This document shows, in pieces, positions 1 through 64,000 of a stretch of DNA of 64,000 nucleotides. The notes under the pieces are model-generated. The model was not told where the DNA came from. It saw nothing but the letters and a program-made list of their open reading frames with translations, and did not search any database. The DNA comes from Aquimarina agarivorans. GTDB lineage: Bacteria > Bacteroidota > Bacteroidia > Flavobacteriales > Flavobacteriaceae. Numbering within the stretch: the first letter of the stretch is position 1; each line of letters starts with the position of its first letter. The position numbers and the translations under genes were made by a program. The stretch lies in NCBI RefSeq assembly GCF_000218485.1, contig NZ_AFPB01000089.1, positions 62,001-126,000 on the forward strand, given 5' to 3'.

Positions 1-938
1 TGAGTTATGGGCAATCCACCAACAAGACCAGACAATATATTTCCTGCTCCTTGCGCCAGCAACTCCCTATTAGTTGGTGTAACACGCTTTCGAGGGTCAA
101 TTTTGTCTGTAGCCTCAACACATAGTAATGTTTCTAAACTAGCTACTAAAGCAATAGTAAAGCCGGTAACCCATATTTCCGTTTTAGTAATTACACTAAA
201 ATTTGGAAATCTGAATTGTCCCAAGAACGAATCAAAACTATCTGGAATAGGAACTTTAACCAAATGATTGCTTAAAATGCCCCAAGTTTCATTGCCCATG
301 GTTATTACAGTATAAAGGACACCTAATACCACAGCTGCAAAAGGACCTTGTATCAAGGTAAAAATTTTGGCTTTTTTTGCCAATACGTTGTCCCAAAAAA
401 TAATTAATAACAAAGCAAAGACACCAATAAACAATGGACCCAATGAAGGGTTTCCTATTGAATTTATGATGGGCGTAAATAACGATTCAAATTCTACTTT
501 AAAAAATGAAAATTGCCCCCCGGTCGCCTTGTCGTATCCAAAAAAGTAAGGAATTTCTTTTAGAATTATAATAATACCAATTCCAACCAACATTCCTTTT
601 ATCACGGAATTTGGAAAATAATATCCAATAACCCCTGCCTTTAAAATACCAAAAACTATTTGAATTACGCCACCTATTACTACTGCTACCAAAAAATTTT
701 CGTATCCTCCTAAACTTGTAATTGCTGTTAAAACAATAGCTGCTAAACCTGCCGCTGGCCCACTAACACCTATTTGAGAACCACTTAAAGTTCCAACAAC
801 TATACCACCAATAATACCTGCTATCATTCCTGCAAAAGGCGGCGCACCACTGGCTAATGCGATACCTAAACACAAAGGCAATGCCACAAAAAATACAACA
901 ATACTTGCTGGTATATCGTTTTTTAAATACTTGAACAT
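1..938 (-). CDS. SulP family inorganic anion transporter, C-terminus beyond window
   Basis: The reverse strand is open from an ATG at 936-938 to the window edge and encodes about 312 residues of a very hydrophobic protein. The N-terminus (MFKYLKNDIPAGIVVFFVAL) and the following segment rich in Gly, Ala, Pro and Ser (SGAPPFAGMIAGIIGGIVVG, then SGSQIGVSGPAAGLAAIV) are typical of SulP/SLC26 transporters. These move sulfate, bicarbonate or other anions across the inner membrane. The membrane domain is nearly complete; any C-terminal STAS domain lies outside the window. In many Flavobacteriia such a gene sits next to a carbonic anhydrase and is then thought to carry bicarbonate, but that neighbour is not visible, so the substrate is open. 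Confidence 0.92.
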   Translation of the reverse strand, partial: MFKYLKNDIPASIVVFFVALPLCLGIALASGAPPFAGMIAGIIGGIVVGTLSGSQIGVSGPAAGLAAIVLTAITSLGGYENFLVAVVIGGVIQIVFGILKAGVIGYYFPNSVIKGMLVGIGIIIILKEIPYFFGYDKATGGQFSFFKVEFESLFTPIINSIGNPSLGPLFIGVFALLLIIFWDNVLAKKAKIFTLIQGPFAAVVLGVLYTVITMGNETWGILSNHLVKVPIPDSFDSFLGQFRFPNFSVITKTEIWVTGFTIALVASLETLLCVEATDKIDPRKRVTPTNRELLAQGAGNILSGLVGGLPIT

Positions 939-1156
939 AGACTTACTTTTTCTGAGAATTTATACTGAATTTAACTTTTACTAACTGTATTACTTTAATT
1001 TTACAATACTTTTAAAACCACTGCTATTCCTAAAAGAATAGTAATTTGCTTGTCTGAAAATTTTAAAATTAAACCGTTGAAGTTACACATTAACACGACT
1101 TACAACAAGTTTTTTTTAACAGAAACAGAAATATATTAAGTAAAAAATTAATTATT

Positions 1157-1456
1157 CTAAATATAAAATTTAGGCGGAGGAGGTATAATTTCACTTGCAA
1201 AAAGTGAATGTCTAAAAAGATAATGGTCTATAATATTAATCTGAAGATGAACTATTTGTATGTGTTCAGGAGCTACTTTATTTCTAAAAAAAACATCGTT
1301 TATCTCTAATTCCGTCTTGGTTTCATTTTGATCTTCTTCTCCTACCTCATATAAAACAACAGTGTCCTTTGTAAATTCAAGTAAATTCAACACCAATGGC
1401 GTAAAAACAGCCAAAAATAGCACTATTGAGGCAATATGTAGGAGTTTTTTTTTCAA
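1157..1456 (-). CDS. Small single-pass membrane or secreted protein, function unknown
   Basis: This 99-residue protein starts with a positively charged N-terminus (MKKKLLHIAS) and a hydrophobic stretch over residues 8-27, so it is either exported or anchored by one helix. The middle is acidic (Glu/Asp/Thr-rich, about 38-52) and the C-terminus is proline-rich (FASEIIPPPPKFYI). It ends 218 bp upstream of the SulP gene on the same strand and may be co-transcribed. I do not recognise a named family. The sensible signal, the ATG start and the orientation argue that it is a real gene. Confidence 0.6.
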   Translation of the reverse strand: MKKKLLHIASIVLFLAVFTPLVLNLLEFTKDTVVLYEVGEEDQNETKTELEINDVFFRNKVAPEHIQIVHLQINIIDHYLFRHSLFASEIIPPPPKFYI

Positions 1457-1856
1457 TTTACCAAAGTTTATTTCTTGTAAATTTAGTATTTGTTTAAGAA
1501 TTATTATGTTAAATATACATTAAAAATAACTTTTATTTATGTTACTCATAATAATATTTTATGTAAAAACTTACATTATACACAATATTGCTCATTACAA
1601 CATAACAAAATTATAAGGGGCATAACTCTTAAAGTTTTTGTGAGCATTGTTACACTTTATCTAATTGTAAACTTAAAACTTAACCTCTATAAATTTTCAA
1701 TTAAAAAATTACATAATAGCTTGTTAACTTACATAAGTTATTTAACGATCAGATTTGGAGTAAGCATTAATGATCGATAATTTCTGAGAATTTAAAGTTG
1801 AATAGTACTTTATATACCAGTAGCTAACTAATAAAAATTACCGTATTTTTATCCCT
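1457..1856. other. Divergent intergenic region without a supported gene
   Basis: AT-rich spacer between the minus-strand small membrane protein and the plus-strand sugar dehydrogenase. It must hold the promoters of both. A 96-codon open frame from a TTG at 1490 is low-complexity, Leu/Ile/Lys/Asn/Tyr-rich and unlike any family, so I do not call it. Confidence 0.5.
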
Positions 1857-3020
1857 ATGTATAGCTTTAGAACTTTAAAAAACAACAACTATCAGCTGAA
1901 TGAAACGCTATTTTTCGGGCTGTTTATTTTACCATTTTTGTTTTGCAATAATGTATTTGCTCAAATTGAAACTCAATCAGTTGCATTAGTACATTCTAAC
2001 GAAAGTTTTACTACGGAAATCGTTTTTGAAAATGAAAACATTATTTGGGGGTTTACTTGGTTGCCCGATAATAGTATACTTGCTTGCGAAAAAGAGGGGC
2101 GTCTTTTGCGCTATACTGATGGCAAAGTTAGTACCATTAAAAACGTACCAGAAATTACAAATCGCGGTCAGGGCGGATTGTTAGATATTAAATTACATCC
2201 TGAGTATAAAAATAACGGATGGCTTTATTTTACATACGCTTCCCCTGCTGAAGAAGGGGGTTCTAATACTGCTTTAGCCAGAGCTAAACTTGAAGGAGAT
2301 CGGTTAAAAAACTTAGAACTATTGTATAAAGCAACTCCGAATTCACCAAAAAGTCATCATTTTGGATCCCGTATTGCTTTTGACGCCCTAAATAATGTTT
2401 ATTTTTCCATTGGCGATCGCGGAAACAGAGATGCTAATCCGCAAGATATTACGCGAGATTGCGGAAAGGTTTATCGCCTTAGTGACCGTGGTAGTATTCC
2501 TGAAGATAATCCTTTTGTAAACGTAAAAAACGCAAAAAAGGCCATCTATTCATACGGTCATCGTAATCCACAAGGAATGACCACTCACCCAAAAACAGGT
2601 AAACTCTGGATACATGAACACGGCCCTAAAGGAGGTGATGAAATTAATATACTTAATAAAGGGAGTAATTACGGTTGGCCAATAATTACTTACGGTTTAA
2701 ATTATGATGGTAGTACGATTACCACTAAAACGCATAAAAAAGGAATGGAACAGCCTTTCTATTACTGGACACCTTCAATAGCGCCAAGTGGAATGAGTTT
2801 TGTTACTAGTGATTACTACCCTAATTGGAAAAATCATTTATTAGTAGGTTCATTAAAGTTTGAATATCTTGAGCTTTTAAAAATTAACGACAATCGGGTG
2901 TATCAAAGAATTAAATTATTAGAAGATTTTGGTCGTGTTCGTGATATCCAACAAGGTCCTGACGGCTATATCTACCTTTCGGTAGAAGGAATAGGAATTG
3001 TTAAAATCATAAAAAAATAA
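1857..3020 (+). CDS. PQQ-dependent sugar dehydrogenase (GSDH / YliI type)
   Basis: A 387-residue exported protein with a signal peptide over about residues 1-36, cleaved near NNVFAQ. The rest matches the six-bladed beta-propeller glucose/sorbosone dehydrogenase family: LLDIKLHPEYKNNGWLYFTY, the YGHRNPQG motif near residue 233 and HEHGPKGGDE near residue 253, which belong to the PQQ and substrate pocket. Family members oxidise aldose sugars in the periplasm using pyrroloquinoline quinone. A cytochrome c gene begins six bases after the stop codon, so the two are probably an operon and the cytochrome is a plausible electron acceptor. No PQQ biosynthesis gene is visible. The substrate cannot be deduced. 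Confidence 0.88.
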   Translation: MYSFRTLKNNNYQLNETLFFGLFILPFLFCNNVFAQIETQSVALVHSNESFTTEIVFENENIIWGFTWLPDNSILACEKEGRLLRYTDGKVSTIKNVPEITNRGQGGLLDIKLHPEYKNNGWLYFTYASPAEEGGSNTALARAKLEGDRLKNLELLYKATPNSPKSHHFGSRIAFDALNNVYFSIGDRGNRDANPQDITRDCGKVYRLSDRGSIPEDNPFVNVKNAKKAIYSYGHRNPQGMTTHPKTGKLWIHEHGPKGGDEINILNKGSNYGWPIITYGLNYDGSTITTKTHKKGMEQPFYYWTPSIAPSGMSFVTSDYYPNWKNHLLVGSLKFEYLELLKINDNRVYQRIKLLEDFGRVRDIQQGPDGYIYLSVEGIGIVKIIKK

Positions 3021-3026
3021 TATATC

Positions 3027-3452
3027 ATGCATTTCATTATAAAAATCGTAATAGTATTACTATTAAATTGGCAGTACACAAGGACTAACACTACTTACAC
3101 CTCTGTTGCTGATCAAAATGATAAATTACAGACCAGTATTGCTAATGGATCTATAATTTACAAAGATTTTTGTTTACAATGCCACAAAACTAACGGTAGT
3201 GGATCCAAAAATTACCCCCCTTTAGCGAAGTCCGATTGGTTGATAAACAGTATTCCACAAAGTATACACGCTGTAAAATATGGTTTAAAAGGAAAAATTA
3301 CAGTAAATGGAAAAATTTATAAACGTACCATGCCTAAATCAGGATTAGAGGATGCTGAAATCGCCGACGTTATGAATTACATTATGAATAGCTGGGGCAA
3401 TACACAAAAGACCATGATTACTCCAAAAGAGGTAAGTGCTATAAAAAAATAA
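3027..3452 (+). CDS. Periplasmic class I cytochrome c
   Basis: A 141-residue protein with a hydrophobic N-terminal export signal (about residues 4-16) and one heme-attachment motif, CLQCH at residues 49-53, preceded by GSIIYKDF as in small class I cytochromes. Met102 in KRTMPKSG is the likely sixth heme ligand, and a conserved-looking helix (IADVMNYIMNSWGN) follows. It begins six bases after the sugar dehydrogenase stop, so the pair probably forms a periplasmic oxidation module in which electrons pass from PQQ to this heme and on to the respiratory chain. The family call is firm; the partner assignment is inferred from gene order. Confidence 0.88.
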   Translation: MHFIIKIVIVLLLNWQYTRTNTTYTSVADQNDKLQTSIANGSIIYKDFCLQCHKTNGSGSKNYPPLAKSDWLINSIPQSIHAVKYGLKGKITVNGKIYKRTMPKSGLEDAEIADVMNYIMNSWGNTQKTMITPKEVSAIKK

Positions 3453-3560
3453 GATGCTTCTATTTTATTGATTTTTTTAAAACAGCGCACATTAAACGGT
3501 TTCACAATCCTTTTATTTTGGTACTGGTTTTACTTTTATTTAATAAATAAAAAAAGTAAT

Positions 3561-4067
3561 ATGTTAAAACCAAGAACAAAAGTACCAGATATTGAAGTGA
3601 ATTTAGTAAATGATACCCAATGGGAATTGAGTGATCAAAATCCTAAAAATTTTACAATGGTTATTTTTTACCGCGGTATTCATTGTCCTGTTTGTAAAAT
3701 TTATTTGGAAGAATTACAGCAAAAAATATCAAAGTTTACCGAACGAGGAGTAAATATTATAGCTATAAGCAGTGATACTGAAAGTACTGCCAAAGAAACT
3801 TATGAAAAATGGGATATAGCGGACATACCAATTGGTTTTGAATTTCCCATTGATAAAGCTAAAGATTGGAATTTGTTTACCTCAACAGGAATTAAAGATG
3901 AACCTGAAATGTTTATTGAGCCTGGTTTATTTTTAATTAAACCAGACCAAACATTGTATTGTTGTTCAGTACAAAGCATGCCATTTGCAAGACCAAAATT
4001 TAACGATGTCCTTGAAGCAATTGATTTTGTTTTGGAAGAAGACTACCCTGCCAGAGGCGAAGCTTAG
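3561..4067 (+). CDS. Peroxiredoxin-like / AhpC-TSA family protein
   Basis: A 168-residue protein with a thioredoxin fold. FTMVIFYRGIHCPVCKIYLE places a CxxC pair at Cys42 and Cys45 at the start of the first helix, and ISSDTESTAKETYEKW is typical of AhpC/TSA-type peroxiredoxin-like proteins. I start it at the ATG at 3561. The longer frame from a TTG at 3468 would add 31 aromatic residues not expected for this cytoplasmic family. It follows the cytochrome gene on the same strand with a gap of 108 bp and may share its transcript. Peroxide or disulfide reduction is the family function; the actual substrate is unknown. Confidence 0.82.
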   Translation: MLKPRTKVPDIEVNLVNDTQWELSDQNPKNFTMVIFYRGIHCPVCKIYLEELQQKISKFTERGVNIIAISSDTESTAKETYEKWDIADIPIGFEFPIDKAKDWNLFTSTGIKDEPEMFIEPGLFLIKPDQTLYCCSVQSMPFARPKFNDVLEAIDFVLEEDYPARGEA

Positions 4068-4098
4068 TGCCGTTTTAATAGTTAAACTTACCGCTTTT

Positions 4099-4124
4099 AA
4101 TTAGAATATAGCGTCTAATTTTTT
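4099..4124 (+). terminator. Hairpin terminator after the peroxiredoxin-like gene
   Basis: An AATTAGA / TCTAATT inverted repeat around an 8-nt loop is followed by a run of T, 32 bp after the stop codon at 4067. Short and AT-rich, but well placed. Confidence 0.55.
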
Positions 4125-4163
4125 GATAGCGTTAGAATTATTAGCCATCAAAAGTTATTGTAT

Positions 4164-4209
4164 GCACAGCATTATAATTACGATTCAAATTGTAATTACA
4201 ATGTTGTGC
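4164..4209. repeat. Long imperfect inverted repeat between convergent genes
   Basis: GCACAGCATTATAATTAC at 4164-4181 faces GTAATTACAATGTTGTGC at 4192-4209, 16 of 18 positions pairing around a 10-nt loop. It lies between the plus-strand peroxiredoxin-like gene and the minus-strand acetyltransferase, so it may be a bidirectional stop or a small mobile remnant. There is no T tract directly after either arm. Confidence 0.6.
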
Positions 4210-4265
4210 TATTACGGAAAAAACTTGAAAATTGGCCTTTTTAAATTTAAAATCGATCGTAAATT

Positions 4266-4802
4266 TTATTTATTACTTGGTGTTTTTGAAAATAATGCAA
4301 TATCAACAGGTAATCCATTTTTACATTCTTGATTTACTAGCGTTTTTTCATATTTAAAACTAAGCTTTTTTAGCAGCGCATAACAGTTTTTATTTTCTGT
4401 TTCAACAAAGGCTTCAATTTTAAATAATTTCAATGTTTCAAAACCATAAGTAAATACTTTCATTGCACATGCTTTAATAATGCCTCTACCCCAAAATTCA
4501 GGAAGTAACCAAAAGCCAATTTCAACTTTTTTAAGCAATAAATCAATATCATTAAAACCGATTCCACCACAAAACACGTTGTTTTGATCGTAAATTGCCC
4601 ACCAGATTCCGGTTTTTGTTGTTTCTAAATTTTTAAACCACTCCATTTGAGTTTTTGTTTCTTCCAAACTTGAAAAACTAACGCCATAATACCTTACAAC
4701 CTCTGGATTTGAAAGTGCTTTAAATACATCATTTAAATTTGCATTTTGAAATTGCCTAAGTTCAAATCCATTTGTTTGAAGGACTGGAAATACTTTGTTC
4801 AT
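4266..4802 (-). CDS. GNAT family N-acetyltransferase (RimJ/RimL-like)
   Basis: A protein of about 178 residues of the GNAT fold. The sequence GFELRQFQNANLNDVFKALS is the usual opening of the RimJ/RimL branch, EIGFWLLPEFWGRGIIKACA is the acetyl-CoA binding segment (Q/R-x-x-G-x-G/A variant GRGIIKA), and the following helix and strand (FETLKLFKIEAFVETENKNC, then LLKKLSFKYE) match the family. I prefer the ATG at 4800-4802; the open frame extends another 27 codons upstream with no family resemblance. Related enzymes acetylate ribosomal proteins, small amines or antibiotics, so the substrate is undetermined. Confidence 0.85.
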   Translation of the reverse strand: MNKVFPVLQTNGFELRQFQNANLNDVFKALSNPEVVRYYGVSFSSLEETKTQMEWFKNLETTKTGIWWAIYDQNNVFCGGIGFNDIDLLLKKVEIGFWLLPEFWGRGIIKACAMKVFTYGFETLKLFKIEAFVETENKNCYALLKKLSFKYEKTLVNQECKNGLPVDIALFSKTPSNK

Positions 4803-4920
4803 TGGTAACTTTTTACTGGTCTGTTGGTAAAGGTAATTTTTAAGAACCTTTACCATTGTATGATACCTATTAAAATATTTCAATTTGAGAACAGTACCAA
4901 TATAACACCATTACCTGATG

Positions 4921-6840
4921 TCAAGCATTGGCAAATGCTAAAATTATTTGATCGACCGCATCGGGATTAAGTAATGTAGAAGTATCTCCTAAACTATCTG
5001 TTTCCTTTGATGCAATTTTACGTAAAATACGACGCATAATTTTGCCACTTCGCGTTTTTGGTAACCCTCCTACAAACACCACTATATCTGGTTTAGCAAT
5101 TGGGCCAATGGTACTGGCTATTTGCGCTTTAATTTCATCAATTAGTTGTGGTGAAGCTTTGTAATTATCATGTAAAGTTACATAAGCGCACAAAGCTGTT
5201 CCTTTAATTTCATGCGGAAAGCCTACAATGGCAGATTCTGCTACCGCTGAATGTTCATTTATGGAATTTTCAATAGGAGCGGTTCCCAAATTATGCCCGG
5301 ATACAATAACCACATCATCTACCCTTCCGGTTATGCGATAATTTCCGCTAGCATCTCTATAAGCACCATCACCTGTAAAATACTTTCCAGGAAACTGAGA
5401 AAAATACACAGCTTTGTAACGTTTATGATCTCCATAAACGGTTCTGGCCATGGAAGGCCACGGAAACTGGATAGCCAAACGTCCTTCAGCTTTTTCGGCC
5501 TTTAATGCTATTGATTCGCCGTTTTGATCCATTAACACAGGCTGTATTCCAGGTAATGGTAAGGTAGCAAATGTAGGTCTGGTAGGTGTTATCCCTGCCA
5601 ATGGAGAAATCATTATCGCTCCCGTTTCTGTTTGCCACCAGGTATCTACTATTGGACAATTTCCTTTGCCAACATAGTCGTTATACCAATGCCAGGCTTC
5701 TTCATTTATAGGCTCTCCAACACTTCCCAAAACTTTTAAGCTAGACAGGTCATGTTTTTTTACAAAATCTAGTGACTGTTTTGCCAAAGCCCTTATGGCA
5801 GTTGGCGCTGTATAAAAATGAGAAACTTTTAATTTGTTACAAATTTCCCAGAAACGTCCGTAGTCAGGATAGCTGGGTACACCTTCAAACATCACTGTAG
5901 TTGCCCCAGCAGCCAAAGGACCATAAATAATATAAGAATGCCCCGTAATCCAGCCGATATCAGCTGTACACCAGTACACATCGTTTGCCTCTAGTTGAAA
6001 CACGTTTTGAAACGTAAAAGTACTCCCAACCATGTAGCCCCCCGTGGTATGCACCATACCCTTTGGCTTACCCGTAGATCCTGATGTATATAATATAAAC
6101 AACGCGTCCTCGGAATCCATTTCCTCAGCCTCGCACTCTTTGGCTACTTTCTGTAACTCATCAAACCAAAATTTATCCCTTCCTGGTTTCATTGGTGTAG
6201 GCTCAACGGTTCGGCGATATACAATTACCGTTTCAATGCAAGGCGTTTTTTGTAATGCTTCATCGCAAATACTCTTTAAGGCTACTGGCTTAGTTCCTCG
6301 GTAAACCTCGTTAGCCGTAATCAGCATTTTGCATTCCGAATCATTTATTCTGCTTGCAATTGCGGTACTGGAAAAACCTGCAAATACTATGGAGTGTATG
6401 GCTCCAATTCTGGCGCAAGCCAACATTGCTATAGCTAACTCAGGTATCATAGGCATGTAAATACACACGCGATCTCCTTTTTTTATGCCATTGTTTTTTA
6501 ACACGTTTGCAAAGTGCGATACTTTTACAAATAATTGCCTGTATGTAATATGCCTAGTTTCTTCATCTGGATCATTTGGCTCCCAAATTATGGCTGTTTT
6601 GTTGCCTTGGGTTTCTAAATGACGATCCAAACAATTTTCAGTAATATTTAGTTTTCCTCCTTTAAACCATTCCACTCTGGGGACGTCAAAGTCGTAATCT
6701 AAAGTGCTATCCCATTTCTTTTTCCAATAAAATGTATTGGCAACAGCATCCCAAAATTTCGTAGGATCATCAATACTTTGTTGATACCATTTTTTATATG
6801 CTGCAAAACTTTTAATTTGAAGATTATTAGGAATTTCCAT
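4921..6840 (-). CDS. acs: Acetate--CoA ligase (acetyl-CoA synthetase)
   Basis: A full-length 639-residue AMP-forming acetyl-CoA synthetase. Visible motifs are the phosphate-binding loop YTSGSTGKPKG at residues 251-261, TWWQTETG of the acetate pocket, the hinge and CoA region GRVDDVVIVSGHNLGTAPIE, and the C-terminal catalytic lysine in TRSGKIMRR (Lys600), the residue usually controlled by acetylation. It converts acetate, ATP and CoA to acetyl-CoA, AMP and pyrophosphate in the cytoplasm. It appears monocistronic: the next minus-strand gene upstream is a TonB receptor 110 bp away with no functional link. Confidence 0.97.
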   Translation of the reverse strand: MEIPNNLQIKSFAAYKKWYQQSIDDPTKFWDAVANTFYWKKKWDSTLDYDFDVPRVEWFKGGKLNITENCLDRHLETQGNKTAIIWEPNDPDEETRHITYRQLFVKVSHFANVLKNNGIKKGDRVCIYMPMIPELAIAMLACARIGAIHSIVFAGFSSTAIASRINDSECKMLITANEVYRGTKPVALKSICDEALQKTPCIETVIVYRRTVEPTPMKPGRDKFWFDELQKVAKECEAEEMDSEDALFILYTSGSTGKPKGMVHTTGGYMVGSTFTFQNVFQLEANDVYWCTADIGWITGHSYIIYGPLAAGATTVMFEGVPSYPDYGRFWEICNKLKVSHFYTAPTAIRALAKQSLDFVKKHDLSSLKVLGSVGEPINEEAWHWYNDYVGKGNCPIVDTWWQTETGAIMISPLAGITPTRPTFATLPLPGIQPVLMDQNGESIALKAEKAEGRLAIQFPWPSMARTVYGDHKRYKAVYFSQFPGKYFTGDGAYRDASGNYRITGRVDDVVIVSGHNLGTAPIENSINEHSAVAESAIVGFPHEIKGTALCAYVTLHDNYKASPQLIDEIKAQIASTIGPIAKPDIVVFVGGLPKTRSGKIMRRILRKIASKETDSLGDTSTLLNPDAVDQIILAFANA

Positions 6841-6950
6841 GAATAGCGTACTTTACTAAAACGTTTGTGTTAATCGATTAAATATCCGCAATTTTTAAGA
6901 AAAATAAAACTATCCCATAAATAAAGTTGAATTGTTACAATTAAATATGT

Positions 6951-9602
6951 TCAAAAATTAAGACGTAAAAAAAAATTTGGAGTGATTCCTAACGAAGTAG
7001 TTTTTATTTCCTTCACCTGATCTAATTGGATTTTTGAATCATCTATATTAATTTGCCTATCTGTAAAATTAATATTTTGAATATTTCTACGATCGTACAA
7101 ATTTTGAATTGAAAGACCTATTTTTACAGATTGATTGTTTTCTCTTTTTGATAATGGAATGGAATAATTAGCTGAAAAATCTAACCTATGAAAATCGGGT
7201 AAACGCTCTCCATTTAATGTTTCAATAGTTGGCGCTAATATATCGTCAAAATCTTTAATAACAGTAAATGGTGTTCCTGTCCTGTATTTCCAACCTAATG
7301 AAAATTGAATCCTTTTCCATTCTAAAAAATTAGAAACTGTAAATGAATGAGTAACGTCATTGCTTGAATTAAATGGTTTACCGTTATTAAGACTTTCAAA
7401 AATTTGTTCATTTTCTGAAAAAGTATAGCCCAACCAAATTGAAAATTTATTTATTTTCTTTTTTAATAAAAAATCTACTCCTTTTATCTTTCCTTCCCCT
7501 TCATTGGGCTGATTAAAAACATTTACAAAACTCCCATTAAAAGCCGTTATGCCTTTTAATTTTTTGTAATACGCATCAATATCAACAATCCAATTTTTGT
7601 TTTTAAATACAGCACCTAACGAAACTTGCTTGCTATTTACTAAAGGTATACTATCATTTGAAGGAAACCATACTTCTGTTTCCTCTCCCGTATCGTTCCC
7701 CGATAAAATTTCAATTCTATTTATATCTTGGTTTTTTTGTTCAGCACTGCCCTTTATTCGTAATTTTTTATGGATTTTTTTTTCTACAAATAACCTAGGT
7801 TCAAATCTTAATCGTTCAAAATTGGCAAATTTATTTACTCTTATTCCAAAGTCCACATGCAAATTTTCAGATTTATTATATGTAAGTTGGCTGTAAAAAG
7901 AGTGACCTGGTTTATTATTATAGCGTTGATTAAAATCGCCAAATATACCTTCTAAAATTCTATAGTTTATACGCTTACTTGTCAATTCGTACCCCGAGCT
8001 TATTCCTACTGAACTATTCCATTGGTAATTCACATTAAAATAGCCTGACGCATCATCAATTTCATTAAACCTTTCTAGCTCAACAGGTGCAAAAAATAAT
8101 GGATTAAAACTTAACCCTACATAATTTAAAGAATAGTTTGAATAATTGCCTCCAATTTTTGTTTTTATTCTATTTGTCCACTTACTTTCTAAAAAAAATG
8201 ATGTTCCTAAATTTTCAATACTCAAAAAATCAAAAAAATTATCAGTCAAAAGGTCACCATCGAAGGTTTCGCCAGTGACAGCATTAAAAACATCGCGCAA
8301 ATCATTATTAGTATAAAGCAGTGTACTCTTTAATTTGTGTGCTTCTGATAATTGAAAAATTAATTTAGCAGAATAATCTTCAAAGACTATTGACCTGCTA
8401 CTTTCATCTGATGCTGTATTAAGTGGAAAAGCTTCTCGATTAATCTTTAATCTTGAATTTTGAAAAATCCTAAAAAAATTATTATCGAAAGCTTGTGTTT
8501 TTAATACATCAATTAAGGATCTACGTCCAGATACAATAAGTCCTAACTTTTTATGTATTGGAATTTTAAGGGCAAAGTCACTAGAAAGTGAGTTGAAACC
8601 AAATGAGGTAATTATTTTTTTAGGAATATTTTCATCCAACCTAATGTCTACCACACCAGAAACACTATTCCCATATTTAGCACTAGTACCACTTTTGTAT
8701 ACTGTAACATTGTTAATGATATTACTATTTAAATTAGTCAAAGTTCCAAAAAAATGATCGGTATTATACAATTTAATATCATCCCATAATATAAGATTTT
8801 GGTCTGTTGTTCCTCCTCTAATTAAGATATCGGATGCATTTTCAGAAACATTATCAACCCCTGGTAACAATTGAATACTTTGTAGTACGTCTGGTTCTGC
8901 TTGACCTGCTAGAATATCTGTTTTTTTAAGATCAAAAAGTACGGTGCCATCATTTTTTAATGAAATACCCGAAGACAAATACTCTTTTATAACTACTTCA
9001 TTTAAAGTATATAACTTTTCTTCTAAATAAAGGTCATTACACTTTTTATAAAATGACTTTACAGCTAGCTTTTTTGATTTAAAACCTAATGAACTGATTA
9101 AAATAGAATCATTTATAGGCACATTACTCAACTGAAAATAGCCTTTAGTACTAGTTGTAGCATATTTGCTACCAGAAAAAGTATTTACATTGGCATTCTC
9201 AATAGGTTTTTTATTAATACTATTTTTTAAATAACCACAAATATACACTTCACTGATAGGCTTAATAACTATGTAGCGATCATCTATTTTTTCAAAACTA
9301 AAATGCAATTGACGTTGAAATTCAACTAAAAATTGGTTTAACGTAGGGTTGACTATGTTTAAATTGATTTTAATCTCTTCAATCCATTCCGGATTGTATG
9401 AAAATTTGACGCCGAACTTTTGCTCTAATTGTTTTAAAACTATGGATAATTCAGTATTAGAGTAGTTATAAGTATTCTCCTGGTTTTGAGCTAAGTTCAG
9501 TTGCACTACTAGAAAGAAAAGTAACGTTAACCTTTTTTTTATAATATTTGATGATAAAAGTCTAATGATGATAAACGAGCTGGAGGTAATTAACTTACAC
9601 AA
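6951..9602 (-). CDS. TonB-dependent receptor with N-terminal STN signalling domain (copy 1)
   Basis: An outer-membrane receptor of about 883 residues. The order is an export signal ending at QLNLAQ, an STN domain (LSIVLKQLEQKFGVKFSYNP onward, about 50-118) that in FecA-type receptors contacts a FecR anti-sigma factor, a carboxypeptidase-like beta-sandwich (VYICGYLKNSINKKPIENAN), a plug domain (QAEPDVLQSIQLLPGVDNVS, then ILIRGG) and a C-terminal beta-barrel ending in aromatic Phe. It is a paralogue of the receptor at 9798-12383 and sits 195 bp downstream of it on the same strand. No SusD partner is present, so a polysaccharide PUL role is not supported. The first 35 codons contain no ATG; the frame begins at a TTG, so the start is uncertain. 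Confidence 0.9.
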   Translation of the reverse strand: MCKLITSSSFIIIRLLSSNIIKKRLTLLFFLVVQLNLAQNQENTYNYSNTELSIVLKQLEQKFGVKFSYNPEWIEEIKINLNIVNPTLNQFLVEFQRQLHFSFEKIDDRYIVIKPISEVYICGYLKNSINKKPIENANVNTFSGSKYATTSTKGYFQLSNVPINDSILISSLGFKSKKLAVKSFYKKCNDLYLEEKLYTLNEVVIKEYLSSGISLKNDGTVLFDLKKTDILAGQAEPDVLQSIQLLPGVDNVSENASDILIRGGTTDQNLILWDDIKLYNTDHFFGTLTNLNSNIINNVTVYKSGTSAKYGNSVSGVVDIRLDENIPKKIITSFGFNSLSSDFALKIPIHKKLGLIVSGRRSLIDVLKTQAFDNNFFRIFQNSRLKINREAFPLNTASDESSRSIVFEDYSAKLIFQLSEAHKLKSTLLYTNNDLRDVFNAVTGETFDGDLLTDNFFDFLSIENLGTSFFLESKWTNRIKTKIGGNYSNYSLNYVGLSFNPLFFAPVELERFNEIDDASGYFNVNYQWNSSVGISSGYELTSKRINYRILEGIFGDFNQRYNNKPGHSFYSQLTYNKSENLHVDFGIRVNKFANFERLRFEPRLFVEKKIHKKLRIKGSAEQKNQDINRIEILSGNDTGEETEVWFPSNDSIPLVNSKQVSLGAVFKNKNWIVDIDAYYKKLKGITAFNGSFVNVFNQPNEGEGKIKGVDFLLKKKINKFSIWLGYTFSENEQIFESLNNGKPFNSSNDVTHSFTVSNFLEWKRIQFSLGWKYRTGTPFTVIKDFDDILAPTIETLNGERLPDFHRLDFSANYSIPLSKRENNQSVKIGLSIQNLYDRRNIQNINFTDRQINIDDSKIQLDQVKEIKTTSLGITPNFFLRLNF

Positions 9603-9797
9603 TTAAACAATAAACAGTACTTTCAAAATCTCTTGTTAATTAGCAAAATTTATATAGACAATCTAGTGATAATTTAACGTTTTTTAAAGATAAAAATTGC
9701 ACATGTATATAATACCACACTATTCGTCTTTAAAGGTGTTTTAAGATTAAGAATAAAATAAATAAACACCTAGTTTTAAAGAAATTTTTTGTTTGAT

Positions 9798-12383
9798 TTA
9801 AAAAAATAAACGTATATAAAAATTGGGGGTTATCCCTAATGATTTAGTTTTAAATTCCAAGGGAGTAGCATCAATATTAATAGTTTGCGAAGTTATTCTT
9901 CTTCCAAAACGGATATCTAAAATATTCTCTTTGTTATAAACATTTTGAAGTGATACTCCAAATTTTAATTTTTGATCACTGTTTATTTTTGATAATTTCG
10001 TAACGTATGTCAATGAAGCATCTAGCCTATGGTAATCAGGCAAACGTTTTTCATTAAGAGCATCAAAACTATCAGGTTCTAAGCCATTTAAACTCAATTG
10101 ATTTATTTTGGTAAAAGGAATACCGGTTCGATACCTCCACCCTAAGGAAACTTGAAAATTTTTCCATTCAAAAAAATGTGACCATGTTAGGGAGTGTCTT
10201 ATATCATTGTTGGCATCAAATACCCTATTGTTATTTATGTTTTGAAATTGTTGCTCATTTTTTGAATAAGAATATCCCAACCAGGTAGTATAATTTTTAA
10301 ATTTCTTTTTTAATAAAAAATCAACTCCTTTAGCTTCTCCTCTTCCTTCTTCAGGTATTATATTTAATAAATTAACAGTACTTATTGGGAACATTGTTAA
10401 TCCCTCTGATTTTTTATAATACATATCAACATCAAAAACCCAATTTCTTTTTTTATAAATAATACCAGCAGACACTTGAGTGCTTTTTAACAACGGAATA
10501 CTATCCTGTATTGAGGGCAACCATATTTCATTTTCTTCCCCTGTATCAAAACCTGAAAGTACCTGCACCCTATTGATTGATTGATGTCTTATTTCGGCAC
10601 TAGCCCTGGCCCTTAATTTTTTTGTAACATTTTTTCCAAGGCTTAATCTTGGTTCCCATTTTAAATCATCAAAATTTGCTACCTTATTTACCCTCAAACC
10701 CAAGGATACATTTGTTTTTTTAGGCTTATTGTAAATGACTTGTCCATAAAAAGAATGGGCAGGTTTATTTTTTTGATCGATATTAAAAAACTCATCCGTA
10801 AGAACGAAAATTCCTGTTTTTATGCGTGTACTAAATATCTCGTAACCTGTAGCTAGCGTTATTTTTTTCGATAATTGATAGTTCGCATTAGCATAGGAAC
10901 TTACTTCGTCAATTTCATTAAATCGTTCCAGTTCAAATGGAAAATTAAAAACCGGATTAAAACTAAAACCTACATAGTTCAAACTATAATTTGAATACCT
11001 GATGCCAATGGTTGTATCAAATTTTTTATTCCAATTACTATCCAATACGCCTACTGCTCCTAAATTCTTAATTTTTAAATCGTCAAAAAAAGTAACGTCA
11101 ACGTTACCTGTAGCTTCTGATGCTAAAAAGCCAATTTGATCTTCGTACTTATTATTTGTTACTAGCACCGTACTCGAAAAACTATGTTTGGATAAAAAAT
11201 TGTAAATTAATTTAGCCGAATGATCTTCATAAATTAAATTTTGCTTTTGCTGCACCTGAACATCAGTATTAAAAGCTTGTCTATTCAATTGAACTCTAGA
11301 ATTTTGAAAGATGCGATTGAAATTATTATTAAATGCCTCAGTCTTATAAAAATCTGTTAAAGACCTCCGGGTAGAAAAAATTAAACCCAATTTTTTAGCA
11401 ATAGGCAGTTTCAATGAAAAATCTATATGTAAAGGATTCAAACCTATATTTGATGCTATTTTTTTGGGCAAATCGCTATCTAAATTAATATCAATAACCC
11501 CTGAAACTCTATCACCAAACTTGGAATCCACACCGCTTTTTTGAATAGATACATTGTTTACAATGGACGTATTTAAATTTGTTAGTGTTCCAAAAAAATG
11601 ATCCGTATTGTATAACTTGATTCCGTCCCATAATATCAAATTCTTATCGGGACTACTTCCCCTGATTACCAGGTCAGTCGCATTTTCAGTTACGCTGTCA
11701 ATCCCTGGTAAAAGCTGAACGCTTTGCAATACATCGGGTTCGGCTTGACCTGCTAAAATATCTGGTTTACTCAAATCAAAATTAACAACACCACCATTCA
11801 TTAATGATATACTGGAAGATAAGTATTCCTTTACTACTACTTCATTTAATAAATATAATTTATCTTCTAAAAATAGGTCATTACACTTTTTATAAAAATT
11901 TACCGCAGGAATTTTTCTTGATTCAAAACCCAATGATTTAATTACTATGGTATCGTTTATATTTACGTCACTTATTTGAAAATAACCATTTGTACTAGTA
12001 ATTGTTTTCAATTTTTGTTTTAAAACAGTTATGGTTGCATTTTCAATTGGTTTTTTTAATGCAGTGTCTTTTAAGTAACCACAAACGTAAACTTTGTTTG
12101 TTGGCTTAATACTAATATAACGTTCATCTATTCTAATAAAAATAAAGTGTAATTGCCTTTGCAATTCGGCTAATATTTGGTTTATGGTGGGGTTTTGTAA
12201 TTGAAGGGATACTTTCTCTTTACTAATCCATTCAGGATTGTAAGAAAATTTTACTTCAAATTTTTGCTCTATTTCTTTTAAAATAGGTAATAAACTTGCA
12301 TCAATAGCCCTAAACGAACTATTTTTTTGTTGTGCAAAACTTAAATTTAAAATAAAGAAAAAATAAAAAGTTATTTTTTTCAT
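9798..12383 (-). CDS. TonB-dependent receptor with N-terminal STN signalling domain (copy 2)
   Basis: An 861-residue receptor with a clear ATG start and signal peptide (MKKITFYFFFILNLSFAQ). It has the same plan as the neighbouring receptor: STN domain (SLLPILKEIEQKFEVKFSYNP onward), carboxypeptidase-like regulatory domain (VYVCGYLKDTALKKPIENAT), plug (ILAGQAEPDVLQSVQLLPGI) and beta-barrel with the closing ITPNFYIRLFF. The two proteins share long identical blocks such as NTDHFFGTLTNLN, so they come from a tandem duplication followed by divergence. It lies downstream of sigma and FecR genes, the usual arrangement for surface-signalling receptors. The ligand is unknown. Confidence 0.93.
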   Translation of the reverse strand: MKKITFYFFFILNLSFAQQKNSSFRAIDASLLPILKEIEQKFEVKFSYNPEWISKEKVSLQLQNPTINQILAELQRQLHFIFIRIDERYISIKPTNKVYVCGYLKDTALKKPIENATITVLKQKLKTITSTNGYFQISDVNINDTIVIKSLGFESRKIPAVNFYKKCNDLFLEDKLYLLNEVVVKEYLSSSISLMNGGVVNFDLSKPDILAGQAEPDVLQSVQLLPGIDSVTENATDLVIRGSSPDKNLILWDGIKLYNTDHFFGTLTNLNTSIVNNVSIQKSGVDSKFGDRVSGVIDINLDSDLPKKIASNIGLNPLHIDFSLKLPIAKKLGLIFSTRRSLTDFYKTEAFNNNFNRIFQNSRVQLNRQAFNTDVQVQQKQNLIYEDHSAKLIYNFLSKHSFSSTVLVTNNKYEDQIGFLASEATGNVDVTFFDDLKIKNLGAVGVLDSNWNKKFDTTIGIRYSNYSLNYVGFSFNPVFNFPFELERFNEIDEVSSYANANYQLSKKITLATGYEIFSTRIKTGIFVLTDEFFNIDQKNKPAHSFYGQVIYNKPKKTNVSLGLRVNKVANFDDLKWEPRLSLGKNVTKKLRARASAEIRHQSINRVQVLSGFDTGEENEIWLPSIQDSIPLLKSTQVSAGIIYKKRNWVFDVDMYYKKSEGLTMFPISTVNLLNIIPEEGRGEAKGVDFLLKKKFKNYTTWLGYSYSKNEQQFQNINNNRVFDANNDIRHSLTWSHFFEWKNFQVSLGWRYRTGIPFTKINQLSLNGLEPDSFDALNEKRLPDYHRLDASLTYVTKLSKINSDQKLKFGVSLQNVYNKENILDIRFGRRITSQTINIDATPLEFKTKSLGITPNFYIRLFF

Positions 12384-12551
12384 AAAAACAAAAATGCAAA
12401 ATACACTTTTTCGAAGTAATGTTATTCTATTTTTGAATAAAAAATTGCTGCGAATTATATGATTTTAAAAGCATAATCAATATAGCTGTAATTTTAAAAT
12501 ATAAGAGCATTACGGCTAGTTTTAAATTATTAAAAATTTTAGTTTAAGCAA

Positions 12552-12596
12552 ACCAAATCCTCACATATGAAAAATTTTCATATGTGAGGATTTGGT
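12552..12596. repeat. 45-bp near-perfect palindrome upstream of the tandem receptors
   Basis: Arms of 22 bp pair without a mismatch around a single central base. The core is TCACATATGA and its complement. It lies between the FecR stop (12663) and the ATG of receptor copy 2 (12383). On the minus strand no T tract follows, so it is not a standard intrinsic terminator. It could be a transcript-stability hairpin, an attenuator that lowers receptor expression, or an operator. Confidence 0.85.
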
Positions 12597-12662
12597 CGTA
12601 GTTATTTTTAAAATAACCCATTTCAAAAAATGGTATTTACTGGATTTCTAACTTTTAAATAA

Positions 12663-13585
12663 TTATTTATTTTTTAATTTGATAATCTTTTCATCCAAAA
12701 ATTCATAATCGACTTCCAAAGATTCAAATACAATTTTTAATGCCTTTTCAAGGTTATCATGCATAAACACACCTGTAAAACGTAAAGAATCATTTATTTT
12801 ACCGCTTTGAATTTTAACATTATACTGATTTTCCAAGGCTTTGACCACTTGTTTTACAGGAGAATTATAAAAGGAACTTTCTTTTGAAATCCATAAAGGA
12901 GCGGATTCATTAAATTGCCATTTTTCTAATTTATCATTTACAAACCTTACAGATTCACCTTTTCTAATAATTTCAGATGTTTCACCTTTATCGACCCTTA
13001 CCACACCCTCAAAACAATTTACCTCAAAAACCGAAGTTTTTGAATTGGTGTCCACATTAAATTGAGTTCCTAAAACACTCACATTTCCATTTTTAGATTG
13101 CACAGTAAACTTAGATCCTTTAGTAACTTTAAAATAAGCTTCGCCTTCTAAATTTAATATACGATTGTTTTCCCAATCATTTTTATTATAAGTTATTTTA
13201 GAATTTGCATTTAAAATAACCTCAGAATTATCAGGAAGTTTAAAGCTAATTTGTTCTCCGTAATTTGATGTATATGATGTCCTTTTGAAAATAAAAAAGT
13301 AAGTCCAAAAACAAGAATCACTGATGCTGCAACACCATAAACCCACTTAGGAATCATTGAAACCACCTTTCCTTGATCTTGTTTTTTAGCAACTTCATTT
13401 GACTTGCTATCCAACTTATCTTTCAATTTTTTATAGGAAGCTTCGGCGTCATATGCTGGTATATCTAATTTTTCTACACCACTTAATATGTCTTGATAAA
13501 GTTTATTATCATCAGTTGCCTCAAATACCTTTTTATCGCTTTCGGACAATTCATTATTAGCCCATTTTGCCAAAAAATTTTCCAT
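12663..13585 (-). pseudogene. FecR-family anti-sigma factor, broken by a frameshift
   Basis: The gene is split over two frames. The 5' part (13585 down to about 13290) encodes an N-terminal sigma-binding region (LAKWANNELSESDKKVFEAT) and a transmembrane helix at about residues 81-100 (WVYGVAASVILVFGLTFLFS). The 3' part, in another frame to 12663, encodes the FecR domain (EQISFKLPDNSEVILNANS, LNLEGEAYFKVTKGSKF) and the C-terminal STN-like DUF4974 domain (VKQVVKALENQYNVKIQSG). One added base in the homopolymer runs at 13283-13298 would restore a protein of roughly 307 residues. FecR normally relays receptor occupancy to its sigma factor, which starts 11 bp upstream. A sequencing error is possible, but so is real inactivation. 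Confidence 0.85.
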
Positions 13586-13596
13586 TTGATATCTTT

Positions 13597-14116
13597 TTAA
13601 AGGTTAGTACCTAATTTTTCTTTTAATTTTTTTAATGCTAAATGCATTCTTCTTTCTACTCCTTTTTGCGTCAATCCAACTATTTCGGCAATTTCTCTAT
13701 ACGTCTTTTTATCCTTTCGACTTAGTAAAAAAACTTCTCTTTCCTTTTCAGGAAGTTCGGCAATACTCCGTTGTAATTTTTCTAAAAAACTCTTTTTCTT
13801 CTAAAATATATTCTGGACTTTGAAGATCGCAATTTGATTTACTGTCATTTTTAGTATATTCTAAAACAACTTTTTGATGCCTAACATTATTAAAAAACGA
13901 GTTTTGTGCTACTTTCATAACAAAAGACTTCGCTTTTGCAAATGGAATTTTTTTACAATTATCCCATAATTTAATAAAAGCATCTTGTGTTAAGTCTTCT
14001 GCTTGATCAATATCACCACATTTGTAAAAGATAAAATTCCTAATAATCTCCGAATTTTGCGTAAAAATTTCTTTAAAATTTTTTTCTTCGCAAATTGATA
14101 TATCTCTACTATTCAT
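13597..14116 (-). pseudogene. ECF RNA polymerase sigma factor, broken by a frameshift
   Basis: The first part (14116 down to about 13790) encodes sigma region 2 with AEDLTQDAFIKLWDN and continues to YILEEKE. It then runs into RKITTEYCRTS and stops at 13748. In the next frame, from the same point to a TAA at 13597-13599, lies region 4: LPEKEREVFLLSRKDKKTYR followed by EIAEIVGLTQKGVERRMHLA. Removing one base from the run of six A at 13784-13789 joins the two into a normal ECF sigma of about 172 residues. It stands 11 bp before the FecR gene, as expected for a FecI/FecR pair. Without region 4 the product could not bind a -35 element. Confidence 0.85.
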
Positions 14117-14177
14117 TTATTCAATTTTATTTAAAATTGGTTTTCAATTGACTTAATGATCTAAATAATTTATTTAA

Positions 14178-15434
14178 TTATATTTTCTCAAATTTAAATT
14201 CTTTACCATTAGATAATTGCTTTAAATACAATTCGTTATTTTCAACACTAATCCTTAAAACAAATATTGATAGTTGTCCTTCCCTAATTTCTACATTAAA
14301 TGAGTCCCTTCTAAAATTCAATCTAAATTCATTTTTTAAAGAACCTGCATCAAATAATCTCAAAATGGATAGCGACGATATTTCAATCATATCAAAATCA
14401 TTTGTAAAACCTGCTACTTCAGGTGTAATTCCTTCTATCAACTGCATTCTCGTGGACGACGGGAACAATAATTGATTACCATCAAAGGTATTAGAAGGGT
14501 TTATTTCCAAAGTATCATCATTTATAACTTCACCTTTATATTGCCACTTACCAATAACATCCATGAAATTTAAAACTATAAATCTATCATTGTTATCTAT
14601 TGGAACTTCTCTTACGGGTTCTTCTTCTGTTGGAGTTTCCTCTGTTGGGTCACCTTCTCCTTCTTCTGGATTTCCTTCTCCTTCTTCAGGGTCTCCTTCT
14701 CCTTCTTCTGGATTTCCTTCTCCTTCTTCTGGATCAACTTCTCCTTCTTCAGGATTTCCTTCTCCTTCTGGATCACCTTCTCCTTCTTCAGGATCTTCTT
14801 CTTCTTCTTCTTCTGGATTAGTTTTTGGTCTTTCTAACAAATAAAGAAGCATGTTAATCCTATTAAACATCTGTCCGATAATTAATACATCATCAGATTT
14901 GGAATAAAGAATAATTTTGGATGAAGTAATTTTATCTAAAATACTATTTTCACCTAAATCAAAATTAAAAAGTCCCTCATCCCTATCTCCATCAGTTTCT
15001 AATGGAGCAATAGTTATCGTATACAATGCATTATCAATGTTTTTTCTAAAAAGTTGAACGTTATTCCCAGTAAAATTCAAACTATGAATTTGTTTTATAT
15101 TCGGCGGTGCCGCAGGAAAAAATAATCGACTTGTGTTAATTGAATCTATTTCTTTAAAACTCTCCTCGTTTCTAAGATTAACACCTGTCGCTATCCATTC
15201 GCCTTGAATTGATTCAATATCAGTAACTAAAGATGAATTTAAGGCTTCTTCCCGAACTTCATCATCTTTAATTTCTATAGTTAAAATGTCAATTTTACTC
15301 AAAAAATTTTCAATTCCTTGTTCATTTGTTATTCTTAAAGTTCTCCTTAACTCTTCTATTTCATCATCATCATCACAAGAAAAAAACAGAATTCCAATCA
15401 ACAGAAATAACTTTATAAAAGTGCTTTTTCTCAT
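14178..15434 (-). CDS. Lipoprotein with a heptapeptide repeat linker, function unknown
   Basis: A 418-residue protein with a lipoprotein signal (MRKSTFIKLFLLIGILFFSC, lipid Cys20) followed by an Asp-rich start. Two segments of about 130 residues flank a low-complexity linker: residues about 77-201 (QGEWIATG) and about 290-418 (IGKWQYKG). The similar openings suggest related beta-rich domains. The linker (206-272) is built from seven-residue units of the type D/N-PEEGEG. The gene ends 62 bp before the frameshifted sigma factor on the same strand and may be its operon leader. I recognise no family. A surface-exposed or periplasmic lipoprotein with two domains on an extended acidic tether is the most that can be said. 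Confidence 0.78.
   Translation of the reverse strand: MRKSTFIKLFLLIGILFFSCDDDDEIEELRRTLRITNEQGIENFLSKIDILTIEIKDDEVREEALNSSLVTDIESIQGEWIATGVNLRNEESFKEIDSINTSRLFFPAAPPNIKQIHSLNFTGNNVQLFRKNIDNALYTITIAPLETDGDRDEGLFNFDLGENSILDKITSSKIILYSKSDDVLIIGQMFNRINMLLYLLERPKTNPEEEEEEDPEEGEGDPEGEGNPEEGEVDPEEGEGNPEEGEGDPEEGEGNPEEGEGDPTEETPTEEEPVREVPIDNNDRFIVLNFMDVIGKWQYKGEVINDDTLEINPSNTFDGNQLLFPSSTRMQLIEGITPEVAGFTNDFDMIEISSLSILRLFDAGSLKNEFRLNFRRDSFNVEIREGQLSIFVLRISVENNELYLKQLSNGKEFKFEKI
14619..14819 (-). repeat. 21-bp tandem repeat inside the lipoprotein gene
   Basis: About seven in-frame copies of a 21-bp unit encode D/N-P-E-E-G-E-G. One copy is a codon short (DPEGEG) and one ends in Val. The array is bordered by an Glu-rich stretch and by PTEETPTEEEP. 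Such arrays change copy number by slippage without breaking the reading frame. Confidence 0.85.
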
Positions 15435-15579
15435 ATACCTAGTAATTCTTCAATGCCTTTTTTTTGGCGTCATTTGTAATAACAACACCAAAATTGCTGT
15501 TTACCCTATTTTTTTTCTGAAATTTATTATGTTTTTTATTAGCGATCATTTTCTTTTAAAATTTAATTTTCAAAAGGAA

Positions 15580-15609
15580 TTAAACTTTTAGCTTTTATCA
15601 TTGTCTAAA
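15580..15609 (+). promoter_or_regulatory. Candidate ECF-sigma promoter before the sigma operon
   Basis: TTAAAC, a spacer rich in T, then TCATTGTCTAAA. The same 30-bp arrangement occurs at 16887-16916 with 24 of 30 bases equal, and the last 12 bases are identical. A conserved upstream TTAAAC and a GTCTAA-type -10 box look like an ECF promoter. It ends 55 bp before the sigma start codon, which suggests autoregulation. Confidence 0.55.
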
Positions 15610-15664
15610 CTTAAAAGTTTATAATTAAAGCAAGCTCTTTAAGAGCAAAAAAAAAGTAAAATAG

Positions 15665-16204
15665 TTGAATACAGACCAATTACTTATCAAATCTTTAAAA
15701 GACAAAAAGCAAAGGGATGCTGCTTTTAAAATACTTTTAAATACGTACCAGCAGCGCTTATACTGGCATGTACGAAAACTAGTTTTAATCCATGATGACG
15801 CTAATGACGTACTGCAAAATACGTTTATAAAAATTCACAAAAATATAGCTACCTTTAAAGGAAACAGCACATTGCATACCTGGATGTATCGCATTGCCTA
15901 CAATGAAGCTATTAATTTTTTAAAAGCCAAACAAAAGCGTTTACTATTAAATTCAGATGATTTAAGTACAAAAATCTTGAATGAACTTAAAGAAGACCCC
16001 TATTTTGACGGTAATGATATTCAATTTAAATTACAAGAAGCATTGCTAAAACTGCCTAAAAAACAGAGACAAGTTTTTATAATGAAATATTACGACGACT
16101 TAAAGTTTAAGGAAATTTCCGAGATTATTGGCACTAGTGAAGGTGCTTTAAAAGCATCATACCACCTTGCTGTTAAAAAAATTGAACGTTTTTTAACTAA
16201 TTAA
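15665..16204 (+). CDS. ECF RNA polymerase sigma factor (sigma-70 family)
   Basis: An intact 179-residue ECF sigma factor. Region 2 includes LVLIHDDANDVLQNTFIKIH and the promoter-melting segment ATFKGNSTLHTWMYRIAYNE. Region 4 includes LPKKQRQVFIMKYYDDLKFK and EISEIIGTSEGALKASYHLA. The start is a TTG at 15665 (MNTDQLLIKSLKDKKQRDAA); no in-frame ATG precedes region 2. It is followed by a one-helix membrane protein and a Spy-like periplasmic protein, all on the plus strand, an arrangement frequent in Flavobacteriia. A promoter-like element shared with the third gene lies upstream, so it probably controls its own operon. The signal is presumably envelope stress, which is inferred. Confidence 0.9.
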   Translation: MNTDQLLIKSLKDKKQRDAAFKILLNTYQQRLYWHVRKLVLIHDDANDVLQNTFIKIHKNIATFKGNSTLHTWMYRIAYNEAINFLKAKQKRLLLNSDDLSTKILNELKEDPYFDGNDIQFKLQEALLKLPKKQRQVFIMKYYDDLKFKEISEIIGTSEGALKASYHLAVKKIERFLTN

Positions 16205-16309
16205 TGAGGTTTAAAGACTTTTTTATAAACTTAAATTAGTCTGCGGCTTGCTTATAATATTAAAATAGATAAACTTTACCTACCATGGTATTGTCAATTG
16301 CTGATTATT

Positions 16310-16798
16310 ATGAAAAAACACAGTTCAAAAACACCTGACGAAAATGGTTTTTCCATTCCTAAATTTTACTTTGAAAATTTTCAATCCAATTTAACTGATA
16401 AGCTTAAAAAAAATCCAAACTTGACAAATGATAAGGAGTTAGGTTTTAATGTTCCTAAGGACTTTCACAAAGATTTTTCTGCTCAAATACTTAAAAAAAC
16501 GAAGCCTAAAGAATCATTTGTCAAAATTTTAATATTACAAAAAATAAAATATGCGCTATTTGCAGCAGCTTCTATCATTTTTTGCTTTTTACTATTTACC
16601 AATACCAATAAAAATACAATAACAAAATTAATAGTTCCCACTGTAGTAGATACTACAAACGTTATGAAACAAAAGATTCAAGAACAATTTGAGATTAACG
16701 AAAAAGATACCAAAATGATGGCTCTATTTATTGATGATACGTTAGTTGATGAATATTTAGAAGCCTTGTTAATTGAAGAACTCGCTTTTGAAGATTGA
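16310..16798 (+). CDS. Single-pass membrane protein, candidate anti-sigma factor
   Basis: A 162-residue protein starting at the ATG at 16310 (a TTG four codons upstream is less likely). The cytoplasmic N-terminal half carries two copies of a roughly 20-residue motif, GFSIPKFYFENFQSNLTDKL at 13-32 and GFNVPKDFHKDFSAQILKKT at 45-64, with the shared pattern GFxxPxxFxxxF. One hydrophobic helix spans about 79-97, and the remainder, ending in an acidic tail, would be periplasmic. Its place between an ECF sigma gene and a periplasmic sensor-like gene, together with this topology, suggests an anti-sigma factor. It lacks the zinc-finger (ZAS) signature and does not resemble FecR, so the assignment rests on context. 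Confidence 0.75.
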   Translation: MKKHSSKTPDENGFSIPKFYFENFQSNLTDKLKKNPNLTNDKELGFNVPKDFHKDFSAQILKKTKPKESFVKILILQKIKYALFAAASIIFCFLLFTNTNKNTITKLIVPTVVDTTNVMKQKIQEQFEINEKDTKMMALFIDDTLVDEYLEALLIEELAFED

Positions 16799-16886
16799 AT
16801 TCATTAAACTTTAACAACCGAGCCATTTGCTATACTTTATCATTGCTTCAATACTTAATTCTTAATAAAAAATAAAACTTAACATT

Positions 16887-16916
16887 TTAAACCTTTTATA
16901 TTTTTCATTGTCTAAA
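16887..16916 (+). promoter_or_regulatory. Second copy of the candidate ECF-sigma promoter
   Basis: The sequence runs TTAAACC, a T-rich spacer, then TCATTGTCTAAA, and matches the element at 15580-15609 in 24 of 30 bases at the same spacing. It ends 64 bp before the Spy-like gene, so that gene can be transcribed separately and probably belongs to the regulon. Confidence 0.55.
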
Positions 16917-16980
16917 AAGTAGAACGCGTTTTAAAATGTTTAACCATACCATATACAACTGGTATTAAAATTTGATAAAT

Positions 16981-17415
16981 ATGAAATTACATAAATTAAT
17001 TTGGACTCTACTTACTAGCTTTTTGATTACAATAAATTTTTGTTTTGGACAAGAAATTAAAAACGAGTTCAATACAAATAAAAAATTTAGGGCTGAGGCT
17101 AGAAAAGAAGCCATCAAAACCTTAACTGAGGAACAAAAAACTGTTTTTAATGCACATAAAGCATTACTTAAGGAAAATAGAAAAAAATTAAAATCGTTAC
17201 TTGATCAAAAACAACTTGCTATTTTAAAAGACAAAACCATTCCTAAACGTGAACGTATGAAAAGTTTACGCAACACCTTTACTGATGAACAAAAAGCTAT
17301 TTTTAAAGCCAATCGGATAGCTGCTAAAAAAAGTAAAGAAAAATTTAGGGCTTCGCTTACTGAAGAACAAAAGGCGCTTTTTAAAAATGCGCGTAAAATT
17401 TCTAAAAAAGGATAG
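16981..17415 (+). CDS. Spy/CpxP-like periplasmic protein
   Basis: A 144-residue exported, strongly basic, helical protein. The signal peptide ends at NFCFGQ (about residue 24). Three motifs of the Spy/CpxP type follow: LTEEQKTVF at 48, FTDEQKAIF at 100 and LTEEQKALF at 126. In Spy and CpxP the LTxxQ motifs belong to the curved helical fold that binds unfolded proteins or a sensor kinase. I start at the ATG at 16981 rather than the TTG at 16972. It is the third member of the sigma locus and has its own copy of the candidate promoter. It may act as the periplasmic sensor or chaperone; this is inferred. Confidence 0.78.
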   Translation: MKLHKLIWTLLTSFLITINFCFGQEIKNEFNTNKKFRAEARKEAIKTLTEEQKTVFNAHKALLKENRKKLKSLLDQKQLAILKDKTIPKRERMKSLRNTFTDEQKAIFKANRIAAKKSKEKFRASLTEEQKALFKNARKISKKG

Positions 17416-17422
17416 TAACATA

Positions 17423-17457
17423 AAAGTCTTGTTAGTAATAATATCTAGCAAGACTTT
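17423..17457. terminator. Bidirectional hairpin between the Spy-like gene and modC
   Basis: AAAGTCTTG-x-TAG and its complement form a 13-bp stem with one mismatch around a 9-nt loop. It lies between convergent genes and gives a T-rich 3' flank on the plus strand. Confidence 0.7.
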
Positions 17458-17471
17458 CTATTTTGTGAACA

Positions 17472-18161
17472 CTATAATCTATACAAATCTAGTGGCAATA
17501 CTTCCTTAGGAGTGCCTTTAGCTGAAATTGTTCCATTATTTAATTGCCAAACGTTACCCACTAGTTGATATAATTCCAAAGGATCATGACTAACAATAAG
17601 TATGGTGAGTTGATACTTTTTATGCACTTTGGCAATAAATTGTTGCAAACGCTGCCTCATTTCAATATCCAATGCCGAAAGAGGCTCATCCAACAGTAAT
17701 AATTTTGGTTTTTGCACCAAAGCCCTGGCCAATGAAACACGCTGTTTTTGCCCACCTGATAGCTGCTGACTATTAAAATTTAGTAAAGCTTTCAATTCCA
17801 TGACTTCAATCAATTCTTCCAAAAAATATTTTTTTTGATGCGCTGTTAATGCAAAACGTAAGTTTTGTAGAACCGTCATATTTGGAAATAACACGTCATT
17901 TTGAAAAACATAACCAATACTACGTTTTTGTACAGGTATATTAATTTTTTTTGAGCTATCAAACCAAATTTCACCATCAACCACAATACGGCCATTTGTT
18001 GGTTTTTCCAAACCCGAAAGCATCTGCAGTAATGTTGTTTTTCCAATTCCTGACTTTCCATAAATTCCAATGAAATCACCCTTTACAATATTTTCGTCAA
18101 TATTCAAAGTAAAATCACCTTCGGCTCCTTTAAGTTTTTTTTCTATTGTTAGTAAAATCAT
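17472..18161 (-). CDS. modC: Molybdate ABC transporter, ATP-binding protein
   Basis: A 229-residue ABC ATPase with Walker A GKSGIGKTTLL, Q-loop VFQND, signature LSGGQKQRVSLARAL, Walker B LLLLDEPLSALD and the H-loop VSHD. It is shorter than Escherichia coli ModC because the C-terminal molybdate-binding MOP domain is absent, as in many Bacteroidota. It is the third gene of a modABC operon and lies 31 bp after modB. With ModB it powers molybdate uptake for molybdenum-cofactor enzymes. The assignment to molybdate follows from the neighbouring modA and modB; sulfate-type systems are the main alternative. Confidence 0.88.
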   Translation of the reverse strand: MILLTIEKKLKGAEGDFTLNIDENIVKGDFIGIYGKSGIGKTTLLQMLSGLEKPTNGRIVVDGEIWFDSSKKINIPVQKRSIGYVFQNDVLFPNMTVLQNLRFALTAHQKKYFLEELIEVMELKALLNFNSQQLSGGQKQRVSLARALVQKPKLLLLDEPLSALDIEMRQRLQQFIAKVHKKYQLTILIVSHDPLELYQLVGNVWQLNNGTISAKGTPKEVLPLDLYRL

Positions 18162-18192
18162 AAGGCGAGTAAAATTCTTTCCAAGGGGAAGG

Positions 18193-18888
18193 TTAATTAT
18201 TTCTTCTCAGGTAACAGTTATTATATTTTGATAATGAATATACTACCACTAAAACCAAGAAACTAATTGCCAACAAAATTGCGGAATAAGTATGTGCTGT
18301 ACCATAATTAAGCGCCTCTACCTGTTCGTAGATAACACTAGAAACTACTTGAGTTTTATTTGGTATACTTCCGCCAACCATGAGCACCACACCAAACTCT
18401 CCAATTGTATGCGCAAAAGTGAGTACCATTCCCGTTAAAATTGAATTTTGACAATTGGGTAATAATACGCGCCAAAATGTTTGCCATTTTGATTTTCCTA
18501 AAACATAAGCTGCCTCAGGCAAATTTTTAGGTAAGTTTTGCAATCCATTTTGAATAGGCTGTACCATAAATGGCAGGCTATAAATTATTGAAGCTAAAAC
18601 CAAACCACTAAATGAAAATACTAATTGTATATTAAAAATGTCATTAAGCCATTTCCCTAAACCATGGGATGGAGAGAAAGCTATTAAAAAATAAAAACCA
18701 ATTACTGTGGGTGGCAATACCAAAGGCATTCCTACCAATGCTTCAAATACAGGTTTTAATTTATTTTTGGTAAATGCCAATGCATAAGCAATAGGAATAC
18801 CAAAAATTACCAAAATTAAGGTAGTAGCAAAAGCTAATTTTGTAGTTAAAAATAAAGGCTGCCAATTGAAATTACTCAGGAACATCAT
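18193..18888 (-). CDS. modB: Molybdate ABC transporter, permease
   Basis: A 231-residue inner-membrane permease with about five helices. It carries MPLVLPPTVIGFYFLIAFSP near the N-terminus and the cytoplasmic EAA loop EAAYVLGKSKWQTFWRVLLP that docks on ModC, followed by FAHTIGEFGVVLMVGG, a strong ModB signature. Its first 17 bases overlap the end of modA, which indicates translational coupling. Confidence 0.92.
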   Translation of the reverse strand: MMFLSNFNWQPLFLTTKLAFATTLILVIFGIPIAYALAFTKNKLKPVFEALVGMPLVLPPTVIGFYFLIAFSPSHGLGKWLNDIFNIQLVFSFSGLVLASIIYSLPFMVQPIQNGLQNLPKNLPEAAYVLGKSKWQTFWRVLLPNCQNSILTGMVLTFAHTIGEFGVVLMVGGSIPNKTQVVSSVIYEQVEALNYGTAHTYSAILLAISFLVLVVVYSLSKYNNCYLRRNN

Positions 18889-19654
18889 AACCGTATTTTT
18901 TCAGGATAGTTTTTGCTTTTTCAGTACGCATAAAATTAGCATATTTACCTGCTTTTGTCTTTGTTGTTTCATTGTTACTTGTGATAACTAATTGATGCTC
19001 CAAAGGTTTATAAAACCTTTTATCAATTTCGCGATAGTGCTGTTTGTTAAAAGTATTATTATTTACAAATAATAATGACTTAGATGTAAAACCAACATCA
19101 GCTGCACCAGATAGTATAAATTGATTAGTCTGCCCTACGCTTTCTCCAAAAACTAATTTATACGCCACATGTTGATACACACCCCAATTGTGCAATAATT
19201 CCTCACTTGCCAAGCCATAAGGTGCTATCTTAGGATTTGGAATTGCAATTTTTTTTACTGCCGTAGAAGTTATAAAGTGTTGTACTGATGACTCTATTTT
19301 TTTATTGGAAATCATGATTAACTTTCCCGTAGCAACGGTAATTGGTTGTTCATACTTTTTGTTTGCTGAAATAAGATGTTTGGGATATTTTGCACTAGCC
19401 GAAATAAATACATCATACGGTGCTCCTGCCATCAATTGGGCGGTCAATTTACCTGAAGATGCTGTAATCAAACTTATTGCTATACCCGTTTGCTGTTCAA
19501 ATTCATCGTTTAATTCGGTTAAAACATGACTCATGTTGGATGCAGCTGCAATGAGCAAAGGCTCTTTTTTTTGAGTATTACACGAATTCAAAGTTAAAAT
19601 TAAGCATGCAAAATACCTTACTATACTAATTGAACTTGCACTATTATTTTGCAT
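18872..19654 (-). CDS. modA: Molybdate ABC transporter, substrate-binding lipoprotein
   Basis: A 260-residue binding protein with a lipoprotein-type signal (LILTLNSC). The mature part begins LLIAAASNMSHVLTELNDEF, and SLITASSGKLTAQLMAGAPY is the typical ModA oxyanion-binding region. GAADVGFTSKSLL and a C-terminal KAKTILKKYGY also match. It captures molybdate or tungstate outside the inner membrane and delivers it to ModBC. It is the first gene of the operon, so the operon promoter lies in the 19655-19931 spacer. No molybdenum-cofactor RNA motif was recognised there. Confidence 0.92.
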   Translation of the reverse strand: MQNNSASSISIVRYFACLILTLNSCNTQKKEPLLIAAASNMSHVLTELNDEFEQQTGIAISLITASSGKLTAQLMAGAPYDVFISASAKYPKHLISANKKYEQPITVATGKLIMISNKKIESSVQHFITSTAVKKIAIPNPKIAPYGLASEELLHNWGVYQHVAYKLVFGESVGQTNQFILSGAADVGFTSKSLLFVNNNTFNKQHYREIDKRFYKPLEHQLVITSNNETTKTKAGKYANFMRTEKAKTILKKYGYDVPE

Positions 19655-19931
19655 TAATTTTATAAATTATACTTTAAATACAAAGAAGTACTTGACTTAA
19701 TCTTTATTTTATGTTGTTTGCTGTTTACACAACTACAATACCATATTTTTAATCAAAATAATCTTAAAATTAGCTTTAAACATTGAAGTATTACAGACCT
19801 TTGACATGTCAAAAATACTATTTTAAAGCACATGAAGCTTTAAATAGTGGTCTAGTTTTTGATCTATAATTATGAATTTATAAAATAGCTCAACAAAATA
19901 CATCAATTAACGTCAATTAACATCAAAGCTT

Positions 19932-20084
19932 ATGAAATTTTTAAATCCGCAAATTGAAAAGTTATCTAAAAAAAATGCCGAAAAAAACTTAATAAAAAAA
20001 GGCGTATCCTGTGGTATTTTTCAGGAATTAGGTGTAAGTACCGATACTAAGAAAACAAGAAATTTATATCACGATACGTATTAA
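19932..20084 (+). CDS. Possible 50-residue basic small protein
   Basis: An ATG-started frame of 50 codons encodes MKFLNPQIEKLSKKNAEKNL followed by IKKGVSCGIFQELGVSTDTK and a Tyr-ending tail. It is basic, has no signal peptide or helix, and is preceded by an A-rich leader. A strong terminator at 20301-20333 ends a possible transcript. I recognise no family. It stands in a spacer of about 1 kb, so it is either a small gene or chance. Confidence 0.35.
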   Translation: MKFLNPQIEKLSKKNAEKNLIKKGVSCGIFQELGVSTDTKKTRNLYHDTY

Positions 20085-20300
20085 ACAATTTCCGATATTA
20101 AATTATTCCAGTAAAAACAGAACTTTTTAGTTTATTCAAAAACGAAAAGGAATCATTTTGAAAGGGAAATTTATTATAACAAACTGTATTCAATTATACA
20201 AAGATTCGCCCCTGAATAAATAGTTGATGACTTGTCAATATACTAAGCTTTGAAGGTATTCTTCAGAACTTATTAATATTGAATAAAAATGACTAGTTAT

Positions 20301-20333
20301 GACCAGTTGTATTTTAACGGCTGGTCTTTTTTT
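20301..20333 (+). terminator. Intrinsic terminator in the modA-ridA spacer
   Basis: GACCAG and CTGGTC pair around a 20-nt region and are followed by seven T. No large plus-strand gene ends nearby, so it implies a short transcript from the 19.7-20.3 kb region. Confidence 0.65.
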
Positions 20334-20668
20334 ATGTAATTTTTAATTACACTTACTATTTAACTTTAATTAAATAGTTTTCCTTTTGTATTATCTACAT
20401 TGACCCTAATTTATCTGACAAATACAATGTACTACCTTTAAATACTTATAATATTTTAAGGAATAAAAAAGGCTAAATAGGAAAGATAGTAAACATTTAA
20501 AAATCAAAAATTCAGAAAGCTTTATAATGTAGTAATTACTTTAACAATAAATTAAAAATTATTATAACTAATTTTTAAAAAGTTGTAATTTTGAAAGCTT
20601 AAAAACTTGTTTAACGGAATGCATAATCCGCGCTAAATAAGTTTAATTTATGATAAGAAATCAAAAAT
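20334..20668. other. AT-rich spacer before ridA
   Basis: No open frame worth calling. TAATTTTG at about 20586 resembles the Bacteroidota -7 box (TAnnTTTG) and could drive ridA-thrC, but I found no well-spaced upstream TTG. Confidence 0.35.
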
Positions 20669-21037
20669 ATGTCAAAAAGAGAAAACATATCATCAGGCTC
20701 ACCTTGGGAAGATAAAATTGGATATTCCAGAGCTGTAAAAATTGGTAACACTATTGAACTTTCGGGAACAACAGCTCCTGGAGATACACTTGAAGCGCAA
20801 ACCAAAGGAATTATAGAATTAGCCAAAAAAGTGTTAGAGGAAAATGGTTCTGGATTGCAAGATGTTGTGCGTACACGTATTTTTACTACTGATATTTCAC
20901 AATGGGAAAAAATTGGTAAAGTACACGGATCTTTCTTTGGTACTATTAAACCTGTAACTACCATGGTTGAAATTTCAAAATTGATTGACCCCGATATAGT
21001 TATTGAAATTGAATTCACCGCTGTAATCACTGACTAA
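20669..21037 (+). CDS. RidA family (YjgF/YER057c/UK114) protein
   Basis: A compact 122-residue RidA-fold protein. Family marks are the opening SSGSPWEDKIGYSRAVKIGN, GTTAPGDTLEAQTKGIIELA and the RTRIFTTDIS segment, whose arginine binds the substrate carboxylate in RidA. Canonical RidA deaminates reactive enamine/imine intermediates made by PLP enzymes, notably those of threonine metabolism. It precedes threonine synthase by 68 bp on the same strand, which suits such a role. The protein belongs to a divergent subfamily, so the exact substrate is uncertain. Confidence 0.85.
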   Translation: MSKRENISSGSPWEDKIGYSRAVKIGNTIELSGTTAPGDTLEAQTKGIIELAKKVLEENGSGLQDVVRTRIFTTDISQWEKIGKVHGSFFGTIKPVTTMVEISKLIDPDIVIEIEFTAVITD

Positions 21038-21105
21038 CACTTTTGAATAACACATAGTCAGCCAATTTCAAACATCCCCATTTAAAGTCCAACACAATTA
21101 AAATT

Positions 21106-22413
21106 ATGGAATTTTATAGTTTAAATAAAAATGCACCCAATGTATCTTTTGCAGAAGCCGTAGTCAAAGGCCTAGCCCCAGATCGAGGATTGTATTTTCC
21201 TGAAAAAATCACTCCGCTTCCTGCTTCTTTTTTTGAGAATATAACATCCATGGATAACATTGAAATTGCTTATACTGCCATTAAGCAATTTGTAGGTGAT
21301 GAAATTCCTGAAGCTGACTTAAAATCAATTTTAACCGATGTATTAAGCTTCGATTTTCCCGTTGTAAAAATTACCGAAAATATTGGCACGCTGGAATTAT
21401 TCCATGGACCAACTATGGCTTTTAAAGATATTGGTGCGCGTTTTATGGCTCGTTGTTTAGAGTATTTTAATAAGGATAGTGATGAACATGTAACCGTATT
21501 AGTGGCCACTTCAGGAGATACAGGCGGTGCTGTTGCTCGTGGTTTTTTAGGGGTAAAAGGTGTTGATGTGGTTATTTTGTACCCTAACGGAAAAGTAAGT
21601 GATATACAAGAACGTCAATTAACTACATTAGGTAAAAATATAAAAGCCTTACGTGTGAATGGTGTTTTTGACGACTGTCAGGATATGGTGAAATCTGCCT
21701 TTTTAGATGAGGATATTACCAGTAAAAGAGCATTAACATCCGCTAATTCAATAAATGTAGCTCGTTGGCTACCGCAGCTATTTTACTTTTTATTTGCTTA
21801 TAAAGAAACTAAAAAACTAGGAAAAGATCTTGTTTTTTCAGTTCCAAGTGGCAATTTTGGAAATATTTGTGCTGGTATAGTTGCCCATAAATTGGGCATG
21901 CCAGTTAAACATTTTGTGGCATCCGTTAATGTAAATGATACCGTAGTTAACTACCTTGAAACAGGAAAATACGAACCTAAAGCCTCTATTGCAACCATTT
22001 CAAATGCCATGGATGTAGGAAATCCAAGTAATTTTATTCGTATTCAACAATTGTTTGAAAACAATTTTGATGATCTTAAAAAGGATTTTTCATCCTTTAG
22101 CTTTAATGATTCCGAAACACGAACTGCCATGCAGGAAATTAATAGTGAATCAGGATATATTGCGGATCCACATGGCGCTGTAGGTTATTTGGGACTAAAA
22201 AAGTATCATTTAAAGAATAACGAATACGGTATTTTCCTTGAAACTGCCCACCCTGTAAAATTTTTAGATGTGGTGGAAGAAACCTTAAATACCAAAGTGG
22301 TGATTCCTGAACAAATTAAAGAGGTATTGGATAAAGAAAAAGTATTTACCGCTATTTCCAAGTATGAAGAGCTAAAGAATTATTTGTTGACAGATTCGAA
22401 TTATAAAAATTAA
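21106..22413 (+). CDS. thrC: Threonine synthase
   Basis: A 435-residue PLP enzyme that converts O-phosphohomoserine to threonine. Motifs are MEFYSLNKNAPNVSFAEAVV at the N-terminus, GPTMAFKDIGARFMA with the PLP lysine, VATSGDTGGAVARGF and SANSINVARWLPQ, all standard for the bacterial ThrC branch. The length is normal. Other threonine-pathway genes (thrA, thrB), often adjacent in this phylum, are not upstream here. A possible operon with ridA is suggested by the 68-bp gap. Confidence 0.96.
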   Translation: MEFYSLNKNAPNVSFAEAVVKGLAPDRGLYFPEKITPLPASFFENITSMDNIEIAYTAIKQFVGDEIPEADLKSILTDVLSFDFPVVKITENIGTLELFHGPTMAFKDIGARFMARCLEYFNKDSDEHVTVLVATSGDTGGAVARGFLGVKGVDVVILYPNGKVSDIQERQLTTLGKNIKALRVNGVFDDCQDMVKSAFLDEDITSKRALTSANSINVARWLPQLFYFLFAYKETKKLGKDLVFSVPSGNFGNICAGIVAHKLGMPVKHFVASVNVNDTVVNYLETGKYEPKASIATISNAMDVGNPSNFIRIQQLFENNFDDLKKDFSSFSFNDSETRTAMQEINSESGYIADPHGAVGYLGLKKYHLKNNEYGIFLETAHPVKFLDVVEETLNTKVVIPEQIKEVLDKEKVFTAISKYEELKNYLLTDSNYKN

Positions 22414-22460
22414 ACCAAATTTTTAGTTGTTTTATACTAGAATCGATTTGGCAAGGGTAT

Positions 22461-22619
22461 ACTATTACCTATATGAATTTACCGAATTAAAATGCGCCTT
22501 TAAAAATTCTACGTCAACACTAAAAAAGAACTGTAACACATGTTATGCTTTTTTCTGATTTGTATAATTTCTGAACCCATCATTTTTCTTCAAGGTAAAT
22601 TCAAACAAGAAATGGTATT
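22461..22619 (+). repeat. MITE-like dispersed repeat, copy A
   Basis: About 160 bp in the spacer after thrC that aligns well, by eye at more than 75 percent, with the reverse complement of 31545-31703. Conserved cores are TTTACCGAAT, ATGCGCCTTTA, ATTCTACGTCAACA, GATTTGTATAATT and AAGGTAAATTCAAAC. The ends are imperfect inverted repeats (ATACyATT ... GAATTTACC inward). No ORF inside. Confidence 0.75.
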
Positions 22620-22660
22620 ATTAATCATAGCGATAAAATTTTGATCGCAATTACAAAAAT

Positions 22661-22699
22661 AAAAAAGCCAACTATGTTTTTAATATAGTTGGCTTTTTT
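22661..22699. terminator. Bidirectional intrinsic terminator between thrC and the PLP acyltransferase
   Basis: AAAAAAGCCAACTAT and its exact complement form a 15-bp stem with a 9-nt loop, giving T tracts in both directions between two convergent genes. Confidence 0.9.
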
Positions 22700-22727
22700 A
22701 TTTGCGCATCACAACCTAAGCATTTTT

Positions 22728-23987
22728 TTATTCCCCCATTTCTGCAGCCATAGCCGCTGTTAAGCGTTTGTAAACACCTGTTTCGAGTTTTTGTCTGATT
22801 GCTGAAAAAGCATCCAAAGTTTCTTCAACATCTTGCAATGTGTGAGAAGCTGTTGGGATTAAACGCAATAAAATTAATCCTTTTGGGATTACGGGGTATA
22901 CCACTATGGAACAGAAAATACCGTGATTCTCACGCAAATCCTTCACTAATGCCATTGCTTCGGGAATACTTCCCTTTAAATATACTGGAGTAACACAACT
23001 TTGTGTAGTTCCAATATCAAATCCACGTTCCTTTAAACCATTTTGTAAGGCGTTTACATTCTCCCATAATTTTGCTTTAAGCTCAGGCATAGTACGTAAC
23101 ATATCCAAACGTTTTAAGGCTCCTTCAACCAATTGCATCTGTAACGACTTAGCAAACATTTGCGAACGTAAATTATACTTTAAATAATCAATAATCTCTT
23201 GGTCGGCAGCAATAAATGCCCCAGTACTGGCCATTGATTTGGCAAAAGTGGCAAAATACACATCTATTTGATCTTGCACACCTTGCTCCTCACCTGCGCC
23301 TGCGCCTGTTTTACCAAGGGTTCCAAAACCGTGCGCATCATCAACAAATAATCGGAATTTATATTTTTCTTTTAAAGCTACAATTTCTTTCAACTTACCT
23401 TGTTCACCGCGCATTCCAAAAACACCTTCAGAAATCAATAAAATTCCTCCACCAGTTTTTTCAGCCAATTTTGTAGCACGCATCAAATTCTTTTCAATGC
23501 TTTCCATATCATTATGTCGGTACGTAAAGCGTTTTCCAGCATGCAAACGTACACCATCAATAATACAAGCATGAGCATCCACGTCATATACAATAATGTC
23601 ATTTTTTGAAACTAATGCATCAATAGTGGATACCATTCCTTGATAACCAAAATTCAATAAATAAGCAGCTTCTTTTTGTACAAAAGCTGCTAATTCATTT
23701 TGCAATTGCTCATGCATATCCGTATGTCCACTCATCATTCGAGCTCCCATTGGATATGCTGATCCGTATTTACTTCCTGCCTCAGCATCAATTTTTCGTA
23801 CTTCGGGATGGTTTGCCAAACCTAAATAATCATTAATACTCCAGGTAATCACATCCTTGCCCTGAAACTTCATACGATTTGAAATTGGACCTTCCAACTT
23901 TGGGAAAACAAAATAACCTTCTGCTTTATCCGCCCATCTACCTAATGGTCCTTTATCGGCATATATCTTATCAAATAAATCTTTCAT
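22728..23987 (-). CDS. Serine palmitoyltransferase-like alpha-oxoamine synthase
   Basis: A 419-residue PLP enzyme of the alpha-oxoamine synthase family. Visible are TWSINDYLGLANHPEVRKID, YGSAYPMGARMMSGHTDMHE, the cofactor aspartate and histidine in FVDDAHGFGTLG and the PLP lysine in FAKSMASTGAF. The family condenses an acyl thioester with an amino acid. In Bacteroidota this branch makes 3-ketosphinganine from serine (sphingolipids) or the cysteate-derived precursor of capnine sulfonolipids. The two cannot be told apart by eye. Glycine C-acetyltransferase and 8-amino-7-oxononanoate synthase are less likely given the long N-terminal extension. It appears monocistronic. Confidence 0.88.
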   Translation of the reverse strand: MKDLFDKIYADKGPLGRWADKAEGYFVFPKLEGPISNRMKFQGKDVITWSINDYLGLANHPEVRKIDAEAGSKYGSAYPMGARMMSGHTDMHEQLQNELAAFVQKEAAYLLNFGYQGMVSTIDALVSKNDIIVYDVDAHACIIDGVRLHAGKRFTYRHNDMESIEKNLMRATKLAEKTGGGILLISEGVFGMRGEQGKLKEIVALKEKYKFRLFVDDAHGFGTLGKTGAGAGEEQGVQDQIDVYFATFAKSMASTGAFIAADQEIIDYLKYNLRSQMFAKSLQMQLVEGALKRLDMLRTMPELKAKLWENVNALQNGLKERGFDIGTTQSCVTPVYLKGSIPEAMALVKDLRENHGIFCSIVVYPVIPKGLILLRLIPTASHTLQDVEETLDAFSAIRQKLETGVYKRLTAAMAAEMGE

Positions 23988-24098
23988 GTAGTAATTTACT
24001 TTTTAAAAAGTGGTACAAAAATAACCTTTTTATTGGCATCTGCATAACTAAAATTCGGTGTATTCTTACAAGTATGTGGTATAACAAATAATAAAAAG

Positions 24099-24674
24099 TT
24101 ACTTTAAGCAGTCCAAATTATTCATAAAAAATAAAGCTGGGAATGCCGTATCATTTATTTGAACATCTTCTATCCTTTTAGTAATGTCAAAAGGAAACTT
24201 TTGATTATTGCCTGTAATCAGGCTTACTTTAGTTATTTTTTGTTTTTTTAAATTTAAATAAGCAGCCTTGTCAATCAAAAATAGTGTTTCCGTTTTTAAG
24301 GTATTGAATGCCTTTTTTGTTGGATGTTTTTTTTGCTCTTGGCATATATCATAACCATTGTAAGATAGCGTAACTTTTGAAGCATCTTTTAATGTAAAAA
24401 CAAGTTTAGCTTTATTGGTAAAACAAACCTTTTGTAACTGTTCAGGAGCTACTTGTGAAAACGTAGTGAGCACCTTATTGACTTCACCATCAGTAAATAA
24501 TGAAAATAAAAGGTAAGACGCTTTGTTTGATTTTTCATTTTCCTGAGTAGCAATCATTGTTTTAGGTGTGGCAATCATTTTTTTTTGCTGAAAATCGATA
24601 ATTTGAAAATTGCATTGTGCTTTTGCCACAAAAGCTATTAGTAATACATATAATGTAACGTAAATTTTATTCAT
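24099..24674 (-). CDS. Secreted protein of unknown function
   Basis: A 191-residue protein with a clear signal peptide (MNKIYVTLYVLLIAFVAKAQ). The mature region begins CNFQIIDFQQKK and has alternating hydrophobic strands (KLVFTLKDASKVTLSYNGYD), suggesting a beta-rich periplasmic protein. It overlaps the end of the upstream methyltransferase gene by 8 bp, so the two are translationally coupled, though their functions seem unrelated. No family was recognised. Confidence 0.75.
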   Translation of the reverse strand: MNKIYVTLYVLLIAFVAKAQCNFQIIDFQQKKMIATPKTMIATQENEKSNKASYLLFSLFTDGEVNKVLTTFSQVAPEQLQKVCFTNKAKLVFTLKDASKVTLSYNGYDICQEQKKHPTKKAFNTLKTETLFLIDKAAYLNLKKQKITKVSLITGNNQKFPFDITKRIEDVQINDTAFPALFFMNNLDCLK

Positions 24675-25857
24675 GGTGTACTAATTTTATACAATCAATT
24701 ACTATTTGTTTATTATGCATATCTGTGGTAAAGAACAAATACCGTTCCGCTCCTTCTTTCAATTTGTACTTTTTTCGTAATTGAGCTACAGTTTCCTTAA
24801 AATTACGCGTTACTACATTTACATTTTCGCCAATAAGGGTTTTCATCGTTTTTTTATTGTAATGATTTACGTTATTCACTTTAAAAACTCTACCAGCAAA
24901 TTCAATTTTTTTGTTTGAGGTATACAAATGTGAATTTGTTGCTAACTTACTAAGTTGATAATGCTCCGATATCCAATTAAATGCCCCTGTTTTCATTAGT
25001 GAAGCATAAGGTTCATATAAAAAAGAGGCTGTTTCTCCGTAAATAACTTGTGATTTTTTTTCTGCGTTAAGCGTTAAATTGACTGTTACTTTTTTGTTTG
25101 ATTTTAAAATATTAGTAGCAATAATTTTGGGCATACCACAAAACCCATTTTCCATAAGCCACAACAACTCCTTAACTTCATTTTTTACAGCTACTACGTG
25201 AATTTCTTTTACAAATTTTAATGACTTCATCCCAACTGCGATGTCCAAAATAGGGGCAGTTTTCACCAATATATGACTCGTTTTTTTAAAAATAGCTTCC
25301 TGAATTTCAGGTACATTTGGCAAACAATCTTCTAAAAAAAAGACTTTTCCTTTTACATCATTTCTTCGAGATGGATCAATATACACCCAATCTAAATCAG
25401 ATTGTGCCAGCACTGTCTGGATACCATCGGCGTGCATTGATTGTACGTTATTGATCCCAAATTGCTTAAAATTATGAGCAGCTAATTGCTGTAATGACTC
25501 ATTCAATTCGCAATGAATTACTGACGTTATTTTTTTAGAAAAATAGTAGCTATCAATTCCAAAACCACCAGTTACATCAACTAAACTGTTCCCAGAAACT
25601 AACTCGCTTTTATAGTTAGCTGTTTTTTCCGATGACGTTTGTTCTAAATTTAGAACTGGAGGATATAAAACAAGTGAATTAGCAAACCAGGAAGGTAATT
25701 TGTGTTTTGCCTTTTGCCTACCCGCTAATTGTTGTGCCAATTCTTTGGATGTAATACCTGAAAAAGGCGACGCTTTTAATGCAAAACTGCTTACTGCCGT
25801 TTGTTCATTTGCTTTTAAATATTCCTGAACCTTTTTATGTAATAAATTTTCATTCAA
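24667..25857 (-). CDS. Class I SAM-dependent methyltransferase with THUMP-like C-terminal domain
   Basis: A 396-residue protein. The SAM-binding site is LVDVTGGFGIDSYYFSKKIT, followed by the acidic strand VIHCELNESL and a putative catalytic motif DWVYIDPSRR. The C-terminal part (about residues 320-396, KTMKTLIGENVNVVTRNFKE) resembles the THUMP-like domain found in a Bacteroidota family of presumed RNA methyltransferases. The frame starts with TTG at 25855-25857; there is no ATG nearby. It overlaps the next gene by 8 bp. RNA is the likely substrate, from family knowledge only. Confidence 0.82.
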   Translation of the reverse strand: MNENLLHKKVQEYLKANEQTAVSSFALKASPFSGITSKELAQQLAGRQKAKHKLPSWFANSLVLYPPVLNLEQTSSEKTANYKSELVSGNSLVDVTGGFGIDSYYFSKKITSVIHCELNESLQQLAAHNFKQFGINNVQSMHADGIQTVLAQSDLDWVYIDPSRRNDVKGKVFFLEDCLPNVPEIQEAIFKKTSHILVKTAPILDIAVGMKSLKFVKEIHVVAVKNEVKELLWLMENGFCGMPKIIATNILKSNKKVTVNLTLNAEKKSQVIYGETASFLYEPYASLMKTGAFNWISEHYQLSKLATNSHLYTSNKKIEFAGRVFKVNNVNHYNKKTMKTLIGENVNVVTRNFKETVAQLRKKYKLKEGAERYLFFTTDMHNKQIVIDCIKLVHHE

Positions 25858-25997
25858 AAGAACTATAAAATGTTTTTGCTTAACGCGAATTAATCTTTGT
25901 AAAAAAGCTCGCCCTATAAAGCAAGCATATCATTGTTGGAATAGAATTCCTTCAAATTACAAATACAGTTAAAAAAGTAAAATTATAAATTACTGTA

Positions 25998-27086
25998 TCA
26001 AATTTCGCTGGTGAGTGATTGTACAATTTTGTATTCCGATAAAAATTCTTTCGAAATCACTTTGACTGCCGTGTAAAATGGCACGGCAGCAATTAGACCT
26101 GGAATTCCGAACAATACTCCCATAATTAAAATAGCTAAAAAAATTTCTAGCGGATGCGAACGAACGCTATTTCCAAAAATAAAAGGTTGATTTACAAAAT
26201 TATCAATCAATTGAATAATAATGTATCCTATTGAAATGTAAATCATTTTAGGAAAAACCACTGTTGAAAAATCCATTTCTAAATTACCTGTTACTGTCAA
26301 TGCCATCATTAATCCAAAACCTATGACGGGTCCTAGGTAAGGTATTAAATTTAAAATTGCAGCAATTAAGGCAAGCGCAATAGCATTATCAATTTTAAAA
26401 ATTAATAATAAAATTGAATACATAATAAAAAGTATAAATACCTGTAAAAGTAAACCAACAAAATACCTTGATAGTAATTCTTTAATTTTACTAAACGCAT
26501 TCATAAATTTTCTTTCATCTTCGTTTTTTGCAAAAACAAGCAAGCTGTTTTCCAATAATTTACTATCCTTTAACGCAAAAAAAGCAATAAAAACCACTGA
26601 AAATAAACCAATCATAAAGCCCCCAAAACCACCTAGCACTGCATTTAATAATTTAGGCACCCATTTAAAACTAAAATATTTGCTGATATCAGTTTGTTGA
26701 AGTGCTTCAACTAAATTAAATTTTTCAATCCGAAAATACGCTGCAGATTCATTAGCTAAACGTGTTAAATCATCGCCTAATTTTTGAATATCAACTTGTC
26801 CAATTATTTGCGTTTGTTCAATAATTATAGGTACAAATAATGTAAAAATGCTTAAAAATGTTAATAAGAAAATGATTAGGCAAATAACTACTGCAAAGCT
26901 ATTTCTCATTTTTAATTTTCTAGTTAAAAATAGCATTAACGGCCTGCCCATTAATGATATGGCTGCTCCTATTAAAATGTAAAGTAATATGGAACTTATT
27001 TTATATAAAAAAAATAATAGAAGTGCTACACCTAAAATGATACTTACTGCGCGTAAAATCCCATTACTTATTGATTTGCTATCCAT
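25998..27086 (-). CDS. AI-2E family transporter (PerM/TqsA-like membrane protein)
   Basis: A 362-residue inner-membrane protein with about seven or eight helices. Recognisable parts are ISLMGRPLMLFLTRKLKMRN near the N-terminus, a periplasmic amphipathic stretch, and the conserved C-terminal block ILNLIPYLGPVIGFGLMMAL followed by NQPFIFGNSVRSHPLEIFLA. Despite the family name, members export varied substrates, including autoinducer-2 and cations, and the role here is unknown. Its first 8 bases overlap the end of the RNA methyltransferase gene upstream, so both belong to one operon that continues from the DUF4159 gene. Confidence 0.9.
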   Translation of the reverse strand: MDSKSISNGILRAVSIILGVALLLFFLYKISSILLYILIGAAISLMGRPLMLFLTRKLKMRNSFAVVICLIIFLLTFLSIFTLFVPIIIEQTQIIGQVDIQKLGDDLTRLANESAAYFRIEKFNLVEALQQTDISKYFSFKWVPKLLNAVLGGFGGFMIGLFSVVFIAFFALKDSKLLENSLLVFAKNEDERKFMNAFSKIKELLSRYFVGLLLQVFILFIMYSILLLIFKIDNAIALALIAAILNLIPYLGPVIGFGLMMALTVTGNLEMDFSTVVFPKMIYISIGYIIIQLIDNFVNQPFIFGNSVRSHPLEIFLAILIMGVLFGIPGLIAAVPFYTAVKVISKEFLSEYKIVQSLTSEI

Positions 27087-27591
27087 AACTATTTAATTGT
27101 TTTGTAATTTCATAAAGTGCTATTGAAGCTGCTTGAACTACATTCATACTTGAGTTTTTGCCATACATTGGTATATGAACGTGTGTGCCACATATTTCTA
27201 AAACCTGAGGAGATATTCCCATTTGTTCATCACCTAAAACTACTACTATTTTAATATTTTTGGGAATTTTTAGGTCATTTAAAGCCAAGCTATTCTTTGT
27301 AATCTCTAAAGCAATGGGCATATATCCTTCCGCTATTATTTTTTTTAATTCCACCACTAAATCAAGATCATCTTCCATTGAAATCCAATTTTGGGTGGCT
27401 CTTGCCGTTCTTTTCAAACGTGCGCTGTTAACATTAACCAGTGTGCCTCCAAAAAGTAATTTTTGGATGCCAAAGCTATCTGCTAATCGAAATAAACCTC
27501 CAATGTTTGCTGGGGAATTTACAGCATCACATGCTAGAATAACAGCATGTTTTTTTTCTGGAAAACTTGTGTTAAAGTGGTTTAACTGCAT
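27079..27591 (-). CDS. TrmH/SpoU family RNA 2'-O-methyltransferase
   Basis: A 170-residue SPOUT methyltransferase consisting only of the knotted catalytic domain. Motif 1 appears as DAVNSPANIGGLFRLADSFG, motif 2 as VVVLGDEQMGISPQVLEICG and motif 3 as HIPMYGKNSSMNVVQAASIA. The enzyme methylates ribose 2'-hydroxyls in tRNA or rRNA with SAM. The target is unknown because no substrate-binding N-terminal domain is present. It overlaps the upstream DUF4159 gene by one base and the downstream AI-2E gene by eight. Confidence 0.92.
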   Translation of the reverse strand: MQLNHFNTSFPEKKHAVILACDAVNSPANIGGLFRLADSFGIQKLLFGGTLVNVNSARLKRTARATQNWISMEDDLDLVVELKKIIAEGYMPIALEITKNSLALNDLKIPKNIKIVVVLGDEQMGISPQVLEICGTHVHIPMYGKNSSMNVVQAASIALYEITKQLNSYG

Positions 27592-28241
27592 TAATTTAAA
27601 AATGCGTAATTAATAATATTAGCCCCCATTTTTAGTGCTTTTTCTCTAACTTCGGGTGGATCATTATGAACTTCAGGACTTTCCCATCCATCTCCCAAAT
27701 CACACTCGTAAGTAAAAAGCAATAGTAACCTACCATTTTTAAAAATACCCATGGCTTGCGGTTGTTTGCCATCATGCTCATGTATTTTAGGCAACCCTTT
27801 CGGGAAGCTATATTTATTTTTAAAAATAGGATGATCCGTTCCAACTGGTACTAACTTAGTATCTGGAAAAAGTTTGGTGATTTCTCTTTTTGCATATTTT
27901 TCCATTCCATAATTATCATCAATGTGCAAAAAACCACCACTTAATAAATAGGTACGTAAATTTTCTACTTCAGAATCATTAAATAAAATATTACCATGTC
28001 CTGTGGCATGAATGTAAGGATAGTCAAATAAATCAGAACTTTCAGGAGTAACTTCTGCAATTTTTGTATCTATAGTTGTTTTTAAATGAGTATTGCAATA
28101 CCCTATTAAATTAGGTAATGCTGTGGGATTACTATACCAATCACCCCCACCGTTGTAATGAAGTACCGCTATTTTTTGAGCATTTGATACCATAGAAAAT
28201 ACAGCAAATACTAAAAAACAGAATTTATAAAAATTATTCAT
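27591..28241 (-). CDS. DUF4159 domain-containing exported protein
   Basis: A 216-residue protein with a signal peptide (MNNFYKFCFLVFAVFSMVSNAQ). The rest is a single DUF4159 domain: KIAVLHYNGGGDWYSNPTAL, then FDYPYIHATGHGNILFNDSE, LLSGGFLHIDDNYGMEKY and a terminal EKALKMGANIINYAFLN. The fold resembles glutamine-amidotransferase-like sandwiches, but no enzymatic role is known to me. It is the first gene of a compact minus-strand operon running through the TrmH-family and AI-2E genes. Confidence 0.88.
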   Translation of the reverse strand: MNNFYKFCFLVFAVFSMVSNAQKIAVLHYNGGGDWYSNPTALPNLIGYCNTHLKTTIDTKIAEVTPESSDLFDYPYIHATGHGNILFNDSEVENLRTYLLSGGFLHIDDNYGMEKYAKREITKLFPDTKLVPVGTDHPIFKNKYSFPKGLPKIHEHDGKQPQAMGIFKNGRLLLLFTYECDLGDGWESPEVHNDPPEVREKALKMGANIINYAFLN

Positions 28242-28273
28242 TTTACTGTTTATAACTTAATAACACAAAATAC

Positions 28274-28307
28274 AAAATCCCTAGTTAACAACACAACCAA
28301 GGATTTT
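28274..28307 (-). terminator. Weak terminator after the acyltransferase gene
   Basis: AAAATCC-x-T-x-GTT pairs with AAC-x-A-x-GGATTTT around a short loop, with a T-rich tail on the minus strand. It separates the acyltransferase gene from the DUF4159 operon. Confidence 0.4.
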
Positions 28308-28340
28308 CTATTTATATAAAAAATTGATAGTTCCAAAAGA

Positions 28341-29144
28341 CTAATAATCCCACTCTCGTTGTTTGTTCAAAGCCTCTTCAGCTTCAATTTCTTCTTGCGG
28401 AATTACTTTTAAAAACGATGGATGTTGCTCAATAGCAAATTCTAGCTGTTCAACAATTTTATCAATACTATCATTTTCATAATCAATTTCCAAGGGCTCT
28501 TTTATAATAAAAGACTGCAAAATACCTCTCTTTTTTATTCGTAACCCTTTTTTATCGAAAGAACGCCTAAAACCATCAATCACAATAGGTACTACAATTG
28601 GCTTATGATGTTTAATAATATGTGCCGTTCCTTTTCGAATTGGTTTAAATGGTTTTGTAGTTCCTTGCGGGAAGGTAATAACCCAACCATCATTAAGTGC
28701 ACGAGTAATATTTGTAATATCACTCATTTTTACTTGTCTATTAATTTCTTTTCCTGCTGAACGCCAAGTTCGCTCAACGGTTATAGCTCCTGCGTAAGCA
28801 AAAATACGAGCCAAAGGCCCAGAACGCATCGTTTCTTTTGCTGCCACATAATAAAAATTCATTTTAGGTTGCCATAGGTATCCCACATTTTTTATGGAAT
28901 CTACACGTCCGCTCAAACTGGCGTTAAAAACGTGAAACATAGCAACTACATCAGCAAAGTATGTTTGATGATTGGAAACAAATAATACATTATTATCTGG
29001 TAATTTAGTAATTACCTCACTCCCTTCAATAACTAGTTCATTAAAGCCCCTGTAACGACGATGAGTTAGCGCTCCTAATATACGTATGAGCCACTTTTTA
29101 ACTAATAAATACTGTCCAAATGGATTTTTTTTCAATAATCCCAT
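28341..29144 (-). CDS. Lysophospholipid acyltransferase (PlsC-like 1-acyl-glycerol-3-phosphate acyltransferase)
   Basis: A 267-residue membrane-associated acyltransferase. Motif I reads FVSNHQTYFADVVAMF; note the HxxxxxD spacing where most PlsC enzymes have HxxxxD. Motif III reads VITFPQGTTKPFKPIRKGTA, matching FPEGTR with Gln for Glu. IVVPIVIDGFRRSF corresponds to motif IV. The family transfers a fatty acyl chain to the sn-2 position of lysophosphatidate, but these changes suggest a Bacteroidota subfamily with possibly another acceptor. It is 39 bp after the Nudix gene on the same strand, so the two may be co-transcribed. Confidence 0.85.
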   Translation of the reverse strand: MGLLKKNPFGQYLLVKKWLIRILGALTHRRYRGFNELVIEGSEVITKLPDNNVLFVSNHQTYFADVVAMFHVFNASLSGRVDSIKNVGYLWQPKMNFYYVAAKETMRSGPLARIFAYAGAITVERTWRSAGKEINRQVKMSDITNITRALNDGWVITFPQGTTKPFKPIRKGTAHIIKHHKPIVVPIVIDGFRRSFDKKGLRIKKRGILQSFIIKEPLEIDYENDSIDKIVEQLEFAIEQHPSFLKVIPQEEIEAEEALNKQREWDY

Positions 29145-29183
29145 TATATAGTTTGTGTTAAATCTATAGACAAATATACCAAT

Positions 29184-29750
29184 TTAAACGTCGAAACTAT
29201 CTATTAATAATTGTTTAAGTTCATTTAAAATCATGGCTGTAGCACCCCATATAATTTGCTGCTTAAATTCAAAAGCAGGCACCTCCAAAAATTTCTTTTT
29301 TGCTACTTCAATAACCACATCATCAATCTTTTTATGCTCAATTAAATAAGACAATGGCATTTCGATTAACTCTGCAACCTCCGTTTCCTGTAAAGTAAAT
29401 TGTAGTACCGCTGTGGATGTGGCCAAAAAAGGATACACCCTAAAATCAGAAGTTGGAACATACAGACTGGTGAGTGGTTTTATTAGTGTAATATCACTAT
29501 TACGTATTCCAATTTCTTCTTCAACTTCTCGCAAAGCAGTTTCCCATAAGTTATAGTCACTCTTTTCGCGCTTACCACCAGGCAAGGCTACCTGCCCTGA
29601 ATGAGCTCCATCATAAGTGGTTCTTAAAATTAAGACTAAATAAGTAACTCCCTTTTTGGGATACAATAATGCCATGACCCCAGCCTCTCGGGTTTTTAAA
29701 GTAGTATAGTTTTTAGAAAATTCAACACGCTCCTTTGGTGATAATTGCAT
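29184..29750 (-). CDS. Nudix hydrolase, CoA pyrophosphatase type
   Basis: A 188-residue Nudix enzyme. The box is GGKREKSDYNLWETALREVE followed by EEIG. The sequence just before it, LILRTTYDGAHSGQVALPGG, matches the extra motif of coenzyme A pyrophosphatases, which split CoA and its derivatives into 4'-phosphopantetheine compounds and 3',5'-ADP. It lies immediately upstream of an acyltransferase gene, a plausible link through acyl-CoA metabolism, but this is inferred. Confidence 0.88.
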   Translation of the reverse strand: MQLSPKERVEFSKNYTTLKTREAGVMALLYPKKGVTYLVLILRTTYDGAHSGQVALPGGKREKSDYNLWETALREVEEEIGIRNSDITLIKPLTSLYVPTSDFRVYPFLATSTAVLQFTLQETEVAELIEMPLSYLIEHKKIDDVVIEVAKKKFLEVPAFEFKQQIIWGATAMILNELKQLLIDSFDV

Positions 29751-29823
29751 TTGCGCTGCACTGCCTGGGAGTTTATTTTTTTTATTTTTGGAATACTTTT
29801 AAGCAACCTTTCAAATTTCATTT

Positions 29824-30513
29824 ATGCGGCTATTTTTATTGCTATTGATAACTTTAACTGGTCTAACTACTGCCTGTCAAGATACTAAATCAACCCTACA
29901 AAATGAACCTTTAAAAATAAAGCAGAAAAAAAAAGCGGCAACTCCATTAAAACCAAAATACACAAAACGAATTACTAATAAAAATGTTGTGGAAATGCTT
30001 ACCGCTTATGGTGAAAACAATAAAGAACGTTTTGTGAAATTAACTACCGATTTTGGAGAAATTGAAATTGAGCTTTATAACCAAACCCCTTTACACCGAG
30101 CTAATTTTATACAATTGGTAAAACGTAAATTTTTAGATGAGACTTGCTTTTACCGAGTTGCTAAAGGTTTTGTCATTCAGGGTGGTAACAGCGACAGAAT
30201 GGAAATGGCAAAAATTAAAAGAAAAATCGGGCAATTTACCATACCTCAAGAAATAAAAAAAAATTTAAAACATCATTACGGTAGTGTGGCAATGGCCAGA
30301 GTATATAAAAATAATCCAAACAAAAGATCCAGCCCATTTGAGTTTTATATTGATGTTGATCCTAAAGGTTCGCATCATTTGGATGGAGAACACACTGTTA
30401 TTGGACACGTTATTAAGGGAATGGAGGTAGCAAAACAAATTAACTTGGTTGAAGTTGATTTCAGCGAATGGCCAAAAAAAGATGTTTACATGAAGGCAAC
30501 AATCATTAAATAA
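29824..30513 (+). CDS. Cyclophilin-type peptidyl-prolyl isomerase lipoprotein
   Basis: A 229-residue protein with a lipoprotein signal (LLLLITLTGLTTAC), a Lys-rich spacer and a cyclophilin domain from about residue 70. Family elements are VKLTTDFGEIEIELYNQTPL, FLDETCFYRVAKGFVIQGGN (catalytic Arg in FYRV, then FVIQGGN), GSVAMARVYKNNPNKRSSPF (the usual SQFF is replaced by SPFEFYI) and HTVIGHVIKGMEVAKQINLV. It should catalyse prolyl isomerisation of envelope proteins, anchored to the inner or outer membrane. It stands alone and is divergent from the Nudix gene. Confidence 0.9.
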   Translation: MRLFLLLLITLTGLTTACQDTKSTLQNEPLKIKQKKKAATPLKPKYTKRITNKNVVEMLTAYGENNKERFVKLTTDFGEIEIELYNQTPLHRANFIQLVKRKFLDETCFYRVAKGFVIQGGNSDRMEMAKIKRKIGQFTIPQEIKKNLKHHYGSVAMARVYKNNPNKRSSPFEFYIDVDPKGSHHLDGEHTVIGHVIKGMEVAKQINLVEVDFSEWPKKDVYMKATIIK

Positions 30514-30719
30514 TTTTTTTAACATTAATACTGTAGGAAAACCTCATACTTAAACCTTTTAAAAATCTAATTTACAGTGTTTTGCAAATAATTCCTACAA
30601 TAAAGAAACATATTATCGAGTATAAAATAGTAGATAACGATTTTGATTCCTACATAATATTTTTTTATAAAAAGTCACAGTAATTTTACATTGTATTAAC
30701 TGTTGCACTTAAACTCATT

Positions 30720-31181
30720 ATGAATAAAACTTTTATAGTAGTACTCGCTTTGTTCTTACATTTTACATCTGTAAATGCACAACGTTTTAAAGAGGTTTTG
30801 AAATGGCAAGTAGAAACTATTTCTGGCGGATTGGTTTTTGGTATTTCTGAAAATAAAGAAAAGGCTAATCAATTATTAAATGACTTTCAAAACCGAAATT
30901 TAGAAACCAAATATGATATTTCTGGCGAAAAACGCATATTTACGTATGCAACATTACCTATTGAAAATAAACACGACAATCCGATTGAACTTTTTAAAGA
31001 TATTACCAAAAAAGGCTATAAAGTAATTTCAGCAGAAGATATAAAAGCATTATCAATTATTGAAAAGAAAAATTTTAAAGCTGGAGTTGATTACTATATA
31101 AACGCACGGAACGCCGATAAAGACTACACAATTGCACGTTTTAATGATTTACAACTCAATTACTCAAAATATTTTAAGTGA
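30720..31181 (+). CDS. Small secreted protein of unknown function
   Basis: A 153-residue protein with a signal peptide ending at SVNAQ (about residue 20). The mature part is Lys- and Asn-rich, with FKEVLKWQVETISGGLVFGI near its start and a mixed alpha/beta pattern. No domain was recognised. It is followed by a hairpin and by the repeat-containing spacer. It has an ATG start and coding-like composition. Confidence 0.7.
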   Translation: MNKTFIVVLALFLHFTSVNAQRFKEVLKWQVETISGGLVFGISENKEKANQLLNDFQNRNLETKYDISGEKRIFTYATLPIENKHDNPIELFKDITKKGYKVISAEDIKALSIIEKKNFKAGVDYYINARNADKDYTIARFNDLQLNYSKYFK

Positions 31182-31182
31182 T

Positions 31183-31217
31183 TATCTAAAATCCGAAAGG
31201 AATTTTATATGTTTTAG
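31183..31217 (+). terminator. Possible terminator after the small secreted gene
   Basis: TCTAAAA ... TTTTAGA encloses AAAATCC-GAAA-GGAATTTT. It begins directly after the stop at 31181. AT-rich and imperfect. Confidence 0.4.
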
Positions 31218-31544
31218 ATTATCCTTTAGTTAAGTTTTTAATTAAAATTCATCTGCTGCTATAAATTGTAGATTTTTTTTAATATACAAATTTCCTTAAA
31301 ACTCTCTGGCTATTGTATGTAAGCCTGTTTTTAAATAATTTTTTCCAACTAAGAAAAATTTAACCAATTACCAATTTTTGATTACTAGTTTTAAATGATA
31401 CTATACGTTAGCTTCCATTTTGAATTACTTTTGCAACAATAGTAACCAACCAAAATAAAAATTTCTTAAGCCTTGATTTAGATTCAATTCCCAAAATAAG
31501 TTCACTAAAAATTTTTACTATCCACTTATAGATTAAGGTGGAGC

Positions 31545-31703
31545 AATACCATTTCCTGTTTGAATTTACCTTAAAGAAAAATGGTGGGATTAGGAATAAT
31601 TATACAAATCAAAAAAAAGCATAGTAAGTATTATGGTTTTTTTATGTTGACGTAGAATTTCTAAAGGCGCATTTTGATTCGGTAAATCCATATGGATAAT
31701 GGT
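31545..31703 (-). repeat. MITE-like dispersed repeat, copy B
   Basis: Reverse-strand copy of the element at 22461-22619, in the spacer between the small secreted gene and rny. Its two ends are 25-bp imperfect inverted repeats: ATACCATT at the outer end and ATTTACC at the inner end are shared by both arms. There is no coding sequence inside and no clear target-site duplication. The rest of the 31.2-31.8 kb spacer shows nothing I can assign apart from the flanking hairpins. Confidence 0.75.
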
Positions 31704-31709
31704 ATAATT

Positions 31710-31739
31710 AAAAAAACCACCTGCAAAATGCAAATGGTT
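31710..31739 (-). terminator. Intrinsic terminator of rny
   Basis: On the minus strand AACCATTTGC and GCAGGTGGTT pair (two G-U pairs) around ATTTT, followed by seven T. It lies 40 bp after the rny stop codon. Confidence 0.8.
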
Positions 31740-31778
31740 CTTTGAAATATTTTTAGACTAAAAAAATATTAGCTATGC

Positions 31779-33341
31779 TTATTTAGCGATATTTACAGCT
31801 CTAGTTTCTCTTATTACAGTAATTTTCACTTGTCCTGGATAAGTCATGTCTGTTTGGATTTTCTGAGAAATTTCAAACGATAAAGCTGCTGCTTTTTCAT
31901 CACTTACTTTTTCGCTTTCAACTATAACTCGTAATTCCCTACCTGCTTGTATGGCATAAGCTTTTTTAACTCCCTGAAAACCAAAAGCAATTGCTTCCAA
32001 GTCTTTTAAACGTTGAATATATGAGTCCAATACTTGTCTTCGGGCACCTGGCCTTGCGCCGCTTATGGCATCACAAACTTGAATAATCGGAGAGAGTAAG
32101 GATGTCATTTCAATTTCGTCATGGTGTGCTCCAATTGCATTACAAACCTCCGCTTTTTCTCCGTATTTTTCTGCCCACTGCATTCCCAAAATAGCATGAG
32201 GTATTTCTGTTTCAGTTTCAGGCACTTTTCCAATATCATGTAACAAGCCTGCTCGTTTTGCTAACTTAGGGTTTAAGCCTAGTTCTGAAGCCATTACACC
32301 GCATAACTTAGCCACTTCTCTGGAATGTTGTAACAAATTTTGTCCGTAAGATGAACGGTATTTCATGCGCCCAACGGTTTTTATTAATTCTGGGTGTAAT
32401 CCATGGATTCCTAAATCAATAACAGTACGCTTACCCACTTCAGCTATTTCTTCGTCTATTTGCTTGCGCGTTTTACGCACTACTTCCTCAATACGAGCTG
32501 GGTGAATACGTCCGTCGGTCACCAATTTATGTAAGGACAAACGAGCTACTTCTCGCCTAACTGAATCAAAACATGACAAAATAATAGCTTCAGGCGTATC
32601 ATCAACAATAATTTCAACACCTGTTGCCGCCTCTATAGCTCTAATGTTCCTACCTTCTCTACCAATAATCCTACCTTTTACATCATCATTTTCGATGTTG
32701 AAAACAGAAACACAATTTTCAACTGCTTCCTCTGTTCCAATACGCTGAATGGTATTAATTACCACTTTTTTAGCCTCTTGCTGTGCAATAAGTTTTGCTT
32801 CTTCAATAGTGTCTTGGATAAAAGACATAGCATCCGTTTTGGCTTTATCTTTTAAAGATTCCACCAATTGTTCTTTTGCTTCATCAGCTGAAAGGTTTGA
32901 AATTGTTTCCAATTCCTTTACTTTCTTGTCAAGAACATTGGCCAGTTTTTCCTCCTTTGCAGTAAGTTTTTCTTTGAGTAGGTTATTATCTTTTAGTTTA
33001 GACTCTAATGATTGGTTTAGTTTTTTATTTTTTGAAAGTTCACTTGTAACTTGTGATTCTTTATCTCGAGTACGCTTTTCAGCCTCTGCCATTTTTTTGT
33101 CTCTCGATAAAATTACTTTTTCATGTTCAGCTTTTAGCTCAATAAATTTTTCTTTTGCTTGTAGAATCTTATCCTTTTTAAGGGATTCCGCTTCTATCCT
33201 AGCTTCTTTAAGCATAGATTTAGCTGTTTTTTCAGCTTCAGTAATCTTTCCTGCTCCTTTCTTTTTTTCTAGAATTTTTGAAATCACAAATCCTAGTACA
33301 ACGCCTACAACCAGTGCAGGTACGAGTATAATTAAATCCAT
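31779..33341 (-). CDS. rny: Ribonuclease Y
   Basis: A full-length 520-residue RNase Y. The N-terminal helix ([20 protein letters not shown]) anchors it to the inner membrane, then a long Lys/Glu coiled coil runs to about residue 190, then a KH RNA-binding domain ([20 protein letters not shown]) and an HD phosphohydrolase domain with [13 protein letters not shown]. The enzyme starts mRNA decay by endonucleolytic cleavage. A 6S-like RNA lies between it and zapA upstream. Confidence 0.97.
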
Positions 33342-33362
33342 AGTTTAGTTAAATGTATATAT

Positions 33363-33535
33363 AAAAAAAGCCTGCATTAGTTTGGTTTTGTATAAACTCT
33401 GTAAAAACAGGTTTAGGGCTAACTGGTTGCTCGACAATCCATTCAAGATGGCACGCTCTTACAACACAAAACTCACCCTTTTCAAATAAATTCTTGTTGA
33501 GTTTATCAAAAAAGTACTAATACAGGCAGTAACTT
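33363..33535 (-). ncRNA. ssrS: 6S RNA, Flavobacteriia type (6S-Flavo-like)
   Basis: On the minus strand, the spacer between zapA and rny starts with GCCTGTATTAGTA and ends with CTAATGCAGGC plus seven T, so the ends close into a stem and the 3' end is an intrinsic terminator. About 170 nt lie between, with internal pairs such as AAACTCA / TGAGTTT that could form the arms flanking an open bubble, as in 6S RNA. I know of a 6S-Flavo class in this group and recall it beside zapA; the exact limits are approximate. 6S RNA binds the housekeeping RNA polymerase holoenzyme. Confidence 0.75.
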
Positions 33536-33541
33536 TAATTT

Positions 33542-33841
33542 TTATGAACGTTCTGATAACACCAAATCCACTCTATCGATTAAGTTCCTTAATCTATCTA
33601 CAGATTTCGTGATATCCTTTTCTTTATTAATTGACTTCTGCTCAGTCAATGATGCAAATTGTAATGCACACATAGCCAAAACATCTTGCTTATCCCTAAC
33701 CGCATAATTTTGCTCAAATTGTTTAATCAATTGATTAATCTTTTTGGCCGCAATTCGCAATCCTTCTTCTTCTTCAGGCATAGCAGTCATTGGGTAAACC
33801 CTATCAGCTATTGACAATTTTATTTTTAGTCTATCCGCCAT
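33542..33841 (-). CDS. zapA: Cell division protein ZapA
   Basis: A 99-residue protein: KIKLSIADRVYPMTAMPEEE begins the ZapA globular head, and EGLRIAAKKINQLIKQFEQN leads into the C-terminal coiled coil. The gene starts at the ATG at 33839-33841 (MADRLKIKL); ten upstream codons in the open frame are not conserved-looking. ZapA crosslinks FtsZ filaments at the Z ring. It follows a second coiled-coil gene by 8 bp, and the 6S-like RNA follows it. Confidence 0.88.
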   Translation of the reverse strand: MADRLKIKLSIADRVYPMTAMPEEEEGLRIAAKKINQLIKQFEQNYAVRDKQDVLAMCALQFASLTEQKSINKEKDITKSVDRLRNLIDRVDLVLSERS

Positions 33842-33849
33842 ATACAAAA

Positions 33850-34140
33850 TTACGAAAGTTGCGCAATACACTGATCAATTTCCTTAACCAATGCATTTAT
33901 TTTAAGCTTAGTCTCTCTTTTATATTCGTCACTACCTAGTAAAGCATTTGCATTTTTAAGCAAATCATTTTGGTGTTTTAATTCAGTTAGTTTTTTCTTC
34001 AAATCTTCATTTTCGGCTTCTTTTTCTGCCAAAGCTAACTGTAAAGATTGATTCTTTTTTTCACTATCGGTATACGTTTTTAGTAATACCAACAACTTAT
34101 TTTCAAGAGTATCAATCAATTGTTCAAAACGCTTATTCAT
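33850..34140 (-). CDS. Small coiled-coil protein upstream of zapA
   Basis: A protein of about 96 residues (MNKRFEQLIDTLENKLLVLL onward) that is almost entirely a predicted coiled coil with many Glu, Lys and Leu heptads. It is 8 bp upstream of zapA on the same strand. Its size, coiled coil and linkage resemble ZapB-like partners of ZapA, and small proteins of this type precede zapA widely in Flavobacteriia. The functional link to cell division is inferred. Confidence 0.75.
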   Translation of the reverse strand: MNKRFEQLIDTLENKLLVLLKTYTDSEKKNQSLQLALAEKEAENEDLKKKLTELKHQNDLLKNANALLGSDEYKRETKLKINALVKEIDQCIAQLS

Positions 34141-34383
34141 ATACAAAATGCGTTACTAATACTTACAAAGTTAACATACCCTAGCTATCTTGCAAGTTCA
34201 AATTAAGTTTTTATTAAATCTTTTCCTAATCCATGATAATTTCTATAGTTTCGTTTTGGTATTTTTTTTGACATCCTATTTATTTGAAATGAACTAAAAA
34301 ATTTATACAAATAAAATATTTATCTTTTGGTTAATTAATTTACATTAGATCAGGCATCAAATAAAAACAAGTGCATTTTTTTT

Positions 34384-36072
34384 ATGAAATATTTTTTACT
34401 ACTTTTTTTTAATACTTTAATATTTACATGTATTTGGAGTCAAATTCCTAAAGACTATTTTTCTACCCCTATGAAAATACCGTTAGTACTTTCAGGTACT
34501 TTTGGTGAATTGCGAAGCAACCATTTTCATTCAGGCATGGATATCAAAACACAAGGAAAAAAAGGAATTAATATCCATACCGTTGCACAAGGCTATGTCA
34601 GCCGAATAAAAATATCCGAGGGAGGGTACGGTAAAGCCATTTATATTCAACACCCTAATGGATACACAAGCGTTTATGCACATTTAAATAAATTTGCTCC
34701 AAAAATTGAAGCATACGTAAAAAAGAAACAATATGCCAAAGAATCTTACACTATAGAGCTTTACCCTAAAGCAAGTGAGCTTCCTGTGAGCAAGGATGAA
34801 ATTATTGCATATTCTGGAAATAGCGGTGGTAGCGGTGGTCCGCACTTACACTTTGAAATTAGAGATGCAAAATCAAGACCTATGAATCCTATGCTGTTTG
34901 GTATTGAAATTGCCGATACTAAAAAACCTTTAGTAAATACAGTGTGGTTATATCCGCTTTCGCAAGATGCGCACATTAATGGACAACACAAACCTTACCG
35001 CTTAAAAATTTCTTCTCATAAAGATGGTACTTTAACAACTTTACCCGTAAAAGCTTGTGGCGAAATTGGTGTAGGTGTCAGTACTTACGATCAACAAAAT
35101 GCCGCTCATAATAAAAATGGAGTGTACAAAATTCAAACAAAAGTAAATGGAACGCCAAACTTTGAGCTGGAAATGAAACGCTTTTCTTTTTCAGAAACAC
35201 GCTACATCAATCAATTATTAGATTACAATTATTGGACAGAAAATAAAAGTAGAATTACTAAACTTTTTATTGAAGAAAATAATCCATTGAGTATCTACAA
35301 TAATGAACATGGTAATGGTTTTATTTCGGTACAAAATGCACTCTCTTACACTGTGGATTTAAGTATTTCTGACTTTAAAGGAAATATAAAATCAATATTT
35401 ATCCCCATTACTGGAGAAGTTTTACCTGCTACTCCTACTAATTTGACTGATCATAGCTCACCTTATTTAGCTTTGCCCGAACAATCATTTTCATATAAAA
35501 ATGACTATGTATCATTTACTATTCCAAAAAAAGCAGTGTATGACCCCGTGGCTTTGCAAATTATTGATTTACCCAAAAACAAAATTCAAATTCATAAAGA
35601 TAATGTACCCTTACACAAATACATGAATGTATCATTTTCGTTACAAAATCAATTGTACCCACACCAGTGCTATGTTGGCACATATACTGATGAGAGAAAA
35701 CCTAGTTTTGTGGGTGCTAAAAGAATTAAAAACCGAATTACAGCCAGAACCCGCACTTTTGGTAAATTTGGTGTTTTTACGGATAGTATTTCGCCAAAAA
35801 TAAAGCCTATCAACTTCACAAATAAAAAATGGATATCCAATAACAAAACATTAAAAATAAAAATTGAAGACAAACAAACAGGAATAAAAAATTACAAGGC
35901 AACTATTAACGGTAATTTTGCGTTAATGGAGTACGATTATAAAACTGATTTACTTGTTTACGACTTTAACGATGGTGTAAGTACTATAGGTGAAAACAAC
36001 ATTAAACTTTATGTTGAAGATAATGTCGGAAATAATACTATTTTTGAAGCTGTATTTTACAGGAAACAATAG
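34384..36072 (+). CDS. M23 family metallopeptidase (LytM domain)
   Basis: A 562-residue exported protein (signal about 1-20, ending ...CIWSQ). The LytM domain lies near the N-terminus: HFHSGMDI (His49 and Asp53 as zinc ligands) and GGPHLHFEIRD (His154 and His156). Such enzymes cut peptidoglycan cross-bridges or bind them. The remaining 400 residues are beta-rich with no recognised domain, possibly immunoglobulin-like, with DKQTGIKNYKATINGNFALM near the end. The next gene, a TonB receptor, starts 15 bp downstream, so they form an operon. Confidence 0.92.
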   Translation: MKYFLLLFFNTLIFTCIWSQIPKDYFSTPMKIPLVLSGTFGELRSNHFHSGMDIKTQGKKGINIHTVAQGYVSRIKISEGGYGKAIYIQHPNGYTSVYAHLNKFAPKIEAYVKKKQYAKESYTIELYPKASELPVSKDEIIAYSGNSGGSGGPHLHFEIRDAKSRPMNPMLFGIEIADTKKPLVNTVWLYPLSQDAHINGQHKPYRLKISSHKDGTLTTLPVKACGEIGVGVSTYDQQNAAHNKNGVYKIQTKVNGTPNFELEMKRFSFSETRYINQLLDYNYWTENKSRITKLFIEENNPLSIYNNEHGNGFISVQNALSYTVDLSISDFKGNIKSIFIPITGEVLPATPTNLTDHSSPYLALPEQSFSYKNDYVSFTIPKKAVYDPVALQIIDLPKNKIQIHKDNVPLHKYMNVSFSLQNQLYPHQCYVGTYTDERKPSFVGAKRIKNRITARTRTFGKFGVFTDSISPKIKPINFTNKKWISNNKTLKIKIEDKQTGIKNYKATINGNFALMEYDYKTDLLVYDFNDGVSTIGENNIKLYVEDNVGNNTIFEAVFYRKQ

Positions 36073-36086
36073 ACAAACCAACTAAT

Positions 36087-38585
36087 TTGAAAACTACTCT
36101 TTTTTTATTTTTAAGCTTATTTACATTAAGTTTATATGCACAAACTGCCGAAGTAAAAGGTATTGTCCTTGATGAATTTAATAACCCAGTCACTGGCGCC
36201 GAAGTAGTTTCGGATATCAATACGGGTACACAAACTGATGGTAATGGGGTGTATTTACTTAATATTCCCGCAAACAAGCAAATAAATATAACTATTACTT
36301 ATACTGGCTTTAAAAAAGTAGCTTTCCAAATACAACTAAAACCAAATCAGCAATATGAATTTAATCCCGTATTAAAAACTGATGTAGAACAAATATCCGA
36401 AGTTGTAATTACGGGTACTAGCCGAAAAGATGTTGAAGGTATTGTCAATTTAGACCCCAAAACAATTAGAAATACACCATCGGCTAACGCTGGTGTTGAA
36501 GGATTGTTAAAAACATTGCCCGGTGTAAGCAACAACAATGAATTAAGTACACAATACAATGTACGCGGGGGTAATTTTGATGAAAATTTAGTTTACGTTA
36601 ATGAAATTGAGGTATACCGTCCTTTTTTAATACGATCGGGCCAGCAGGAAGGCTTAAGCTTTGTAAACACCGACTTGGTAAGCAACGTTGATTTTTCAGC
36701 TGGGGGTTTTCAAGCCAAATATGGAGATAAATTATCTTCAGTTTTGGACGTTACTTATAAAACACCAAAAAAATTAGGAGCAAGAGCTGAATTGAGTTTA
36801 CTAGGCGGTAGCCTTGCCTTACAAGGCATATCAAAAGATGCTAATACCACAGCTATGCTAGGAATCCGTTATCGCGATAACAGCCTTTTAGTTGATGCTC
36901 GCGACACCGATAGTAATTTCCGTCCGCGTTTTGGCGATATACAAACATATGTTACGCATAACTTTTCTTCCAAATTTGCCTTAAGCTTCCTAGGTAATGT
37001 AGCTATCAATTTGTATGATTTAGAACCTATAAGCCGAAGAACTAATTTTGGAACATTAGATAGCCCACGTGCACTTACAGTGGTATATGATGGTCAGGAA
37101 AGTGATCGTTATCAAACACTATTTGGCGCTTTCAAGGGTACATATAAACCAACAAAAGATTTAAGTTTACGTTTTATTGCTTCTGGTTACCACACACAGG
37201 AACAGGAATACTTCGATTTTTTAGCACAATACCGAGTTGGTAAAGTAAATGCCGCAATTGGTAGTGACTCTTTTGGCGAGATTGAATCGGTGGAGGGCAT
37301 TGGTGCCCAAATATCACATGCAAGAAATGATTTGGATGCTTTAATATTTAATTTTGAACACCGCGGTACGTATACTAAAAATGACAATCAATTTGATTGG
37401 GGACTTAAATATACTAATGAAAATGTACGAGACCGGGTTAGAGAATATGAGTTTGTTGATAATTCTGGTTTTTTTGTTCCCTCCCCTTTTATCGAACAAC
37501 AAATTGATCCAACTCCTGATGATCCATTAGATGGAGACCCTAGAGATAGTAGAACCGATCCGCGTATCATTCCATTTAGCAACGTTAACGCACAAAATGA
37601 AATTACAATACATCGCATTTCCGACTATGTGCAATGGAGCAAAAAAACCTTTATTGGCGATCACAAAGCCTGGATAAATGCCGGCGTACGTTCACAATTA
37701 TGGCAAATTGCTGATAATAACGGAAACGCTATTAGCGATCGACAAATTACCATTAGTCCAAGAGCACAATTTACCCTCAAACCCAATTGGGAAAAGGATA
37801 TGCTATTCCGTTTTTCTACAGGACTGTACCATCAACCCCCATTTTATAGAGAGTTACGTAATCAATTAGGTGCAGTAGTACCTAATGTAAATGCTCAACA
37901 ATCATTTCATGTTTCCCTAAGCAATGATTATAGTTTTAAAATGTGGGATCGAGCTTTTAAACTTACTTCTGAAATTTACTACAAAAAACTTTCGGATGTA
38001 AATACGTATACGCTGGAAAATGTGCGAATACGTTACCGAGCGAACAACAACGCTGAAGCTTTTGCTCAAGGACTAGATTTACGAATTAATGGAGAATTTG
38101 TTCCTGGAACAGAATCATGGTTTAGTTTTGGTTACTTGCGTACCGAAGAAAATTTGGACAACCGCGGATTTATCCCCAGACCAACTGACCAACGCCTAAA
38201 ATTTGGGGTGCTTTTTCAGGACTACGTTAAAAGTATTCCTAATTTAAAAATGTATTTAAATTTAGTCTACCAAACAGGTTTACCTGGCGGTTCTCCTAGT
38301 TTTGCTGATCCTTACGAGTTTCAATCGCGTTTAAATGATTACCGACGGGTAGATATTGGAACATCATACGTTATTGTTGATGGAGAAAATAAAAAAGCCA
38401 AAACATTCAAATTTTTGAATAATTTTGAAACTTTTGAAATTGGTGTCGAAGTTTTTAATTTATTCAATTTGCAAAACTCCATAACAAATACGTTTGTTCG
38501 AGATGCAAATAGTTTACGACAATTTGCTGTTCCTAATTTTTTAACTCCTCGAATATTAAACGTAAAACTAAGAATGAGCCTGTAA
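36087..38585 (+). CDS. TonB-dependent receptor with carboxypeptidase-like domain
   Basis: An 832-residue outer-membrane protein. A signal peptide (MKTTLFLFLSLFTLSLYAQ) is followed by a CarboxypepD_reg-like domain (AEVKGIVLDEFNNPVTGAEV), a plug (TPSANAGVEGLLKTLPGVSN, then YNVRGGNFDENLVYVNEIEV) and a beta-barrel. It lacks the STN domain of the receptors at 7-12 kb. The start is TTG at 36087, chosen because it gives the complete signal peptide and no ATG lies upstream in frame. It is co-oriented with an M23 peptidase gene 15 bp upstream. The ligand is unknown and no SusD-like gene follows. Confidence 0.92.
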   Translation: MKTTLFLFLSLFTLSLYAQTAEVKGIVLDEFNNPVTGAEVVSDINTGTQTDGNGVYLLNIPANKQINITITYTGFKKVAFQIQLKPNQQYEFNPVLKTDVEQISEVVITGTSRKDVEGIVNLDPKTIRNTPSANAGVEGLLKTLPGVSNNNELSTQYNVRGGNFDENLVYVNEIEVYRPFLIRSGQQEGLSFVNTDLVSNVDFSAGGFQAKYGDKLSSVLDVTYKTPKKLGARAELSLLGGSLALQGISKDANTTAMLGIRYRDNSLLVDARDTDSNFRPRFGDIQTYVTHNFSSKFALSFLGNVAINLYDLEPISRRTNFGTLDSPRALTVVYDGQESDRYQTLFGAFKGTYKPTKDLSLRFIASGYHTQEQEYFDFLAQYRVGKVNAAIGSDSFGEIESVEGIGAQISHARNDLDALIFNFEHRGTYTKNDNQFDWGLKYTNENVRDRVREYEFVDNSGFFVPSPFIEQQIDPTPDDPLDGDPRDSRTDPRIIPFSNVNAQNEITIHRISDYVQWSKKTFIGDHKAWINAGVRSQLWQIADNNGNAISDRQITISPRAQFTLKPNWEKDMLFRFSTGLYHQPPFYRELRNQLGAVVPNVNAQQSFHVSLSNDYSFKMWDRAFKLTSEIYYKKLSDVNTYTLENVRIRYRANNNAEAFAQGLDLRINGEFVPGTESWFSFGYLRTEENLDNRGFIPRPTDQRLKFGVLFQDYVKSIPNLKMYLNLVYQTGLPGGSPSFADPYEFQSRLNDYRRVDIGTSYVIVDGENKKAKTFKFLNNFETFEIGVEVFNLFNLQNSITNTFVRDANSLRQFAVPNFLTPRILNVKLRMSL

Positions 38586-38710
38586 GAGATCAAATAGAGC
38601 AAATACATTTAAAATTTCCGATAGCTTTCCCTTATAATTTTTATTGATCAACGCTTTTAGTCGCTTCTGGAATAATGATTAGTTTATTTTTTGTCTTTTT
38701 TTATAGGCTT

Positions 38711-38872
38711 ATACGATTTACGGATGAGAATTTCGTAAAATAATGGCAAGGATTTTTCGCTAGATTGATGAATCAAATTTAAGAATAGCCGTAGCTATTG
38801 TTTCATTTTATGAAGAAAATATAGTAGAAAAAGAATGTCATTAGATGTAAAATTTTTGTTCGTAAATCGTAT
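38711..38872. repeat. Possible 162-bp element bounded by inverted repeats
   Basis: ATACGATTTACG at 38711-38722 is answered by its exact complement at 38861-38872. The similarity continues weakly inward (both arms have AATTT a few bases on). There is no ORF inside. It may be a small non-autonomous mobile element remnant; a second copy is not present in the window. Confidence 0.45.
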
Positions 38873-39134
38873 TAATCCAGATTCAAAAATGAGATTGAAA
38901 TTTTAAACGGAATTATATACTCATTTTTTTAGCATACCCTTCATTTCAAAAAAAATATAATACCTAATTTATCTAGCAGCTAAAAACATTAGGAAAAAAT
39001 GGTAAAACCAGATTTAATTGGGAAGCAAATTCACAATCAATTGTATATTGTTTTAAAGATCGAATGTAAACATCACTCATGAGAAGTAAATTAGTTTTTC
39101 AAATACAAATTTTTTGATATAATTTATAGTAAAC

Positions 39135-39230
39135 TACCTCGGAGCAAGCCCACGAGGCATTCGTTTGAAACAAGCCTTCAATTTCGAGGCAAGCCTCGGG
39201 GTATTATACCCTTTGGCGGTGCCAATAAAA
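39135..39230. other. GC-richer hairpin patch, possible RNA or mobile-element end
   Basis: In an otherwise AT-rich spacer, two stems appear: CCTCG ... CGAGG at 39137-39157 and CGAGGCAAGCCTCG at about 39185-39198, separated by AAGCC-containing sequence and followed by CCCTTTGGCGG. The composition differs sharply from its surroundings. I cannot name it. Confidence 0.4.
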
Positions 39231-39428
39231 CCTCAATTTATAAAGAATGAAGACACAGTTATACAAATATATACTAAAAGTAGGTATTTGGTTTTCAAAC
39301 CAAAAAACAAATAGACTGCGAAACTTTACTTATGACTCTTCAACTCCGAAACTAAAATAAAATTTATTCTATTATATAATAAAAAGGATAGTTAAAACAC
39401 CTTTTTTTTATCATAAATAAGCTTCAAC

Positions 39429-40664
39429 TTATCTTCCGCACTGACCTTCTCTGATCCATCCACCTTGTACCCTTCGGTATAAGCTTCCTCGGAAAACAAC
39501 TTTATCGCCTACATTATATCTACCTCCATTATATCGGTCAACTCCAGCACAAATGTCATTTCTTTTTTGAGTACCACATCTTTGTAATAAATTCCAAGTT
39601 GAAAAATCTCTTTCAAACAAGTATCCTCTAAACGTTACTTTATCACCTACTCTATATCTTGTGCTTCTACTCCATGCCGATACACCGCTACAAGCATCTG
39701 TAGGATCTGGCTTCACTGTTGGGTTATCGGTATCCTCATCCTCTTCTTCGTCATCATTATCATTGTCTTCTTCTTCGTCGTCATCATCACCATTATCATT
39801 GTCTTCTTCTTCTGTTGTACTACTTGGATATGCTCTATTAGTACCTTCTATATCTCCTGCTGAAATTGTACCTGATCTACGATAAGTATTTCCATTTAAA
39901 TCAGTAATTGTAGGTTGTCTATTTTTTGAAAATGTAAAAGGCCCGTACATCATTATTGATGTGATATCCAATTTAGATGTCAAATTAATAGAATTATCAC
40001 TTTTAAAAAATTGATCTCTTCCTCCGTCAGAAATATTTTCAAACAACACTCTAACATAATCATCTCTATCAGATCTATTTTGTTCGTGTAAATACCCTAA
40101 CGTATGTCCTATTTCGTGTAGTACAACAGACAAAGGTGCTCGTGTACCAAATGCTAAAACTCCTCTATTTCTGCTTTGACCTAAAGTGGCATAACCACAA
40201 AAACAATCACTCCCTGTTGATTTAACCGTTACAAAATCAGCTTCATTTGTACGTTCTTTGAAACGAATGTTAGTTTTTGATGACCATTCGTCCATTGATT
40301 CTTGAAAAATTGACTTCATTTGTGCTGTTACTGTATTGTCATATCTATAGACTACAGTATTATTCGGCCATTTCCTAACAAATCCATTACCCAAGGCCAA
40401 AGCGCCTGTTTCTGGAGTTTTAGGTTCAATAATATCTGATGCATTAGGATCATCAAATTGTGATTCTTCTAAAACAATATCTCCATGAAGATAAGTTCCA
40501 TCTGCTTGTTTAACGACTGGGAAATTTTTAATTCCCATTAAACTTCTGATTTCTGTTTGACCAGGAGCATCTGCTTCTGGATTTAAAATTTCGGCTTCAT
40601 CCTTTTGACAAGACCAAAGTGAACATAGAGCAGCCGTAATTACGACCAATTTATTTAATTTCAT
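39429..40664 (-). CDS. Astacin-like (M12A) metallopeptidase lipoprotein with C-terminal carbohydrate-binding-type repeats
   Basis: A 411-residue secreted protease. A lipoprotein signal ends at LWSC (Cys19), then a propeptide-like region. The catalytic domain carries HEIGHTLGYLHE (His183, Glu184, His187, His193), followed by NRSDRDDYV and the Met-turn SIMMYGPFTFS, the astacin signature. A linker at about 285-314 is almost wholly Asp, Glu and Asn. Two C-terminal repeats (W-SRSTRYRVGDKVTFRGYLFE, and YNGGRYNVGDKVVFRGSLYR) resemble chitin-binding type 3/CBM5-12 modules. Flavobacterial flavastacin is the nearest described relative. It probably acts on the cell surface or outside the cell. Confidence 0.92.
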   Translation of the reverse strand: MKLNKLVVITAALCSLWSCQKDEAEILNPEADAPGQTEIRSLMGIKNFPVVKQADGTYLHGDIVLEESQFDDPNASDIIEPKTPETGALALGNGFVRKWPNNTVVYRYDNTVTAQMKSIFQESMDEWSSKTNIRFKERTNEADFVTVKSTGSDCFCGYATLGQSRNRGVLAFGTRAPLSVVLHEIGHTLGYLHEQNRSDRDDYVRVLFENISDGGRDQFFKSDNSINLTSKLDITSIMMYGPFTFSKNRQPTITDLNGNTYRRSGTISAGDIEGTNRAYPSSTTEEEDNDNGDDDDEEEDNDNDDEEEDEDTDNPTVKPDPTDACSGVSAWSRSTRYRVGDKVTFRGYLFERDFSTWNLLQRCGTQKRNDICAGVDRYNGGRYNVGDKVVFRGSLYRRVQGGWIREGQCGR

Positions 40665-40967
40665 ACCTAAAATTTTATGATTAGTGTTTAGGTATATTAA
40701 CCAATATACCTAGGCCTTTATTATAAACGAAAAGCTTTTCTTACATATAAAGTTTCCTAGTAGTATTTGATCTTGTAATGACGCCAGTCAACCCTATTTA
40801 ACCTAATTTTTTGCCATAAGCCTAAAAATAGTTCGAAATAAGTAACTAAAATAGAGCTTAAGTATAATAAAACAAAGAATTCCATAAGCTTGTTGCTATC
40901 CAAAATTCTTACAAATACAGAAACTAAAAATAAGTAGCTCACTACTAGCTCATTTTTTTCCTACATG

Positions 40968-42014
40968 TTAGTAATCAGCATTGAGTAGAATACGATTTTT
41001 ACGATTGGCCAGTTCCCATGCCGTGTAGAAAATTAATTTTGATCGCTTTGTTAATAAATCATAATTAATTTTATCAACTTCATCAGTTATCTTATGATAG
41101 TCATCGTGTACTCCGTTAAAATAAAAGATAATTGGGATGTCATTTTTCGCAAAATTATAATGATCGCTCCTGTAATAAAATCGATTAGGATCGGATTTTT
41201 TATTGTATTTATAGTCTAAATTAAATAAAGTATACTTATTATTTATAGCTTCGTTAATCAAATGTAATTCATTACTTAATCGATCACTCCCTATAATATA
41301 AATATAATTTGGAGCATTTGAATGCTCGTCATCTATCCTACCAATCATATCAATATTTAAGTCGCAAACGGTATTTTTTAATGGGAATAGCGGATTTTCG
41401 GTATAGTACCTAGAACCGTATAGCCCTTTTTCCTCCCCTGTAAAATGCAAGAATAATATGCTTCTTTTAGGACCTGCCCCCTCTTTTTTTGCTTTAGCAA
41501 AAGCTTCAGCAATTTGTAAAATACTAGTAGTCCCTGATCCATTATCATCTGCGCCATTATAAATACCACCATTAGCATTAATCCCCAAATGATCATAATG
41601 TGCTGAAATTACAATAAGCTCATCTGGATATTCAGTACCCTCCAAAAAAGCAATTACATTTTCTGATTTTTTAATAGAACCATTAAAAAATTCTTTTGGA
41701 ATGTACTGAAAATAGTCTATTGTAGCTGGACTGGGAATGTTTAAGTTTTGATAATATGATTTCAAATATGCTGCCGCCTTTTTTTGTCCAGATTCTCCAG
41801 TTTCTCTGCCTTCCATATCATCACTAGCAAAATCAGTTAATAATTTTTCAAACTCTTTTTCAGTTATTGTATTTGCATAAGAAGTAGGGTCACTAGCCTC
41901 CAATTTTATAGCAGAAATGAATTCCTTTGCGTTATTTTCACTATCGGTGTTTAAAGTTTTACAGCCAACCAATAAAATAATTAAGCTTATTTTAATTAAA
42001 AAAATCTTTTTCAT
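40968..42014 (-). CDS. M28 family zinc aminopeptidase lipoprotein
   Basis: A 348-residue protein with a lipoprotein signal (IILLVGC, Cys18). The M28 zinc ligands appear in order: SAHYDHLG, GADDNGSGTTSILQ, EEKGLYGS and later DMIGR, with a final histidine in RSDHYNF. The GRETGESGQKKAAAYLKSYY helix upstream is typical. These enzymes release N-terminal amino acids in the periplasm or at the cell surface. It lies 300 bp upstream of the astacin-like gene on the same strand but probably forms its own transcript. Confidence 0.93.
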   Translation of the reverse strand: MKKIFLIKISLIILLVGCKTLNTDSENNAKEFISAIKLEASDPTSYANTITEKEFEKLLTDFASDDMEGRETGESGQKKAAAYLKSYYQNLNIPSPATIDYFQYIPKEFFNGSIKKSENVIAFLEGTEYPDELIVISAHYDHLGINANGGIYNGADDNGSGTTSILQIAEAFAKAKKEGAGPKRSILFLHFTGEEKGLYGSRYYTENPLFPLKNTVCDLNIDMIGRIDDEHSNAPNYIYIIGSDRLSNELHLINEAINNKYTLFNLDYKYNKKSDPNRFYYRSDHYNFAKNDIPIIFYFNGVHDDYHKITDEVDKINYDLLTKRSKLIFYTAWELANRKNRILLNADY

Positions 42015-42109
42015 ATTTACATTAAAATTTCAATTAATTGAATTTCATTTATATAACTCAAATAACAAAAAATATTCGCATATACTGTGAAATTAATGAA
42101 AATAATGTT

Positions 42110-42139
42110 TTGTCAAACTAAAAAAGCTTTTTATATTTG
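42110..42139 (+). promoter_or_regulatory. Bacteroidota-type promoter of the tRNA-Ser gene
   Basis: TTG at 42110-42112, a 19-bp spacer and TATATTTG at 42132-42139 match the primary-sigma consensus TTG-N19-TAnnTTTG of this phylum. The tRNA begins 36 bp downstream. Confidence 0.8.
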
Positions 42140-42174
42140 CACTCGCATTTAGGGAATACCTAATGAGGCACACT

Positions 42175-42259
42175 GGAGAAATGGCAGAGTGGTCGAATGC
42201 GGCAGTCTTGAAAACTGTTGAGGGTCACACCTCCGGGGGTTCGAATCCCTCTTTCTCCG
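42175..42259 (+). tRNA. tRNA-Ser (anticodon TGA)
   Basis: An 85-nt class II tRNA. The acceptor stem GGAGAAA pairs with TTTCTCC, followed by discriminator G. The anticodon loop CTTGAAA lies between GGCAGT and ACTGTT and reads TGA, decoding UCA and related serine codons. A long variable arm (GAGGGTCACACCTC) and the T loop GGTTCGAATCC are present. CCA is not encoded. Confidence 0.96.
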
Positions 42260-42265
42260 CAAATA

Positions 42266-42300
42266 CCCCGTTATCAATTTGATAATGGGGTTTTGTTTTT
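42266..42300 (+). terminator. Intrinsic terminator of tRNA-Ser
   Basis: CCCCGTTATC and GATAATGGGG pair (one G-U) around AATTT, followed by TTTTGTTTTTTTG. It begins 7 nt after the tRNA. Confidence 0.9.
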
Positions 42301-42456
42301 TTGTTGACAGTTTTCTAAATTTATGAATCAACCCAGATCAAGGATCAACTCGTAAAAATTTAGCGCTAAGGGAACTTAATAACTCTTTAAAGCCATAAGA
42401 TTTATAGCAAAAGCAATAATCCAGAATATTATATCTCAAATGGGTGTGCTTGCTAT

Positions 42457-43725
42457 TTACAATTTTTCTATTCTCTTTATTTCTTTTTGGATTGCTTTGA
42501 TTATGTTTTCAGGTATCTCTAATTCACCAGCAATCTCCATCCACCTGGGAATCAACGCCTGAATACCCCCAATAATCCCTTTAGGATTTTTAATGACAAA
42601 TTCTTCGGCAATTGTTAACAAGTCTTTTAAAATAATCTCAGTACGCTTTCCATTAATAGACAAAGCTCTTGAGGTAGTTTTAAATGTAAATAGAGGATTG
42701 AGTGCATAAGTTAAATCGTATGCTGGTCCTAAATTCCAACTATCTGTTTCTTTGCTGTAAGTAAAACTGTGATTTTTTAAATGGTCATCTACATTTCTGA
42801 AAACAACATTAAAAACCATACGTCTAAAGAGTTGTTGTAAATCTTTATGTGGGACTTCCAATCCCAAGGCTACTTTAAAAACATTTTCATAAGATGAATT
42901 TTCGGGCTGGCTTTTAAAGTCCCAACCTGTTAAACCTGTAACAGTTAGTACATGCTGTTTTTCTCCATATTGTCTATCGAACCTTAATGTTGCAAAATGT
43001 TTGTTTTCAATGAGTTTAGATGGCATCATATCAATACCTGCTTCTTGCGCTATCAAATAATAGGCATATTCTACCTTTTCTTTGTTATAGCCATCGCTAT
43101 CATCAAGGTGTAGCTTTACTAGATAGTGATTGTAATCCTCACTTGTTTCTCTATCTCCAGCTATGATTTTACCAGTTTCTTTATGTTCAGATATTAAGAT
43201 TTTAGGTCTAGCTCCTCCTGCTGAAGTTCCTATTTTGAAAATGTTAAGTAAAGACAATTCATCAAGGGTAGCCCCAGATGTATCTTGTTTTAGTTTCAAT
43301 ACCTTTTCTAAAATGTTAATGATTTCATCGATGTTTATAGATGTGGTATTTGATAGTTCTTTCACAGGTTTGTATTCCAAAGCACCCATACCACGGTCAG
43401 CCACGTAAGCCAACTGTTCCAACGGTGTCACTTTTTGGATGCCTCTTGCTGTTAGCCATTCTTGAAAAATGATATTTCCAAAGGTGTCTGGCAGGGAATC
43501 TGCTATCATTGGTGGCAAACCCTGAAATGTATCCTGTTGGTATTCCGTGAATACCTGCGCTGGTTTGGTACGTTTAAAAATAAACGGAAAGAGCTTTGAG
43601 TACTTGCCAGATTCCAAAAACTCAGGATTATATTGAAAAAAAGATTTACCCTGATCTATATCAAAACCTAATTTGCCAATCTCTTGGCCAAAAGCAATTA
43701 TAGCTAATGTTTTATCTCTAGCCAT
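42457..43725 (-). CDS. hipA: HipA-family serine/threonine kinase toxin
   Basis: A 422-residue single-chain HipA with the N-terminal subdomain (LGFDIDQGKSFFQYNPEFLE) and the kinase core. The key parts are present: GTSAGGARPKI, which holds the autophosphorylated serine loop of HipA, catalytic NVDDHLKNHSF (Asp and Asn ligands) and GPAYDLTYAL in place of DFG. In E. coli HipA phosphorylates glutamyl-tRNA synthetase, stops translation and favours persistence. The HipB-type antitoxin gene is 3 bp upstream, so the pair is a type II toxin-antitoxin module. The target here is unproven. Confidence 0.93.
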   Translation of the reverse strand: MARDKTLAIIAFGQEIGKLGFDIDQGKSFFQYNPEFLESGKYSKLFPFIFKRTKPAQVFTEYQQDTFQGLPPMIADSLPDTFGNIIFQEWLTARGIQKVTPLEQLAYVADRGMGALEYKPVKELSNTTSINIDEIINILEKVLKLKQDTSGATLDELSLLNIFKIGTSAGGARPKILISEHKETGKIIAGDRETSEDYNHYLVKLHLDDSDGYNKEKVEYAYYLIAQEAGIDMMPSKLIENKHFATLRFDRQYGEKQHVLTVTGLTGWDFKSQPENSSYENVFKVALGLEVPHKDLQQLFRRMVFNVVFRNVDDHLKNHSFTYSKETDSWNLGPAYDLTYALNPLFTFKTTSRALSINGKRTEIILKDLLTIAEEFVIKNPKGIIGGIQALIPRWMEIAGELEIPENIIKAIQKEIKRIEKL

Positions 43726-43728
43726 CTA

Positions 43729-43992
43729 TTAATACAATGAAATGTCATTTTGATCAACAATGACCTTATCTATTTGATTGACTATAGATTGTAGTAATCC
43801 AAAATGATTTGCTACTTTTAAAATAGTATCGAGTGTAGCATTTTTACCATTCTCGATGTTTTGAATGGTGGTGCTAGAGACATCAAGCACTTCCGCAAGT
43901 TCATCTCTAGATAGCTCATTTGATTTTCGAAGTGCCTTACACACCGCGCCGATCTTGACTTTTACATCTTTTATTGTAGTAATCTCCAACAT
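43729..43992 (-). CDS. hipB: HipB-like XRE-family antitoxin
   Basis: An 87-residue protein with a single helix-turn-helix: ALRKSNELSRDELAEVLDVS followed by STTIQNIENGKNATLDTILK. It begins the operon and precedes hipA with a 3-bp gap, the usual order for type II modules in which the antitoxin neutralises the toxin and represses the operon. The C-terminus is hydrophobic and acidic, as expected for a short toxin-contacting tail. An inverted repeat lies directly upstream and is a likely operator. Confidence 0.9.
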   Translation of the reverse strand: MLEITTIKDVKVKIGAVCKALRKSNELSRDELAEVLDVSSTTIQNIENGKNATLDTILKVANHFGLLQSIVNQIDKVIVDQNDISLY

Positions 43993-43994
43993 AT

Positions 43995-44052
43995 TATACC
44001 AATATAATGGTTAAATATAGGTATTTAAATTTATATTTACCATTATAATACC
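43995..44052 (-). promoter_or_regulatory. Inverted repeat upstream of hipBA, candidate operator
   Basis: ATAATGGTTAAATATA at 44004-44019 faces TATATTTACCATTAT at 44032-44046. One base is inserted in the first arm. The repeat starts a few bases before the hipB ATG, where HipB-type antitoxins bind to repress their own operon. The spacer up to 44230 shows nothing else. Confidence 0.55.
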
Positions 44053-44230
44053 AAATAAATTATTTATAGAAATACTATTCTGAGCTTTATCGTATGAAAG
44101 TAGAGAGATTTAACTTCAATAAACTTTCAAAGCGATATTATGTAAATTAGGCAAACTATTTAAAAATTTTTCTAAATCCCTACTACCTTGTTGAATTACA
44201 ATAATTTGTAGATGGCTTCGACATAACTAA

Positions 44231-44271
44231 AAAAGAAGAGTTATCATACCGATTATGATAACTCTTCTTTT
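44231..44271 (-). terminator. Strong terminator of the yceI-like gene
   Basis: An 18-bp perfect stem (AAAAGAAGAGTTATCATA and complement) with the 5-nt loop CCGAT. On the minus strand it lies 42 bp after the stop of the YceI-family gene. Confidence 0.85.
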
Positions 44272-44312
44272 AAAATTCAATTTTAATTTTCCCCTTGTAA
44301 ATCAAAAAAAAA

Positions 44313-44888
44313 TTAAAACTTTAAGTCCACTAAAATATCAAATTCATCATAAATTGCCTTGTCTTTTAAACCATCAAAAAAGCTTGCTGATCCGTACTTT
44401 ACATTATACTCAGTGCGATCTATTTTTAAGGAAGCAGTTGCTTTAGTCCCGTAAACTGAAAAATCAAATGTTACGGGTTTCGTTACATCCTTAATGGTCA
44501 AATCGGCGGTAACTGAATATGTATTTTTTCCTTTAGGCGATACTGATTTAAAAGTTAATGTTGAAGTTGAAAATTTTTCTACGCCAAAAAAATCATCTGA
44601 TTTTAAATGCCCCTCTAGCTTTCCTTTGTATTCTCCTTCTAAATCTGTTGATACCAAACTGGTCATATCTATAACGAATGATCCTCCGACCAATTTATCT
44701 CCATTAAATTCTAAAGCTCCAGATTTTATTGCAATAGTTCCTTCATGAAAACCAGTTACTTTATAACCTTTCCACTCTACTTTACTTTCTGAAGTGTTAA
44801 TTTCTTTCTTTTCGCCATCAATTGAAGTAAACGATAATGCAAAAACAGCTACTGCTGCTATTGCCAATTTTTTGATTACATTTTTCAT
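44313..44888 (-). CDS. YceI family periplasmic lipid-binding-type protein
   Basis: A 191-residue protein with signal peptide (IKKLAIAAVAVFALSFTSID). The YceI lipocalin-like barrel follows: SESKVEWKGYKVTGFHEGTI, GGSFVIDMTSLVSTDLEGEY, LEGHLKSDDFFGVEKFSTST and DRTEYNVKYGSASFFDGLKD, all characteristic. The founding structures bind polyisoprenoid lipids; in many bacteria the genes are stress-inducible. It is monocistronic, with a strong terminator downstream. Confidence 0.93.
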   Translation of the reverse strand: MKNVIKKLAIAAVAVFALSFTSIDGEKKEINTSESKVEWKGYKVTGFHEGTIAIKSGALEFNGDKLVGGSFVIDMTSLVSTDLEGEYKGKLEGHLKSDDFFGVEKFSTSTLTFKSVSPKGKNTYSVTADLTIKDVTKPVTFDFSVYGTKATASLKIDRTEYNVKYGSASFFDGLKDKAIYDEFDILVDLKF

Positions 44889-45543
44889 AATTTGTGTAAT
44901 TAATAGTTAATAAAAATATTACTATTCATTAGACTTAAAAAAGTAATATAGTTTACAAAAAAAATGACAATCTAACTTAAAATTTTAGTCTCATTAATTA
45001 TTGCACGATAAAAAACCCTGTATATCAAGGCTTTTTTCCATTTAATAATTAACGCAAAAATCAAATAATCAAGCTGTGAATAAATTATTGTAAATTAAAA
45101 ATTCATAGTTTTAAAAAATTAAAATAATTTTCAACATTATTCAAGTACCCAGTTACCTTTCCTTTAAATTTTGACTCTTTTTTTTTGATAACCAAAATAT
45201 TATCAAACCATTTCATCTATCATTTTATCTTTACCCTAAGCCCATAATTATTAGCCCAAAATTATCGTTCCCAATATTTCATGTTTAACTTGGGAAATGC
45301 TTATTGTTTTGATAACTAAAAATATATTTTGAACCCTTTAAATATGTCTCATTCTTGTTTAAATTTTAGCACAAACGACATACCAATAATTTGTAAAAAA
45401 ATTATAGTCTAATTAACAAAAAAGAGCTCTCTGTAAAGGTGTAATGTTAAGGTTTTACTATTGTTTGCTATTAAACGTATAGTGTTTTACAGAATATTAT
45501 AGTTTAGTTTTTTATAACTAACAACTTCAAAAAAATTAAACTT
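44889..45543. other. 655-bp AT-rich divergent spacer
   Basis: Promoter region of both the yceI-like gene and the secreted beta-helix gene. Long A and T runs are present but I found no open frame, repeat or clear hairpin that deserves a separate call. Confidence 0.4.
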
Positions 45544-48015
45544 ATGATTAAAAAAATTTCTATATTCTGCTTGCTCTTTTTATATGTTATAAGCACTTTA
45601 AATGCTCAAATTGTTACCGAATGTAAAGGTGTAGTTAATCCATCAAACAGATTGTGGCAAGACTACACTCAAAATTTAAATGCCCCTAAAAACTTACCAA
45701 ATCCGATTCCTAAAAATATTAGTTACCCTGGATTAGTTAAAAAAATAATTAATCCCAATTTTGATGAATTAAAAAAAGCCATGGAGGAGCTTGCTGCAGA
45801 TAAAGGTGGCGTAATTTCATTTAAAAACGTTGGCAACAAAAAAAACATCTCGTTCAAAGAAGCTATTGACATTTCAAATGCTCCTTCTAAACCTTGTGTA
45901 AGCATTTTAATTGAAGGGGATAATAAAATTACTTTTGATGGCAACAATACATCAAGCATGTTTGTGATTCGTAAAAGTGTCAAATTCATTGTTCAAAATG
46001 CTACTTTTCAAAATGGTAGACTTAAAAGAGCCATCATTCAAGATCGAAAAAATTTTAGAACTGGCGGAGGTGCTATCGAATCTAATTCAGGCGCTGCTGT
46101 ACGTGTTTACAACTGTAAGTTTTTTAACAATGCTGTAGATGAATGGGACGATACCCCTGGTGGCAGATATGATGGTGTTGGCGAAAATCAAAATGGAGCC
46201 GCTATACGATTGAACTTTCATTCAACGGGGGAAGTCTATAAATGTACTTTTAGAGGGAACCAAGCTGTTACAGGAGGAGCTATTGGAGCAACATCCATCA
46301 ATAAATTAACTATTATGGACAGTAGTTTCGAAAAGAATATTTCTACCGCTTACAATACCAAAAGCTCTACAAGACGAAGAATTGCCGAAGGTGCTGGGGC
46401 ATTACGCGTGGACAGAACCGCAAAACCACTTGAAATTTACCGAACTAACTTTGAGGAAAATGCAGCTAACATTAAAGCATCTGTAATGGAGGTGTTTATA
46501 CGTCCACTAAGAGCAAGAGGTGGTAGCGAAACTGGTCCTTTTCCTGGAGGTTCACAATATTCTTTAATCATTGACGGGTGTATTTTTAAAAACAACAAAT
46601 ATTACAATTTCAAAAATGCTAGAGATCCTGAAAGAGGGGATTTTTTCTCTGGATGCATTCTTTTTCACTCCGGTAATTTTAAAGGCCCGAAGATGAAAAT
46701 TATCAATTCTCAATTTGTTGGAAATGAAGTAGCCGAATCAACTATTAGAACATTTTTAGAGTTTGAATTATCAAATAGCATATTTGCTAATACAAATTTT
46801 ATTCGTTTAAAAGATAAAAACGGAAAATTTAGAACCACAGGGAAAGGCGCACTTATGCTTAGAGGTGAACCTAGAAAAGGTTTAATACAAAACTGTACCT
46901 TTTATAGTAATGAACCTAATCCTAATGATCCTACCAGATCTATTGCCAGTGACATCTTCTTTTTTAAAGGTACTGAGGATAAATACACCTTAAACAACAG
47001 CATTTTTTATCGAAAAAATAAACAAAATGCCATTCAGCAAGTAAGCCGTCCAATAAAAGGTAGAAATAACGTACAGTTTATTCCAGGGGCTAACATGTCT
47101 TCCTTTGGCAGCGTTTCAAAATCTAGAGTAAATACTAATAACCCGAATATTATACCAAACTCGATAATAGATATGTGTTTAGGCACAAATTCATTACCTG
47201 CAAATAGTGGCGGTTTGAAAGATTGTGGAAGTGAAACTACAACTCCGCCAGTTCCAACCGTTCCTGTTGTTATCACCCCTGTTGAAACTCCTACACCCAC
47301 TGTTCCTACTACTCCTACCCCTGCAAACCCTATAAACAATTCCAATGCTCCAATAGGAAAAACAATTTGGTTAAAAGCTAATAATGGAAGTGCTGGATAT
47401 GTAACTGCTGATTTGTCAGCTGCAAGAACTCCTTTAAGAGCTAACAGAAATCGAGTTGCCAGATGGGAACAATTCCGAGTTGAAGATGCTGGAAACGGCA
47501 AAGTACATTTGAGGGCATTAGCCAATAATAAATACGTACAAGCTCGAATAAATGAAGAAGGACAACTTATTACTAATTCCAATAACAAATTGGGTTGGGA
47601 AACATTTACCTGGGAAAACAGAGGAAATGGCAAAGTAGCCTTCAAAGCATTTAACAACAAATACGTACGAGCTCGATTGGCTATTGATACTAAAGAATTG
47701 GGAGCTGTTGCTAACGATGTTAAAGGATGGGAAACTTTTAGCTGGGCTGTAGTTGGCGGAGCAAAAAGCTCGGATATAACGACAATTAATTCAAAAGTTT
47801 TTGCCACTCCAAATCCAACTTATACCGCAAACAAAGTAATTTTAAACGGAGTTAAACAAACTGATACTGTTTCAATTTACAGTATAAATGGTCAACAATT
47901 TACCAACCTTAATCAACTGCAAGGCACAACTAATGAAGTTGATATTAGTAAATTACCTAATGGAATTTATTTTATAAAAGTTGGCGAAAAAACAATTAAA
48001 TTGATAGTTAACTAA
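45544..48015 (+). CDS. Type IX-secreted right-handed beta-helix protein with fascin-like module
   Basis: An 823-residue protein. After the signal peptide (ending STLNAQ) comes a region of about 500 residues with the periodic pattern of a parallel beta-helix (AAVRVYNCKFFNNAVDEW, GAIGATSINKLTIMDSSFEK). A Pro/Thr/Val linker follows (about 565-595). A beta-trefoil, fascin-like module of repeated WxxFxxE/WxTFxWE units spans about 600-745 (TIWLKANNGSAGYVTADLSA, NNKYVQARINEEGQL, NNKYVRARLA). A type A C-terminal sorting domain ends it (ATPNPTYTANKVIL ... LPNGIYFIKVGEKTIKLIVN). The architecture suggests a surface polysaccharide-binding or cleaving protein; no lyase active site was identified. Confidence 0.88.
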   Translation: MIKKISIFCLLFLYVISTLNAQIVTECKGVVNPSNRLWQDYTQNLNAPKNLPNPIPKNISYPGLVKKIINPNFDELKKAMEELAADKGGVISFKNVGNKKNISFKEAIDISNAPSKPCVSILIEGDNKITFDGNNTSSMFVIRKSVKFIVQNATFQNGRLKRAIIQDRKNFRTGGGAIESNSGAAVRVYNCKFFNNAVDEWDDTPGGRYDGVGENQNGAAIRLNFHSTGEVYKCTFRGNQAVTGGAIGATSINKLTIMDSSFEKNISTAYNTKSSTRRRIAEGAGALRVDRTAKPLEIYRTNFEENAANIKASVMEVFIRPLRARGGSETGPFPGGSQYSLIIDGCIFKNNKYYNFKNARDPERGDFFSGCILFHSGNFKGPKMKIINSQFVGNEVAESTIRTFLEFELSNSIFANTNFIRLKDKNGKFRTTGKGALMLRGEPRKGLIQNCTFYSNEPNPNDPTRSIASDIFFFKGTEDKYTLNNSIFYRKNKQNAIQQVSRPIKGRNNVQFIPGANMSSFGSVSKSRVNTNNPNIIPNSIIDMCLGTNSLPANSGGLKDCGSETTTPPVPTVPVVITPVETPTPTVPTTPTPANPINNSNAPIGKTIWLKANNGSAGYVTADLSAARTPLRANRNRVARWEQFRVEDAGNGKVHLRALANNKYVQARINEEGQLITNSNNKLGWETFTWENRGNGKVAFKAFNNKYVRARLAIDTKELGAVANDVKGWETFSWAVVGGAKSSDITTINSKVFATPNPTYTANKVILNGVKQTDTVSIYSINGQQFTNLNQLQGTTNEVDISKLPNGIYFIKVGEKTIKLIVN

Positions 48016-48128
48016 AGCTATTGCTGTATTTGAATTATTTAATTATGATTTTTAAAAAATTAAACAAAAAAGAACCGCTTTAAACGTATAATTCAAAAAA
48101 TGTTAATTGTACAAACTTACTAGTTCTG

Positions 48129-48163
48129 CAAAAAAAGACTATCATAATTGATAGCTTTTTTTA
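48129..48163. terminator. Bidirectional terminator between the beta-helix gene and dnaK
   Basis: AAAAAAG-a-CTATCA and TGATAGCTTTTTT pair with one bulged A around a short loop and give T tracts both ways between convergent genes. Confidence 0.75.
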
Positions 48164-48182
48164 TAAATTTTATGAATAAGAA

Positions 48183-50099
48183 TTACTTCACCTCTTCAAA
48201 ATCTACATCTTCTACATCATTTGATGACCCATCTGCAGCTCCTGACGCATCAGCTTGAGGCTCTCCTGTTGGTGCGCCTTGTGCCCCACCTGCTTCAGCT
48301 TGAGCTTTATACATTTCTTCGCTAGCTGCTTTCCATGCCTCATTTATTTTATCTAAAGCTGGTGAAATTACTGCTAAATCTTTAGATTCATAAGCTTTTT
48401 TCAACTCTTCCAAAGCTGCTTCAATTGGTGCTTTTTTATCATCAGATAATTTTTCACCAAACTCTTTCAATTGCTTTTCTGTTTGGAAAATCATTCCATC
48501 AGCTTCATTCAATTTATCCGCAGTTTCTTTAGCTTGCTTGTCCGCTTCGGCATTTGCTTCAGCTTCTTGCTTCATTTTAGCAATTTCCTCTTCGGTTAAA
48601 CCAGAAGATGCTTCAATTCGTATATCCTGAGATTTACCCGTAGCTTTATCTGTTGCAGAAACTTTAATAATACCATTCGCATCAATATCAAAAGTTACTT
48701 CAATTTGTGGAGTTCCTCTTTGTGCTGGTGGAATACCATCTAAATGGAAACGACCAATTGTTTTGTTATCCTGAGCCATTGGACGCTCTCCTTGCAGTAC
48801 ATGAATTTCAACACTTGGTTGATTATCTGCTGCTGTAGAGAATACCTGAGACTTTTTAGTAGGAATCGTAGTATTTGCTTCAATAAGCTTAGTCATTACA
48901 TTACCCATAGTTTCAATTCCTAACGAAAGTGGGGTAACGTCTAATAATAATACATCCTTAACATCACCAGTTAAAACACCACCTTGGATTGCTGCTCCAA
49001 TAGCCACAACCTCGTCTGGATTTACTCCTTTACTTGGTGCTTTTCCAAAGAATTTTTCAACAGCTTCTTGTACTGCTGGTATACGTGTTGATCCTCCTAC
49101 TAATATAATTTCATCAATATCGCTTGTTGATAATCCTGCTGACTTTAAAGCAGACTGACAAGGCTCAATAGTGCGTTTTACTAAATCGTCAATTAACTGA
49201 TCAAACTTAGCTTTTGTTAAACTACGTACTAAGTGTTTTGGTCCAGCAGCTGTTGCCGTAATGTAAGGCAAATTTATTTCAGTTGAAGCTGAAGATGATA
49301 ATTCAATTTTAGCTTTTTCAGCCGCTTCTTTTAAACGTTGTAACGCCATTGGATCCTGACGTAAGTCCATATTTTCTTCGGACTTAAATTCATCAGCCAA
49401 CCAGTCAATAATTTTTTGATCAACATCATCACCTCCTAAATGCGTGTCACCATCAGTAGCTAATACTTCAAATACACCGTCACCTAATTCCAAAATAGAC
49501 ACATCATGCGTTCCACCTCCAAAATCAAAAACAACTATTTTTTGATCTGTATCTTTTTTATCCAATCCGTAAGCTAAAGCTGCTGCTGTAGGTTCGTTAA
49601 TAATACGCTCTACAGTTAAGCCTGCAATTTCACCTGCTTCCTTAGTAGCTTGACGCTGGGCATCATTAAAGTATGCAGGAACCGTAATTACCGCTCTGGA
49701 TACATCTTGTCCTAAATAATCTTCAGCAGTCTTTTTCATTTTCTGAAGTGTCATTGCTGAAAGCTCTTGTGGCGAGTATAAACGACCATCAATATCCACA
49801 CGTGGTGTGTCATTATCTCCTTTTACTACTTTATATGCTGAACGTTCTGCCTCTTTACTAGATTCAGAGTATTTATTACCCATAAATCTTTTGATTGATG
49901 AAATAGTTTTGGTAGGATTAGTTACCGCCTGACGCTTTGCAGGGTCACCCACCTTAATCTCTCCTCCTTCAACAAAAGCAATCACCGATGGCGTTGTTCT
50001 TTTTCCTTCTGCATTAGGAATTACCACTGGCTCGTTTCCTTCCATTACAGATACACAAGAGTTTGTAGTTCCTAAATCAATTCCAATAATTTTAGACAT
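48183..50099 (-). CDS. dnaK: Chaperone protein DnaK (Hsp70)
   Basis: A complete 638-residue Hsp70. It has [18 protein letters not shown], the ATPase motifs [18 protein letters not shown] and [16 protein letters not shown], the linker [18 protein letters not shown], the substrate-binding domain and a lid ending in the conserved acidic [17 protein letters not shown] has His where most DnaKs have Phe, a change also seen in other Bacteroidota. It refolds proteins with DnaJ and GrpE; neither gene is adjacent. It is monocistronic. Confidence 0.98.
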
Positions 50100-50490
50100 A
50101 AACTTGTATTTTATTATTTACTTATTTGTTTCAAATTTTATATTTTACCATAAGTCAATCATTATGCCACGTAAAATTTACTGACATGATGTCATAAAAA
50201 CACTCACAAACTAAACTTGTAAACATATTCGAAACACAATGAGGTCTTATAATTTTTCTGAAGATAAATTACTGTTTTGGAATAATTCTCTTTCACTAGT
50301 TACTTTTAGTGCCGTTCCAATAGTATACTAGGTATAAATAGATTCAATCAAATGTGTTTTTTCAAATATTCAAATAACACTTCTTTGTTTGTTGTTAATT
50401 GTTAGTTTTAGATTGGGTTTTAACAAAAAAATTGGTTTAGGTAGTAGGGTATTTTGTCCCTAATGCGTTTTATACCTAAACACATTTGTA
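50100..50490. other. Divergent spacer between dnaK and the broken protease gene
   Basis: AT-rich region holding the promoters of dnaK and the metalloprotease gene. No CIRCE-type inverted repeat was seen upstream of dnaK, and no open frame is called. Confidence 0.4.
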
Positions 50491-52798
50491 ATGAAAAAAC
50501 TTCTTAATGCTACTACTCTAGTAGCCATGCTTTTTTGCAACTTCATTTTTGCCCAAAAAAAACAACTTAAAAAAACAACAAAATCATAAAAATTGTTTGT
50601 TAAGTCATCATCTAAACAATACTAATCAACTGTTAGCTAAAACAGCTAACGAACAACGCATATATTTTGAATCAAATGATAACTTAAATACTTCTATTGA
50701 AACTCCTGAATTAATTTCTAACTTTAGATCTAAACCCTCTTTAATAAATTCGGTAATTATTAACGGTCAATTAAAAGGACTTGATGACGTATCGGTTACT
50801 GAAATATTATTTGAGGAAGATTCAATTGAAGGGAATGATACTTTTGATACAGCACAAGTACTTTCCTTTAAAGAAAATTCGAATTTAATTCAATCGACTA
50901 ATGATGGAATTATTGGTGATGGTCCCACTTTTCTTGGTTTTGAAGATGGACATTCTGATTTTGATTTTTACGAAATTACTTTAGAAGAAGATGCATCTAT
51001 TGAGATTTCATTAGAAAGTACAGCTATAATCCCTGATGAAGCATTGGAAGGGTTTCCTGTTTTTTTTATAGTTTCCTTGGAAAACGAAGAAATTTTATTT
51101 GAATCGCCTTTAATAGATTCCGAATTTAGTTACATATTTACTCCTGAGGAAGCAGGTACATTTTACATTGTTGTAAGTGACGAAGGTGCACTGCCTGAAT
51201 TTGAAGATTTAATTTCTCCTCCTGACGAAAGACTACTTCTTGAAGGTTACTCAACATATAAATTACAAATTTAAAAAAAGTTTTTTGATGTTGATCACTT
51301 TTCAATGAATTTTAATAAAGGTGACGTAATTTCATTAAGTTCCGATACCAGTAGTATAGAATCATTGTCATTATTTTTACCTAACGGAGATAAAGCTATT
51401 GAAACTAACAATTTAATGCGTTTTTCACCTGATAATGTAATTACAAATTCGCCAGTTACTTTTCCTACTAATAACTTTTTAACTTACAATATTCCTGAAA
51501 ACGGAGAGTATATTATTCAAATTAATTTAGAAAATCAATCTACTGATACTAATGGCAACTATGATTTGAATGTAGTAGCTTCCAGACCTGGTTACGAAAT
51601 TAAACCTGGCACAAAAAGTATTATTTATCTTGATTTTAGTGGTGAAAAAATAGATACTGAAATTTTTAAAATGTTGAGTCCTTCTGCTAGAGAATTATTT
51701 GACATTCCTACAGATACTTCATTTGAGTTTAAAGGATTGGAACATTTTTTACAAGAGTTTGAAATAGAAAATTCAAAAAATAATCTAACAAAATTAGCGT
51801 ACAAAATTACAAATCAAGTAAAAAAGCAGTTCAATAATGCCAATTTAGCTGTACCTAATCCCGACTTTAATGTTACTTTCATTTCTGATTTTGGAAATCC
51901 TTTTTTAGGGAAATATATTCCAAAACTACTTGATAAATTTAATATTGACTACAATACTGTTTTTATCGGTGGAGTAGACAATGATATTCAGGTTAACGAT
52001 GTGAGCCGCTTATTTAATTTTGCTCTGGGATTTACATTTGACTACGACCCAGGTAATTTTAGCAATACGGACACCGCATTTATTTCAATAAATGCATTGT
52101 TAAATAGAGATAGTATAGGAAATACTATCCAAGAAGTTGAATTGGCTGAAAATGCTATTTTTGAAGATTTTTTAGCATTAAATTTTGCTACCACAATATC
52201 TCATGAAATAGGACATTTCCTAGGGCTACTCCATACCCGACCTAACTCATCTACATTTAGTATCATGGATGTTTCCGCTAGTTTTAAAAGATCAGCTGGC
52301 GTAATTAACGAGCAACAATTTGGTGATCCAGCCAATGTTTTCCCAAGTTTCGAACCAGGAATTTTTGTTGCAAATGAAAGTACTCAAGGCACTAATTTGG
52401 TAGACTTCAACTTAACTTCGGTACTAGGTTTCAAAAAACCTAATACAGGCGCTAAATTGGTGCTGGATGAACAAGGCAATGCCATTCAAGAAATTGAACA
52501 AATGGAGCAAAAATTAGTAACTTCCCTTGATAACAGTTCACTTTCAAGCGATTTTACAATTTATACGGACATAAGAGCTTTAAATAAAACAATTAATATT
52601 AGTTTTAATCAAAATATTGAAGGTGATATTAATGTGGCATTTTATGATATGAAAGGTTCCAGAGTATTTCAAAAGGCCTACACTAACAGAAATACTATTT
52701 CAATAATTCCTTCTTCCTTTGGAATTATTGGAGGAGCTTATGTGTGTAGGGTAATTTCAGAAAATAAAATACGTACTGAAAAATTAATTATTGAATAG
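50491..52798 (+). pseudogene. Type IX-secreted zinc metalloprotease gene, disrupted by a frameshift and a stop codon
   Basis: Three pieces of one gene are visible. A signal peptide starts at the ATG at 50491 (MKKLLNATTLVAMLFCNFIF, then AQKK) and stops after 32 codons. The next frame (to 51274) encodes a pre-peptidase-type beta domain (DSIEGNDTFDTAQVLSFKEN, DFDFYEITLEEDASIEISLE). An in-frame TAA at 51272-51274 is followed in the same frame by KKFFDVDHFSMNFNKGDVIS and continues to 52798. That part holds a zinc site, HEIGHFLGLLH at 52202-52234, a Met-turn SIMDVS and a type A sorting domain. Removing one A from the run after 50553 would fix the first break; the second is a true nonsense codon. 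The protease is probably inactive in this genome. Confidence 0.78.
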
Positions 52799-52828
52799 CT
52801 AATTTTATTTTAATAGTTATATAGCTGC

Positions 52829-52869
52829 ACCCGTATTTTGCCAATTAATTTTAGCAAATACGGGTTTTT
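52829..52869 (+). terminator. Intrinsic terminator after the broken protease gene
   Basis: ACCCGTATTT and AAATACGGGT form a 10-bp stem, extended by GC/GC pairing, followed by a T run. Confidence 0.85.
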
Positions 52870-52935
52870 AATTATTAAATATAAAATTTAATATCTAAAA
52901 ATAAAAAATTAAATTAGCCCTATAACTCAATATGA

Positions 52936-53754
52936 ATGACAAAAAAAATACTGATTTTTGGCGGAAGCGGTTTTTTAGGAAATGCGCTCTACAAAGAATT
53001 AAATTCGTATTTTGACACCTACGCCACATTTAATACCCACAATAATTTTTTTGAAAAAAATCAAAAATTTTATGCTTTTAATTTTGAAACAGAACCCGTA
53101 GATATTCTTTTAAGCACTTTAAAGCCTGATGTCATAGTTTCCTGTATGCGTGGTAATTTTAATTCGCAAGTTCAATTTCATTTTGAACTTATCAATTGGA
53201 TCAAATCTAATAAATGCAAGCTAATTTTTTTAAGCAGTTCCAATGTATTTGATAGCTTTCACCATTACCCTTCATATGAATACGATAAAACTTTTAGTGA
53301 AAGTTTGTACGGTCGATTTAAAATTAAAATTGAAAATGCACTACTCCGGTTACCTACACATAAATATGTAATTGCACGTTTACCCATGATTTTTGGTCAT
53401 GGCTCCCCAAGAATTCAAGAATTAAAACAGCTACACCATCTAAAAGCCTCTATTGAAGTTTTTCCAAATGTAATACTGAACGCTACAACCGTATCCAAAT
53501 TTACTCAACAATTACATTATATTATTAATAGAAATCGAAAAGGAGTATTTCATTTAGGAAGCGAAAACCTGATACATCATTTTGATTTAATTAAGGAAAT
53601 CACTCAAGAATTGAGTCTGAAAGATTGTATTTACAAACAGGTATACAATTCTAATAATGACAGGTATCTGGCAGTTCTTCCAAAAGATAATCTTTTGCCC
53701 AAATACCTACAATTTACTATTGATGATGTTGTTAAAGGTAGCTTAAAAATTTAA
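52936..53754 (+). CDS. NAD(P)-dependent sugar-nucleotide reductase/epimerase (RmlD-like SDR)
   Basis: A 272-residue extended short-chain dehydrogenase. The cofactor motif is ILIFGGSGFLGNALYKEL, and LSTLKPDVIVSCMRGNFNSQ and LIFLSSSNVFDSFHHYPSYE match RmlD/MAT2B-type reductases. The catalytic pair is likely Tyr and Lys of YGRFK. RmlD reduces dTDP-4-keto-rhamnose in surface polysaccharide synthesis, but no other rml genes are nearby, so the substrate is unclear. The start is the ATG at 52936; an ATG at 52932 is out of frame. Confidence 0.82.
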   Translation: MTKKILIFGGSGFLGNALYKELNSYFDTYATFNTHNNFFEKNQKFYAFNFETEPVDILLSTLKPDVIVSCMRGNFNSQVQFHFELINWIKSNKCKLIFLSSSNVFDSFHHYPSYEYDKTFSESLYGRFKIKIENALLRLPTHKYVIARLPMIFGHGSPRIQELKQLHHLKASIEVFPNVILNATTVSKFTQQLHYIINRNRKGVFHLGSENLIHHFDLIKEITQELSLKDCIYKQVYNSNNDRYLAVLPKDNLLPKYLQFTIDDVVKGSLKI

Positions 53755-53878
53755 ATCTTATACTACCATTTCTCCTACCCGATTAGCTATTACATTTAGT
53801 TTTTTATTGATACGGCTAAAAATTAAATTTTAATATTGTAAAATTCAAATTAAATTAGAGTAACACAAACTAATCAAA

Positions 53879-54661
53879 ATGATAAAAACGGCATTGATTA
53901 CTGGAGCCAGTAGTGGTATAGGAAAAGAACTTGCATTTATACATGCTGAAAATAAAGGAGACTTAGTAATAGTTGCTCGTAACGAAGAAAAACTATTAGA
54001 TTTAAAAACTACACTAAAAGAAACTTACGGAATAAATGTGCTTGTTATTGTTAAAGATCTAACAAAACCAAATGCCCCCCAGCAGGTATATAATGAAGTT
54101 AAAAGTGCTGGTTTTCAGATTGATTATCTAATTAATAATGCGGGCTTTGGGGGCGTAGGTGAATTTTATAAAAGAAATTTAGCTCAAGAAATGGAAATGA
54201 TACAATTAAATGTAATGGCTTTAACCGCTTTAACACATTTGTTTTTACAAAATTTTATACAATTAAATCAAGGAAAAATTTTAAATGCATCCTCTACTGC
54301 CAGTCTAATGGCTGGTTCTATGCAAGCAGTTTATTTTGCAACAAAAGCTTATGTAACTTCTTTTAGTAATGCTTTAGCAGAAGAGTTGAAAGGCACTAAT
54401 GTAACTGTTACTAATTTAATGCCTGGTGCTACTGATACAGAGTTTGCAAAAACATCAGGCATGGATAAAACTTCTTTGTTTGATAATACTGCAACTGCAA
54501 AATCAGTGGCTACTGATGGTTACCAAGCCATGCTTTACGGAAAACTAGATGTTATTACCGGACTCACATTTTCACAAAAATTACTGATGGCACTAGTACC
54601 CTTCATACCAAAAAAAATGATGCTTAAGCAAATTAAAGAAATGCAGACTGATAAGAAATAA
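53879..54661 (+). CDS. Short-chain dehydrogenase/reductase (SDR family)
   Basis: A 260-residue classical SDR. TALITGASSGIGKELAFIHA binds NAD(P), INNAGFGGVGEF holds the NAG motif, and NASSTASLMAGSMQAVYFAT plus KAY give the Ser-Tyr-Lys triad. The hydrophobic C-terminus ending in LMALVPFIPKKMMLKQIKEM suggests membrane contact, as in the DltE/YqjQ-like group. It reduces or oxidises an unknown carbonyl or alcohol. It lies 124 bp after the RmlD-like gene and may share its transcript. Confidence 0.9.
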   Translation: MIKTALITGASSGIGKELAFIHAENKGDLVIVARNEEKLLDLKTTLKETYGINVLVIVKDLTKPNAPQQVYNEVKSAGFQIDYLINNAGFGGVGEFYKRNLAQEMEMIQLNVMALTALTHLFLQNFIQLNQGKILNASSTASLMAGSMQAVYFATKAYVTSFSNALAEELKGTNVTVTNLMPGATDTEFAKTSGMDKTSLFDNTATAKSVATDGYQAMLYGKLDVITGLTFSQKLLMALVPFIPKKMMLKQIKEMQTDKK

Positions 54662-54733
54662 CGATTTTTATAGTAAAACCACCCATTAAAATAGTTCTTT
54701 TTAATTGATAATAAAATAATTAAATATATAAAT

Positions 54734-54779
54734 ATACCGAATTAAAGTGCACCTTTAGAAATTCTACGTCAACATAATA
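54734..54779 (+). repeat. Fragment of the MITE-like dispersed repeat, copy C
   Basis: TACCGAATTAAAGTGCACCT and TTAGAAATTCTACGTCAACA correspond to the left core of the elements at 22461-22619 and 31545-31703, differing by only a few bases. The right half is missing. It lies between two convergent genes. Confidence 0.7.
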
Positions 54780-54880
54780 ATGAATTTATAGGTAATAAAA
54801 GCTATTTTTAATTTTTACATAGACTAACAGAATACGTGAACCAGTGAATATGATAAAATGTTTATCTTTAAATAATATCA

Positions 54881-57800
54881 TTACTTTTTATAGTGTACTG
54901 TAAATCGCCAATATGAAATTGCACCTAACAATAGCGCTCCTGCAATAGTATAATACACAAAAGTTGGGGTTATTACTTGATCACCACTGGCATAGGAATG
55001 CAGCCCTGATAGATAAAAATTAACCCCAAAGTAGGTCATCAAAATACTTGCAATAGCAATCATAGATATAAAATTGTAAGTCCATTTTCCTCGTAAGCCA
55101 GGCACCAAACGCATGTGTATAACAAAAGCATAAACCATAATACTAATCAAAGCCCAGGTTTCTTTAGGATCCCAACCCCAGTATCGCCCCCAACTTTCAT
55201 TAGCCCACTGACCACCTAAAAAGTTTCCAATAGTAAGCATGACTAAACCAATGGTCAGCGACATTTCATTAACCACAGTGAGTTCTCTGATATTTAATTT
55301 CATCTTTTTCTTATTGGAATTTGTGGTTAAAATCATCAACAATAAAGCTACAGCTCCCAAAATAGCCCCTAAAATAAAAGGCCCGTAACTAGCTACTATA
55401 ACAGCTACGTGTATCATTAACCAATACGAATTTAACACAGGCTGCAAATTTGCTACTTCAGGATCCATCCAATTCATGTGAGCTACCCAAAGTATAATTG
55501 CCGCAACAAAAGCTGTTGCTCCTACGGTTAAATCACTTTTTCGACCTAAAGCAATACCAAAAAATACAGTTGCCCAGCCCACATAAATCATAGATTCGTA
55601 AGCATCACTCCAAGGTGCATGTCCAGACACGTACCATCGGGCAATAAGACCAGCTGTATGTAACAAAAACAACAATACAATACTGTATTTGCTAATATTT
55701 ACCAAAACACGAACTACTTTACCCGAATTAAAAATTTGAACTATCGTAAAAATGATCATTAGTAACCCTGCAAAGGCATAATACCTGTATAGCTTTCTAA
55801 ATATATCATATTTATTGTATGCAATTTCGGTTTGTATTTTTTTATCGGAAGGCAATACTTCGCTTCCATATTTTTTTTGGAAGTTTCTAATGCTGGTCAA
55901 ATACTTATCTGGTTTGGAATAGTCTCCTGTTTTTCTAGCTTCAACCAAAGCAGATTTATAAATAGGAAGAATTTGACGTGTATAGACCGAATCAATTCCA
56001 GAAAATTTTGATTCATTTAGCATTGGTGGTGAAACCCATTTGTTATTGTCATCTTCAGGTAGTGGAAAAACACGCATAACACTTCCACTTAGTGCTGCAT
56101 TTAATAAATAAAACTTTTCATGGGTTTTAATAAAATCTTTTTCAAACTGATTGGGCGTGTTTGTACTAGTAGCTGCATCCAAATATGGAGCTAATTTGTA
56201 ACTACCATCTTTTTCAAAAAGATCTACCAAGGCAATTCTGCTAGCACTTTTAGGAACCCCTATAATTTTACGAATACTATCATTTTTCCAATCAATGTAA
56301 ATTAAGGGTACATTGTACCAAACTATTGGATTTTCTTGCATGGAAATAAACACCTGATCGCTATTCAAACCTTCGTACTTAGTACGTTTGCTCAATTTTC
56401 GCAATAATTCGGATGCAAAAGTATTTACAGGCTTCATACGTCCACTTTCATCCTGAATAACAATAGCTCCAAACTTTTCCGCATGTGCCTTACTTACAGC
56501 ATTAGCTTTTATTAATGAATCCAATTGTTTTTTTGTTGGTCTTAACGGTTCATTACTATCAGGTAATACGGATTGCGCTTTCGCAGAAGAAAAGTTTAAT
56601 AATCCGCAAATCAAAAGCAAGCTCAAAGCAGCTTTTTTAAGTTTAATGTCACTCAACATTTTTTCCAAATCTTTAAAACGTGATCCTTTTAAAAATAAAA
56701 TAGCCATTAAACCGATATACAATAAAGAGTATCCTAAATACGTCAACCAGCTCCCCCAAAAATCATGATTTACTGAAAGTACCGTTCCTTTTTCATCTGG
56801 AGGAAAGCTCGCCTGAAAAAAACGATACCCTTTGTGGTCAAGTACATTATTCATAAAAATTTCTTTAGGAGTTGCATTTCCATCTTCCACTAAATCAACT
56901 TTACTTTTATAGGAAGCATATCCTTTTTCGGTTCCTGGATATTTAGTAGCAATAAAATCTTTCAATTTTATAGCAAATGGCAGTTCCATTTCTTGCGATC
57001 CAAAGCGTAATGAAAGTTCCAAACCGCCCATTTTAATTTGCTTATAATCATTTACAAAACCCTTACCTCCCAAAAGCTTTAAACGCTTAGTTTCATTTTT
57101 AGTAGTAACATCAACAATCAAGGCGTTTTGTTGCCCTTTCTCTTTTATTTTGGTTGGAATCACATCATAATTCCCTTTAACTGGTGGCTCAGGTATTACA
57201 AATTGCGTCCCCGCCATTTGATACAAGGAACGCAATTGCAACTCTTGCACGCTATCCTTTACTACCTTACCTTGCAGTTGATCAGCCATGCGCATAAACG
57301 TTCCCTCAAAAGGAGCATAAATACTGTAATTTCCCTTATCATAAGTAATATTAATGGCACCCTCCGTAGGTTTATTAAAAGCATATAAAATATTATGAAT
57401 ATTACTTACCTCGCCAGCTTTTAAAAAATGTTCGTGTCGTTTACCTTCACCTGCTTCAACTAATTTTAGGTGTAACGCGCCATCATCACTAGGCACTAAA
57501 CCTAGCTCTGCTCCTTCAACAAAGTCTACATAATTAATTAGTACTGGCTGTTTGTTAAAATCGGTAGCTACAGTAAAATCATTATTTGTTGGTGCGGCAA
57601 GCTCCAACGGGGTGTTTACTTTTCGTTGTTTTAATTCTCCGTTGTAATCGCCAACCATTAAAAGTTGTAAATACGTTTTTTCAGAAAGAAACTTGTTTGT
57701 AGTTTCCCCTTCATTAATAGGCATAATTCCCTCATAACTGATATATCTTGTTACAAATGCTCCGAGCAATATAAAAATGAATGATAAATGGAGTAGTAAT

Positions 57801-58039
57801 GTAGGCCATTTTTCACGTTTGTGTAATCGGTATCTAAAAATATTTCCAAAAAAATTAATTAAAAATATCCCCATTATAGCTTCAAACCACCAGGTATTGT
57901 ACACCCAAATCCGAGCAGCAGGAGTTCCGTAATCATTTTCTAAAAATGTACCTATTGCCATTGAGGTAGCAAACACTAAAAAAAGGATTGCCATTAATCG
58001 CGTTGAGAAAAGAACATTAGCAATTTTTTTAAAAACCAT
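54881..58039 (-). CDS. ccsA: Cytochrome c biogenesis protein, ResB-CcsA fusion
   Basis: A 1052-residue membrane protein that fuses the ResB/Ccs1 part (N-terminal helices, RLMAILFLVFATSMAIGTFL, plus a large periplasmic domain to about residue 440) and a C-terminal CcsA/CcsB domain. The heme-handling motif WGWDPKETWALISIMVYAFV is the tryptophan-rich WWD signature, with conserved histidines in SGHAPWSDAYESMIY. A stretch near residues 460-490 looks like a second signal-anchor at the fusion point. The complex exports heme and attaches it to CxxCH apocytochromes in system II, which supports the cytochrome c at 3027. The fused form is usual in Bacteroidota. Confidence 0.95.
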   Translation of the reverse strand: MVFKKIANVLFSTRLMAILFLVFATSMAIGTFLENDYGTPAARIWVYNTWWFEAIMGIFLINFFGNIFRYRLHKREKWPTLLLHLSFIFILLGAFVTRYISYEGIMPINEGETTNKFLSEKTYLQLLMVGDYNGELKQRKVNTPLELAAPTNNDFTVATDFNKQPVLINYVDFVEGAELGLVPSDDGALHLKLVEAGEGKRHEHFLKAGEVSNIHNILYAFNKPTEGAINITYDKGNYSIYAPFEGTFMRMADQLQGKVVKDSVQELQLRSLYQMAGTQFVIPEPPVKGNYDVIPTKIKEKGQQNALIVDVTTKNETKRLKLLGGKGFVNDYKQIKMGGLELSLRFGSQEMELPFAIKLKDFIATKYPGTEKGYASYKSKVDLVEDGNATPKEIFMNNVLDHKGYRFFQASFPPDEKGTVLSVNHDFWGSWLTYLGYSLLYIGLMAILFLKGSRFKDLEKMLSDIKLKKAALSLLLICGLLNFSSAKAQSVLPDSNEPLRPTKKQLDSLIKANAVSKAHAEKFGAIVIQDESGRMKPVNTFASELLRKLSKRTKYEGLNSDQVFISMQENPIVWYNVPLIYIDWKNDSIRKIIGVPKSASRIALVDLFEKDGSYKLAPYLDAATSTNTPNQFEKDFIKTHEKFYLLNAALSGSVMRVFPLPEDDNNKWVSPPMLNESKFSGIDSVYTRQILPIYKSALVEARKTGDYSKPDKYLTSIRNFQKKYGSEVLPSDKKIQTEIAYNKYDIFRKLYRYYAFAGLLMIIFTIVQIFNSGKVVRVLVNISKYSIVLLFLLHTAGLIARWYVSGHAPWSDAYESMIYVGWATVFFGIALGRKSDLTVGATAFVAAIILWVAHMNWMDPEVANLQPVLNSYWLMIHVAVIVASYGPFILGAILGAVALLLMILTTNSNKKKMKLNIRELTVVNEMSLTIGLVMLTIGNFLGGQWANESWGRYWGWDPKETWALISIMVYAFVIHMRLVPGLRGKWTYNFISMIAIASILMTYFGVNFYLSGLHSYASGDQVITPTFVYYTIAGALLLGAISYWRFTVHYKK

Positions 58040-58194
58040 ATACTATATTTATCGTCACATTATGGACATTATTATTTAGAAGTTTCTAAATTGGATGCAA
58101 ATTTACGAACTGAAGTATTGTTTTGCTACAAAACCAATACATATTTAAAAGAACATTTGTTAGTATTTTTATAATACTTCTTTATTTTTAACGT

Positions 58195-58944
58195 ATGATT
58201 AAAGTTGTTATTTTGGGCGCAGGAAATTTAGCTACGCATTTATGTATTGCATTAGAAAAACACACCAAAATTTTATTATTACAAAACTTTAACAGGAAAG
58301 GTGAAAAAATTTTAAATTGTGGAGTTCCTGTAACCAATAATCCTGACGAAATTACTGATGCCGACCTGTATATTTTTGCAATCAGTGATAATGCTTTACT
58401 AGATATAAATAATAATTTTAGCCATTTGAAAGGGCTCGTTGTACATACTTCAGGTAGCACACCTATGGACGTGCTTTCTAATTTTAACAGAAAAGGAGTG
58501 TTTTACCCTGCTCAAAGTTTTAATAAACATTTACCCGTTTCTTTCGATACTATCCCGATTGCAGTAGAAGCTTCTAACAAAAGTGATCAACAAATTTTAC
58601 TGAAACTTGCTCATAGTATTTCCACAACTGTGTACGTATTAAATTCCGAACAAAGAAACGCTTTACATGTTGCCGCTGTTTTTGCTAACAACTTTAGTAA
58701 TTTTATGTACATTCAGGCAGAAGAAATTTGTAAGGATAGTGGTATCGATTTTACTATTTTAAAACCCCTAATAAATGAAACAATTGCCAAATTAGCCAAC
58801 AATAGCCCACGTAACGTACAAACGGGACCAGCGGTTAGAAAAGACAATAAAACAATTGAAAGACATATCACAACACTTACCGATCAAAAAAAAATAAAAT
58901 TATATCAACTGCTTACCACAGCGATACAAAACTATTATGAGTAA
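58195..58944 (+). CDS. Rossmann-fold DUF2520 protein
   Basis: A 249-residue protein. The N-terminal NAD(P)-binding fold starts VVILGAGNLATHLCIALEKH, like the F420-dependent reductase/proline dehydrogenase group, and the DUF2520 C-terminal helical half includes NALHVAAVFANNFSNFMYIQ and PLINETIAKLANNSPRNVQT. Its biochemical role is unknown. It overlaps the downstream HAD phosphatase gene by 8 bp, a pairing conserved in Flavobacteriia as I recall. Confidence 0.88.
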   Translation: MIKVVILGAGNLATHLCIALEKHTKILLLQNFNRKGEKILNCGVPVTNNPDEITDADLYIFAISDNALLDINNNFSHLKGLVVHTSGSTPMDVLSNFNRKGVFYPAQSFNKHLPVSFDTIPIAVEASNKSDQQILLKLAHSISTTVYVLNSEQRNALHVAAVFANNFSNFMYIQAEEICKDSGIDFTILKPLINETIAKLANNSPRNVQTGPAVRKDNKTIERHITTLTDQKKIKLYQLLTTAIQNYYE

Positions 58945-59470
58945 AAGTTATAAAGAATATTTGAATGAAATTACCACGTTTATGTTTGATGTGGATGGTG
59001 TATATACAGACGGATCATTATTAATTGATCATAATGGAAACCTACTACGTAGTATGAATACTAAAGATGGATATGCTACAAAAGTAGCCTTGGACAAAGG
59101 ATATAACGTTTGTATTATTTCTGGAGGCAAAAATGAAGCGGTAAAAAGTAGATTTGAAGGCTTGGGCGTTAAAAGTGTTTACCTTGGTGCGGGCGATAAA
59201 ATTAAGTGCTACGATGAATATTTGAAAGCTAATAACGTTAAGCCAGAACAAGTGCTATACATGGGCGATGATTTACCCGATTTACCCGTAATGAACCGTA
59301 TTGGGTTACCAACTTGTCCTCAAGATGCTGTAGCCGAAGTGAAAGCTGCCTCCAAATACATTTCGCACATTAATGGTGGTAAAGGCTGTGTGCGTGATGT
59401 TATTGAACAAGTACTTAAGGTACAAGGTAAATGGCCCACGGATGACGAACGTACGATTACTAGTGCTTAA
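58937..59470 (+). CDS. HAD-family phosphatase, KdsC-like
   Basis: A 177-residue C0-type HAD hydrolase. Motif I is FMFDVDGVYTDGSLLI, motif II lies in CIISGGKNEAVKS, and motif III/IV is VLYMGDDLPDLPVMNRIGL. These match KdsC, which removes phosphate from Kdo-8-phosphate in lipopolysaccharide core synthesis. The minimal domain without a cap forms tetramers in the family. It overlaps the DUF2520 gene. Kdo-8-P is the best-supported substrate; sialic acid 9-phosphatases are an alternative. Confidence 0.85.
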   Translation: MSKSYKEYLNEITTFMFDVDGVYTDGSLLIDHNGNLLRSMNTKDGYATKVALDKGYNVCIISGGKNEAVKSRFEGLGVKSVYLGAGDKIKCYDEYLKANNVKPEQVLYMGDDLPDLPVMNRIGLPTCPQDAVAEVKAASKYISHINGGKGCVRDVIEQVLKVQGKWPTDDERTITSA

Positions 59471-59478
59471 TTTTAATA

Positions 59479-59535
59479 GGTTAAGGGTTAAGGGTTAAGG
59501 GTTAAGGGTTAAGGGTTAAGGGTTAAGGGTTAAGG
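59479..59535. repeat. Telomere-like heptamer array (GGTTAAG)8
   Basis: Eight perfect, consecutive copies of GGTTAAG plus one G, starting 8 bp after the HAD gene stop and ending 111 bp before the recQ start codon. Perfect copies point to recent slippage or expansion. Confidence 0.97.
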
Positions 59536-59605
59536 CACAACAAATCTATAATCTAAGTTCGTATACTTCCTTAAATCTTTTTTAACAAATTAATCAAATC
59601 ATCAC

Positions 59606-59633
59606 CGAACAACGAACAACGAACAACGAACAA
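59606..59633. repeat. Second heptamer array (CGAACAA)4
   Basis: Four perfect copies of CGAACAA, 13 bp upstream of the recQ ATG. The unit length equals that of the array at 59479-59535 but the sequence is different. Confidence 0.95.
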
Positions 59634-59646
59634 CTAAACTATAAAA

Positions 59647-61755
59647 ATGCCAGAAATAAGCGATAGCCAGCTTTATAAAAATTTAAAAGAATACTTTGGG
59701 TATAGTGAGTTCAGACAGCAACAAAAGGAAATAATAACTGCTATTTTTAAAGGAAATGACAACTTGGTAATAATGCCTACTGGAGGTGGAAAATCAATTT
59801 GCTATCAATTACCTGCTACCTTACTCAATGGACTTACTTTAGTTATTTCGCCATTAATTGCTTTAATGAAAGATCAAGTGGATGGATTGCGTGCAAATGG
59901 TATTGGTGCTGCTTTTATAAATAGCAGTCAGGCTGCAGAAGATCAACATGCTATTTTTAATGCTATTTTAACAAATGAAATTAAGTTACTTTACGTGGCT
60001 CCTGAAAGTCTATCGCAACTTGAAGGTATTTTAAATCAAACTACTTTAAGTTTGATTGCTATAGATGAGGCACATTGTATTTCAGCATGGGGACATGATT
60101 TTAGACCGGCATATACCCAGTTAGGATTTTTAAAAAATAGGTTTCCGCATACACCGATAATAGCTTTAACAGCAACGGCTGACAAAGCCACGCGCGAGGA
60201 TATTTCAAAACAATTAAATTTAAATCATCCCACCTTACATTTAAGCTCTTTTGACCGCCCAAATTTAAGTTTGTCCGTAAGGCCAGGTATTGATCGCGTT
60301 AAAAAAATTCTGGAGTTTGTGGATGATCATCCCAATGACAGTGGTATTATTTACTGCTTGAGCAGAAAAACAACTGAAAACTTAGCCGAAAAGTTAGATA
60401 GTGCTGGTTTTAAGGCAAAAGCCTATCATGCTGGTTTGGGACATCACGTTAGAGAACAAGTACAAAATGAATTTATAAATGACCAATTGCAAATTGTTTG
60501 TGCTACAGTAGCATTTGGAATGGGTATTGATAAATCTAATGTCCGCTGGGTTATTCATTACAACTTGCCTAAAAATATTGAAGGTTATTATCAGGAAATT
60601 GGTCGTGCAGGAAGGGATGGTGTACCTTCAGAAACTATTCTATTTCATAGTTATGCCGATGTAGTACAATTGCAACAATTTGCCACAAAATCAGGAAATA
60701 CCGAAGTACAACTAGCCAAGTTAGATCGTATGCAACAATACGCCGACGCGCTAAGCTGCCGCCGTAAAGTACTTTTGAGCTATTTTGGCGAACTCCCCGA
60801 AAAAGACTGTGGTAATTGTGACGTATGCAAACACCCTCCTACTTTTTTTGACGGCACTATTTTAGCTCAAAAAGCATTATCAACTATTGCACGTGTTAAA
60901 CAAAACGAACCCCTGGCAACTATTATTGATATTTTACGTGGGGCTCAAAATGCAACTATTTTAGATAAAGGTTTTACTCAAATTTCAACTTACGGCATTG
61001 GAAATGACGTTTCTTGGAAACATTGGCAACAATATATTATTCAATTAATTAATCAGGGAGCTATTGAAATTGCTTTTCACGAAAAAAATCATTTGAAATT
61101 AACTCCCATTGCAAAAAAAATACTGTTTGAAAAGCAAACTGTTAATTTAGCTAAAATCATCGAAAAAGCTGCATTGAAAACAGCTGCTAAAAAAGAAATT
61201 AGCGTTAAAAAGAGTACTGATTTATTTGAACGTTTACGCTTGCTTCGTTTAAAATTATCAAGAGAAGAAGAAATTCCTGCCTATCAAATCTTCAGCGATG
61301 CTTCATTGAAAGAAATGGAACAAGCTAGACCAATGACGGATGATGAATTTATTCAAATTAGTGGCGTTGGAAAAAAGAAGATGCAAGACTATGGACACGA
61401 CTTTATTTCTGAAATAATTGCATTTCATAAAGAAAAAAATACTTCAAAAAAAGCTAAAAAAGAACCTACATATATTACTTCTGCAAACTTATTTAAAAAT
61501 GGATTAAGCATAGCTGATATTGTATTGGAACGTAAAATTGCAGAAACCACAATTCTTTCGCATTTATGCAAAGCTTATGAAATGGATAAATCAATCGCGC
61601 TAGAAAAATTAATTGACCCAGTGGACTTAAAAGCCATCGAAAAAGCAAAAACAGCATTGGAGAATCCAAATGCGCTACGCCCCTATTTTGAATATTTTAA
61701 AGAAGAAATGCCTTATAGTACCATCCGTATTGGACTTGCCATTTTAAGCAATTAA
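59647..61755 (+). CDS. recQ: ATP-dependent DNA helicase RecQ
   Basis: A 702-residue superfamily 2 helicase. Walker A is MPTGGGKS (46-50), the DEAH box is IDEAHCISAWGHDFRPAY (140 onward), and SAT is in ALTATAD. The RecQ zinc cluster uses Cys371, Cys388, Cys391 and Cys394. A winged helix, an HRDC domain at about 525-595 (QISGVGKKKMQDYG) and a C-terminal helix-turn-helix tail (SIADIVLERKIAETTILSHL) follow. It unwinds DNA 3'-to-5' in recombination and replication repair. Two heptamer arrays sit in its leader and could vary its expression. Confidence 0.96.
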   Translation: MPEISDSQLYKNLKEYFGYSEFRQQQKEIITAIFKGNDNLVIMPTGGGKSICYQLPATLLNGLTLVISPLIALMKDQVDGLRANGIGAAFINSSQAAEDQHAIFNAILTNEIKLLYVAPESLSQLEGILNQTTLSLIAIDEAHCISAWGHDFRPAYTQLGFLKNRFPHTPIIALTATADKATREDISKQLNLNHPTLHLSSFDRPNLSLSVRPGIDRVKKILEFVDDHPNDSGIIYCLSRKTTENLAEKLDSAGFKAKAYHAGLGHHVREQVQNEFINDQLQIVCATVAFGMGIDKSNVRWVIHYNLPKNIEGYYQEIGRAGRDGVPSETILFHSYADVVQLQQFATKSGNTEVQLAKLDRMQQYADALSCRRKVLLSYFGELPEKDCGNCDVCKHPPTFFDGTILAQKALSTIARVKQNEPLATIIDILRGAQNATILDKGFTQISTYGIGNDVSWKHWQQYIIQLINQGAIEIAFHEKNHLKLTPIAKKILFEKQTVNLAKIIEKAALKTAAKKEISVKKSTDLFERLRLLRLKLSREEEIPAYQIFSDASLKEMEQARPMTDDEFIQISGVGKKKMQDYGHDFISEIIAFHKEKNTSKKAKKEPTYITSANLFKNGLSIADIVLERKIAETTILSHLCKAYEMDKSIALEKLIDPVDLKAIEKAKTALENPNALRPYFEYFKEEMPYSTIRIGLAILSN

Positions 61756-61833
61756 TTTTTTAGGGTAAAACTTACAATAAGTGTTTTAGTTATGTCGAAA
61801 CTAATTTTGATGTAAAACAAAACATGTAATAAA

Positions 61834-62400
61834 ATGAAAAGAAAATTATTGCTTATTCTTTTTTTAGGCGCAAGCTTAATGGCTAATTCGCAAAATGTAA
61901 GTGTTGAAAATTCACAATTTGGCGTACAAGCTATTATAATTTCTATTTATGCGCAGTATGAAAAAAAACTTACTAATTTGGTTACCTTAAGGGGAGAAAT
62001 TGGACTGGAACCTGGTATTACCGCTGAAAGTGACGTTGATTCAAGAAGATTGTTTTTATCCCCAGTACTAAATCTTGAATCAAGATGGTATTATAATTTA
62101 AATAAAAGACTTAAAAAATCTAAACGAATTGATCTTAATTCTGGAAATTTTGTTTCATTAAGAACGAGTTATCACCCTGGTTGGTTTGCTATTTCAAGAA
62201 GTAATATTCCAATTAATGTTATTAGCGATATTGTTATTAATCCATATTGGGGAATTAGAAGAAATTTAGGAAAAAAATTTAATTACGAAGTGGGAGCTGG
62301 TGTAGCTTTTGTTAGTAGGTTAGAAGAATTTTCGTCCAGATCAATTAAAAATAATTTTTTTATTGCTGACTTACATCTAAGAATAGGATATACGTTTTAA
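61834..62400 (+). CDS. Outer-membrane beta-barrel-like secreted protein
   Basis: A 188-residue protein with a signal peptide ending SLMANSQ. The mature chain has repeated amphipathic strands with aromatic ends (IYAQYEKKLTNLVTLRGEIG, LNLESRWYYNLNKRLKKSKR) and closes with LHLRIGYTF, a pattern of small outer-membrane beta-barrels ending in Phe. No specific family was recognised. It is 78 bp after recQ but has no evident functional link. Confidence 0.75.
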   Translation: MKRKLLLILFLGASLMANSQNVSVENSQFGVQAIIISIYAQYEKKLTNLVTLRGEIGLEPGITAESDVDSRRLFLSPVLNLESRWYYNLNKRLKKSKRIDLNSGNFVSLRTSYHPGWFAISRSNIPINVISDIVINPYWGIRRNLGKKFNYEVGAGVAFVSRLEEFSSRSIKNNFFIADLHLRIGYTF

Positions 62401-62469
62401 TGATAAATACTTGTTGTGCATTTAGAAACTTAAATTTTTAAAATGTAAGTTCGAATGCTTTTGAGGCAC

Positions 62470-62528
62470 GAAAAAGTGTATCGAGAACTATTTCTAATTC
62501 AAAATTCTTATTCTCGGTACGATTTTTC
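62470..62528. repeat. Imperfect inverted repeat in the 62.4-63.4 kb spacer
   Basis: GAAAAAGTGTATCGAGAA at 62470-62487 pairs with TTCTCGGTACGATTTTTC at 62511-62528 in 15 of 18 positions. It may be a hairpin of an untranslated RNA or a repeat remnant. Confidence 0.5.
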
Positions 62529-62645
62529 TCCATTTTATTCCAAAAAATCACTACCATTGACAGAATTTTGCTCCAAATGCACAACAGGTAATAAATATAA
62601 ATTTCGTAAAACAAAAGTAACTTTTATAGGTATAACCAAAATGCC

Positions 62646-62672
62646 AAACCCTTACTGTTCGTAAGGGTTTTG
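62646..62672 (+). terminator. Intrinsic terminator
   Basis: AAACCCTTAC and GTAAGGGTTT form a 10-bp stem with loop TGTTC and a T-rich tail. It is 246 bp after the beta-barrel gene, so it ends a long 3' leader or a separate short transcript. Confidence 0.75.
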
Positions 62673-63369
62673 TTATTAATTATTATAATGATGATATCAA
62701 CTGTTGTACTAGTGCTTACTTTAAATTACTCAAATAAAAAAAGATAAATTTTGTTTGGACACAAAAGTAAATATGAGCCTAGCCATAGCTACAGTATTGC
62801 TTCATTTTGAACTGTTAAGCAAAAAAATCATGAAATTTTTACAATTTATCCAAAAATAGCAAAAGCGCTTTTTTAATTTTAGATTTAACTCTAATAATCG
62901 AAACCAATCTAAAAATCGACTTAATATTATAGTTTTGTTTTGACTTTAATTGAAAAATGATAAACAAAATAGCTATTAGAATGAAATTTCCTAGAATCAT
63001 CAATAAATTAGATGCTCTAAAAAATTTAAAATTCACATTAAGTAAACCACTATTCTTTAACAAAAAAACGCCTGTTGATACTTATCAATCATCGCAAAAC
63101 ATGGTTGGTAATCAACATTTAATTGCTCTGAATTATCTGAACGATTATAATGTAAATCTAGGTTTAGATAACACAATTACTACAAATGTATTTATTATAG
63201 TTAAGAGTAATGAAAGAGTGTGTATTAAACGCAATAGAGTTTCTAAGGAATGTTCTCAAATAAATTACAATGAAAAAAAAATATAATAAAGCAACTCATT
63301 ATGCTTCAGTATTTTTTTTAAAAGATTCTAAAACTATTTACAGTTAATCATTTATAACTATATAAAATT
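62673..63369. other. AT-rich spacer with no supported gene
   Basis: A 109-codon frame from 62957 (ATG) is Asn/Ile/Lys-rich with no signal or domain and overlaps another open frame on the opposite strand. I regard both as chance. The final part must carry the promoter of the SRAP gene. Confidence 0.4.
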
Positions 63370-64000
63370 ATGTGCTACCACATTAGTCAAACCAAATCTC
63401 TTTCGGAATTAGAAGAAATATATAATGTGCGCCGAAGTAATATTTTTGCCATAGGCAAACACGCAATCCATGGTTTATACTTAGATGGTTTTAAGCATCC
63501 CGAACTTGCGATATTGACCCAAGAAAAACCAAAGGAGTTGTATCCTGCAAAATGGGGATTAATTCCAAAAAATATTATTGCCGCAATGCAAAAAAAATAT
63601 TATTTAAAAATTAAAGGAGATTCCCTTAATGCCAAAAGCGAAAATATATTTGACTACCCACTTTATTCAAATTCTATATATACTAAACGCTGTATTATTC
63701 CAATTACTGGGTTTATTGGACTACATCATTTGAATAATGAAATTTACCCTCATTTTATAGAAAGATATGACCAATCAACTATTTCAATTGCTGGAATTTA
63801 TAGTGTTAGTGACAATACAGTTAGCTTTACAATGTTGACTAAAAATGCCAATTCTTTTATGGCGAGGATTCATAATAAAGCGCAAAGACAACTAGTTATG
63901 CTGGATGGTAGTTTTGAAAAAGATTGGCTTTCCAAAAATTTAAACGACAAACAAATTATGGAAATTATCAATAGTAATTACAATGATAATGAGCTAAAAT
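63370..64000 (+). CDS. SRAP-domain protein (SOS response-associated peptidase family), divergent, C-terminus beyond window
   Basis: At least 210 residues starting MCYHISQTKSLSELEEIYNV, with the family's exposed Cys2 after Met removal, which links covalently to abasic sites in single-stranded DNA. LYPAKWGLIP and NAKSENIFD correspond to the WGLIP and NARSE motifs (Lys replaces Arg). RCIIPITGFIGLHH corresponds to the RCxxPxxGFxE stretch, but the catalytic glutamate is replaced by Gly117. ARIHNKAQRQLVML retains the histidine. Related YedK/HMCES proteins protect abasic sites. The Arg and Glu changes suggest altered chemistry. The gene runs off the window end. Confidence 0.83.
   Translation, partial: MCYHISQTKSLSELEEIYNVRRSNIFAIGKHAIHGLYLDGFKHPELAILTQEKPKELYPAKWGLIPKNIIAAMQKKYYLKIKGDSLNAKSENIFDYPLYSNSIYTKRCIIPITGFIGLHHLNNEIYPHFIERYDQSTISIAGIYSVSDNTVSFTMLTKNANSFMARIHNKAQRQLVMLDGSFEKDWLSKNLNDKQIMEIINSNYNDNELK

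Follow-up and report, generated by a model that had tools for sequence, protein, structure and literature searches.

A conserved two-box element, very probably an autoregulated ECF promoter, in a sigma factor/Spy-like cassette of Aquimarina agarivorans and other Bacteroidota

The sigma factor cassette and its surroundings

The window, by which we mean the whole stretch of 64,000 nucleotides analysed here, comes from Aquimarina agarivorans (contig NZ_AFPB01000089.1). On its forward strand it carries a cassette within 15665-17415, in the order sigma factor, presumed anti-sigma factor and Spy-like protein. The first gene (15665..16204, +) encodes an ECF sigma factor of 179 residues; its start codon is uncertain, the ORF call beginning at a TTG. 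Pfam models placed Sigma70_r2 at residues 24-91 (1.8e-12) and Sigma70_r4_2 at residues 122-173 (2.5e-16), and the protein matches TIGR02937 at 3.9e-27. Its domains are limited to regions 2 and 4, which is the composition of an ECF sigma factor.

The third gene (16981..17415, +) encodes an exported Spy/LTXXQ-like protein of 144 residues, with a signal peptide recognised by eye. It matches PF07813 at 3.9e-9 (37.6 bits against a cut-off of 24.3) over the whole protein, no single stretch passing alone. The matches to TIGR02937 and PF07813 agree with the names that a preliminary description of this DNA had given to the two genes. A structure model of the Spy-like protein is all-helical (mean pLDDT 85.8). 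The fold search returned helical bundles only, with no Foldseek match at or below 0.001; CpxP (3itf) stood at E 2.0, and ZraP (3lay) reached Z 7.5 amid unrelated helical entries. A Spy profile compared with solved structures gave nothing relevant. Between the sigma and Spy-like genes lies an ORF of 162 residues with one hydrophobic segment (16310..16798, +; also open from a TTG at 16298), which the preliminary description omits and which is taken up below.

Several neighbouring genes were noted. A FecI/FecR-type sigma/anti-sigma pair (12663-14116, -) adjoins two TonB-dependent receptors (6951-12383), and both genes of the pair appear interrupted. The FecI-type sigma ORF holds region 2 only, with a region-4-like part in another frame (by eye), and FecR is spread across two overlapping ORFs; these are either decayed genes or errors of the draft. 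At 14653-14819 on the reverse strand, the gene of a putative lipoprotein contains eight tandem copies of a repeat of about 21 bp, which encode an acidic GEGNPEEGEGDPEEG-like segment. On the other side of the cassette, 17472-19654 (-) encodes the ATPase, permease and solute-binding protein of an ABC transporter, which by its arrangement would be of the molybdate type.

A paired 30-bp element

A pattern TTAAAC-N12-TCATTGTCTAAA had been described before the sigma gene and again before the Spy-like gene. We found it exactly at both places with identical spacing, at 15580..15609 (+; P1) and 16887..16916 (+; P3, the second copy), and the reported agreement of 24 bases in 30 was reproduced. P1, an ECF-type promoter candidate, has a -35 box TTAAAC(TTTT), a gap of 16 bp and a -10 box TGTCTAAA. 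P3 has the -35 box TTAAACCTTTT, 16 bp from TTAAAC to TGTC, and the -10 box TGTCTAAA. With TTAAAC at both sites, AAC is present in the -35 box, AAC having itself belonged to the core used in the comparative search. In the -10 box the GTC core is kept, with T before it in the window and not the C of CGT. No ungapped 30-mer pairing of the two intergenic regions matches better than the 24/30 element, which, as far as this one search reaches, agrees with the statement that these regions are otherwise unlike each other.

The 18 fixed bases of the pattern occur exactly only at these two places in the 4.07-Mb genome (a draft of 182 contigs). When up to three mismatches were allowed, the window gave 2 matches; shuffled sequences averaged 0.40, and 8 of 100 reached 2. 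Dinucleotide shuffling of the two regions equalled the 24/30 match in 4 of 1000 rounds and the exact run of 12 bases in 22 of 300. The match between the two copies is moderately improbable by chance, and since its significance within the window is insufficient alone, the comparative data carry the case.

The preliminary description also expected the motif to lead to the whole regulon by a genome-wide search. A larger regulon was indeed found in relatives from the genus, but the window's own genome yielded only two convincing sites. The pattern gave 31 sites there (2 exact, none with one or two mismatches and 29 with three) against 33 for the reversed control, the consensus with at most two mismatches gave 7 against 19, and the core alone gave 6, P1 and P3 included, against 13. 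We looked at the contexts of the four other core-only sites and the five other consensus sites, one of which is shared, and rejected them as targets. The site at window position 6662 is antisense inside an acetyl-CoA synthetase-like gene (by eye), five (L333, L152, L153, L155 and L156) lie inside open frames, and one (L334) has no ORF within the following 600 bp. The last (L332) lies 118 bp before the gene of an exported-looking protein and is without the CTTT part. The cytochrome c peroxidase that is a target in a close relative had no match in the window's genome when a 90-residue piece was used, and as this search had no positive control, the absence says little. Since no further convincing site was found, the regulon of this genome may be just two transcripts; in the window's species either the regulon is small or its other sites have drifted.

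Conservation of core and spacing in Bacteroidota

Of the 52 genus genomes, 49 have a clear sigma orthologue (E <1e-50). Elsewhere in the order, 4 of 39 genomes had a match below 1e-50 and 12 more had one between 1e-50 and 1e-25. Sixty-four loci of relatives had a sigma match below 1e-25; 60 of them were taken, and four of the weaker ones were left out. A scan of named genomes supplied the best 80 of at least 591 loci, which come from flavobacteria, Sphingobacterium, Pedobacter, Bacteroidales and Spirosoma. In the family of one Bacteroidaceae locus (L274), 54 of 61 sampled genomes had a sigma match below 1e-50, and the Bacteroidaceae loci are those of the best-scoring 30 of these 61 genomes. 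The comparison set comprised the 80 named loci, the window, the 60 relatives and 32 further loci, 173 in all, and was reduced to 155 non-redundant loci by removing sigma factors at least 95% identical.

In 95 of 154 loci, TTAAAC-N17-GTC lay in the 250 bp preceding the sigma gene, whereas each of eight control spacers (13-16 and 18-21) gave 0-3. From 12 bp before to 120 bp past the end of the sigma gene it was found in 103 of 153 loci (other spacers 0-1). The stretch from +300 to +1150 downstream held it in 13 of 149 loci, with 0-2 for the other spacers. Either the upstream or the sigma-end site was present in 127 of the 155 loci, both in 71 and neither in 28; the exact P1 core is absent in 59 of 154 loci and the sigma-end site in 50 of 153. 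Upstream and sigma-end sites numbered 42 and 30 in relatives from the genus and order (n = 52), 47 and 56 in the named loci (n = 74), and 6 and 17 in the best-scoring Bacteroidaceae loci (n = 29). At 94 of 155 loci, the reading frame of the sigma factor ends on the TAA of TTAAAC, and we refer to this sigma-end candidate as the stop-codon promoter. Among the longer Bacteroidaceae loci (n = 20), the core motif was found in 8 of 15 first copies and in 0 of 5 second paralogues.

These five second sigma paralogues (L313, L314, L316, L318 and L331), four of which have a matching anti-sigma and Spy gene downstream, may read a different promoter.

The core common to the phylum, A-TTAAAC-CTTTT-N12-A-GTC-WWA, is shorter than the window motif and differs from it. 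Conservation extends to positions outside the search core: the C (77/88%), three Ts (83-93%) and the final A (97-98%). The base before GTC is mostly A in the relatives (77% at P1 and 66% at the sigma-end site); T, the window base, is in the minority in the phylum, and CGTC is also found in a minority.

The probable regulon in the genus

We counted a longer pattern, TTAAACCTTT-N13-GTCNNA, in 91 genomes, cassette sites included. Its sites numbered 283 and fell in 56 genomes; the control gave 9. Within the genus, all 49 genomes with the sigma orthologue contained sites (271 against 8 in the control), while none of the three without it did (Fisher p 4.5e-5, phylogeny ignored). Elsewhere in the order the signal is sparser: the longer motif was present with 7 sites in 2 of the 4 genomes whose sigma match fell below 1e-50, with 4 sites (control 1) in 4 of the 12 that had a weaker match, and with 1 site in 1 of the 23 that had none.

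Forty of the 283 sites were inspected. Thirty are every non-cassette site of four genus genomes; the other ten were picked, nine for a recurring sequence or for their location in genome G004 and one as belonging to the close relative G007. Among the 30, 29 lie outside ORFs with a gene start between -13 and +50 bp of the site end, and the remaining one is antisense inside an ORF. With the picked sites included, a start lies at -13 to +60 bp in 37 of 40; one picked site is inside a same-strand open frame and another is 127 bp from a start. The same two-box motif with fixed spacing stands before the sigma gene and before other genes.

The four inspected relatives have 7-9 sites each besides the cassette. 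When the targets of the four genomes were clustered and named by Pfam, seven families recurred. A DUF2541 protein, a DUF6515 protein and a DUF1800 protein are targets in all four genomes, as are two proteins without Pfam match, a second Spy-like protein and a lipoprotein-like protein of 276 residues. A beta-lactamase-family protein is a target in three of the four and a di-haem cytochrome c peroxidase in two. Most target N-termini look exported (by eye), and the Spy-like protein of the window aligns over its full length with the other Spy-like protein of the regulon at 30% identity. In one relative (G039), a motif site (L348) precedes a type IX secretion PorP/SprF-like protein (by eye).

The middle protein

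The protein encoded at 16310-16798 is probably an anti-sigma factor. In 152 of 155 loci the sigma gene has an ORF after it, chosen as the longest one starting near the sigma stop, and 150 of these 152 have a single hydrophobic segment of 17 residues. No Pfam or NCBIfam family scored above cut-off in the window protein or in those relatives that were scanned, and the anti-sigma profile gave nothing relevant among solved structures. The structure model is of low confidence (mean pLDDT 63.5, no strand elements) and too weak to support a role or location of the repeats described here.

In relatives, the N-terminal part of this protein consists of repeats of the form GFkVPegYFexf...i. One repeat was found in 54 of the 152 proteins, two in 77, three to seven in 17 and none in 4, counts that are partly circular because the repeat model was seeded from the same proteins and used with a 5-bit threshold. 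The highest numbers occur in Sphingobacterium and Mucilaginibacter, with five to seven tandem GFxVPxxYF copies (L236, L255, L265, L269 and L270). The window protein has one clear copy (16346..16414, +; 19.1 bits) and one degenerate copy (GFNVPKDFHKDF..., 16442..16501, +), which was recognised by eye and aligned, and for which the repeat model reaches only 5.1 bits over part of its length. The repeat may bind the sigma factor, and the part that bears it may be cytoplasmic.

Apparent rewiring in the window clade

Third genes of such cassettes go by the label 'sensor of ECF-type sigma factor', a phrase absent from the papers searched. What comes after the anti-sigma gene encodes, in most named loci, a small exported protein whose consensus is FITExLxLxxxEAQxFWPIYN. 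The FWPIYN-type profile matched in 0 of 6 genomes of the window clade (two of them incomplete) and in 2 of 2 genus genomes chosen as positives; it had no match in two genomes without the sigma gene. All six clade loci have P1 and none has the stop-codon promoter; five have a site downstream of the anti-sigma gene. An LTEEQ-type Spy gene was seen after that site in four of the five, the contig ending first in L063. In the sixth clade genome (G005), the Spy gene and the sigma gene are on different contigs, and a motif site accompanies the Spy gene (L336). The six genomes hold 19 sites, of which 10 belong to cassettes; the 9 others are all intergenic, 26-150 bp before a gene. The absence of both the FWPIYN partner gene and the stop-codon promoter appears to be a loss in this clade. 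The clade looks like a natural rewiring, in which partner and promoter are absent and a Spy-type gene of another kind has its own promoter.

Interpretation and alternatives

The preliminary description read the element as an autoregulated ECF promoter. This is very probably correct, given the conservation of the motif and its spacing among relatives, its joint occurrence with the sigma gene across the genus and the trans sites before gene starts. On sequence comparison, we give a probability of about 0.92 that RNA polymerase with the sigma factor of 15665-16204 uses both elements as promoters. At rest, the membrane anti-sigma factor would hold the sigma factor, and an envelope signal would release it, whereupon its own operon and the Spy-like gene would be transcribed. 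P1 would provide positive autoregulation of the sigma/anti-sigma pair, and P3 would drive the exported Spy-like protein. In relatives, the released sigma factor would also transcribe lipoprotein-like and other exported proteins. At about six in ten loci, the stop-codon promoter would drive the anti-sigma gene together with the FWPIYN-type exported protein, giving negative feedback. Here we infer the anti-sigma role, the stress signal and the direction of the feedback.

We also put forward, tentatively and as a proposal more doubtful than the promoter reading, that the system is an envelope-stress switch found throughout Bacteroidota, with a promoter grammar of its own. The stop-codon promoter would boost the inhibitor and its exported partner, and the inhibitor would be a modular titrator with 1-7 tandem sigma-binding GFxVPxxYF copies, through whose number lineages would tune the threshold.

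The modest significance within the window (4 of 1000 shuffles for 24/30 and 22 of 300 for the exact run) would fit a chance likeness of two AT-rich intergenic stretches, or remnants of a local duplication. Core and spacing, however, recur in orthologous loci of many Bacteroidota with divergent spacers, and an accident of either kind is extremely improbable. The element might instead be an operator for a DNA-binding repressor or activator with no sigma-factor promoter, as regulators too can bind conserved pairs of short boxes and the start sites here are predicted. Such an operator is very unlikely in view of the asymmetry of the motif, its ECF-type boxes and spacing, and its single orientation before gene starts at 29 of 30 sites. 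The motif moreover tracks the sigma gene, with none in the three genus genomes that lack it.

The same three genomes bear on another possibility, that several ECF sigma factors of the cell use the element, that of 15665-16204 being only one of them. Genomes of this kind hold multiple ECF-like matches (14 in G000), and Guerin et al. suggest that the motif SM6 of Flavobacterium psychrophilum could serve several sigma factors (PMC9723704). Yet the three genomes without the orthologue keep 16, 2 and 6 ECF-like matches and have zero motif sites, so that we consider a shared element rather unlikely. A promoter read by the cassette's own sigma factor remains the preferred reading.

Conservation of the motif reaches from marine flavobacteria to Bacteroidaceae, and the control counts are close to nil, so that an ECF regulon of this type may be readable from many genomes, possibly including that of a cassette whose strong induction in mouse colitis has been reported. 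Two ideas on how the switch may be damped arise from the candidate stop-codon promoter and from the repeats of the presumed anti-sigma factor.

Comparison with known systems

To our knowledge, Bacteroidota have many ECF sigma factors and few known promoters. No motif was known for any alternative ECF sigma factor of B. thetaiotaomicron at the date of PMC7366714. No paper found in our literature search gives the present motif, which may nevertheless be listed in the ECF reclassification or EcfO papers.

In Phocaeicola vulgatus, cirY/cirZ is a sigma/anti-sigma pair with a co-transcribed spy gene, according to a 2026 study (PMC13114119). That study reports that cirY/cirZ/spy rise more than 130-fold in mouse colitis, that deletion of cirZ, the anti-sigma gene, raises cirY and spy, that transposon insertions in the three genes were not under-represented during colitis, and that there is a second spy locus. 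The window has the same order of sigma factor, presumed anti-sigma factor and Spy-like protein. A possible relation of its sigma factor to CirY is suggested by matches in genomes of the family of L274. In the Bacteroidaceae loci, a Spy profile matched downstream in 18 of 20 and an anti-sigma profile in 17 of 20, and some of these genomes carry further sigma paralogues. As the motif is lacking in all five second paralogues and in 7 of 15 first copies, CirY may belong to either branch. The main text on CirY/CirZ/Spy differs from the present description in naming no promoter motif (the word 'motif' occurs 0 times; PMC13114119). A further difference lies in the Spy-like protein of the window, whose type is not that of the usual third gene.

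The CnrYXH system of Cupriavidus combines a small single-pass anti-sigma factor with a periplasmic partner that is small and helical. Among the third-gene proteins of relatives, three gave weak matches, all below cut-off, to Metal_resist, which we take to be the CnrX-type family. Unlike CnrYXH, the window anti-sigma factor has repeats and a profile without a relevant match among solved structures. The pair CnrH-CnrY is named in PMC8103513. Bacteroidota pairs of an ECF21 sigma factor with a Dma/Reo anti-sigma factor are tied to the envelope (PMC13088901); Dma has a long tether and a C-terminal beta-barrel, whereas the protein described here has 162 residues and one hydrophobic segment. The R. 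anatipestifer sigma factor RA0C_1534 (PMC6557517) was also considered for comparison.

SM6 of F. psychrophilum is a mapped ECF motif with a CGT -10 box, and a sigma/anti-sigma operon is included among its sites (PMC9723704). Its targets include type IX secretion genes, and other ECF starts may await discovery according to the same paper. SM6 and the window element are both flavobacterial and were compared by -10 box and targets. The generic ECF promoter has AAC at -35 and CGT at -10 (PMC8103513). The window element resembles it in AAC at -35, GT at -10, a presumed anti-sigma gene beside the sigma gene and predicted positive autoregulation. It differs in the long -35 box TTAAACCTTTT, in AGTC/TGTC in place of CGTC, and in the candidate second promoter of 94 of 155 loci, the -35 box of which includes the stop codon of the sigma gene.
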